From Candidatus Falkowiibacteriota bacterium (GTDB lineage: Bacteria > Patescibacteriota > Patescibacteriia > Patescibacteriales > VMTK01): a stretch of DNA of 34,899 nt. A program made the position numbers and the translations under genes. Position 1 is the stretch's first letter. Every line of letters begins with the position of its first letter. Positions 1-34,899 of the stretch are shown in pieces. The stretch is taken from NCBI GenBank assembly GCA_013791585.1, contig VMTK01000021.1, forward strand, positions 1 through 34,899. Direction: 5' to 3'. The notes beneath the pieces were generated by a model that was not told the origin of the DNA, ran no database searches, and saw nothing but the letters and a program-made list of their open reading frames with translations.

Positions 1-1
1 C

Positions 2-184
2 GGGAATATAAAAAAATACCGAAACAAGCTCGGTATTTCTCAAGATGTGCTTTCAAAAAGGGCAAATCTTGCTTTTCATACGATTGCAAAAATAGAAGCT
101 GGCTCTACTCCCAATCCAACCATTGATACTGTTAAAAAAATAGTGGACGCTCTCGGCGTTTCGCTTGATGATTTAATGAAATAA
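2..184 (+). CDS. XRE-family HTH transcriptional regulator (C-terminal part)
   Basis: Frame 2 is open from the window edge to TAA at 182-184, giving 60 residues of the C-terminal part of a Cro/C1-type (XRE) helix-turn-helix protein; the start lies outside the window. The visible pattern is typical of the family: a GISQDVLSKRANL helix, then HTIAKIEAG (recognition helix and the conserved I-x-x-I/W-E-x-G segment), then PTIDTVKKIVDALGVSLDDLM, the closing helices. It would bind DNA as a dimer and regulate nearby genes. The next gene starts five bases after the stop, so it is probably co-transcribed with radC and the type III restriction genes and may act as their controller. That role is inferred from position. 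Confidence 0.85.
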   Translation, partial: GNIKKYRNKLGISQDVLSKRANLAFHTIAKIEAGSTPNPTIDTVKKIVDALGVSLDDLMK

Positions 185-189
185 AAATT

Positions 190-846
190 ATGGCAAAGAT
201 TAAAAATTTACCAAAACATGAACAACCTCGTGAAAAGTTGATTGAAAAAGGCGTTGAAAATTTGCGAGATGGCGAGTTGATGGCTATTTTGCTTAGAACT
301 GGAATTAAAGGAAAAAATGTTTTAAAAGTGTCGGAAGAAATATTGAGCAAATTTCCCAAGAAAAAACTTCTATCTCTTGATTTTCAGGAGTTGTCAAAAA
401 TAAAAGGAATTGGAGCGGGAAAAGCATGTTTGCTTTTGGCGGCTTTTGAATTGACAAAACGGGCTTTGGATGTTGAAGATAATAATTTACCGATGATTAA
501 TTCGGCCAAAGACGCGGTGGCCCAGCTTCAGGAGTTAAGAACAGCCAAAAAAGAGCATTTTGCTGTTTTATATTTGAACGCGCGCAATCAGTTAGTTTGT
601 AAAGAAACAATTTCAATCGGAACGCTTAACGCAAGTTTGGTGCATCCGCGGGAAGTTTTTAAGCCGGCGATTGATTGTTTGGCGTCAAATATTATATTAG
701 CGCATAATCATCCGAGCGGGGATGTAGAGGCAAGCGAGGAAGATATAGAACTAACCAGAAGAATTAAAAGAGCGGGCGATATAATCGGCATAGAAGTAAT
801 TCAGCACATAATTATAAGCAATAATAATTATAAAATAATTGAATAA
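190..846 (+). CDS. radC: RadC-family JAB/MPN protein
   Basis: 218 residues, close to the usual RadC length (about 220). The N-terminal part (residues about 1-100) is the UPF0758 helical region with a helix-hairpin-helix-like KIKGIGAGKA segment. The C-terminal part is the JAMM/MPN+ domain: HPREVFKPAI is a family hallmark, and the metal site is visible as H172-N-H174-P-S-G-D followed by S182 and D185. The biochemical role of RadC is not settled; the old link to recombination repair has been questioned, and the family often travels with mobile or defence genes. The ATG at 190 is five bases after the regulator stop, and the next gene begins one base after the RadC stop, so the genes form one transcription unit. 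The family assignment is secure and the function is not. Confidence 0.93.
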   Translation: MAKIKNLPKHEQPREKLIEKGVENLRDGELMAILLRTGIKGKNVLKVSEEILSKFPKKKLLSLDFQELSKIKGIGAGKACLLLAAFELTKRALDVEDNNLPMINSAKDAVAQLQELRTAKKEHFAVLYLNARNQLVCKETISIGTLNASLVHPREVFKPAIDCLASNIILAHNHPSGDVEASEEDIELTRRIKRAGDIIGIEVIQHIIISNNNYKIIE

Positions 847-847
847 T

Positions 848-3727
848 ATGAACAATAAAGAACAAAAATTTTATAGCATTCTTCAGGATTTGTTTGTGGG
901 CGCCAAGCTTGAGGGCGAAAGCGGATATGTGAACTTGATGAATATTAAAACTGAGTATTTTAAGAGAATTGAAAAAAACTTAAAATCGGAAGTGAAGAAA
1001 AAATTTGGAAACGAAGAGCCGGAAGATTTATATGACAAGTTGTATTCTTTTTTTGACTCATACATCAGCGATGGCGGCGCTATTTTCTTTTCTTCCACGC
1101 CTGTTTATAAAAATATTTATTCTAAGGTATATTCGGATAGAGAGGACACTGCTTTGTTTTGGAAAACAGCAAAACTTTATTATGTTAAATCAGAGGCAAA
1201 TTATAAATCAATAGACAATCTGCAATTGCACGGCGAACCGGAAATTGCTTTTGATTTTCACTTTGACGCCTCGCTTTTGAAACACAAACAAGCCAATGAA
1301 AAAAAAGAATTGGATTTTTATTTTACCGGCGTTAAGCCGAGAAAAGGGAAAAAGGTGATTAAGTTTCATGTATTGTACAAAAATGATAATAAATACACCG
1401 CGCTTGAAGAAAAATTGAAAGCAAAAGGCAAGGATGCGGTAATCAAAAATTTATTTAATGAAATTGAAAAAATGCCAAGCGGGATTATTTTGAAAAATGA
1501 AGGGATTGATTTGGCGAAAATAAATTTCAAAGGAGACAAGGGAAACGCGAAAGCGGAGTTTGTTGTCAGCGAAAACAAAAATACTAAGTCCAAAATAGAA
1601 ATTATCCCGGCAGTTGTCGGCGAAAAAGAGATTGAAAAATACTTGCGGTTAAAAGGAATTAATTTAAGCGAGGAAGAAATTCAAAAAGCATACAGAGTTT
1701 ATAAAAAACAGACTGAGATTGATTATTTTATACACAAAGACGCCAAGGGATTTTTGCGCGAGCAGTTTGATTTGTTTATTTATCAATATTTAGCAAATGA
1801 TTTGGATAGCTTGTTTAAGCAGGAAGATCTGGATAGGATTAAAAAGTTAAAAGAAATTGCTTATCAGACAATTGAATATATCGGGAATTTTGAAGATGAG
1901 TTGAAAAAAATGTGGCTCAAGCCGAAATTCGCGCGCAAGTCAAATTATGTCTTGACGATTGACAGGCTGGCGGATAAAACCGGCGGAATGAAAGTAATTG
2001 AAAAAATAATCGGCCATAAAAATTTTAAAGAGCAAATAGCCGAGTGGATTGATCTTGGAATTGCGCAAAAAGATTTTAATAAAAAAGAGATTTTGGCAAA
2101 AGATAAATTAAGCGATAAGTGGAGTAAGCTGCCAATTGATACAAAATTTTTCAAAGATCTGGAAATTGAGATTATAGGTTTGTTTGATAATCTGGATGAA
2201 GCGCTGGACGGGCGGCTTATCAAATCTGATAATTTTCAAGCGCTTAATACGCTTTTGCCGAAATACAAAGGCGAAGTGCAGACAATTTATATTGACCCGC
2301 CGTTTAATACTAATTCCTCACCAATAGCATATGTTAACGACTATAAAGATAGCTCATGGCTTACTTTAATGGAAAATAGACTGGATATTTCAAGACATTT
2401 TTTAAAAAATAACGGAATTAATATAACGGCGATAGACGATGTTGAATTGCGTTATATTACTACATTACAAGATAATGTTTTTGGAAAAGATAATTATATT
2501 ACAACTATAGCTTCAGAATGTAATCCTCAAGGAAGAGTAGCAAATAAAGTATCACAGACAAGTGAATATCATGTTATTCATGCAAATAATAAAGAAGCAA
2601 TAGATAAATTATATGTAAAAAAGTTAGAAATAAAGAAGCCCTCATCGCTAAAAAGAACAGGCACTAATTCTAGGAGAGAAGAAAGACCTAACCGTTATTA
2701 TCCGATCCTGCTAAAAAAAGATAAAATCTATATGATTGAGGTTGGAGAATACGAAAAAATCTACAACAAAACAAGTTTAATTTTTGATGATAATTTTATC
2801 AATAGTCTTAATGATAAATACACAAAATTAGGATATAATTTTATATTACCGCTAGGAGTAAATGGAAAAAAATTAGTGTGGCAAAGGACATTTAGGAGAG
2901 TACAAATCGAAAAAGATACTTATATTGTAAAAGATAAATCAATTTTTACACCCACATTTGAAATCGAAATACCTAAAACTCTTTGGAAACATCCTCTTTT
3001 TTCAAATCCGGAATATGGAAGTGAATACTTGACCAATATGCTTGGGCATTCTGAATTCGAAACACCAAAAAGTTTTTACACAATAATGCAATTTTTAACT
3101 ATGGTAGAAGGCGGAGGTTATTATTTAGATTATTTTGGCGGTTCAGGAACGACTGCTCAAGCAGTTATAGAATTGAATAAACTTGAGGATGAAATCGAAA
3201 GAAAATATTTAATATTTGAAATGGGTGAATATTTTTATTCAGTCATAATCCCAAGATTAAAAAAATTGTGTATATCAAATAAATGGAAAACGGGACTACC
3301 GATTAACATGGATGGTTCATCGCAATTTTTCAAATATTACGAACTTGAACAATATGAAGATGTGTTGAAAAATGCATGTTATCAGCCGACAGATAAAAGA
3401 TTAGAAAATATCAATTTAAAATTGTCTGGGTTTAAGAATAAAGAGGAGAAAGATAACAAAACAAAGGAAGTAAATCAAGCTTTTGCAATATCTGAGAAAC
3501 AAGCAAAGGATGGAATGGAAATTGATTTTAAGAAAGAAAAAGCCAGATTCACTTTTGAAAAACTTTATCCTGATGTTGATATTGTCGAAACAATTTCTAA
3601 TCTTGAAGGCAAAAAAATTAAAAAAATCCTGAAAGACAAAGTTGTATTTGCCGATGACACCGAGATTGATTTAAATAATTTGGATTTTGAGAAACACAAA
3701 AATTTACAGAAATTAATTTATTGGTAA
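848..3727 (+). CDS. mod: Type III restriction-modification system, adenine DNA methyltransferase (Mod)
   Basis: About 960 residues. The catalytic motif IV, DPPF, is at residues 483-486 in the context TIYIDPPFNTN, and the SAM-binding motif I, FGGSGTT, begins at residue 763. Motif IV before motif I marks a beta-class N6-adenine methyltransferase, as in Mod subunits of type III systems. The segment between the motifs (about 500-740) should be the target recognition domain. About 400 residues precede the catalytic part, longer than in classical Mod proteins such as EcoP15I. I start at ATG 848, one base after the radC stop; an in-frame TTG at 839 would add three residues and overlap radC. Res starts one base after the Mod stop, so Mod and Res form one unit. 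From about 2310 to 3530 base composition is clearly more AT-rich than the N-terminal third, consistent with exchange of the recognition domain. Confidence 0.95.
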   Translation: MNNKEQKFYSILQDLFVGAKLEGESGYVNLMNIKTEYFKRIEKNLKSEVKKKFGNEEPEDLYDKLYSFFDSYISDGGAIFFSSTPVYKNIYSKVYSDREDTALFWKTAKLYYVKSEANYKSIDNLQLHGEPEIAFDFHFDASLLKHKQANEKKELDFYFTGVKPRKGKKVIKFHVLYKNDNKYTALEEKLKAKGKDAVIKNLFNEIEKMPSGIILKNEGIDLAKINFKGDKGNAKAEFVVSENKNTKSKIEIIPAVVGEKEIEKYLRLKGINLSEEEIQKAYRVYKKQTEIDYFIHKDAKGFLREQFDLFIYQYLANDLDSLFKQEDLDRIKKLKEIAYQTIEYIGNFEDELKKMWLKPKFARKSNYVLTIDRLADKTGGMKVIEKIIGHKNFKEQIAEWIDLGIAQKDFNKKEILAKDKLSDKWSKLPIDTKFFKDLEIEIIGLFDNLDEALDGRLIKSDNFQALNTLLPKYKGEVQTIYIDPPFNTNSSPIAYVNDYKDSSWLTLMENRLDISRHFLKNNGINITAIDDVELRYITTLQDNVFGKDNYITTIASECNPQGRVANKVSQTSEYHVIHANNKEAIDKLYVKKLEIKKPSSLKRTGTNSRREERPNRYYPILLKKDKIYMIEVGEYEKIYNKTSLIFDDNFINSLNDKYTKLGYNFILPLGVNGKKLVWQRTFRRVQIEKDTYIVKDKSIFTPTFEIEIPKTLWKHPLFSNPEYGSEYLTNMLGHSEFETPKSFYTIMQFLTMVEGGGYYLDYFGGSGTTAQAVIELNKLEDEIERKYLIFEMGEYFYSVIIPRLKKLCISNKWKTGLPINMDGSSQFFKYYELEQYEDVLKNACYQPTDKRLENINLKLSGFKNKEEKDNKTKEVNQAFAISEKQAKDGMEIDFKKEKARFTFEKLYPDVDIVETISNLEGKKIKKILKDKVVFADDTEIDLNNLDFEKHKNLQKLIYW

Positions 3728-3728
3728 T

Positions 3729-6623
3729 ATGATTATACTTGAAAAAATAATTGATAATAAAAAAGATATTTTAGATATTCCTTTTGAATGGCAGTATCGG
3801 GATACGGAAAATTTTGGTTTGGACTGGAAACTTTTTGACTATCAAAAAAAAGCGCTTGATAAGATTATCACAGTGCTTTTTCTTACATACGAAGGGTTTG
3901 GTGATGGAAAAATTGAGGAGAATAGAAAAAATATGCTGAAATATTATCAAGAAGAAGGGTTGGATAATAATTTGAGAGACAGTTTAAGCATCAAAAAAGA
4001 AGATGAAAATTTCAAATTTTTATCCGAATACTACAAGCCGGAAAACAACAAAATAGATCTGAAAAATTATTTGAATCGCGCTTGTTTTTGGATGGCGACT
4101 GGCAGCGGCAAGACTTTGGTAATGATCAAGCTTTTGGCAGTTCTTGCCGATTTGATGAATAAAAATTTAATTCCCAAAAAAGATGTTTTAATCCTTGCGC
4201 CGAAAGAAGATATTTTGAATCAGATAAAAAGCCATATTGATAAATTCAACAAAGGCAATGAGATTAAAATTAAGCTGTGGAATCTGAAACAATGGGAAAG
4301 AATAAAAAACCAACAAACGCTTGTTAATAAGGATGAAATTAATGTTTTTTATTATCGCGCTGATGTAATCGGAGATAAGGACACGGTGGCAAAAAATAAA
4401 GAAGGCCAAAGAATTGATTATAAGAGCATTTACAATAATGGAAACTGGTATTTAATTCTTGACGAAGCGCACAAAGGCGAAAAAGATACCTCAAAAAGAC
4501 AGCAATATTTTGTCGCTCTTACTCAAAATGGTTTTTTGTTTAATTTTTCCGCTACTTTTACCGATGAACTTGATAAAGCAACTACGATTTTTGATTATAA
4601 ACTTGATACATTTTTGCGCGAGGGATACGGCAAAAAAATATATGTGCCGGATTCAAATTTCGCCAGTTTTACCAGAGGAGATGAATTGTCGGAAAAAGAC
4701 CAGAGAGATATTATTTCGCAAACACTAATCCTGTTTTCTCTTATCAAAAAGAGAGCAAGCAAATTAAAGAAAATAAGCGAAAAATTATATCATCATCCGC
4801 TGCTTATTACATTAGCCCATAGCGTAAATATTGAAGACGCGGATTTGAAAGTATTTTATACTCAACTGGCTGAAATCGCCCGCGGAAATTTTGATTTTGC
4901 TACGGCCCAAAAAAATCTGGCGGAGAAAATAGAAAATAATGATGAATATTTGTTTCAATTGGGAGAACTAGACGCCGCCCTTGCCGGCGAAATAAGAAAT
5001 TTAACCGAAGAAGAATTTTTTAAGCAGATATTTAACACTAAAAACAGATCAAATATAGAAATAGTAAAGTTTAAAAATAACACCAGAGAACTGGCTTTTA
5101 AATTAAAAATCGCAGATAAATATTTTATGTCGATTGTGGCAAGTGATATTGTGAAATGGGAAGATAATGTATTGGATGGCTATGAATTCGGGAAAGTGAT
5201 TGATGATAGTTTTTTTGATAATATTGACGATCGCGGAGATATAAATATTTTATTGGGAAGCAGGATATTTGCCGAAGGGTGGGATACAAATCGTCCGAAT
5301 ATAATCAATTTTATTAATATTGGCGTAAGCGAAGAAGCGAAAAAATTTGTTTTACAATCAATCGGCAGGGGAATTAGAATTGAACCGATGCAGCATAAAA
5401 GGAAAAGATTTGAAAATATAAATAAGGGCAGTTTGTCAAGCGAAGAGATTAGCCAAATTAGCAAAAACAACAGTTTGATAGAAAGCTTGTTTGTTTTTGC
5501 GACCAATAAAGAGGTGGTAAAAAATATTCTGAAAGACTTACAAGAACAAACAGAGTCCGATTGGATAACAATTAAAGATATACAAAAAAACGAATCTATC
5601 AATGAAAAAGATCTGCCAATATTTATACCGGTATTCAAGGATGGTGTTTTGAACGATCGTCCGTTTTGGATAGGCGAAAAAGAAAAAATTGCGTTAAGCG
5701 AATATATAAGCAACACAAGCCCAAAAACATTGCTTCTAAAAAATGGAATAAAGGTTAGAACAATTAATAAGCTTAAAAGTCCAAAATATTTAAAAGTGGT
5801 AGTCAAGAGAAGAAAAAAATCAATAGAGAATACTTTGCTTACCGCGAATAGTTTTTTTAATGAAAGAACAAAAGAAATAGATAAAATCAAAATTCTTGAC
5901 GGTGAAATATCTCATTATAAAGAAGTAAAAACAAGTCTGTCAAAAGAAGAAGTAAAAAAATTGACAGTTGAAATAGCAGAAATTTTAAAACCGAGAAAAA
6001 CCGAAGAAGAAATTGATAAATTATTTGATGCAGGAAAAATTGATAAAAAAAGATATAAAGAATTAGTTAAAGATGCGAATAAAGGGAATTCAGGGTTTGA
6101 AGTAATAGGCAATAGAGTAGATTTTAGTTTGTTGAAAGAACATTATTATGCGCCAATCTTGCATAGAAAAAATACAAAACATTTTCAACATATAATAAAA
6201 GTTGAAAGTGAAATTGATTTTATTAAAGATTTAATTGAATATTTTAAAAAAAGTAATAATAAATTGAAGAAATATGATTGGTGGTATTTTTCTAAATTAG
6301 ACGAAGCGACTGATGCGATTAACATCCCATATTTTTGCGAAGATGCCGGCGGATACAGAACATTTAACCCTGATTTTATTTTCTGGCTGAAAAAAGATAA
6401 TAAATACCATATTAAGTTTATAGACCCAAAAGGAGTAGAGCATGTAAAAAACCCGATTGAAAAAATAAGAGGCTTTGAGGATTTTTTATCTGATTACACA
6501 AAAATTAAAGAAAAAAAGATTGATTCTTTTGAACTTTTTTATTATCACGATGAAGAGCCGGAAGCGGAAGAATCGTATAAAAAATATTGGACTGATGATT
6601 TTGATAAGATATTTTTAGTATAA
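3729..6623 (+). CDS. res: Type III restriction enzyme, helicase-nuclease subunit (Res)
   Basis: 964 residues, the usual size of Res. Superfamily 2 helicase motifs appear in order: Walker A ATGSGKT at 123-129, DEAH at 245-248 (LILDEAHKGE), SAT in NFSATF shortly after, GSRIFAEGWDTNRPN (motif V), and motif VI QSIGRGIR from residue 543. Near the C-terminus a PD-(D/E)xK nuclease site is visible: NPD882 followed by FIDPKG with D899 and K901. The enzyme hydrolyses ATP to communicate along DNA between two unmethylated sites and cuts beside one of them, together with Mod. It is translated directly after mod (one-base gap) and followed four bases later by a DUF4263 gene. All key residues are intact, so the system looks functional. 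Confidence 0.96.
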   Translation: MIILEKIIDNKKDILDIPFEWQYRDTENFGLDWKLFDYQKKALDKIITVLFLTYEGFGDGKIEENRKNMLKYYQEEGLDNNLRDSLSIKKEDENFKFLSEYYKPENNKIDLKNYLNRACFWMATGSGKTLVMIKLLAVLADLMNKNLIPKKDVLILAPKEDILNQIKSHIDKFNKGNEIKIKLWNLKQWERIKNQQTLVNKDEINVFYYRADVIGDKDTVAKNKEGQRIDYKSIYNNGNWYLILDEAHKGEKDTSKRQQYFVALTQNGFLFNFSATFTDELDKATTIFDYKLDTFLREGYGKKIYVPDSNFASFTRGDELSEKDQRDIISQTLILFSLIKKRASKLKKISEKLYHHPLLITLAHSVNIEDADLKVFYTQLAEIARGNFDFATAQKNLAEKIENNDEYLFQLGELDAALAGEIRNLTEEEFFKQIFNTKNRSNIEIVKFKNNTRELAFKLKIADKYFMSIVASDIVKWEDNVLDGYEFGKVIDDSFFDNIDDRGDINILLGSRIFAEGWDTNRPNIINFINIGVSEEAKKFVLQSIGRGIRIEPMQHKRKRFENINKGSLSSEEISQISKNNSLIESLFVFATNKEVVKNILKDLQEQTESDWITIKDIQKNESINEKDLPIFIPVFKDGVLNDRPFWIGEKEKIALSEYISNTSPKTLLLKNGIKVRTINKLKSPKYLKVVVKRRKKSIENTLLTANSFFNERTKEIDKIKILDGEISHYKEVKTSLSKEEVKKLTVEIAEILKPRKTEEEIDKLFDAGKIDKKRYKELVKDANKGNSGFEVIGNRVDFSLLKEHYYAPILHRKNTKHFQHIIKVESEIDFIKDLIEYFKKSNNKLKKYDWWYFSKLDEATDAINIPYFCEDAGGYRTFNPDFIFWLKKDNKYHIKFIDPKGVEHVKNPIEKIRGFEDFLSDYTKIKEKKIDSFELFYYHDEEPEAEESYKKYWTDDFDKIFLV

Positions 6624-6627
6624 AAAA

Positions 6628-7626
6628 ATGACTGATAATATAAAAATAACATCCGGGAAAGGGTTTAAATTTATAACGAATTTTTTAATTCATGAAACCA
6701 GAGAACAAAAAATAATTCTTGATTTTAAATATATTCCCAATAAAGATGGCGCCTTACACCATATTACTTTAGAAATAATAAAGTATTCTAAGAAACCATC
6801 TCAAAATTGGGAACAGGCAGAAATCAATAAAGTTATCCTTTCGTCAGATAAACCACATTATAGTTTAATCAAATTGATAAATGCCATAAAAGCTCAAAAG
6901 GATTTATATCAAAGAACCAATTCAGAAGTAGTAATTTTAGATCCCGATGAGGCAGATTTATTTAAACAAATAGGAGCTGATAATGTAAACTTTATAACAA
7001 AAATTTTACAGTCTTTTCAATCGAAAGAAGCTCGGGAATTATTATTGAAGGTCAATGAAAAAGAACTCAACAATTTGTTTGTTTCAATAAAACATGCGAA
7101 AAACAAACAGGCACTTTTTCAGCTTGAGCAGTTAATGCGAGATACTGTAAATGAAGAACAATTTCAAAGTTGGATAAAAACCAATACATGGGTTTTTGGT
7201 ACTGAATACATAAAAAGATTTGATACCCGAAAAATTGGTATTCATTCTCAAGCTGATTTTATCGTAGAAAGTCTTGATGGTTTTACTGATTTAGTAGAAT
7301 TAAAAAAATCTGATTTTAATCTTTTTGAAAAAGATATGAGTCGAAATTGCTACTACCCTTCAAAAGATTTGTCGCAAGTTATAGGTCAAGCGATTCATTA
7401 TATAAAAGTTATGGAAGATCACAGAGCAATCTTAAAGGAAGACGATGATTTAGAAGTATTAAAACCTAGAGTCAAAGTAGTTATTGGAAGGTCTGTTGAT
7501 TTGGCTCATGACGAGAAAAAAGCGTTGAGATTATTAAATGCTACATTGCATGGTATTGAAATTATTACATATGATGAAATTTTATCTAGAGCGAAAAAAA
7601 TAATTTCAATTTATGAGGAGATATAA
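6628..7626 (+). CDS. Shedu-type anti-phage nuclease (DUF4263 family)
   Basis: 332 residues. The C-terminal half carries the DUF4263/Shedu signature: an EEQFQSWIKTNTWVFGTEY lead-in, a PD-(D/E)xK core with QAD210FIVES and LVE224LK226, then LSQVIGQAIHYIK and, after a VVIGRS strand, the LLNATLHGIEIITYDEI end. In characterised members this is a single-gene nuclease (SduA) that protects against phages. The N-terminal half (about 1-170) is the variable, probably sensory part; I recognise no named domain there. It starts four bases after Res, so it is co-transcribed with the type III system and builds a small defence island. The gene is AT-rich like the recognition domain of mod. The family call is confident; the phage range and trigger are unknown. 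Confidence 0.85.
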   Translation: MTDNIKITSGKGFKFITNFLIHETREQKIILDFKYIPNKDGALHHITLEIIKYSKKPSQNWEQAEINKVILSSDKPHYSLIKLINAIKAQKDLYQRTNSEVVILDPDEADLFKQIGADNVNFITKILQSFQSKEARELLLKVNEKELNNLFVSIKHAKNKQALFQLEQLMRDTVNEEQFQSWIKTNTWVFGTEYIKRFDTRKIGIHSQADFIVESLDGFTDLVELKKSDFNLFEKDMSRNCYYPSKDLSQVIGQAIHYIKVMEDHRAILKEDDDLEVLKPRVKVVIGRSVDLAHDEKKALRLLNATLHGIEIITYDEILSRAKKIISIYEEI

Positions 7627-7723
7627 ATAGGTGGCGCGCCAATGACCCTCCAAAAGCGGGCAGGAATTAGCAAAGCCTCAAACCTTGCCAAAAAAATAAG
7701 ATGAAATTAACTAAAATAAAAAT

Positions 7724-9778
7724 ATGGATCACAAAAATCACAACCAACATAGCCAACATAGCGATATGGAAATGAATATGAATATGGATATGAAAATGGA
7801 CCACTCCTCCGCCAAGGCTTCGGCGGGCAAACACGCCGGACATTCCACAGCGATGTTTAAAAAGAGATTTTATATATCTTTGCTTTTAACCGTTCCTGTT
7901 CTCGCTCTTTCCCCGCTTATCCAACATTTTTTAAATTTTTCATTAACTTTCGCCGGAGACAAATATTTATTGTTTTTAATTTCATCAGTTATTTTTTTCT
8001 ACGGTGGTTGGCCGTTTCTCAATGGCGCTAAAAATGAAATAAAGAGCAGAGCGATCGGCATGATGACGCTTATCAGCTTGGCTATCAGCGTCGCGTATTT
8101 TTACAGCTTCGCGGTGGTCTTTGGCTTGGCTGGCGAAATATTTTTTTGGGAATTGGCGACTCTGATTGACATTATGCTTTTAGGGCATTGGATTGAAATG
8201 AAGTCGGTTATGGGCGCGTCAATGGCTTTGGAAAAACTTTCCGCCCTTATTCCCGACAACGCGCATTTATTAAAAAACAAAGACACTGTTGAAATAAAGA
8301 CAAGCGAATTAAAAGACGGCGATATTATTTTGGTAAAACCAGGAGAAAAAATCCCCACTGACGGAATTATCTTGGACGGAGAAAGTTTTGTCAACGAATC
8401 AATGCTCACGGGAGAAGCCAAACCCGTTTCTAAGGCCAAAGGCAGTAAGGTAATCGGCGGTTCGATTAATGAAGATGGTTCATTGCAAATAGAAGTTAGG
8501 GGCGTAGGCGGTAATTCTTATCTTTCTAAAGTAATAAATTTAGTTAAACAAGCCCAAGCGTCAAAATCAAAAACGCAAGCATTGGCGGATAAAGCCGCTT
8601 TTTGGCTCACAATTATCGCCATTGGGTCGGGTGTTGTTACTTTTTTTAGTTGGCTTTTTGCAGGACAGGATGTTGCTTTTGCCATAGAGAGAGCAGCCAC
8701 GGTATTGGTTATCGCTTGTCCGCACGCCTTGGGTTTAGCAATTCCTTTGGTGGTGGCGATTTCAACCACGCTTTCGGCTCAAAACGGACTTTTGATTAGA
8801 AACCGCACCGCCTTTGAAAATTCCAGAAAAATTTCAACTATTGTTTTTGATAAGACCGGCACTTTGACCAAAGGAACTTTCGGCGTTAAAAATATTTTTT
8901 CATTAAACGATAAATATTCAGAAAATGATTTGCTTCAACTTTTCGCCGGCTTGGAAAATAATTCAGAACATCCAATCGCCAAGGCGATTGTGAAAACCGC
9001 TAAAGATAAAAATGTTTCTTTACCGAAGGTGGATAAATTTAGAGCCATAAAAGGCAAAGGCGCAGAAGGCATAATTAAAGGCAAAAAAATCAGTGTTGCC
9101 AGTCCTGGATATATTAAAGAACTTGGGCTTAATATTCCTGAAAACCTGAAAAATACTGAAGGAACGCTGGTATTTTTAGTTGTTTCGGAACAAGAAAAAA
9201 ATATTTTAGCCGGCGCTGTCAATTTAACCGATACTATTCGCGAGGAATCTTTTGAGGCGATAAAAATTCTTAAAAAAGAAGGGATAAAAACATGGATGCT
9301 CACGGGAGATAATGAAAACTCGGCCAAAAGCGTTTCAGACGCGTTGGGACTTGACGGTTATTTTGCCGGAGTTTTGCCTGATCAAAAACAAGAAAAAATC
9401 AAAGAATTGCAAAGCAAAGGTGAATTTGTGGCAATGGTCGGTGATGGAATAAACGACGCGCCTGCTTTGGCTCAAGCTAATGTGGGAATTGCCATTGGCT
9501 CCGGAACTGATGTCGCGGCGGAAACCGCTGATATTATTTTGGTCAATAGCAACCCCAAAGACATTTCCTCGCTTATTCTTTTTGGCAAAGCAACTTACAG
9601 AAAAATGATTCAAAATTTGGCTTGGGCTACAGGATATAATGTTTTTGCCATTCCTTTGGCAGCTGGAGTTTTAGCCGGCTATGGAATTTTGCTTTCTCCC
9701 GCAATCGGCGCGGTTTTGATGTCCTTGAGTACGGTAGTGGTAGCGATTAACGCCAAACTGTTAAGGGTCAAAAAATAA
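7724..9778 (+). CDS. copB: P1B-type copper-transporting ATPase, CopB-like (CPH motif)
   Basis: 684 residues. The N-terminal 45 residues are a His/Met-rich tail in place of a CxxC heavy-metal domain. Then come two extra N-terminal helices, the actuator loop with MLTGEAKP, the ion motif C332-P-H334 (VIACPHALGL), the phosphorylation site D376-KTGT, TGDN at 527-530, and the hinge GDGIND at 573-578. The last helices carry WATGYNVFAIPLAAG and MSLSTVVVAINA. CPH instead of CPC and the His-rich tail point to the P1B-3 (CopB) group, which exports copper from the cytosol. Part of the tail (residues 28-36) is encoded by a short palindrome. No clear copper-responsive operator or promoter is visible in the 97 bases before the gene. 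The family is certain and the metal is inferred from the motifs. Confidence 0.95.
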   Translation: MDHKNHNQHSQHSDMEMNMNMDMKMDHSSAKASAGKHAGHSTAMFKKRFYISLLLTVPVLALSPLIQHFLNFSLTFAGDKYLLFLISSVIFFYGGWPFLNGAKNEIKSRAIGMMTLISLAISVAYFYSFAVVFGLAGEIFFWELATLIDIMLLGHWIEMKSVMGASMALEKLSALIPDNAHLLKNKDTVEIKTSELKDGDIILVKPGEKIPTDGIILDGESFVNESMLTGEAKPVSKAKGSKVIGGSINEDGSLQIEVRGVGGNSYLSKVINLVKQAQASKSKTQALADKAAFWLTIIAIGSGVVTFFSWLFAGQDVAFAIERAATVLVIACPHALGLAIPLVVAISTTLSAQNGLLIRNRTAFENSRKISTIVFDKTGTLTKGTFGVKNIFSLNDKYSENDLLQLFAGLENNSEHPIAKAIVKTAKDKNVSLPKVDKFRAIKGKGAEGIIKGKKISVASPGYIKELGLNIPENLKNTEGTLVFLVVSEQEKNILAGAVNLTDTIREESFEAIKILKKEGIKTWMLTGDNENSAKSVSDALGLDGYFAGVLPDQKQEKIKELQSKGEFVAMVGDGINDAPALAQANVGIAIGSGTDVAAETADIILVNSNPKDISSLILFGKATYRKMIQNLAWATGYNVFAIPLAAGVLAGYGILLSPAIGAVLMSLSTVVVAINAKLLRVKK
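7806..7828 (+). repeat. Short GC-rich palindrome inside the copB coding region
   Basis: The arms CCGCC (7809-7813) and GGCGG (7822-7826) enclose an imperfectly paired centre. The element is in frame and encodes Ser/Ala/Lys/Gly residues (28-36) within the His/Met-rich tail. It is much more GC-rich than its surroundings, as expected of a small dispersed palindromic element that has entered a tolerant coding region. No second exact copy is seen in this window. Confidence 0.5.
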
Positions 9779-9813
9779 TCAATTTAATTTAAAAATATGT
9801 GTTTGGGGGAAGG

Positions 9814-9845
9814 CCCCGAAGGAAAGCCTTTGGCTTCCGACGGGG
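9814..9845. repeat. GC-rich inverted repeat after copB
   Basis: CCCCG at 9814-9818 pairs with CGGGG at 9841-9845. Inside, GGAAAGCC and GGCTTCC also pair with small mismatches, so the whole 32 bases can form one hairpin. It lies 36 bases after the copB stop. The following run (TAAAAATTTTTG) is not a clean T-tract, so it may be either a weak terminator or a REP-like palindrome. Confidence 0.6.
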
Positions 9846-9866
9846 TAAAAATTTTTGCCCTTTTGC

Positions 9867-9920
9867 GATTAAGAAAAGAGCGTTTCCGCTTTTCTCTTAA
9901 TCAGAGAAAAGCGGAAACGC
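9867..9920. repeat. Strong hairpin with an alternative, mutually exclusive partner arm
   Basis: An 18-bp perfect stem joins 9880-9897 and 9903-9920 (arms GCGTTTCCGCTTTTCTCT and its complement) around a five-base loop TAATC. The segment 9867-9882 can instead pair with 9887-9902 with two mismatches in 16, so the middle arm has two competing partners, as in attenuator-type switches. No T-tract follows the second hairpin, which argues against a simple terminator. The 293-base gap (9779-10071) otherwise shows only the GC-rich palindrome before it and an extended -10 box near its end. Confidence 0.7.
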
Positions 9921-10055
9921 ACCTCATTATTATTCTGTATTTTCTTTGAAAAAAGTTCGGATTTCATTCAGAAGAGCGAGCAGCTAAATTTGAACTTAAC
10001 TTTAATACCCCAAGCAGGACGGTTAGAACTTTTATCGCCAAGAAGGCGGTTTTTA

Positions 10056-10064
10056 TGCTAATAT
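10056..10064 (+). promoter_or_regulatory. Extended -10 promoter element for the GerMN gene
   Basis: TG-C-TAATAT at 10056-10064 is an extended -10 box. Transcription would begin near 10071, at or just before the ATG at 10072, so the message may be leaderless. No good -35 box is visible at the matching distance. A weak small hairpin (CGCC-AAGAA-GGCG, 10036-10048) followed by five Ts lies just upstream. Confidence 0.4.
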
Positions 10065-10071
10065 AAAATAT

Positions 10072-10620
10072 ATGAGCAAAAAATTTTTAATTTTTATACC
10101 GATTGTTATTGTTACAGGAATTGTAGTCTGCCTTACGGTATTTCAGCCGGATGAAGCGCTAACTCCCAGTATTAATAGTTTTAAAGAATTTGGCAATGAA
10201 TTAGAAAAAGCTGAAAAACCTCTTCAAACAATAAAGCTTTATTATTATAACCCTGATTTAGATAAAGATGAGACGGATAATGTTCTTTGCAGCAAGAAAG
10301 GGCTTGTGGCGGTAGAGCGTAAAATCCCAGTTACCAAAACGCCGATTCAGGATGCTATAAAGCTTTTGCTTCTCGGAGAGCTGACTAACGAAGAAAAAGA
10401 CCAAGGGGTTACTACTGAATATCCTTTAACCGGGCTTTCATTAAAAGGAGCTTCTCTAAAAGAAGGAATTTTAACGCTTGAATTTAACGACCCCAATAAC
10501 AAAACTGTTGGCGGTTCATGCCGCATAGGGATATTATGGTTTCAGATTGAAGCTACGGCAAAACAGTTTCCTCAAATTCAAGAGGTTAAGTTTATGTCCG
10601 AGGAACTTTTCCAGCCTTAA
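10072..10620 (+). CDS. Membrane-anchored GerMN-domain protein
   Basis: 182 residues. An N-terminal hydrophobic segment (about residues 4-24, FLIFIPIVIVTGIVVCLTV) is a signal anchor; the Cys at its end lacks a good lipobox. Residues about 55-180 fit the GerMN fold found in GerM-type and lipoprotein LpqB-type proteins: IKLYYYNPD, then a CSKKGLVAVERKIP strand, TPIQDAIKLLLLGEL, and LSLKGASLKEGILTLEFND. The domain is thought to bind peptidoglycan or other envelope partners on the outer face of the membrane. The gene stands alone, with an extended -10 box at the start codon and a terminator about 50 bases after the stop. The domain call comes from pattern recognition and the precise role is unknown. 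Confidence 0.75.
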   Translation: MSKKFLIFIPIVIVTGIVVCLTVFQPDEALTPSINSFKEFGNELEKAEKPLQTIKLYYYNPDLDKDETDNVLCSKKGLVAVERKIPVTKTPIQDAIKLLLLGELTNEEKDQGVTTEYPLTGLSLKGASLKEGILTLEFNDPNNKTVGGSCRIGILWFQIEATAKQFPQIQEVKFMSEELFQP

Positions 10621-10672
10621 AATTAGAAATCTTTTATTCAAATATTTAACAAACAAGTTCTAACAAAGTCCG

Positions 10673-10697
10673 TCCCCCGGAGCAGGGGGATTTTTTT
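10673..10697 (+). terminator. Intrinsic terminator after the GerMN gene
   Basis: Stem TCCCCC (10673-10678) with GGGGGA (10685-10690), six-base loop, followed by seven Ts at 10691-10697. Confidence 0.85.
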
Positions 10698-10712
10698 ATT
10701 GAAATTTTTTTG

Positions 10713-10808
10713 TGGCAATTTGGAGAGTTGGCTGTTAACCAATTGGTCGACCCCGTTCTCCGTTTCGGAAGAAGGCGCCGAGGAGCTTCGAATCCGACCC
10801 CGGGAGCC
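10713..10808 (+). other. tRNA-Asn-like remnant (split or decayed)
   Basis: Part of the sequence resembles tRNA-Asn. A D-arm-like GGCAATTTGGAGAG is followed by a well-formed anticodon arm GTTGG-CTGTTAA-CCAAT (10728-10744, anticodon GTT) and TGGTCG. About 35 bases later come TTCGAATCCGAC, which matches a T-loop and 3' T-stem, and then CCCGGGA-G-CCA, an acceptor-like 3' end with CCA. However, no matching 5' acceptor strand exists upstream and the T-stem is interrupted. It is therefore not a standard functional tRNA as read. It may be a decayed gene, a target-site remnant of an insertion, or a tRNA with unusual inserts. The rest of the 436-base gap (10621-11056) holds a terminator, a long hairpin, a 44-bp repeat and a weak promoter. 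Confidence 0.35.
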
Positions 10809-10849
10809 AAAAAGAAAAACTATCTCACGAAGAGATAGTTTTTCTTTTT
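10809..10849. terminator. Long perfect hairpin, probable bidirectional terminator
   Basis: An 18-bp perfect stem joins 10809-10826 and 10832-10849 around the loop ACGAA. The outer ends are A-rich on the left and T-rich (TTTTTCTTTTT) on the right, so either strand could terminate. It begins directly after the CCA of the tRNA-like segment and ends one base before the 44-bp direct repeat. Confidence 0.75.
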
Positions 10850-10850
10850 G

Positions 10851-10894
10851 TTTCAGAGGATTCAGCGGAGTTCAAAGCTTTATTCAGGCAATTT
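10851..10894 (+). repeat. 44-bp direct repeat, copy A (left flank of cassette 1)
   Basis: The architecture is an 18-bp arm (TTTCAGAGGATTCAGCGG), a 12-bp variable centre, and a 14-bp arm (TATTCAGGCAATTT). Copy B at 12257-12300 has the same spacing; 17 of 18 and 14 of 14 arm bases agree while the 12-bp centres differ. The first arm is itself two 9-bp units of the type TTCAGCGGA. Confidence 0.85.
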
Positions 10895-10976
10895 AGTTAA
10901 ATGATTCAACCGCCTATATTACTATTATTCTTATGGTGGTGCGATAGGTATTGATTCCAGTGATCAATATAAAAAG

Positions 10977-11004
10977 TTGACAAAAAATGAAAAATAGTTA
11001 AAAA
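10977..11004 (+). promoter_or_regulatory. Probable promoter of cassette 1
   Basis: A perfect -35 box TTGACA is at 10977-10982. A weak -10 (TAAAAA, 10999-11004) follows after 16 bases. Just upstream, TTGAT and ATCAA (10951-10967) form a small palindrome that could be an operator. Confidence 0.45.
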
Positions 11005-11056
11005 TATAACCACAAATAGTTCCTTGCCAACCCAAAATTTATAAGGAGGTTTATTT

Positions 11057-11692
11057 ATGAGTAATTTTGATTATTTAAAAACTGACAAGTTCCCTTGGGA
11101 GAATGCGACTGATACATCAAAATCTCTATTTCCCGCAATAAAAAAAACTGAGTTCTTTGACTTTGAAAAGTTCACTCGAGATTTATCTGAGAAAAAATTA
11201 GAAAAAAATCTAGAACGAATCTATGGAAATAGCACATTACCCAAACTTAATTTTGATAGCAGCGCTCTTAGTCCCGCCTTTTCGGTAAGCGACAGAATAA
11301 GTGTTACGGAAATAGATGAAACTTATGATGACGAGGAAGACGACTGGGAGGATAAAATGCCGTCTGTCTGTTCAGTTGTTTCTTTAGTTGCTAGTTTTTT
11401 CTGCCCTTTTCTTTTGCCGGTTGCAGCCCTTGTAATAGGCAATGATGCCCAGAAACGCACTCAAAGATCAAAGGCAAAAAGGATTGCCAAAAAAATTACA
11501 AACTTAGATACAGATTTTTTACTTGATGTTGGTCAGGAAAGAAGAGATTTAAAGGGTGCTCGGCTAACTCACACTTTTACCGTAGATGAATCAACAAGAC
11601 CATGTTTATTTGGAAATTTCAATACGGGAGTAGTAACAGAAGAAATAGATTATAGAACAGGAAAAATTAAAAGAAATATTGATGTAATATAA
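11057..11692 (+). CDS. Cassette 1 first gene: hypothetical protein with one membrane segment
   Basis: 211 residues; I do not recognise a family. It starts at ATG 11057 with a strong Shine-Dalgarno AGGAGG at 11044-11049, unlike most genes here. The N-terminal half is polar and rich in Phe, Lys and Glu. An acidic stretch (DETYDDEEDDWEDK, about residues 87-101) precedes a hydrophobic segment (about 103-128, with two Cys and Pro residues) that could span the membrane or form a hairpin. A very basic patch (KRTQRSKAKRIAKK) follows, so the C-terminal domain would be cytoplasmic by the positive-inside rule. That domain (about 146-211) is predicted to be beta-rich and ends with VTEEIDYRTGKIKRN. It forms a two-gene unit with the next gene (14-base gap), between the 44-bp direct repeats. 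A toxin, immunity or surface role is possible but unsupported. Confidence 0.85.
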   Translation: MSNFDYLKTDKFPWENATDTSKSLFPAIKKTEFFDFEKFTRDLSEKKLEKNLERIYGNSTLPKLNFDSSALSPAFSVSDRISVTEIDETYDDEEDDWEDKMPSVCSVVSLVASFFCPFLLPVAALVIGNDAQKRTQRSKAKRIAKKITNLDTDFLLDVGQERRDLKGARLTHTFTVDESTRPCLFGNFNTGVVTEEIDYRTGKIKRNIDVI

Positions 11693-11706
11693 GAAAGGAG
11701 GCCGAA

Positions 11707-12054
11707 ATGAATAATCTACCTATTATTTCCCCAAATCGTTTTTTATCGTCTTATGATGTTGTTGAAGAAAATCCTCTTTCCGTTATCGCCAAACAATTTC
11801 CAGAGAGCGCTATCGCCTTGATGGATAGATTGTCAATTAGACAGCGTGAAACGAGCATAGCTTTAGCCAGGGCAACTTCTCTGGCCGATATAGCACAATC
11901 ACATTGTGCCACTATTGCTTCAGCAGTGCATGCTCGCCCTGACATGGATCATTTTCGAGCTACAACCATAGATACCGAAGGAACAACCGGTTTTTTCTTC
12001 GGCAGATCGGAAAGACGTTTTAGAAAAATAACTACACAATTGGATATGTGGTGA
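11707..12054 (+). CDS. Cassette 1 second gene: small hypothetical protein
   Basis: 115 residues, no recognised family. A very strong Shine-Dalgarno AAAGGAGG (11694-11701) lies five bases before ATG 11707. The middle (about 20-75) is predicted helical: NPLSVIAKQFPESAIALMDR, then ETSIALARATSLADIAQ. The end contains GTTGFFFGRSERRFRKI. No signal peptide or membrane segment is seen, so the protein is probably cytosolic. It uses TGA as stop and is followed after about 20 bases by a strong terminator, so the two-gene unit is complete in itself. The Ala-rich, GC-richer composition differs from neighbouring genes and fits recent acquisition. Confidence 0.85.
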   Translation: MNNLPIISPNRFLSSYDVVEENPLSVIAKQFPESAIALMDRLSIRQRETSIALARATSLADIAQSHCATIASAVHARPDMDHFRATTIDTEGTTGFFFGRSERRFRKITTQLDMW

Positions 12055-12076
12055 ATACACATTTCTTAAATACTCA

Positions 12077-12115
12077 CCCCCTTATCAGTATCTAGCTGAT
12101 AAGGGGTGTTTTTTT
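12077..12115 (+). terminator. Intrinsic terminator of cassette 1
   Basis: An 11-bp stem joins 12078-12088 (CCCCTTATCAG) and 12096-12106, with a seven-base loop, followed by a T-run at 12109-12115. Confidence 0.92.
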
Positions 12116-12256
12116 ATTTCAACTAAAATTTTTATTCTAAAAAATAAGTTCTGATATTTTCATTGGCTAGGCTGTTTTTTTGCTATTTAAAATATACGCA
12201 TTTTGGCGCAAATCGGGAATTTTTTTAATATTCGCTTAATCGGACCATCCTCTATA

Positions 12257-12300
12257 TTTCAGCGGATTCAGCGGCATCTGAAAAATTATTCAGGCAATTT
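12257..12300 (+). repeat. 44-bp direct repeat, copy B (right flank of cassette 1)
   Basis: The second copy of the 18+12+14 element has arms TTTCAGCGGATTCAGCGG (12257-12274) and TATTCAGGCAATTT (12287-12300) around a centre different from copy A. It lies in the 456-base gap 12055-12510, which also holds the cassette terminator and, five bases after the repeat, a promoter-like element. The rest of the gap shows nothing I can name. Confidence 0.85.
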
Positions 12301-12304
12301 TACT

Positions 12305-12335
12305 CTTGATTTATCAGGGTGAAAAATGGTAGAGT
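12305..12335 (+). promoter_or_regulatory. Promoter element, first copy of a duplicated 31-mer
   Basis: TTGATT (12306-12311), an 18-base spacer, then TAGAGT (12330-12335) preceded by TG (extended -10, ATGGTAGAGT). The 31 bases 12305-12335 are identical to 17749-17779. It would drive the secreted CAP-transglutaminase gene after a leader of about 170 bases. Confidence 0.6.
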
Positions 12336-12510
12336 AATGGTAGGAATAAGCGATAAGGTAAAGGAAAAATTAATAAATCAGTAAACCCCGGAAGAAATGC
12401 GCCGCCCTTATGAATAAAAATTTAAGATTGCCAAAGTCAGTTTTTTTGTTTGATTAAAATTGAGAAGAAAAGTTAAAATTAGGATAAATAATTTATTTAT
12501 TGAATTTATA

Positions 12511-14052
12511 ATGAAAAAATTTATAAATAAACAAATAAAAATAATTGCCAAAGGAGCAGTGTGTTTATTATTCTTTTTATTATTATTAATGCCAATCAAT
12601 TTGACGCAAGCCGGCGATTTGGCAAGCAGACTAGATGGAAAGATTTTATTGCAAGTAGAATCAAGAGGCGAGGCTTGGTATGTTAATCCCGAAAACGAGA
12701 AGAGATATTATCTCGGCAGGCCAGTTGACGCTTTCCAAGCAATGCGCGAATTGGGTTTAGGAGTCTCCAATAAAGATTTTGATTCATGGAACGGCAAAGC
12801 GCCGAGCAGATTGTCGGGAAGGATTTTATTGAAAGCAGAAGACAACGGGAAAGCGTATTATGTTAATACTGTTGATTTGAAAATGCACTATTTGGGCAGA
12901 CCAGATGATGCCTTCCATGTAATGCGCTTGCTTGGATTGGGTATAAAAAATGAGTATTTGGAAGAAATTATTCCTGCCAGCATCCAACAAAGAAATATAA
13001 TTATTGAGCAGGAGATAGCTGATAAAGATGTGGCTGAAGACAAGAAAGATTCAAATGCTACTGATTTGGAATGGCAAATACACGACTTGATAAATAAAAA
13101 ACGGATAGCGAGCGGAATCCCGACTATGAAATGGAGTAATACAATAGCGCGAATAGCTCGCGCTCATAGCGAGGATATGGTGGCAAAAGATTATTTGGAG
13201 CATAAAGACCCGGAAGGATGTGACGAGAATTGTCGTTTAGATAAAAATAATTATCGGAACGAACATGTAAACCAATATTTAGGATCGGAGTATAGCTACA
13301 AATTAATTTATCCGAATGGAGTGATTGCCCAGTACGCCACAATAGATGAAATAGCTGTATCCAATGTTGATAAGTGGAAAAAATTTGACTATATGTTAAA
13401 TCCGTATCTTGTTTACGAGGGAATCGGAACAGCTGAAAATAAAGACAAATTAATTTACATTACCTCAATGATGGTTATACCTTTGACAACGGTTGAACAG
13501 GAGCAGGAACTTAAAGAATTTATTGCCACAATTATTGATCAAGAAGACGATACTTTGATTAAAATTAAGAAAGTTTACGACTGGATAACCATGAATATAG
13601 ATTATGATATTGCCGGTTATTTAACTAATCCTCAGTCGCCAGAAAATTATATTTCTTGGCAGGTATTTAAAAATAAAAAGGGAATATGTCAGGGTTATTC
13701 AAATTTATTTGCTTTAATGTTGCATTATACAGGCATATCAGCGGAAGTTATCAGTGGAACAGCGGATAACGGCGAAGGACATGACCGCCATGCATGGAGC
13801 AAAATAGTGGCCGAGGGGGAAGATTTATATTTTGACACAACATGGAGCGCCGGCTATGTGCAAGATAATGAATTTACCAGACAAACTTCAGGCATTTACT
13901 ATTTATTGCCGAAAAAATGCATAATAGTTAATCACGCCGAAGAAGGGGAGAATAAAATGACCAGCGAGGAGCAAAAAAAATACGTTGAAGAAAATATAGC
14001 TCTATTTGACGCCCGCTGCCCGTTGTTGCGAGATGTGATTTTGAATAAATAA
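12511..14052 (+). CDS. Secreted CAP-domain and transglutaminase-like fusion protein
   Basis: 513 residues from ATG 12511; this start gives a clean signal peptide (KKFINKQIK, hydrophobic core, LTQA cleavage near residue 34), while an upstream in-frame TTG at 12460 would spoil it. Two tandem modules follow (about 39-90 and 93-145), each with the pattern RILL-x-x-E-x-x-G-x-A-x-YVN ... YYLGRPxDAFxxMR. Residues about 180-310 fit a CAP/SCP domain (INKKR, a WSNTIARIARAHSEDM helix, then EHKDPEG). Residues about 330-470 are a transglutaminase-like cysteine-protease fold with a visible triad C393 (KGICQGYSN), H427 (RHAWSK) and D442 (FDTTWS). The protein is exported and probably acts on wall or surface proteins. 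The next gene encodes a paralogue with the same N-terminal modules. The domain calls are confident; the substrate is unknown. Confidence 0.88.
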   Translation: MKKFINKQIKIIAKGAVCLLFFLLLLMPINLTQAGDLASRLDGKILLQVESRGEAWYVNPENEKRYYLGRPVDAFQAMRELGLGVSNKDFDSWNGKAPSRLSGRILLKAEDNGKAYYVNTVDLKMHYLGRPDDAFHVMRLLGLGIKNEYLEEIIPASIQQRNIIIEQEIADKDVAEDKKDSNATDLEWQIHDLINKKRIASGIPTMKWSNTIARIARAHSEDMVAKDYLEHKDPEGCDENCRLDKNNYRNEHVNQYLGSEYSYKLIYPNGVIAQYATIDEIAVSNVDKWKKFDYMLNPYLVYEGIGTAENKDKLIYITSMMVIPLTTVEQEQELKEFIATIIDQEDDTLIKIKKVYDWITMNIDYDIAGYLTNPQSPENYISWQVFKNKKGICQGYSNLFALMLHYTGISAEVISGTADNGEGHDRHAWSKIVAEGEDLYFDTTWSAGYVQDNEFTRQTSGIYYLLPKKCIIVNHAEEGENKMTSEEQKKYVEENIALFDARCPLLRDVILNK

Positions 14053-14080
14053 AGCTTTAAAATAACCCATTAATAAATAT

Positions 14081-16687
14081 ATGAAAACACAATTTATAAT
14101 TTTCTTGATTTTTATTTTTATTTTAGGATTAATGCCGATTAATTTTTCTAATGCAGCGGATTTAGCGAGCAGACTAAAGGGAAGAATTTTACTTCAAGTT
14201 CAAAGCCACGGTGAAGCTTGGTATGTCCATTCTGACACCGGAGAAGGATATTATTTGGGCAGACCAGACGATGCTTTTCGCGTCATGAGGGAATTAGGAT
14301 TGGGAATATCCAATAAAGATTTTGATTCTTTTAAGGGCGCGGCACCCAAAAGATTAAGCGGCAGAATATTGCTTAAAGTTGAAGACAAAGGCAAGGCCTA
14401 TTATATTAATCCCATTGATTTGAAGATGCATTATTTGGGTCGCCCCGCCGACGCGTTTGAAATAATGAGAAAATTAGGCGTTGGGATATCAGATGCCGAT
14501 TTTTCTGAAATACCTATTGCCGGAGAAGGCAGTATTGCCGCGGAAGGAAACACTACTTTATTAAAATCATATCGCCTTTTAGTGTTCACCAAAATTAATG
14601 GCGCTTGGCCGACCAAAGACGGCGGCTATATCGTTTCCGGCACGACTGATCCCAATATTATGTTTATTCCGCCGGACGGATTTACGGCCAAGCTTGATCA
14701 ACAAGGAAATATTCAATGGCTTAAATTTTTGAAAACCGCAAACTCCGCCGGAGACGGAAATCCTTTGGGCGATGAAGATGTCCAGTCTATCATTGAATTG
14801 AAAGACGGCGGATATTTAATGGCTTCCAAGGTGTGGGGTTTTATTAAATCCGAGGAATGGAGCACGGATGATATTGAGCTGAATAAAATAATGCTTACCA
14901 GATTAGACAAGGACGGCAATATGATTTGGAACAAGTCTTTCGCCGCGTTCGTGGAGGACGCGAAAAATTCTTTATTGGAAACCGATGACCGCGGCTTTTT
15001 ATTTTACGCGAATATCCTTGATTTGGATCCGGATGAAAGAGGAGAGGACGCGGATGTTTATCTTGATCAGCCTTACGCCTCGCTTAAAGTTTTTAAATTG
15101 GATCAGGACGGCAATCTTCAATGGTCAAAGAATATTAAAAATTTTATTGCTCGCGGCAATGACTCTCTCTTAATTCCGACGCCGGACGGCGGCTATGCCT
15201 TGGCGGGAAATTTAACGGAGATAAATCCGGAAAAGGAGCTGCCTTATAATTTTGATACTTATCCGGGATTGGCTAAATTTGATAAAAATTTTAATTTTGA
15301 ATGGGCAAAGAGCCTTGAAAGCACGCCTCTGGAAATGGCGGCGGCCATTCCCAAGCCGGGCGGCGGGTTTGAACTGGGTTGGAAAAAAGTGCGGCAAGCA
15401 GCCAGTATCATCCGCGGCCTTGTTCAAACTCAAGATAACGGCTATCTTGTTTTAGGAAATTTGTCAGGGGCATTGTCTTTGATAACAGACAGCCAGGATT
15501 TAAAATCAGGGATGAAAGGTTATTTGATAGGGTTTAAATTTGATTCTTCCGGCAATATGGAATGGGTTAAAAAAATATCTTTGGGGTTTAATGAGTTTAG
15601 CATGCCGATGACGGATTTTTCCATTTCCTTGACAACTGACAATGATATAATGATTGCCGGCCCCATCACTTGGGCTGATGAAGATTATCAAGCAAAAGTT
15701 CAATACAATAATGAGCAAATTAAATTGTATAATGAAAAATACGGCGAAGCCGAAATGTCAAAAGAAGACAATGAAAAAACCGAAGAGTCGCGGCAGGATT
15801 ATAAAAAAGTTCTGGCGGTTATCAAGAGCACTCAAGACAGTTTTCGCGCCGGTATTTTTATGATGAAAACCGATCAGGAATTAAATATCAGCTGGGCAAA
15901 AATAATTAATCCGCAGCGGGGGGCGGTTAACTATGTTTTAAAGCCGACTCCGGACAACGGGGCAATCATCGCCGGCGAATATGAAACCGAGGTGGTTAAA
16001 TCGGTTATATTAAGCAGTATAACTTATTATAAAGACGGTTTTTTAATGAAATTGGACGCTAGCGGCAATGTTAAAAATAATGTTGATTGGGTCGCGGATT
16101 ATAATGAAAAAATCATCACGGAAATAATGACGCCTTACGCGGTTTCCAACGATTTGAGCGCGCAAGCAGAATCTTATTCAATCAATTTAACCAATCGCAA
16201 TCCGGAATTTTCTTTTTATAAAAATGCCAAGACTTCCGTTTATGCTCCTTTCGCGAGCTATAAAGATCTTTTACCTCCTCAAGCGCCCTTGGTTTCCGCT
16301 TATGATACCCCGCTTCAAAATTCAACCGGCGCTTCAACCGCGGCAAGAACTTGGCCGCAAATTAATTACGAGAAAGCGATTCCGTCCGAACTGGTTAACG
16401 ACAAGAGCCGGACTGTTCACGGCGAGCTTCTGCCGATTTTAAATCAACTTTACGATGATCAAGTTAAGATGACGGACAATATGGACGGGGCGATGCTTTA
16501 TTATGTGTTTGATCGCATTATCACTCAAGACGACATAGCCGCTGTGAAAAATTATCTTGAGGGCGTTGGCTATAAAACACAGGACGAGGGGCTTTATGAA
16601 TTAACGACATACAAGCCGGGTTATTTTCTGATTTTGACTTTTTCCACGAATAACGCCGATAAAGCATTTTTGAAAGTGACATATTAA
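14081..16687 (+). CDS. Secreted propeller-like protein with the same N-terminal double module
   Basis: 868 residues with a signal peptide (cleavage near residue 25, NFSNA-AD). Residues about 30-140 repeat the double module of the preceding gene closely (RILLQVQ, AWYVH, YYLGRPDDAFRVMR). From about 165 to 680 there are roughly seven degenerate repeats of the type DGGYIVSG ... KLDxxGNIxWxK, a pattern found in bacterial beta-propellers, so the central part is probably one propeller. The C-terminal part (about 690-868) contains a short mixed region ending in DDIAAVKNYLEGVGYKT and beta strands, with no family I can name. It starts 28 bases after the previous stop and likely shares its transcript. 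A role in surface binding or display is inferred; no catalytic residues are evident. Confidence 0.82.
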   Translation: MKTQFIIFLIFIFILGLMPINFSNAADLASRLKGRILLQVQSHGEAWYVHSDTGEGYYLGRPDDAFRVMRELGLGISNKDFDSFKGAAPKRLSGRILLKVEDKGKAYYINPIDLKMHYLGRPADAFEIMRKLGVGISDADFSEIPIAGEGSIAAEGNTTLLKSYRLLVFTKINGAWPTKDGGYIVSGTTDPNIMFIPPDGFTAKLDQQGNIQWLKFLKTANSAGDGNPLGDEDVQSIIELKDGGYLMASKVWGFIKSEEWSTDDIELNKIMLTRLDKDGNMIWNKSFAAFVEDAKNSLLETDDRGFLFYANILDLDPDERGEDADVYLDQPYASLKVFKLDQDGNLQWSKNIKNFIARGNDSLLIPTPDGGYALAGNLTEINPEKELPYNFDTYPGLAKFDKNFNFEWAKSLESTPLEMAAAIPKPGGGFELGWKKVRQAASIIRGLVQTQDNGYLVLGNLSGALSLITDSQDLKSGMKGYLIGFKFDSSGNMEWVKKISLGFNEFSMPMTDFSISLTTDNDIMIAGPITWADEDYQAKVQYNNEQIKLYNEKYGEAEMSKEDNEKTEESRQDYKKVLAVIKSTQDSFRAGIFMMKTDQELNISWAKIINPQRGAVNYVLKPTPDNGAIIAGEYETEVVKSVILSSITYYKDGFLMKLDASGNVKNNVDWVADYNEKIITEIMTPYAVSNDLSAQAESYSINLTNRNPEFSFYKNAKTSVYAPFASYKDLLPPQAPLVSAYDTPLQNSTGASTAARTWPQINYEKAIPSELVNDKSRTVHGELLPILNQLYDDQVKMTDNMDGAMLYYVFDRIITQDDIAAVKNYLEGVGYKTQDEGLYELTTYKPGYFLILTFSTNNADKAFLKVTY

Positions 16688-16693
16688 AACGGC

Positions 16694-16728
16694 TTGACGT
16701 GTGAAATAATAATTTTTTGTGGTATAAT
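16694..16728 (+). promoter_or_regulatory. Promoter of the anchored Cys protein gene
   Basis: An extended -10 TG-G-TATAAT is at 16720-16728. TTGACG at 16694-16699 is too far (23 bases); TGTGAA at 16700-16705 gives a 17-base spacer. The expected start near 16735 leaves a short leader without a Shine-Dalgarno. Confidence 0.7.
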
Positions 16729-16762
16729 CAATATAAGTTAAAAATAAATAATTAATTTTAAA

Positions 16763-17509
16763 ATGAAAATTATGAACAAAAAAACATTAGGCATTATCCT
16801 GGCCGTCTTAGCCGTTGCCATTGCCGGAATGGTTTTTTTCGGCTCTAAGAAAGATTTTTTTACCGGAGAAGGCAAGGGCATCGGAGAAGCCGGGAGAAAG
16901 AGCATTATGGACGCGGCGAGAGAGCAGGGTCAAATAGCTCCCAGTAAAACAGATGCCGCCAAGGAATGCGAAAAATCAACGGAGCAAGGTGATAAAGATA
17001 TGTGTTACGGGATGATGGCTTTTTATTATCGCGATGTGAGTTTTTGCAAATTAGTAAAAGATGCTGAAATAAAAGAGAAGTGTAATAAGGAAAATATTGA
17101 AGAATGGTACAACAATGCCGGGAAAGGCGCGGCGGCATCGCTATTCATGCCCGGCGGATTAATCCCAGGCGGAGCCGGAGGCGGAATTGAAGGCGTAGGA
17201 AATATTAAAAACGCGGAACCTGAAAATATTCCTTCCGATGCGTCCGGCCAATCCGGACAAATCATTGAGCCAAGCGGAAACATGACTGATGAGATTTACA
17301 TAGAGGTCCTGGCCAAGTCCAGCTATTACGCGCAAAAAAGTCCGGAGCTTTTTGCTTCGCGCATAAAGGCTTTATATGAGCAGTATGGCATAACCGAAGA
17401 GGATGTTAGCGCTTACGGGGAGGAATTGAACGAAGATCCTCAGAATGCCGGAGAAATCGGGCTAAGGTATCTGCAGCGAGCGCAGGAATTGCAGGCAATC
17501 GGGGAATAG
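16763..17509 (+). CDS. Membrane-anchored Cys-containing hypothetical protein
   Basis: 248 residues; no family recognised. One N-terminal membrane segment (about 8-27) anchors it, with the rest probably outside. A first domain has four cysteines (C69, C81, C95, C107) with spacing typical of small extracytoplasmic helical modules stabilised by disulfides (CYGMMAFYYRDVSFC). A Gly/Pro-rich linker (about 117-170, including MPGGLIPGGAGGG) leads to a helical C-terminal domain (about 178-248) ending in LRYLQRAQELQAIG. ATG 16772 (residue 4) is an alternative start. The gene has its own promoter and a strong terminator about 70 bases after the stop, so it is monocistronic. Confidence 0.82.
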   Translation: MKIMNKKTLGIILAVLAVAIAGMVFFGSKKDFFTGEGKGIGEAGRKSIMDAAREQGQIAPSKTDAAKECEKSTEQGDKDMCYGMMAFYYRDVSFCKLVKDAEIKEKCNKENIEEWYNNAGKGAAASLFMPGGLIPGGAGGGIEGVGNIKNAEPENIPSDASGQSGQIIEPSGNMTDEIYIEVLAKSSYYAQKSPELFASRIKALYEQYGITEEDVSAYGEELNEDPQNAGEIGLRYLQRAQELQAIGE

Positions 17510-17576
17510 GAAAACGAACGCGAGAGTCAGGTTTTGCGATGAAGCGAAGTGGAAAAATTAAAATCATTAAACAGTT

Positions 17577-17613
17577 TAAGCAAAAGCTCGCTATCAATAG
17601 CGAGCTTTTGCTT
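17577..17613. terminator. Strong bidirectional intrinsic terminator
   Basis: A perfect 16-bp stem joins 17578-17593 and 17598-17613 (arm AAGCAAAAGCTCGCTA) around the tetraloop TCAA, with short A/T runs in the arms. It ends the preceding gene. The 300-base gap 17510-17809 holds this terminator and the duplicated promoter element; otherwise nothing recognisable. Confidence 0.85.
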
Positions 17614-17748
17614 GCGATTATAACGCGGAAAATCAGAAATAATTTATGTTATTCGCGGCTTTTGGCAATATCAAAAATTTAACCTCTCCCGTGGATTATT
17701 TAATCCAAAATAACACAATGTTCGGAACAATGCGGATCAATACTTACC

Positions 17749-17779
17749 CTTGATTTATCAGGGTGAAAAATGGTAGAGT
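17749..17779 (+). promoter_or_regulatory. Promoter element, second copy of the duplicated 31-mer
   Basis: Identical to 12305-12335: TTGATT (17750-17755), 18-base spacer, TG-extended TAGAGT (17774-17779). Transcription would start near 17786, 24 bases before the Cys-rich mini-gene. Confidence 0.65.
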
Positions 17780-17809
17780 GATTATATAAATAAGAAATAA
17801 ATAAATTTT

Positions 17810-17962
17810 ATGCACCACGATATTGAAGCGGATTATAAAGAAGCATGCCAAAATGAAGAAAAGCAATGCCGGCATTGCGATAGTTTTCAAAACGGCTATT
17901 GCAAAGAATTGGAGCAGAAAGTGCTACCTGTGGGGCATTGTGATTTTTTTAGGTCGGTGTAG
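17810..17962 (+). CDS. Tiny Cys-rich protein, probable metal-binding knuckle
   Basis: 50 residues from ATG 17810 to TAG 17962. Five cysteines (C13, C20, C23, C31, C44) include CRHC, then GYC and HCDFF, a C-x2-C-x7-C-x12-C arrangement suited to one zinc ion or a small iron-sulfur cluster. The N-terminus is His/Asp/Glu-rich (MHHDIEADY). It lies 31 bases after a clear promoter and before a terminator at 18101, so it is probably expressed. A partner or target cannot be named. A run of nine Gs directly follows the stop codon. Confidence 0.7.
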   Translation: MHHDIEADYKEACQNEEKQCRHCDSFQNGYCKELEQKVLPVGHCDFFRSV

Positions 17963-17982
17963 GGGGGGGGATTAATAAATAT

Positions 17983-18057
17983 ATGCCAATACAAAAAACG
18001 AACAAAAAATTAAAGCTAAAACATACGACTATAAGGGCGCGAAGAGAAAAAAATTAA
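17983..18057 (+). CDS. Possible 24-residue basic peptide
   Basis: ATG 17983 to TAA 18057 encodes a very Lys/Arg-rich 24-residue peptide (MPIQKTNKKLKLKHTTIRAR...). It sits between the Cys-rich mini-gene and the terminator, on the same transcript. There is no Shine-Dalgarno. It may be a real micro-protein or a chance reading frame. Confidence 0.25.
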   Translation: MPIQKTNKKLKLKHTTIRARREKN

Positions 18058-18100
18058 TCAATAGGTTTGCTCGCAGATAAAAATGTGGATAAGTATTGTA

Positions 18101-18127
18101 AAAATGGCTTAAACAAGCCATTTTTTA
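18101..18127 (+). terminator. Intrinsic terminator before lexA
   Basis: A 10-bp stem joins 18101-18110 (AAAATGGCTT) and 18115-18124 around the loop AAAC, followed by a T-rich tail. Confidence 0.88.
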
Positions 18128-18131
18128 TTAC

Positions 18132-18160
18132 TTGACAGTCATGTTTTAGTCATATATAAT
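18132..18160 (+). promoter_or_regulatory. Consensus sigma-70 promoter of lexA
   Basis: TTGACA (18132-18137), exactly 17 bases, TATAAT (18155-18160). The expected start is near 18167, one to two bases before the ATG at 18169, so lexA should be translated from a leaderless message. The overlapping AT-rich dyad CATATA ... TATATG (18151-18171) could be an autoregulatory operator. Confidence 0.9.
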
Positions 18161-18168
18161 ATAGTTAT

Positions 18169-18819
18169 ATGATAAAAAGTATCACTCCAAAACAAAAAAA
18201 AGTCTTAGAAATTATATATAATAATATAGAATTAACAGGCTTTCCTCCTACTTTAGCCGATTTAAAGAATGAATTAAATGTATCATCCAATCAGGCGGTT
18301 TTAAATTATTTAGAGACTCTTGAAAAAAAAGGGTATATTGAACGGGTAGAAGGGCAGGCAAGGGGAATAAAAATAATGCCATTAGGTTATAAAATTTTAA
18401 ATAAAGATCAACTGGTTCCTGTGGTTGGCGAAAGCGCGGCTGGCCCTTTTTTTGAAACGTTAGAAGCTACACAATTTAATTGGACAACATTACCCGGAGA
18501 AGTTTTAAATAACAAAAAAATTAAACAATCCGAAGAAGTTTTTATTATTAAAGTTCGCGGCGACTCAATGATTAATGCAGGCATAAATGATGAAGACATG
18601 TTGTTGGTTAAAAAAACTAGAGAGTTTAAGTCAGGCGATATTGTTGTTGCCAGAAGTGATGACGGCACAACTGTTAAAAGATTTGTTGCTGAGCCGGATG
18701 GACGAGCATATTTAAAGCCGGAAAATCCTGCTTATAAAAATATTCCAATTTTTGAAGAAACAATTTTTGAAGGTAAAGTTATTATAAATTTAAGTCAAAT
18801 AAACCCCGCACCAAAATAA
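18169..18819 (+). CDS. lexA: LexA-type repressor / S24 autoprotease
   Basis: 216 residues, typical for LexA. The N-terminal winged helix (about 1-70) has the family pattern TPKQKKVLEIIYNNIELTGFPPTLADLKNEL and SNQAVLNYLETLEKKGYIER. The self-cleavage site A91-G92 lies in GESAAGP, and the catalytic Ser-Lys pair is S133 (RGDSMI) and K170 (TTVKRF). In the classical model RecA filaments trigger self-cleavage and de-repress the target genes. It has its own consensus promoter and is followed 57 bases later by the restriction-methylase fusion gene, with no terminator between, so it may control that locus as well as or instead of a general SOS response. Confidence 0.95.
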   Translation: MIKSITPKQKKVLEIIYNNIELTGFPPTLADLKNELNVSSNQAVLNYLETLEKKGYIERVEGQARGIKIMPLGYKILNKDQLVPVVGESAAGPFFETLEATQFNWTTLPGEVLNNKKIKQSEEVFIIKVRGDSMINAGINDEDMLLVKKTREFKSGDIVVARSDDGTTVKRFVAEPDGRAYLKPENPAYKNIPIFEETIFEGKVIINLSQINPAPK

Positions 18820-18865
18820 TTTTAAAATCGGGTTCTTGTTTTAATAAAATTTAGCGGTGCGGGGT
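18803..18865. repeat. Inverted repeat spanning the lexA stop and the leader of the next gene
   Basis: ACCCCGCACC (18803-18812), in the last lexA codons, is the exact reverse complement of GGTGCGGGGT (18856-18865), just before the next ATG at 18877. In the transcript this gives a 10-bp GC-rich stem closing a 43-base AT-rich loop that contains the lexA stop codon. It could couple or limit translation of the downstream restriction gene. Confidence 0.65.
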
Positions 18866-18876
18866 AAAATAAAAAT

Positions 18877-20820
18877 ATGAGCAATATAAAATTAACAAGC
18901 GAAATTTTAAATAAAATTTTTAAAGATTCGTCTATTCAATACGGCTTAAGGGAGTTTGATAATATTAGGCCTGATCAAGTGTTAGAAATTTTTGAAAAAG
19001 AAAAAGGAAAATTTTATATAAAATGTTTAAAAAGAAATAAAGATATTTTACTTGTTAATGAAGAAAAAAATATAACAAAACCCGAAGAAGCAATTCGGCA
19101 GCTTTGGATTTATAAACTTAAAAATTTTTATAATTATCCCTTAGATAGAATTGATTTAGAAAAAGACATAAGATTCGGCCATGAAATACATTCCAAAGCG
19201 GCTGACATAATAATATACAGGAAAGACAAGGAAACGCCGGTTATAATTATTGAAACTAAAAATCCTTCTGAAAAGAAAGGTCTTGATCAGCTTAAAACCT
19301 ATATTAATTCCGAAGGAGCGCCGATTGGCGTTTGGTCAAACGGTATGGAAAAAGTTGTTTTATATCGGTCATACCCGAGAGAATTTCAAACCCTTAGAGA
19401 CTTGCCAAGAGCTGATCAAACGATAGAAGATATTTTGGATGAAAAATTAACGCTTGCCGACCTTAAAAAAAGTTATAACTTAGTAAAGATTTTGAAAATA
19501 TTAGAAGAGTTGGTTTTGGCTGGAGCAGGCGTTGATTCTTTTAATGAAATATTTAAATTAATTTACGCTAAGCTTTTTGATGAAAAAGAAGCGAAAAAAC
19601 GAAAAGACAATGAGCTTTTATTCCGCCAGTCCAAAGACGCGAAAATTACTTTTGACTCAATAAACAAACTTTTTCTAGGAGCGGTTAAGGAATGGCCGGG
19701 CGTTTTTTCAGAGCATGAAAAAATAGAGCTGACGCCGAATCATTTATCAATCTGCGTGGCTGAATTTGAAAAAATAAAATTATTAGATTCTGATTTGGAA
19801 GTAATTGACGCGGCCTTTGAGCATCTTTTGCCTGATGTTGCCAAGGGTAAAAAGGGACAATATTTTACTCCAAGGCACGCAATAGATATGGCAGTAAAAA
19901 TGCTTAATCCTCGGGACAGGGAATATATTATAGATCCGGCCAGCGGTTCGGGTGGATTTTTAATTCATGCTATGCGTTATGTATGGAATAATGATTTAAA
20001 GCATGCTGAAAAAAGCGTCAAGACCGATTATGCCAGAAAATATATTTACGGAATTGATTTTGATGATAAGCCGGTAAAAATTGCTCGCGCTATGATGCTT
20101 ATTGCCGGCGATGGCAGATCGCATATTTTAAAGCTTAATTCCTTGAATCCAAAAGAATGGCAGGGCGATGAGGGAGAGAAAGAAAACGCAAGAGCCGAGC
20201 TTCGCCAGCGGCTTCATGAGTTTAAAGATTATGACAAAAACGTTGAGAACAAAGAAAATTTTAAACATTTTGATTTTGATATTCTTTTAAGTAATCCTCC
20301 ATTTGCCGGAGAGATTCACGAAACTTCATTGCTAAGGGGGTATGAATTAGCAAAAAATGGCAAGGGGAAATTGCGAAATAAAATGGAGCGCCATATTCTT
20401 TTTATAGAACGTTCATTGGACTTGATAAGGCCGGGCGGGAGAATGGCGATTGTTTTGCCGCAAGGAGTTTTAAATAATACTAACATGGAATATGTGAGAA
20501 ATTATTTATTAGAAAAAGCTAGAATCTTAGCCGTGGTCGGGCTTAATGTAAATACTTTTAAGCCGCATACCGGCACTAAAACCTCTATTTTGTTTTTAAA
20601 GAAGTGGGACGAAAAAGAAAAACCACTAAAAGATTATCCTATATTTATGGCGGTTTCCAAGAAATCCGGCAAGGACAATTCAGGGGACTATGTTTATAAA
20701 AAAGACAAAAAAGGAATTGTCCTTTACAGCCAGCAAGGCAAGAAATATTTAGACCATGATTTGGATGAGATCGCGGAGGAGTTTAGGAAGTTTGCGAAAG
20801 AGCAAAAAATTAATTTTTAA
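18877..20820 (+). CDS. Restriction nuclease domain (HSDR_N-like) fused to N6-adenine DNA methyltransferase
   Basis: 647 residues. The N-terminal about 190 residues fit the HsdR N-terminal PD-(D/E)xK domain: AAD110IIIYR and IIE126TK128NP. The rest is an HsdM-type gamma-class N6-adenine methyltransferase: an N-terminal helical part (about 200-320), GKKGQYFTPR, SAM motif I D353-PASGSGG (353-360), and catalytic motif IV N473-P-P-F476, then a typical GGRMAIVLPQGVL strand. No helicase motor is encoded here or anywhere nearby, yet an HsdS-type specificity subunit lies downstream (22722). The locus thus resembles a compact type I-derived, type IIG/IIB-like system with cutting and methylation in one chain. 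It follows lexA by 57 bases, and the next gene begins eight bases after its stop. Confidence 0.92.
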   Translation: MSNIKLTSEILNKIFKDSSIQYGLREFDNIRPDQVLEIFEKEKGKFYIKCLKRNKDILLVNEEKNITKPEEAIRQLWIYKLKNFYNYPLDRIDLEKDIRFGHEIHSKAADIIIYRKDKETPVIIIETKNPSEKKGLDQLKTYINSEGAPIGVWSNGMEKVVLYRSYPREFQTLRDLPRADQTIEDILDEKLTLADLKKSYNLVKILKILEELVLAGAGVDSFNEIFKLIYAKLFDEKEAKKRKDNELLFRQSKDAKITFDSINKLFLGAVKEWPGVFSEHEKIELTPNHLSICVAEFEKIKLLDSDLEVIDAAFEHLLPDVAKGKKGQYFTPRHAIDMAVKMLNPRDREYIIDPASGSGGFLIHAMRYVWNNDLKHAEKSVKTDYARKYIYGIDFDDKPVKIARAMMLIAGDGRSHILKLNSLNPKEWQGDEGEKENARAELRQRLHEFKDYDKNVENKENFKHFDFDILLSNPPFAGEIHETSLLRGYELAKNGKGKLRNKMERHILFIERSLDLIRPGGRMAIVLPQGVLNNTNMEYVRNYLLEKARILAVVGLNVNTFKPHTGTKTSILFLKKWDEKEKPLKDYPIFMAVSKKSGKDNSGDYVYKKDKKGIVLYSQQGKKYLDHDLDEIAEEFRKFAKEQKINF

Positions 20821-20828
20821 AAATAGTT

Positions 20829-21311
20829 ATGGAGAATGTAGAAAAATTAAATGAAATTAAAGAAAAAGCCGAAGAATATTATAAATCTATTGGAGATATT
20901 TATTGTCCCTACTTAAAAAGAAATGTTAGTTTTAATGCTAAGGGCTTAGATCATATAAAGTTTAAAGAATGGGAAAAAGCGCGTTTAGCATCTGATCAAT
21001 ATTTACGTTTAAAATTTATTAAAGTGACTCCGGAGGTTATTGGTAATACAAATACCTTGCAAGAGTATAAGGAAACAAGATGTTTTGAGCGCCAAAAAAT
21101 AAATTCTCGTTGGGAGCAGAGGATGGTTGATGTAAAATATTATGGCTTTGTAGCGATTATAAAAAAAACTAGAGTTAAAATAATTGTAAAAGAAATAGTA
21201 GGAGGAAATCCTTATTTTTGGAGCGTAATACCGTTTTGGAAATCAAGAAAAAATCCAATTGTTGGACAAATAAAAAAAATCTTCCATGAAGGAGATTTGG
21301 AAACGCAATAA
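20829..21311 (+). CDS. Hypothetical protein, possibly a BECR-fold (RelE/barnase-like) nuclease
   Basis: 160 residues, no secure family. After a helical N-terminus (about 1-20) it has HIKFKEWEKARLASDQYLRL, a helix, then FIKVTPEVIGNT, and later a strand series YGFVAIIKK - RVKIIVKEI - NPYFWSVIPFWKSR. The order of His-containing helix, 'P-x-x-I' turn and three strands ending in a Ser/Pro strand resembles the BECR ribonuclease fold of phage-associated toxins and RelE-like proteins. I regard this as a hypothesis from secondary-structure pattern only. It starts eight bases after the restriction fusion gene, so it is translated from the same message; accessory toxins are common in such loci. No antitoxin is recognised next to it, although the neighbouring DUF4145 protein could be a partner. 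Confidence 0.7.
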   Translation: MENVEKLNEIKEKAEEYYKSIGDIYCPYLKRNVSFNAKGLDHIKFKEWEKARLASDQYLRLKFIKVTPEVIGNTNTLQEYKETRCFERQKINSRWEQRMVDVKYYGFVAIIKKTRVKIIVKEIVGGNPYFWSVIPFWKSRKNPIVGQIKKIFHEGDLETQ

Positions 21312-21339
21312 TATTAATATTTTTATAGGTATTTGTATG

Positions 21340-21400
21340 GGTACTTGTCTACGGTTTTATGATATTTAACCGTGGGAGAGCCAAAGCCCTCACAAGTACC
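21340..21400 (+). ncRNA. Candidate structured RNA with three-way junction
   Basis: The closing stem is GGTACTTGT (21340-21348) with ACAAGTACC (21392-21400), nine perfect pairs. Inside, ACGGTT (21351-21356) pairs with AACCGT (21368-21373), and a second short hairpin (GGG/CCC or GAG/CTC) fits 21374-21391. The result is a three-way junction of 61 bases. It lies in the 206-base gap inside the second restriction locus, upstream of the pRiA4b ORF-3-like gene. It does not match a riboswitch class I know. A DNA-level role as a recombination site is also possible. Confidence 0.4.
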
Positions 21401-21517
21401 GCATAAGTATATTAGCAAAATACAAGTAGTCTGTCAAATATAATAATTTATGCCAATATTAAACAATTTTTTTAAGCCTTTAAGATAAAATTTTAAATTT
21501 TTAAAGTTATCAACAAT

Positions 21518-21970
21518 ATGAAAAACTATATTCTTAAAATTAAATTAACCTGCTTTGACCCGAAAATCTGGCGGGAGATTGAAATTTCTGAGGAAGCTAA
21601 TTTAGATGACCTGCATTTGGCGATTCAGAAAGCGTTTGATTTTTACAACGACCATCTTTATTCTTTTTTTATGGACGGGAAAATGTTGAGAAGCGAGGAG
21701 GAGTACACAATCCGCGAACCGGAAGGCGAGGCCGATCTGAAATCCGGCATGGCCAGATTTAAGGGTTTTACTGACGAGAAAAAAATGAAAGATTTAAATT
21801 TAAAAGTAAAACAAAAATTCATTTATCTTTATGATTTCGGGGATAATTTGGATTTTGAAATTGTGGTGAAAGAAATTAAAAATGTTGATAAATTATTAAT
21901 CAAGCCGAAAGTTATAAATTCGCAGGGAGATGCGCCGGATCAGTATGAGATTAGAGGATGTGAGGAGTAA
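21518..21970 (+). CDS. Plasmid pRiA4b ORF-3-like protein
   Basis: 150 residues. The pattern of the pRiA4b ORF-3 family (PF07929, also called IS1096 TnpR-like) is clear: YILKIKLTCFDPKIWREIEI at the start, then LDDLHLAIQKAFDFYNDHLYSF, and the IYLYDFGDNLDFEIVV strand pair. The family is widespread on plasmids and mobile elements; its molecular function is not established and no catalytic residues are evident. It is short compared with many members and ends soon after the YDFGD segment. It lies between the methylase fusion and the DUF4145 gene in the second restriction locus, after the candidate structured RNA. An AT-rich TATAAT (21439-21444) upstream could give it a separate promoter, though no good -35 is seen. 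Confidence 0.85.
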   Translation: MKNYILKIKLTCFDPKIWREIEISEEANLDDLHLAIQKAFDFYNDHLYSFFMDGKMLRSEEEYTIREPEGEADLKSGMARFKGFTDEKKMKDLNLKVKQKFIYLYDFGDNLDFEIVVKEIKNVDKLLIKPKVINSQGDAPDQYEIRGCEE

Positions 21971-22037
21971 AAATTTTAATTAAATTATTAATATATATTC
22001 ACAGTTTTTTATTGAATTGCTGTGGAGCTAAAAACAT

Positions 22038-22718
22038 ATGGGGAAAGAAAAATATTATCCACCCAAACATGCGACAGGTCAATTTCACTGCCCGCATTGT
22101 AATGTCTACGCCAAGCAGTTTTGGGCGCATATACGAGCGAGGCGTATTTGGGGAGGTACTTTTATGGACAGTTATGTCACTGATTTTAGTGAAGACCTAG
22201 ACAAAAAATGGAATATTTCTAAATGTGAACATTGCGGAGACAAAATAATATGGTTGGATGAAAATATTATTTATCCTAAATTAATTATTGTAAAAAATCC
22301 CAATGAAGATTTAGATGAAGGTATAAAGGCAAATTACATGGAGGCAGCTAAAATTTTTAATGATTCGCCAAGAGCTGCGGCTGCTCTTTTAAGGTTAGCT
22401 TTGCAAAAATTATGCAAGCAACTAGGCGAAAAAGGGAAAGATATTAATGAGGATATTAAAAATTTAGTTAAAAAAGGTTTAAATCCGCAAATACAAAAAT
22501 CTTTAGATATATTAAGAATAAACGGGAATAATGCTGTTCATCCAGGAGAAATTAATCTTGAAGAAAATCAAGAAAAAGTTTTAAAACTTTTTTCTTTGTT
22601 AAATTTTATAGCGGAAAAAATGATAACTGAGTTAAAAGAAATAGATAATTTTTATAATGATCTGCCTAAGAATTCTAGAGAATCTATAGATAAAAGGGAT
22701 GGCAATACAGAATCATAA
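22038..22718 (+). CDS. DUF4145 (HEPN-like) protein with N-terminal zinc ribbon
   Basis: 226 residues. The N-terminal zinc ribbon has two knuckles, C18-P-H-C21 and C63-E-H-C66. The C-terminal domain (about 100-205) fits DUF4145: SPRAAAALLRLALQKLC, a helix pair, and the signature R160-INGNNAV-H168-PGE. DUF4145 belongs to the HEPN superfamily, where conserved Arg and His residues can form an RNase site; the spacing here (R-x7-H) is slightly longer than the classical R-x4-6-H, so activity is uncertain. The gene lies three bases upstream of hsdS and is probably co-translated with it, a common neighbourhood for DUF4145. A role as an abortive-infection back-up or a regulator of the restriction system is an inference. 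Confidence 0.85.
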   Translation: MGKEKYYPPKHATGQFHCPHCNVYAKQFWAHIRARRIWGGTFMDSYVTDFSEDLDKKWNISKCEHCGDKIIWLDENIIYPKLIIVKNPNEDLDEGIKANYMEAAKIFNDSPRAAAALLRLALQKLCKQLGEKGKDINEDIKNLVKKGLNPQIQKSLDILRINGNNAVHPGEINLEENQEKVLKLFSLLNFIAEKMITELKEIDNFYNDLPKNSRESIDKRDGNTES

Positions 22719-22721
22719 TTT

Positions 22722-24086
22722 ATGACCTACTCAATAATCCAAAAATCAAAATTAGAAGAAACAAAACGATTTGATGCTGAATATTATCAGCCGGAGTATT
22801 TGGCGGTGGAAAAAAAATTAAATTCAATTAAAACTAAAACAATTCATGAAGTTGCTAAAAGCGTTGTAAATTTTGGCGCGTATTCATTATGCAACTCTAT
22901 TCAATGGCAAGACAGCGGAGTTCCTTATTTAAATGTCCAAGATATAAAAGAAGGATATATTAATTTAGACGATACAAAATTTATAAGCGAAAAAGTAAAT
23001 GAGATTTTAGAAAAATCAAAAGTTCAAGAAGGTCAAGTTATTTTAACTATGGCAGGGACTATCGGTAATGTTGCAGTAGCGCATAAAATTCCTTTAAAGG
23101 TAAATTCAAATCAAGCAACTGCAAAAATTACATTTAAAAAAGACATATCACCATATTTTATAACAGCATTTTTAAATTCGTATTACGGGAGAAATCAAAT
23201 AATACGGGAAATTGTTAGCAGTGTTCAGCCAAATATTTTTCTTTTTCAAATTAAAAATTTTAAAATTCCCGTTGCTTCAAAAAATAAGCAAAACGAAGTA
23301 GAAAAAATCTATATACGAGGATTAGATGAATTAGAAAATTCAAAATTCCTTTACTCCCAAGCCGAAAACTTGCTTTTAGACGAATTGAAAATTAAAAATT
23401 TGGATTTAGAGGATAAATTAAATTATGTTGTAAAATTGTCAGAAGCGGAAAAATATAAGCGCGAAGACGCGGAATATTTTCAGCCGAAATATAGAAATTT
23501 AATTGAGCATCTTAAAAAGAATTGCAACGGTGTTTTATTGGGAGAAATTGCAAGCATAAAAAAAGGAATAGAGCCCGGAGCCGATGCGTATTTGGATAGC
23601 GGAAAACAATTCATCAGAGTAAGCAGTATGAGTAAATATGGAATCAATGATAATGATCAAAAATATTTGACCGAGGATTTATATAATGAGTTAAAAGAAA
23701 AACATGAGCCGAAGAAAGGGGAAATTTTATTAACAAAAGACGCATCGCCAGGGATTGCTTATGTTTTAAAAAATAATATAGAAGGAATTATATCCGGCGG
23801 GGTTTTAAGATTAAAATTAAAAAATAAAAATATAGAAGGCGAATATTTAGCTTTATGCTTAAATTCTATTGTCGGGCAAATGCACGCCGAACGAGATGCC
23901 GGCGGATCTATTATTAAGCATTGGAAGCCGGAACAAATTAAAAATGTAGTAATTCCTGTTTTGTCAAAACAAATTCAACAAAAAATTTCTTCACTTGTCT
24001 GCGAATCATTTGAAAAAAGAATAAAAGCAAAAGAATTATTAGAAGAAGCAAAAAGAAAAGTTGAGGAGATGATTGAGGGAAATTAA
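22722..24086 (+). CDS. hsdS: Type I restriction specificity subunit (HsdS)
   Basis: 454 residues with two half-domains, as usual for HsdS. Each begins with a similar segment (RFDAEYYQPEY near residue 17 and REDAEYFQPKY near 249). Each then has a target recognition domain: TRD1 with GVPYLNVQDIKEGYI and GQVILTMAGTIGNVAVA, TRD2 with FIRVSSMSKYGI and GEILLTKDASPGIAYVL. Helical spacer segments follow both (about 185-230 and 410-452, the latter EKRIKAKELLEEAKRKVEEM). The two recognition domains differ, so a bipartite asymmetric DNA site is expected. It presumably directs the nuclease-methylase fusion encoded at 18877. The start ATG 22722 is three bases after the DUF4145 stop. Confidence 0.94.
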   Translation: MTYSIIQKSKLEETKRFDAEYYQPEYLAVEKKLNSIKTKTIHEVAKSVVNFGAYSLCNSIQWQDSGVPYLNVQDIKEGYINLDDTKFISEKVNEILEKSKVQEGQVILTMAGTIGNVAVAHKIPLKVNSNQATAKITFKKDISPYFITAFLNSYYGRNQIIREIVSSVQPNIFLFQIKNFKIPVASKNKQNEVEKIYIRGLDELENSKFLYSQAENLLLDELKIKNLDLEDKLNYVVKLSEAEKYKREDAEYFQPKYRNLIEHLKKNCNGVLLGEIASIKKGIEPGADAYLDSGKQFIRVSSMSKYGINDNDQKYLTEDLYNELKEKHEPKKGEILLTKDASPGIAYVLKNNIEGIISGGVLRLKLKNKNIEGEYLALCLNSIVGQMHAERDAGGSIIKHWKPEQIKNVVIPVLSKQIQQKISSLVCESFEKRIKAKELLEEAKRKVEEMIEGN

Positions 24087-24104
24087 TAATTTAATTAAAA
24101 TTTT

Positions 24105-24188
24105 ATGATCATCACACTCGGCATAATAATCTTCCTTCTCTTAATCGGCGCCTTGATCATAGGCGCGAGAGAAGACAGGAAAAAATAA
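24105..24188 (+). CDS. 27-residue single-pass membrane peptide
   Basis: ATG 24105 to TAA 24188 encodes one hydrophobic helix (about residues 2-20: IITLGIIIFLLLIGALIIG) followed by a charged tail AREDRKK, so the C-terminus faces the cytosol. It ends four bases before the tspO ATG, which suggests translational coupling and a possible function with TspO. The near-ideal membrane-helix and charge pattern argues for a real gene despite its length. Confidence 0.55.
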   Translation: MIITLGIIIFLLLIGALIIGAREDRKK

Positions 24189-24192
24189 ACAT

Positions 24193-24588
24193 ATGAACAA
24201 TTATGATTGGTATTCACAATTAATAAAACCATTATGGTCGCCGCCATCATGGCTTTTCGGTCCGGTTTGGACATTCCTTTATGTTTTAATCGCGATATCT
24301 TTCGGCAAGGTTTTTTTGATGGCATGGCAAAAAAAGATCGCTTTCGCGGTTGCTCTGCCGTTTATTTTGAATCTGATTTTCAATTTTGCTTTTACGCCTT
24401 TGCAGTTCGGGCTCAAAAACAATATTTTAGCGGCGATTGATATTATCCTTGTTCTGGGCACGCTTATCTGGGCAATGGCGGCAATTTATCCCCGCGCGCG
24501 ATGGATCGCTTTTATGCAAATTCCATATTTGCTGTGGGTTTTATTTGCGACGGTTCTGCAGCTGAATATTACTTATCTGAATTATTAA
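24193..24588 (+). CDS. tspO: TspO/MBR family tryptophan-rich sensory protein
   Basis: 131 residues, slightly short for TspO (about 150-160). Hallmarks are WYSQLIKPLWSPPSWLFGPVWTFLY at the start (residues 6-30), LNLIFNFAFTPLQFGL in the third helix, and the end PYLLWVLFATVLQLNITYLN. Five membrane helices are expected. The family binds porphyrins and cholesterol-like ligands and is linked to stress and tetrapyrrole handling. In an organism with reduced metabolism the ligand may come from a host or from the environment, which is an inference. It follows the 27-residue membrane peptide by four bases and precedes another small membrane protein. Confidence 0.93.
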   Translation: MNNYDWYSQLIKPLWSPPSWLFGPVWTFLYVLIAISFGKVFLMAWQKKIAFAVALPFILNLIFNFAFTPLQFGLKNNILAAIDIILVLGTLIWAMAAIYPRARWIAFMQIPYLLWVLFATVLQLNITYLNY

Positions 24589-24619
24589 TTATAATTTAGT
24601 GTTTCAATTTTTTTAAAAT

Positions 24620-25012
24620 ATGAAATATCATACTAGCAACAAGTATTATCGCTGGCTAATATTTTTTATCGGGATAATCGCCACTCTGGCTTATCGGATA
24701 ATAATTATTTTAAATTATTACAGCAGTTTGCTCGTGGCAATATCATGGTATATCGGCACGATTGGTTTTATCTGGTATTTCGCGCATCGCTATAGAGTGC
24801 AGAATCATTACGCCAACCTTATCGCGGATAAAAAATTGCCTGAAAAAATTTGTGAGAATAAATTAACAAAAGATGATTGCGACGCTTTGCTGTATATTTT
24901 AAAAAGCATCAGCTCAAGCAAAGCGAAATGGAATTCTATCGCGATCTTTATTCTCTCGGCGGCCGCTCTGGCATACGCGGTAGTAGTTGACATTATAAAG
25001 CTGATTGATTAA
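24620..25012 (+). CDS. Small membrane protein, hypothetical
   Basis: 130 residues; no family recognised. Three membrane segments are visible: about 11-32, 37-54 and 106-126. Between the second and third lies a soluble part of about 50 residues (KKLPEKICENKLTKDDCDALLYILK) with two Cys. It starts 31 bases after tspO and is followed by a strong terminator, so it may close the tspO transcription unit. No functional residues stand out. Confidence 0.8.
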   Translation: MKYHTSNKYYRWLIFFIGIIATLAYRIIIILNYYSSLLVAISWYIGTIGFIWYFAHRYRVQNHYANLIADKKLPEKICENKLTKDDCDALLYILKSISSSKAKWNSIAIFILSAAALAYAVVVDIIKLID

Positions 25013-25040
25013 TGGCTCGTGAGGAAAATAATTTTTTCAT

Positions 25041-25072
25041 AAAGCGGATAAAAAATCCGCTTTTTGTTTTTT
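25041..25072 (+). terminator. Intrinsic terminator after the tspO unit
   Basis: A 9-bp stem joins 25041-25049 (AAAGCGGAT) and 25055-25063, with loop AAAAA, followed by TTGTTTTTTT. Confidence 0.88.
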
Positions 25073-25100
25073 TAAAGACAGTAGTCGCTCGGCATTTGTC

Positions 25101-25130
25101 TTACTTTAATATTTGTGATAATGTTAGAAT
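25101..25130 (+). promoter_or_regulatory. Promoter of the basic mini-protein gene
   Basis: TTACTT (25101-25106), 18-base spacer, and an extended -10 TG-T-TAGAAT (25122-25130). It matches the TGnTAnAnT pattern of other promoters in the window. Confidence 0.55.
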
Positions 25131-25159
25131 AGCTTAATTTTATACTCTAAAATATTCAT

Positions 25160-25282
25160 ATGGCAAAAAGAAGCACCGGGGTTGGGAAGAAGAAAAAAGC
25201 GCATTCCCACAAAACCGCCAAGCGGCTTGAAATCAAGCGGATTATGCTTGAGAAAAAAGCCGACAAAAAAAAGCATAAATAA
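25160..25282 (+). CDS. 40-residue highly basic protein
   Basis: ATG 25160 to TAA 25282. Of 40 residues, 19 are Lys, Arg or His counted by eye in the sequence MAKRSTGVGKKKKAHSHKTA and its continuation, with one amphipathic helix (RLEIKRIMLEKK). Such composition is typical of small ribosome- or RNA-associated proteins, but I cannot name a family. It has a promoter with an extended -10 and is followed six bases later by a highly structured RNA segment that may be its 3' untranslated region and terminator. Confidence 0.65.
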   Translation: MAKRSTGVGKKKKAHSHKTAKRLEIKRIMLEKKADKKKHK

Positions 25283-25287
25283 AGTTT

Positions 25288-25390
25288 ACCCCGCGCAAAG
25301 AATGCCTTTAACAAAGTCGGAAGGTTAAATAGTCCGTTGCGGTTGGCGGAATAATGCCGCCAACCGCAATAAATTTTGTGCGGGGTTTTT
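25288..25390 (+). ncRNA. Candidate structured RNA with nested stems and terminator-like end
   Basis: The outer stem pairs 25288-25299 (ACCCCGCGCAAA) with 25375-25386, 12 pairs with one G-U. Inside are a 6-bp hairpin (25307-25312 with 25324-25329) and a perfect 13-bp hairpin (TTGCGGTTGGCGG, 25337-25349, with 25357-25369). The closing strand ends in GGGGTTTTT (25382-25390). The nested stems far exceed what an intrinsic terminator needs. It may be a small RNA released from, or the 3' end of, the basic mini-protein message. The gap 25283-25568 also holds a second terminator, the first 37-bp repeat and a promoter. Confidence 0.5.
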
Positions 25391-25422
25391 GGCAAATATG
25401 TCTGATAGGCAGGCAGATTTTA

Positions 25423-25457
25423 AAGCAGCCTACTGTTTTGGCGGGCTGTTTTGTTTT
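25423..25457 (+). terminator. Probable second terminator
   Basis: AAGCAGCC (25423-25430) pairs with GGCTGTTT (25444-25451) with one G-U pair, followed by TTGTTTT. Confidence 0.6.
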
Positions 25458-25463
25458 GCCATG

Positions 25464-25500
25464 AACGCCGCATGAAATTGACTTAAGGCAAGAAAATTTG
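25464..25500 (+). repeat. 37-bp direct repeat, copy 1 (left flank of cassette 2)
   Basis: These 37 bases (beginning AACGCCGCATGAAATTGACT) are identical to 26031-26067, 567 bases downstream. The last three bases overlap the -35 box of the promoter that reads into the small gene at 25569. Confidence 0.95.
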
Positions 25501-25526
25501 ACAAAAAATATAGTTTGTGCTATATT
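25498..25526 (+). promoter_or_regulatory. Consensus promoter of the small cassette 2 gene
   Basis: TTGACA (25498-25503), 17 bases, TATATT (25521-25526). The start is expected near 25533, giving a 36-base leader that ends in the strong Shine-Dalgarno AGGAGG (25555-25560). Confidence 0.88.
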
Positions 25527-25568
25527 TTAGTATTGAAAGCATAATCTTTACAATAGGAGGAGAGAAAA

Positions 25569-25760
25569 ATGAAAAGAAAGAGAAAACTGGAAGTTGTCAT
25601 TACTGGAATACCGCAAGAATGGATATGTCCGGTAAGGATACAAGAGTTGGAAGAGAAAAAAATCCCATATTTTCTCAGGGGTGGTTCTTTTGAGATTGTT
25701 CTTGAAAATCCCGAATTGGCCACAGAGCTTTTAAAAAAGGAATGTCATTTTCTTCTTTAG
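25569..25760 (+). CDS. Cassette 2: 63-residue hypothetical protein
   Basis: 63 residues from ATG 25569, with AGGAGG eight bases upstream, one of only three strong Shine-Dalgarno sequences seen here. A basic N-terminus (MKRKRKLEVVITGIPQEW) is followed by CPVRIQELEEKKIPYFLRGG, a strand (FEIVLE) and a helix (PELATELLKK). The order beta-alpha-beta-alpha suggests a small ferredoxin-like or swapped-hairpin fold, which is only a guess. The gene has a consensus promoter, a strong terminator 29 bases after its stop, and lies between two identical 37-bp repeats. Function unknown. Confidence 0.75.
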   Translation: MKRKRKLEVVITGIPQEWICPVRIQELEEKKIPYFLRGGSFEIVLENPELATELLKKECHFLL

Positions 25761-25788
25761 CCAATTTAGCCAAGAAAAATTTTGAGTG

Positions 25789-25818
25789 GGAGGTTATCTT
25801 AGAATAACCTCCTTTTTT
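25789..25818 (+). terminator. Intrinsic terminator of cassette 2
   Basis: A 9-bp stem GGAGGTTAT (25789-25797) with ATAACCTCC (25804-25812), loop CTTAGA, then six Ts. Confidence 0.92.
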
Positions 25819-25915
25819 ATATCACTAAACAAGTTCTAACGTTGTTTGGTTCGCAAAGCAAAAATAAAAAAATCGTTGAATAAGCGGTTTTTTTGTTTTT
25901 AGTTAATTCTCAAGT

Positions 25916-25945
25916 TGATTTTTAAATTGGAAATATGGTAAAGCG
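25916..25945 (+). promoter_or_regulatory. Diverged third copy of the TTGATTT-type promoter element
   Basis: TTGATT (25916-25921), 18 bases, then ATATGGTAAAGC. Aligned with 12306-12335, 21 of 30 positions agree, mainly in the two boxes and the GAAA-x-ATGGTA segment. It lies in the 494-base gap 25761-26254, which otherwise contains the cassette terminator, repeat copy 2, another promoter and an 8-bp array. Confidence 0.4.
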
Positions 25946-26030
25946 TGAACATGTAATAAGAATGTAGAAAAATTATATTTTATATTGTTTTTATAAAAAA
26001 ATTAGCTTTATTTTGGCTTTGGACGGTTTT

Positions 26031-26067
26031 AACGCCGCATGAAATTGACTTAAGGCAAGAAAATTTG
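26031..26067 (+). repeat. 37-bp direct repeat, copy 2 (right flank of cassette 2)
   Basis: Identical to 25464-25500. In this copy the internal TTGACT and the following 17 bases lead directly to a TATACT box, so the repeat carries part of a working promoter. Confidence 0.95.
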
Positions 26068-26073
26068 TATACT
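26045..26073 (+). promoter_or_regulatory. Promoter upstream of rlmN
   Basis: TTGACT (26045-26050), 17 bases, TATACT (26068-26073). The leader to rlmN is about 175 bases and contains an 8-bp tandem array. Confidence 0.7.
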
Positions 26074-26114
26074 GACACCATGTAATTTATATTCATTGAT
26101 TAAATTAAAAGAAA

Positions 26115-26178
26115 GCTAAATTGCTAAATTGCTAAATTGTTTAATGTCAGCAATTTAACAATGTAACAATTTAACAAT
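26115..26178 (+). repeat. 8-bp tandem array with inverted counterpart in the rlmN leader
   Basis: GCTAAATT occurs three times in tandem (26115-26138). CAATTTAACAA and related words follow at 26150-26178 and are imperfect reverse complements, so the segment can fold into a long AT-rich hairpin. Confidence 0.75.
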
Positions 26179-26254
26179 ACTTGCGAGGATTTTTCAAACA
26201 GGCGCAATAATGATATTTAAATATTTAGTATTCAAATGCGTAACCCCTGAATTT

Positions 26255-27301
26255 ATGGAAATCAAAGAAATAAATGAATTTTTAAAAAACAACAATCTGC
26301 CGGAATATAGGTTGAAGCAGATTATTAAAGCCGTTTACAGGGACGGTGTTTCTTGTTTCTCTGAAATCACAACCATTCCCAAAGAGCTAAGGGAAAAAAT
26401 GGGCAAGGAAATAAAAATATTGTCTTTTAAAGCTGAGAATGTTTTGGAAGCGTCCAACAAAAAATCTTTTAAAGCTTTGTTGAAATTAGCCGACGGCAAT
26501 TATATTGAAACAGTATTATTGAGCCCGTTAAGCGATCATTGGTCGGCCTGCGTATCATCTCAGGCAGGCTGCTCTTTGGGCTGCAAATTTTGCGCGACCG
26601 GCAATTCAGGGTTTAAAAGAAATTTAACCAACGAAGAAATAACCGATCAGATATTATTCTGGAAGCAATTCATTAAAAAGAATAATTTAGCCGGCAGTTT
26701 TCACGGCATAGTGTTTATGGGCATGGGCGAGCCGTTTATGAATTATGAAGCGGTTGCTAAAAGCATTAAAAGCTTGATGGATGCAGGATTATTCAATTTC
26801 GGAGCAAGGCATATTTCCGTGTCCACAGCCGGACTGCCCGAGGGGATTAAGCGTTTGGCTAAAGATTTTCCGCAAGTTAATTTGGCCATATCTTTGGCAA
26901 CGGCCAATGACGAAAAGCGATCCGAACTTATGCCCATAAATAAGGCGCATAAATTAGCGGGCATAAAAAAAGCTTTGGATTATTATTTTAACAGAACCAA
27001 CCGCAAAGTTTTTCTGGAATATATTATGCTGGAAGACGTGAATGACAAGCGGAATGACGCGGATAATCTGATAAAATTTATTAATTCCAATTCAAAGCCT
27101 AATTTGTTGCATGTTAACTTAATCCGTTATAACGCGGCCGTAAGCGGGCTAAAGCCGTCTAAAGATGAAACAGTCAAATGGTTTAAGGAATACTTGGCTA
27201 AAAATAAAATCAGCGCGACTGTCAGAAAAAGCCTGGGCCAAGAGATCCAAGCCGCTTGCGGGCAATTGGCAGGTGAAAACACGAAAACACAAAAACACTA
27301 A
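26255..27301 (+). CDS. rlmN: 23S rRNA (adenine-2503 C2) methyltransferase RlmN
   Basis: 348 residues from ATG 26255, which gives the conventional N-terminus (EIKEINEFLKNNNLPEYRLKQ); an in-frame ATG at 26210 would add 15 unlike residues. The radical-SAM cluster motif is C106-x3-C110-x2-C113. The two catalytic cysteines are C99 (SACVSSQ) and C335 (AACGQL). MGMGEPFMNY and the SVSTAGLP region complete the family pattern. The enzyme methylates A2503 of 23S rRNA (and some tRNAs in other species) by a two-SAM radical mechanism. The last residues (GENTKTQKH) are encoded by the 8-bp repeat array that starts inside the gene, and the stop codon is part of a repeat unit. Confidence 0.95.
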   Translation: MEIKEINEFLKNNNLPEYRLKQIIKAVYRDGVSCFSEITTIPKELREKMGKEIKILSFKAENVLEASNKKSFKALLKLADGNYIETVLLSPLSDHWSACVSSQAGCSLGCKFCATGNSGFKRNLTNEEITDQILFWKQFIKKNNLAGSFHGIVFMGMGEPFMNYEAVAKSIKSLMDAGLFNFGARHISVSTAGLPEGIKRLAKDFPQVNLAISLATANDEKRSELMPINKAHKLAGIKKALDYYFNRTNRKVFLEYIMLEDVNDKRNDADNLIKFINSNSKPNLLHVNLIRYNAAVSGLKPSKDETVKWFKEYLAKNKISATVRKSLGQEIQAACGQLAGENTKTQKH

Positions 27302-27610
27302 AACACAAAAACGCTAAAACACTCGGCTTCGCCTCAAAACACAAAAACACGAAAACACAAAAACACGAAAACACTCGGCTTTGCCTTAAAACACTAAAAC
27401 ACGAAAACACTAAAACACGAAAACACTCGGCTTTGCCTCAAAACACTAAAACACAAAAACACGAAAACACTAAAACATTCGGCTTTGCCTCAAAACACGA
27501 AAACACGAAAACACTCGGCTTTGCCTTAAAACACGAAAACACGAAAACACTAAAACACGAAAACACTCGGCTTTGCCTCAAAACACGAAAACACGAAAAC
27601 ACGAAAACAC
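27275..27610 (+). repeat. 8-bp period minisatellite (AAAACACN) with interspersed 12-mers
   Basis: The array is built of units NAAAACAC (N = G, T, A), about 30 in total, interrupted six times by a 12-base word CGGCTTTGCCTC or close variants (near 27324, 27376, 27426, 27479, 27515 and 27569). It starts inside the rlmN coding region, supplies its stop codon, and fills most of the 435-base gap 27302-27736. Reading frames through it give only low-complexity peptides (KHENTKT, CFCVFVF). Confidence 0.95.
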
Positions 27611-27640
27611 GGGAATAATTTAGCAATATAACCATTGCCT

Positions 27641-27712
27641 CGCCACAGTCTCCCGAAGGGGACTGTGGCGGTAAGCAGGCAAGCCGTCGCAGTCCTCTGC
27701 GGAGAGACTGCG
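27641..27712. repeat. Pair of REP-like GC-rich palindromes
   Basis: First hairpin: CGCCACAGTC (27641-27650) with GACTGTGGCG (27661-27670). Second hairpin: CGCAGTC (27688-27694) with GACTGCG (27706-27712). Both share the CAGTC/GACTG core and lie in tandem 24 bases before the exonuclease gene, unlike the AT-rich surroundings. Confidence 0.8.
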
Positions 27713-27736
27713 GCGCGGCAGAAAGAATATTAAATT

Positions 27737-28306
27737 ATGTTTTTATTTTTTGACACTGAAACAACAGGACTGCCGAAAAATTGGCAAGCCCCGCTTGATG
27801 ATTTGAATAATTGGCCGCGGCTGGTTCAGCTGGCTTGGCTTTTTGTTGATGAAGCAGGCAAGGAGATTGATGGAAAAAATCAAATTATCAAGCCGGAAGG
27901 GTTTGAAATTCCCGAAGGCGCGTCAGCCGTGCACGGCATTACCACGGCCAGAGCCGAGGAAGAGGGGATTTTGCTTGATGAAGCGCTGTTTGAATTCGCG
28001 AAAGCCATTGAAAATTCCCGAATATTAGTCGCGCACAATATGAGCTTTGACGAGAAAATAATGGGAGCGGAATTTTTAAGAAAAGAAATCAACAGTAAGC
28101 TTTTTGATCGCTTTAAGATCTGCACCATGCATGGCTCTGCGAATTTTTGCAAGATTGAGAACGGGTTCGGGTATAAATGGCCTAAACTGATTGAATTGCA
28201 TGAAAAATTGTTTGACAGCGGTTTTGACGGAGCGCATGACGCCTTGGCTGATGTAAGGGCCTGCGCCAGATGTTTTTTTGAGTTGAAGGATAGGGGAGTG
28301 ATATAA
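27737..28306 (+). CDS. DnaQ-type 3'-5' exonuclease (DEDDh)
   Basis: 189 residues forming one RNase H-like exonuclease domain. Exo I is FD6TE8TTGLP, Exo II HNMSFD105, Exo III H167DALAD172, so all five metal and catalytic residues are present. A short insert (about residues 15-25, NWQAPLDDLNNW) after Exo I is seen in many stand-alone members. It could serve as a proofreading subunit, in repair, or in RNA trimming; the lack of an attached polymerase or UvrC-like domain leaves this open. The gene stands alone after the repeat region and shares a bidirectional terminator with typA, which is transcribed towards it. Confidence 0.9.
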   Translation: MFLFFDTETTGLPKNWQAPLDDLNNWPRLVQLAWLFVDEAGKEIDGKNQIIKPEGFEIPEGASAVHGITTARAEEEGILLDEALFEFAKAIENSRILVAHNMSFDEKIMGAEFLRKEINSKLFDRFKICTMHGSANFCKIENGFGYKWPKLIELHEKLFDSGFDGAHDALADVRACARCFFELKDRGVI

Positions 28307-28310
28307 TAAA

Positions 28311-28350
28311 AAATGCAGGGGCAGAACAATGTTCTGCCCCCGCATTTTTT
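28311..28350. terminator. Bidirectional terminator between the exonuclease gene and typA
   Basis: A 17-position stem pairs 28311-28327 with 28331-28347 (one A-C mismatch, GC-rich core GGGGCAGAAC), three-base loop, As on the left and Ts on the right. It serves both convergent genes. Confidence 0.92.
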
Positions 28351-28364
28351 ATTTTAACGAGAAA

Positions 28365-30155
28365 TTATTTGCCCCTGCCCGCTTTGACCCTCGCGTTTTC
28401 AGTTAAGAATTGTTTTCTTAAACGAATATTGTTCGGAGTAATTTCCAAATATTCATCTTCGCTCATAATGCTCATGCCTCTTTCAAGCGACAGCTCCACG
28501 GGCGGCGTTAGATTAATCGCCTCGTCAGCTCCCGAGGAGCGCATATTGCTCATTTGCTTGCCTTTTGTCGGATTTACGGCTAAGTCATTGCCTTTAGCGG
28601 TATTTCCAATAACCATTCCTTCATATACTTCAGTATTGGCGTTGATATATAGGGCTCCTCTGTTTTGCAGATTGAACAGCGAGAAGCCGAGGGCTTTGCC
28701 CGCGGCCATTGAAACCATTGATCCAACATCATGTTTTTTAATATCCCCGACATATGGCTTAAATCCGACAACTCTGGTATACATAATTCCTTCGCCCCGG
28801 GTGTCAACCACAAAGTCATTTCTATAGCCAAGCAATCCTCTGGTTGGAATTTCAAAAATAATTTTTACATTGCCGTGCTCCGGCGCCATCTCAACCAAGC
28901 TGCCGCGCCGGACTGAAAGCTTTTTAATGACAGTTCCGGACATTTTTTCCGGCACATTGATAGTAACTTCTTCAAACGGCTCAAGTTTTTCGCCGGCTTC
29001 TTCTTTAATGATTACATGCGGCTGGGATATTTGCATTTCATAGCCTTCGCGGCGCATATTTTCAAGCAGGATCGCGATATGCATTTCGCCCCTGCCGTAA
29101 ATTTTGTAGCGGTCAACCGCCGAGAAGTTAATCTTTAAGCCGACATTGACTTCCAGCTCTTTTTCCAATCTTTCCTTAAGCTGCCTGTTGGTGACAAATT
29201 TTCCGTCTTTTCCGGCAAAAGGGGAGTTGTTGATCAGCAGGTTCAATGAGATTGTCGGCTCGTCAATATCAATAACCGGCAAAGCTTCTTGCTCCGCGTT
29301 CGCGCAGACAGTTTCCCCGATAAATATATCAGGCAGGCCGGCAACCATTACGATATCGCCGGCGTCAGCCGACTCTACTTCTTTTCTTTTTAAACCTTCA
29401 AAAGTAAATAATTTTGAAATTTTGCCTTCGCGCGTTTCTCCTTTGGCGTCTTTGATAATCACCCGGGAACCGTCTTTTATTTCCCCTTCATAAATTCTGC
29501 CGATTGCAAGCCGTCCCAGGAAATTATCATAAGCAAGATTAAACGGCTGCATGCGCAGAGGTTTATTTCTTGCTTCTTCGCCTGAGGCAATCGGCACTTC
29601 TTTTAGGATTGCATCCAGAAGCGGCGTTAAGTCTTTGGAGTCGTCATTTAAATTTACTTTGGCAATGCCGTTTCTGGCAATGGCGTAAATTGTAATAAAT
29701 TCAAGCTGTTCATCGCTTGCTCCCAAATCAAGAAAAAGTTCGTAAACCATTTCTTTGACAATGTCAGGCCGCGCGGCCGGCTTGTCAATTTTATTAAGCA
29801 CCACAATCGGCTTTAATCCCAGATCAAGCGATTTTTTTAAAACGAATTTTGTCTGGGGCATCGGGCCTTCCTGCGCGTCAACTACCAAAAGCACTGAATC
29901 AATGGAGCGCAAAACGCGCTCCACCTCCGAGCCGAAGTCGGCATGGCCGGGCGTGTCCACGATATTTATTTTTGTGTCTTTGTAGTAGACAGAGGTGTTT
30001 TTTGAATAAATCGTTATGCCTCTTTCTTGTTCAAGCTTATCGCTGTCCATGCTGTCTCCGGCTTCTGACATTCCTGTCTGCTGCATCAGCGCGTCGGTAA
30101 GAGTTGTTTTTCCGTGGTCAACATGGGCGATAATCGCGATATTTCGTATTTCCAT
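28365..30155 (-). CDS. typA: Ribosome-associated GTPase TypA/BipA
   Basis: 596 residues, near the usual 605-615. The translational GTPase domain shows G1 AHVDHGKTT (10-18), the switch region with QERGITI, G3 DTPGH and G4 NKID. The later domains carry TypA-specific segments: YEGMVIGNTAKGNDLAVNP and KQMSNMRSSGADEAINLTPP near the C-terminus. TypA binds the ribosome and matters for 50S assembly and growth at low temperature. It lies beside cspA and deaD, so the region is a cold-response cluster. The gene has a consensus promoter 80 bases upstream and a hairpin with a T-rich tract in its leader; there is no Shine-Dalgarno. Confidence 0.97.
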   Translation of the reverse strand: MEIRNIAIIAHVDHGKTTLTDALMQQTGMSEAGDSMDSDKLEQERGITIYSKNTSVYYKDTKINIVDTPGHADFGSEVERVLRSIDSVLLVVDAQEGPMPQTKFVLKKSLDLGLKPIVVLNKIDKPAARPDIVKEMVYELFLDLGASDEQLEFITIYAIARNGIAKVNLNDDSKDLTPLLDAILKEVPIASGEEARNKPLRMQPFNLAYDNFLGRLAIGRIYEGEIKDGSRVIIKDAKGETREGKISKLFTFEGLKRKEVESADAGDIVMVAGLPDIFIGETVCANAEQEALPVIDIDEPTISLNLLINNSPFAGKDGKFVTNRQLKERLEKELEVNVGLKINFSAVDRYKIYGRGEMHIAILLENMRREGYEMQISQPHVIIKEEAGEKLEPFEEVTINVPEKMSGTVIKKLSVRRGSLVEMAPEHGNVKIIFEIPTRGLLGYRNDFVVDTRGEGIMYTRVVGFKPYVGDIKKHDVGSMVSMAAGKALGFSLFNLQNRGALYINANTEVYEGMVIGNTAKGNDLAVNPTKGKQMSNMRSSGADEAINLTPPVELSLERGMSIMSEDEYLEITPNNIRLRKQFLTENARVKAGRGK

Positions 30156-30162
30156 AGGATTT

Positions 30163-30199
30163 AAAATTTAAAAAAATTAAAACCGCCTTTCAAAAGCGG
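30163..30199 (-). promoter_or_regulatory. Attenuator-like hairpin in the typA leader
   Basis: On the minus strand CCGC-TTTTGAAAG-GCGG (30199-30183), with inner T-A pairs, is followed by TTTTAATTTTTTT. It stands between the typA promoter and its ATG, so it could end transcription early or be melted under some condition. Confidence 0.5.
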
Positions 30200-30237
30200 A
30201 CAAATGGCTTTGAGTTAGATTTTGCCTTGCATATCTA

Positions 30238-30266
30238 TTTATACTACAAATTTTTTGAAATGTCAA
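30238..30266 (-). promoter_or_regulatory. Consensus promoter of typA
   Basis: On the minus strand TTGACA (30266-30261), 17 bases, TATAAA (30243-30238). The leader is about 75 bases. Confidence 0.88.
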
Positions 30267-30332
30267 TGGTTGCGACCGCAGGTTCAACAAGCAAGTGCAA
30301 TATCCGTATAACATGAATATATATAGCAAAAC

Positions 30333-30364
30333 AAAAACAGCCCCGAAAACTCGGGGCTGTTTTT
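30333..30364. terminator. Terminator of cspA (bidirectional)
   Basis: A perfect 14-bp stem joins 30333-30346 and 30351-30364 (AAAAACAGCCCCGA) around a four-base loop, with As and Ts at the ends. It follows cspA on the minus strand. Confidence 0.93.
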
Positions 30365-30380
30365 ACTATATAAAAAAGTA

Positions 30381-30575
30381 TTAAGCTTTTTTAACATTGA
30401 CGGCTGCGTTGCCTTTTTCAGTTTTTTCAACCTCAAAAGTAACCGAGTCGCCTTCTCTCAGCTGGTCAAAACTAATGCCATCCAAGTTGTTGGCGTGAAA
30501 AAATAAATCATCAGCGCCTTCTTGAGCGATAAAACCAAAGTTTTTATCAGTCAATTTTTTGATAGTTCCTTTCAT
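30381..30575 (-). CDS. cspA: Cold-shock protein (CspA family)
   Basis: 64 residues, one cold-shock domain. RNP1 is KNFGFI (11-16) and RNP2 is DLFFHA (23-28), the aromatic nucleic-acid-binding surface; ISFDQLREGDSVTFEVE and NAAVNVKKA complete the five-stranded barrel. It binds single-stranded RNA and DNA and melts secondary structure. The message has a long leader (about 120 bases) with a stem, as in known cold-shock genes, and no Shine-Dalgarno. It is divergent from deaD, a helicase that works in the same response. Confidence 0.96.
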   Translation of the reverse strand: MKGTIKKLTDKNFGFIAQEGADDLFFHANNLDGISFDQLREGDSVTFEVEKTEKGNAAVNVKKA

Positions 30576-30590
30576 ATGAATGTAATGTAA

Positions 30591-30640
30591 AGATAAAGTT
30601 AATTAATCAAATACTAAGAAGTAGAAATTCGACTTTATCT
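30591..30640 (-). promoter_or_regulatory. Stem in the cspA 5' leader, possible thermosensor
   Basis: AGATAAAGT (30591-30599) and ACTTTATCT (30632-30640) form a perfect, AU-rich 9-bp stem in the leader, ending 16 bases before the cspA start codon. Its low stability makes it a candidate temperature-sensitive element. Confidence 0.45.
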
Positions 30641-30703
30641 CTACGCTCTAATATTCGCCACTCTTTTAAATCAAGAGCGGTCAGCAATTAAGCTAACATT
30701 TTC

Positions 30704-30731
30704 ATCATAACATAAACAATTTTTTTGTCAA
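30704..30731 (-). promoter_or_regulatory. Promoter of cspA
   Basis: On the minus strand TTGACA (30731-30726), 16 bases, TATGAT (30709-30704). The predicted leader is about 120 bases. Confidence 0.82.
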
Positions 30732-30746
30732 GGGATTGACAAAAAA
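30721..30746. promoter_or_regulatory. 11-bp palindrome holding divergent TTGACA boxes (cspA / deaD)
   Basis: TTTTTTGTCAA (30721-30731), GGGA, TTGACAAAAAA (30736-30746) form a perfect inverted repeat. Each arm contains a TTGACA: the left is the cspA -35; the right points to deaD, where TATAAT (30765-30770) follows at an overlong 23 bases. The symmetry suggests a shared regulator site or co-evolved divergent promoters. The deaD leader also has a small hairpin TTCGC-GAA-GCGAA near 30834-30846, just before its ATG. Confidence 0.65.
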
Positions 30747-30849
30747 TAAAAAATATGCGATTATTATAATTACGTTTTAAACAGAAACGAATAATAACAT
30801 CATTCGCCTACCCAGTATTTATAATTGCGGGTTCGCGAAGCGAATAACT

Positions 30850-32550
30850 ATGACAACATTTAAAGATTTTGGATTAAATTCCGAAATAATGCAAGCCCTT
30901 GACGACTTGGGTTTTACAGCTCCTTATCCTATTCAGGAGAAAGTTATCCCGTTTATATTAAAATCAAAAAACGATTTGATTGCTTTGGCGCAGACCGGGA
31001 CAGGCAAGACCGCGGCTTACGGCTTGCCGATTTTGAATCAGATAAAAGCAAATGAAAAAGATTTGCAGGCGATAATTCTTTGCCCGACCAGAGAGCTGTG
31101 CCTGCAGATTTCCCAGGACATAAAAAAATTCGCCAAATATTCTAGGGGGATTGCCATTACCGCTGTTTACGGCGGAGAAAGGATTGATTTCCAAATCAAA
31201 TCATTGAGAAGCGGGACTAACATTGTCGTTGGCACGCCGGGCCGCGTCCATGATTTAATCAGAAGAAATGTTTTGAAGCTCCAGCTTATCAAGTGGCTGG
31301 TTTTGGATGAGGCGGACGAAATGCTGGACATGGGATTCAAAGATGATTTGGATGCCATTTTAAAGCAAATTCCGAAAACAAGGCAGACTTTGCTGATTTC
31401 CGCGACCATGCCCAAGAGCGTCAATTCTATCGCCAAGCAGTATATGACTGACGCCCGGGAGATAAGCATCGGCGAGAAGAATATTGGAGCCGAGAAAGTA
31501 ACTCATGAATATTACATAGTCCAAGCCAGGGATCGCTTTGACGCTTTAAAAAGAATTTTGGATTCTTTGCCCGGAGTTTACGGCATTCTTTTTTGCAGGA
31601 CAAGAAGAGAAACTCAAGAAGTGGCTGACAAGCTGAAACAGGCTAATTATGACACGGAAGCTTTGCACGGCGAAATTTCACAAGTCCTGAGGACAAGAAT
31701 CATGGATAGATTCAAAAGAAAGCAGGTTCGCTTGCTGGTTGCCACGGATGTGGCGGCAAGAGGAATAGATGTGAGCAATCTTTCCCATGTTATAAACTAC
31801 AATCTGCCTGATCAAAACGACTCATATACGCATAGAAGCGGCAGAACAGGCAGGGCCGAGAAAAGCGGAATTTCCATCTCTATTATTAGCCCGAGAGAGG
31901 CGGGAACAATCAAAAGATTAGAATGCCTTATCGGTAAAAAAATTGAATATAAAAAAATTCCAAACGGAGAAGATGTTTGCCGAAAGCAGATTGATAATTT
32001 TATTAAAGAAATAGAAGAGACGGACATTAAGGAAGCCGGCAATGAACAATATTTTCAAGAATTCACGGAAAGATTGAAAAAAATCAATAAAGAAGATTTA
32101 ATCAAGCTGTTTTTAGCCAATAAATTCAGCCTGCTTATGGGTTCTTACAAAAATGCCCGCGACTTGAATGCCAGCGCTTCGCCATATGGCGCGAGAGAAG
32201 GCGCAAAAGCCGGCGCGAGAATAGCAAGTGAAAACGGCGTTAGCTTGAAGATTAATTTTGGCAAAAAGCATAAATTTGAGATTAAAGAGCTTTTCGCGCT
32301 GGTTAATTCCAATAAAAACCTCAAGGGCGTTGAAATCGGCAGGATAAATGTAATGCCGGAATATTCCATTTTTTCAGTTGAGAAAAAGGACGTTGACAGA
32401 GTGATGAGATATTTGCAAGCAGCGAATTTCAGAGGCAAAGACATTAATATAAGAAAGAGCAATATTACGGCAAGCTATCGAGGTAACAGAAGCAGCAGAT
32501 CCGGCAGGGGCTTTAATAGAAAGAAGCAAGGATTTAGAAGAGCCAGATAG
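30850..32550 (+). CDS. deaD: DEAD-box RNA helicase with DbpA-type RNA-binding domain
   Basis: 566 residues. The helicase core has a Q-motif (YPIQEKVIPFI), Walker A AQTGTGKT (47-54), PTRELCLQI, TPGRVHDL, DEAD (153-156), SAT, and the second RecA lobe with RGIDVSNLSHVINY and HRSGRTGRAEKSG. A helical linker follows; residues about 466-536 fit the DbpA/CsdA RNA-binding domain (KINFGKKHKFEIKELFALV ... GRINVMPEYSIFSVE). The tail is Arg/Gly/Ser-rich (RSSRSGRGFNRKK). Such helicases unwind rRNA and mRNA during ribosome assembly in the cold. It is divergent from cspA and shares the palindromic promoter region. A strong terminator follows. Confidence 0.95.
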   Translation: MTTFKDFGLNSEIMQALDDLGFTAPYPIQEKVIPFILKSKNDLIALAQTGTGKTAAYGLPILNQIKANEKDLQAIILCPTRELCLQISQDIKKFAKYSRGIAITAVYGGERIDFQIKSLRSGTNIVVGTPGRVHDLIRRNVLKLQLIKWLVLDEADEMLDMGFKDDLDAILKQIPKTRQTLLISATMPKSVNSIAKQYMTDAREISIGEKNIGAEKVTHEYYIVQARDRFDALKRILDSLPGVYGILFCRTRRETQEVADKLKQANYDTEALHGEISQVLRTRIMDRFKRKQVRLLVATDVAARGIDVSNLSHVINYNLPDQNDSYTHRSGRTGRAEKSGISISIISPREAGTIKRLECLIGKKIEYKKIPNGEDVCRKQIDNFIKEIEETDIKEAGNEQYFQEFTERLKKINKEDLIKLFLANKFSLLMGSYKNARDLNASASPYGAREGAKAGARIASENGVSLKINFGKKHKFEIKELFALVNSNKNLKGVEIGRINVMPEYSIFSVEKKDVDRVMRYLQAANFRGKDINIRKSNITASYRGNRSSRSGRGFNRKKQGFRRAR

Positions 32551-32596
32551 CTAATAGCTTGAATTAATTTTAACATCGTTTGCGTTTGCGTAGCCG

Positions 32597-32630
32597 GAAA
32601 ACAGGGCGAACAGCCCTGTTTTTTTATTTT
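32597..32630 (+). terminator. Intrinsic terminator of deaD
   Basis: A 9-bp stem AAACAGGGC (32599-32607) with GCCCTGTTT (32613-32621), loop GAACA, then a T-tract. Confidence 0.93.
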
Positions 32631-32652
32631 GAATTTTTTATACGCAGAACCA

Positions 32653-32681
32653 TTGTTAAAAATTTGTTTTAGTGGTAAAAT
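32653..32681 (+). promoter_or_regulatory. Promoter of the GH130-type gene
   Basis: TTGTTA (32653-32658), 17 bases, extended -10 TG-G-TAAAAT (32673-32681). The leader is about 147 bases and ends with a small hairpin, AAACGA (32808-32813) with TCGTTT (32821-32826), followed by Ts just before the ATG. Confidence 0.65.
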
Positions 32682-32834
32682 AAAAATGAAGTTTATACAC
32701 TCTTCGGCGTTAATTTTTTTTAATTTTCCAGGTCCTTTATAATTTTAATTTTAAGCTTAAGCTATGGATTGGCTGTTGTTTAATAATTATAATAATATAA
32801 GCTAAACAAACGATTTAAGTTCGTTTTTAATTTT

Positions 32835-34697
32835 ATGTCTTTAATAAAAAGAAAAAATTTATTTTTTATCAATCATAATAAAAAAGTTGTTTTTCTTTCC
32901 TGGCAAAAAAAGGCGGGGGCATCAATTCTTAGCATAAAAGAAAGCAATGACGGCTTTAATTTTTATCCATCAAGAAAAAAGCCGATTATCGCGGCAAAAA
33001 CAAAGGCAAAAGAAAATATCAACAAATGCCAAAATTTCTACATAGCCAAATTAGGGGAGAAATACTTCTTGACTTATGAGAAAGCCGCGTGGGGAGCGGC
33101 TAAAGTTTTCGGCGCGACATCTTTAAATTTGAGCAAATGGACGGTTTTAGGAGCATTGAGCGGAATCAAGCATTCCGGCGCGGTTGTGCCGGATTTTTTT
33201 TATGACGATGAAAGAATAATGTATACGGGAAAAAAGAATATCAATATCGCGTATTCAAAGGATTTAAAAAAATGGCGGGAAGAAAAAAAGATTGTTTTAA
33301 AAACAAGATCAAGCAAATTTGACAGCAATAAAATGATTCCTGCAAGCGCCTTTGTAAAAAATAACGAGATTATTCTTCTCTATTACCATTTAGGCAAGAA
33401 TAAAAAATACAGCATCGGCTTGGCGATATTTGACTATGACAATCCTGAAAAATTGCTTCATAGAAGCCAGGATCCTGTTTGGCAGCAGACCGAGAAGGGA
33501 AAAATTAAGCCCTTGGGAATCGCGGAGATTGACGGGAAATTTGTTTCTTACTGGGAAGGAGAGAAAGGGGAAATCTTTTTAACGATTTTACCGCCTGTCT
33601 GCCACGGCCAGCAGGGCGCGAAAATTACGCTGAAAAGAATAAAAGACAATCCTATTTTATCTCCTATTCACGACAATGCGTGGGAAGCTGTGGCCGCGTT
33701 CAATCCCACTGTTTTTGAGCATGGCGGGAAAGTGCATATTCTGTACAGGGCCATGGGGCATGAAGCGATCTCCACCGTCGGCTATGCCGTGTCAAAAGAC
33801 GGCGTTAGCATTGACGAGCGCCACGATGCGCCCATCTATGTTCCAAGAAAAGATTTTGAAGGAGTTTCCGGAGTAATTTTTGACAAGGATATAACCCCGA
33901 AATATATGTCCGGCGGCGGCTGGGGAGGATGCGAAGATCCGCGGGCGACCGTAATTGATGATAAAGTGTATCTTTTATACGCCGCGTTCAACGGCTATCA
34001 TGAACCGCAAATCGCCATCAGCTCAATTTCCTTGAAAGATTTTCAGAACAAAGATTGGCGCAATTGGACAATGCCTGTTTTGATAACTTGCTCGCGGTTA
34101 GACAGCAAGAACCCGAAAGCCACTCGGCACATCAGGAAAGACAGGCCGGGCTGCGAGCACACGGGAGAAAAGGACGCGGCGATTCTGCCGGAAAAGATTA
34201 ACGGCAAATATGTCATATTTCATAGAATTTGGCCGAATATCGTAATTGATTTTGTTGACAGCCTGAATTTTGACGGCAATAATTTTTTAAGGGGAGAGCA
34301 TATGATAAAGATAAGGCCGGAAATGTGGGACAGCTTAAAAATCGGCCTGGCTTCCACGCCGGTAAAAACCCGGGACGGCTGGCTGCTTATATACAATGCC
34401 GTAGACAAAAGAGACGGGTCAAAATATAAAATAGGAGCAATGCTTCTGGATTTGAAAGATCCGGCTAAAGTTATTTGCCGATGCAGCAATCCAATTCTGG
34501 AGCCGGAAGAGTATTACGAGAATCACGGGCTGAAACCCGGAATTGTTTTTGCCGGCGGAGCTATTATCAAGGACGGAACCTTGTTCGTCTATTATGGCGG
34601 ATCAGATCAGCACGCCTGCATCGCCACGCATGACGCGGAAGATTTCATAAAGCAGCTGAAAGACGACGGCAGCCCGAAAATGAAAAGGATAATATGA
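32835..34697 (+). CDS. GH130-type mannoside phosphorylase/glycosidase with N-terminal duplicate propeller
   Basis: 620 residues. The C-terminal part (about 270-620) shows the GH130 five-bladed propeller: NPTVF (290-294) with LYRAMG, the catalytic motif GGCE367-D368-PR, then KDAAILPEKINGKYVIFHRI, ASTPVKTRDGWLLIYNAVD, KIGAMLLDLKDP and AGGAIIKDGTLFVYYGGSD. The Asp of EDPR is the proton donor in studied members. The first about 265 residues look like another set of propeller blades (YFLTYEKAAWG, RIMYTGKKNINIAYSKDLKKW, EIILLYYHL, LGIAEIDGKFVSYWEGE) without an EDPR motif, so this may be a degenerate second propeller used for binding. GH130 enzymes phosphorolyse or hydrolyse beta-mannosides; this one has no signal peptide and should be cytosolic. 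It has its own promoter and long leader. Confidence 0.87.
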   Translation: MSLIKRKNLFFINHNKKVVFLSWQKKAGASILSIKESNDGFNFYPSRKKPIIAAKTKAKENINKCQNFYIAKLGEKYFLTYEKAAWGAAKVFGATSLNLSKWTVLGALSGIKHSGAVVPDFFYDDERIMYTGKKNINIAYSKDLKKWREEKKIVLKTRSSKFDSNKMIPASAFVKNNEIILLYYHLGKNKKYSIGLAIFDYDNPEKLLHRSQDPVWQQTEKGKIKPLGIAEIDGKFVSYWEGEKGEIFLTILPPVCHGQQGAKITLKRIKDNPILSPIHDNAWEAVAAFNPTVFEHGGKVHILYRAMGHEAISTVGYAVSKDGVSIDERHDAPIYVPRKDFEGVSGVIFDKDITPKYMSGGGWGGCEDPRATVIDDKVYLLYAAFNGYHEPQIAISSISLKDFQNKDWRNWTMPVLITCSRLDSKNPKATRHIRKDRPGCEHTGEKDAAILPEKINGKYVIFHRIWPNIVIDFVDSLNFDGNNFLRGEHMIKIRPEMWDSLKIGLASTPVKTRDGWLLIYNAVDKRDGSKYKIGAMLLDLKDPAKVICRCSNPILEPEEYYENHGLKPGIVFAGGAIIKDGTLFVYYGGSDQHACIATHDAEDFIKQLKDDGSPKMKRII

Positions 34698-34700
34698 TAA

Positions 34701-34740
34701 ATATGGCTATATGGCTATATGGCTATATGGTTATATGGTT
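34701..34740 (+). repeat. 8-bp tandem array (ATATGGCT/ATATGGTT)
   Basis: Five head-to-tail units: ATATGGCT three times (34701-34724) and ATATGGTT twice (34725-34740), four bases after the GH130 stop codon. Nothing else is recognisable in 34741-34899 except a possible partial reading frame. Confidence 0.93.
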
Positions 34741-34782
34741 GTAAAATTCTATAACACTATAACAATATAAGGTATAAGTAAC

Positions 34783-34899
34783 TTAATTTGGTGGAAAACT
34801 TGTTCCTTTGCAAATAATTTTTTTGCGGCAAAGCATTAATGCTTGGGTCCACTTCAAGAAAAATTTTACAGAATTTAATCCGTGAGTTTTACTTAAAAA
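34783..34899 (-). CDS. Possible C-terminal end of a gene entering from the right edge
   Basis: The minus strand is open from 34899 to TAA at 34785-34783, 38 residues ending KGTSFPPN, with an aromatic, Lys/Cys-containing segment (FFLKWTQALMLCRKK). In AT-rich DNA a frame of this length can occur by chance. If real, it is the end of a protein whose main part lies outside the window; I cannot name it. Confidence 0.25.
   Translation of the reverse strand, partial: FLSKTHGLNSVKFFLKWTQALMLCRKKIICKGTSFPPN

Follow-up and report, generated by a model that had tools for sequence, protein, structure and literature searches.

A small orphan gene between identical 37-bp direct repeats upstream of rlmN in a patescibacterial genome: a possible microhomology-mediated insertion

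The window, that is, the whole 34,899-nt stretch of DNA analysed here, is contig C7 of the genome of a Candidatus Falkowiibacteriota bacterium (1.34 Mb in 73 contigs). Towards its right-hand side, the gene for the 23S rRNA A2503 methyltransferase, rlmN, is preceded by a short transcription unit that lies between two copies of a 37-bp sequence, in the neighbourhood of pieces of two dispersed elements, which we name A and B. The features that matter for the discussion are the following, each with the evidence used to place it.

25336–25370, forward strand: terminator-like hairpin after an upstream 40-aa ORF (25160–25282), bordering the proposed empty site on the left
25464–25500, forward strand: direct repeat, copy 1 (sequence comparison, shuffles, genome search)
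25498–25526, forward strand: sigma-70 promoter of the small gene, TTGACA-17-TATATT (11/12, extended −10 TG)
25555–25560, forward strand: AGGAGG Shine-Dalgarno sequence, 8 nt upstream of the ATG at 25569
25569–25760, forward strand: 63-aa orphan ORF (ORF translation, homology and fold searches)
25788–25813, forward strand: intrinsic terminator of the small gene (−15 kcal/mol)
25857–25904, forward strand: second long A/T-rich hairpin, possibly a further terminator (folding z-score −6 for the stretch)
25956–26035, forward strand: left half of element B, cut off at AACGC (alignment with copies in two genomes)
26031–26067, forward strand: direct repeat, copy 2, its first five bases, AACGC, being also the final bases of B
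26045–26073, forward strand: promoter towards rlmN, TTGACT-17-TATACT (10/12), with −35 box and spacer inside copy 2
26117–26243, forward strand: element A (stem-loop and conserved tail), between promoter and rlmN
26255–27301, forward strand: rlmN (start set from relatives)

The repeat unit, AACGCCGCATGAAATTGACTTAAGGCAAGAAAATTTG, is the same at all positions in its two copies (37/37 bases, 100% identity), which start 567 bp apart. Shuffling the window yielded no match of this kind, and some 8e-10 exact pairs of 37-mers would be expected by chance in the genome: the repeat is far beyond chance. A perfect repeat at these positions had been reported in the first-pass annotation of the sequence; it is exact and, furthermore, unique in the genome, where a search with its inner 34 bases, allowing up to three mismatches, found the two copies and no third. 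The 37-mer was not found in viral contigs either. In a 298-kb sample of the genome this is the longest non-tandem repeat pair located outside large ORFs, the next notable pairs measuring 25 bp at a spacing of 448 bp (contig C44) and 22 bp at 384 bp (contig C37). The former, an exact direct repeat (L067:779-803 and 1227-1251), brackets a tRNA-Leu gene beside TTGACA sites, in an arrangement that resembles that of the 37-bp repeat.

Between the two copies, the consensus promoter, the 63-residue gene with its AGGAGG and the terminator described in that annotation are all present. Copy 1 ends in TTG, which also opens the −35 box of this promoter. In the region as a whole, promoter-like sites are not commoner than chance (six found, 5.3 expected from shuffles). 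The codon score of the ORF, 0.059, falls between that of real genes (median 0.17 for pieces of 63 codons) and that of spurious ORFs (−0.05). With codon usage intermediate and favourable signals, translation is likely, judging from those signals. The product is an orphan in the collections searched. It has no convincing relative in the order (111 genomes), the class (381) or the phylum (380), and no convincing match among phages, plasmids, IMG/VR, PDB, Pfam, NCBIfam, PHROGs and PADLOC. What came up was short, no better in E value than about 0.004 and for the most part located inside longer frames, and six such short matches looked unrelated once translated. A single-sequence AlphaFold2 model has the order ββ-α-ββ-α (pLDDT 79), and a fold search with this model returned no significant match. 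The residue pattern had raised the suspicion of DUF2007 (PF09413), which was discarded: Pfam gives no match up to E=10, and no match to it was found in the organism's own genome. Rfam returned nothing above the gathering threshold, a search of plasmids for distant DNA similarity gave A/T-rich chance matches only, and a literature search found nothing on the subject.

On the rlmN side, copy 2 bears both the TTGACT box (26045) and the whole 17-base spacer of a promoter that reads towards this gene, as the same annotation had noticed. The nearest named relative of RlmN belongs to a Candidatus Moranbacteria MAG (58% identity). A genome of the same family has an rlmN gene 45% identical, in another gene context that is not syntenic, and the sequences upstream of rlmN that were extracted from other genomes show no resemblance to the window. 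Element A, an A/T-rich stem-loop followed by its tail, has further copies on contigs C37, C66, C35 and C28, and also on C32, with 84–88% identity among most of them; several are near contig ends, and the stem-loop part is also present in other families of the same order. Two further observations concern the surroundings: a tandem array of AAAACAC / CTCGGCTTTGCCT units occupies the end of rlmN and the region beyond it (27248–27662), and a gene resembling a Type I restriction specificity subunit lies at 22038–24086, with a DUF4145 gene just upstream, its product matching MAD5 of the MADS system over the full length, below the cut-off of that model.

Element B deserves a closer description. It is a dispersed unit of about 140 bp with near-inverted ends, TTAGAGTGTAGAA and TTCTACAGTCTAA, and inner CGCTGA repeats, of which copies occur on C44 (L006, C44:13153-13239), on C37 and four times in a genome of the same family (G001, L089–L092), so that it is common to two genera of one family. 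It looks like a MITE. Duplications of 5–6 bp (AATAT, AACTGT) seem, by eye, to flank the copies on C44 and on contig C38 of G001. The copy in the window does not display both near-inverted ends: its right half is absent, and we have there a truncated member.

The position of this truncation is what links B to the repeat. The left half of B aligns with window positions 25950–26030 with a score of 97 (shuffles 18.2 ± 3.3), whereas the right half, looked for after AACGC, scores 12 (12.6 in shuffles), as compared with 74 versus 12.6 for the true copy on C44, which does carry it. Since the left half matches and the right half is missing past AACGC, the first five bases of copy 2, the breakpoint between B and non-B sequence lies precisely where the 37-bp repeat begins on the left. 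No significant B sequence was detected upstream of copy 1. At its other edge the repeat ends in TTTG, and from this tetranucleotide (25497) onwards the sequence resembles a promoter on contig C24, in a match that is short and partly imposed by the promoter consensus; the 40 bases before TTTG have no similarity to C24 (8 versus 9.7). The C24 promoter lies upstream of what is likely to be a toxin-antitoxin module, named from its sequence. The coincidences at AACGC and TTTG suggest that, at either edge of the repeat, insert and target share a few joining bases, with the proviso that each single match of 4–5 bp is weak evidence and that the reasoning on B was put together with the alignment already in view. 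A repeat scan found no inverted pair at the two extremities of the insert; aligned with each other as an inverted repeat, they score 18, slightly above shuffles (12.7 ± 2.2, with 16 of 500 reaching that value), which leaves some probability to a transposable end of an unfamiliar kind.

We can understand this organization as the outcome of an illegitimate, microhomology-mediated insertion of the small gene together with half of element B, an event that would have duplicated the 37 bp and kept the promoter of rlmN. To this reading we give about an even chance of being right. The ancestral site would have read terminator, 37 bp, TATACTG, rlmN, and the anatomy of this proposed empty site is sensible: the hairpin at 25336–25370, then a 10/12 promoter, then rlmN. 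The incoming DNA would have been a self-contained unit for the 63-aa orphan, with promoter, strong Shine-Dalgarno sequence and terminator, joined to the left half of B. This insert, running from TTTGACA through the small gene and half of B to AACGC, would have joined the target at two points 37 bp apart, one join at TTTG, common to the −35 region of the insert and the end of the 37-mer, the other at AACGC, with which the 37-mer opens and which also occurs midway along element B. Because the joins would be 37 bp apart, the 37 bp would have become a direct repeat and rlmN would have kept its promoter. Homology-poor (illegitimate) recombination, involving for example incoming DNA or template switching, would be enough, and no dedicated integrase or transposase is implied. 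Afterwards, the small gene would be transcribed alone, its terminator shielding rlmN. What we infer in this scenario is that an empty site existed, which way and in what order the events ran, where the DNA came from, and that the ORF is translated. It appears to be the simplest account, as it would account both for where the repeat stops, on either side, and for the retained rlmN promoter.

The first-pass annotation had already proposed that insertion or duplication had preserved the downstream promoter, and this part of its interpretation is supported at the joints, by the place where B is cut off and by the short matches at both edges. Its second part, according to which cassettes between direct repeats would be acquired as a general habit, is not supported: of the 18 ORFs led by AGGAGG in the 298-kb sample of the genome, 17 lack any exact repeat of more than 12 bp on their flanks, the one exception being the gene described here. 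The stretch 10851–12300, put forward as a companion cassette, is flanked by a different and imperfect repeat (44–51 bp at 76–80% identity), which was not found elsewhere in the same sample. Within the sampled part of the genome, the 37-bp case looks like a single occurrence rather than a cassette system. A 14-mer, AAACAAGTTCTAAC, lies near both of the claimed cassettes (10651–10664 and 25827–25840) and occurs exactly twice in the genome, still only twice with one mismatch allowed, at positions that differ relative to the two units. In the genome sample, small hypothetical ORFs led by AGGAGG are recurrent and many, and GGAG precedes few large ORFs, at least 8 of 183, this count being a lower bound obtained with the uncertain starts of longest ORFs. 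Small ORFs of this type are a possible class of accessory genes.

Other histories would lead to the same arrangement. It may be that the small gene was already present and that only 37 bp of the rlmN promoter region were copied upstream of it, by template switch or conversion. This would require the smallest amount of DNA to be copied and is consistent with element B being contiguous with copy 2; moreover, removing copy 1 leaves GCCATG|ACAAAA, with a passable −35 box (ATGACA), so that the small gene may have had a promoter of its own beforehand. We nevertheless hold this explanation to be unlikely: it would have to be fortuitous that the copied 37 bp begin just at AACGC, where B gives way to other sequence, and the joints proper to such an event share just 1–2 bp. 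Selection offers a different view, in which the repeats, however they arose, would be kept as a shared operator or promoter-enhancing element co-regulating the small gene and rlmN. Both copies are indeed placed at promoters, and the 25-bp repeat around the tRNA-Leu gene of C44, also beside TTGACA sites, would make a second case. The two copies differ, however, in their register to the −10 box, the TTGACT of copy 1 having no −10 at 17 nt, and perfect identity over 37 bp with nothing beyond speaks for recency rather than for constraint, which makes this explanation improbable.

Site-specific or homologous recombination might also have brought in a small cassette, circular or mobile, with one copy of the 37-mer, leaving copies of the attL and attR kind. 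A single crossover would indeed yield identical direct repeats around a self-contained gene, and the circle would contain the two joints unbroken. Yet there is no recombinase gene between the repeats, the 37-mer is nowhere else in the genome nor in the viral contigs, the attC cores RYYYAAC and GTTRRRY form no pair on either strand of 25464–26067, and the other AGGAGG-led ORFs of the genome sample are devoid of such repeats; we regard such an integration as quite doubtful. Going further, and imagining an undescribed mobile cassette of Patescibacteria, with a dedicated mechanism that would insert it into gaps between promoters and terminators and duplicate the promoter so that neighbours stay expressed, would be highly speculative, and we give it very little credence. 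Finally, the assembly may have created the arrangement, a loop through a 37-bp node mixing two strains or misplacing the small gene. The window is the whole contig of a fragmented draft, and dispersed repeats are found near several contig ends, which would favour an effect of this sort. But usual reads exceed 37 bp in length, the insert and both its flanks are compatible in composition and orientation, and no other sign of a misjoin was seen in the contig, so that an artefact has a low probability.

If the microhomology-mediated insertion is the right reading, the locus would be a readable example of how a Patescibacterium with a small genome gained an orphan gene at a few matching bases, the promoter of the target having been duplicated in the process so that the next gene was not silenced. 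It has two joints defined to the base and allows an empty site to be predicted; a new system is not revealed.

It remains to place this organization among known systems. As in the insertion of a transposon or an IS, a direct repeat of the target is present on both sides; unlike these elements, the insert has no transposase gene, the only ORF between the repeats being that of the 63-aa protein, without a Pfam, NCBIfam or PHROG match. Its extremities, slightly above shuffles when read as an inverted repeat, are not convincing as inverted ends, and the duplications made by transposons and IS usually span 2–14 bp, 37 bp being far longer. With integron gene cassettes it shares the format of a small single-gene unit, but it has neither an attC core pair nor an integrase, and it comes with its own promoter and terminator. 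As for sites of the att or dif type, no core recurs elsewhere in the genome and no recombinase is encoded between the repeats. The likeness to MITE-like elements is that the insert includes the left half of one, element B with its near-inverted ends; the small gene itself is outside any intact copy of such an element. Illegitimate, microhomology-mediated insertion with target duplication has been described for homology-facilitated illegitimate recombination and for template switching. In the present case the direction of the event and the empty site are inferred rather than observed; the likeness to these two processes would lie in matches of a few bp at both joints and in offset breakpoints that duplicate the target, with neither a recombinase nor site specificity involved.
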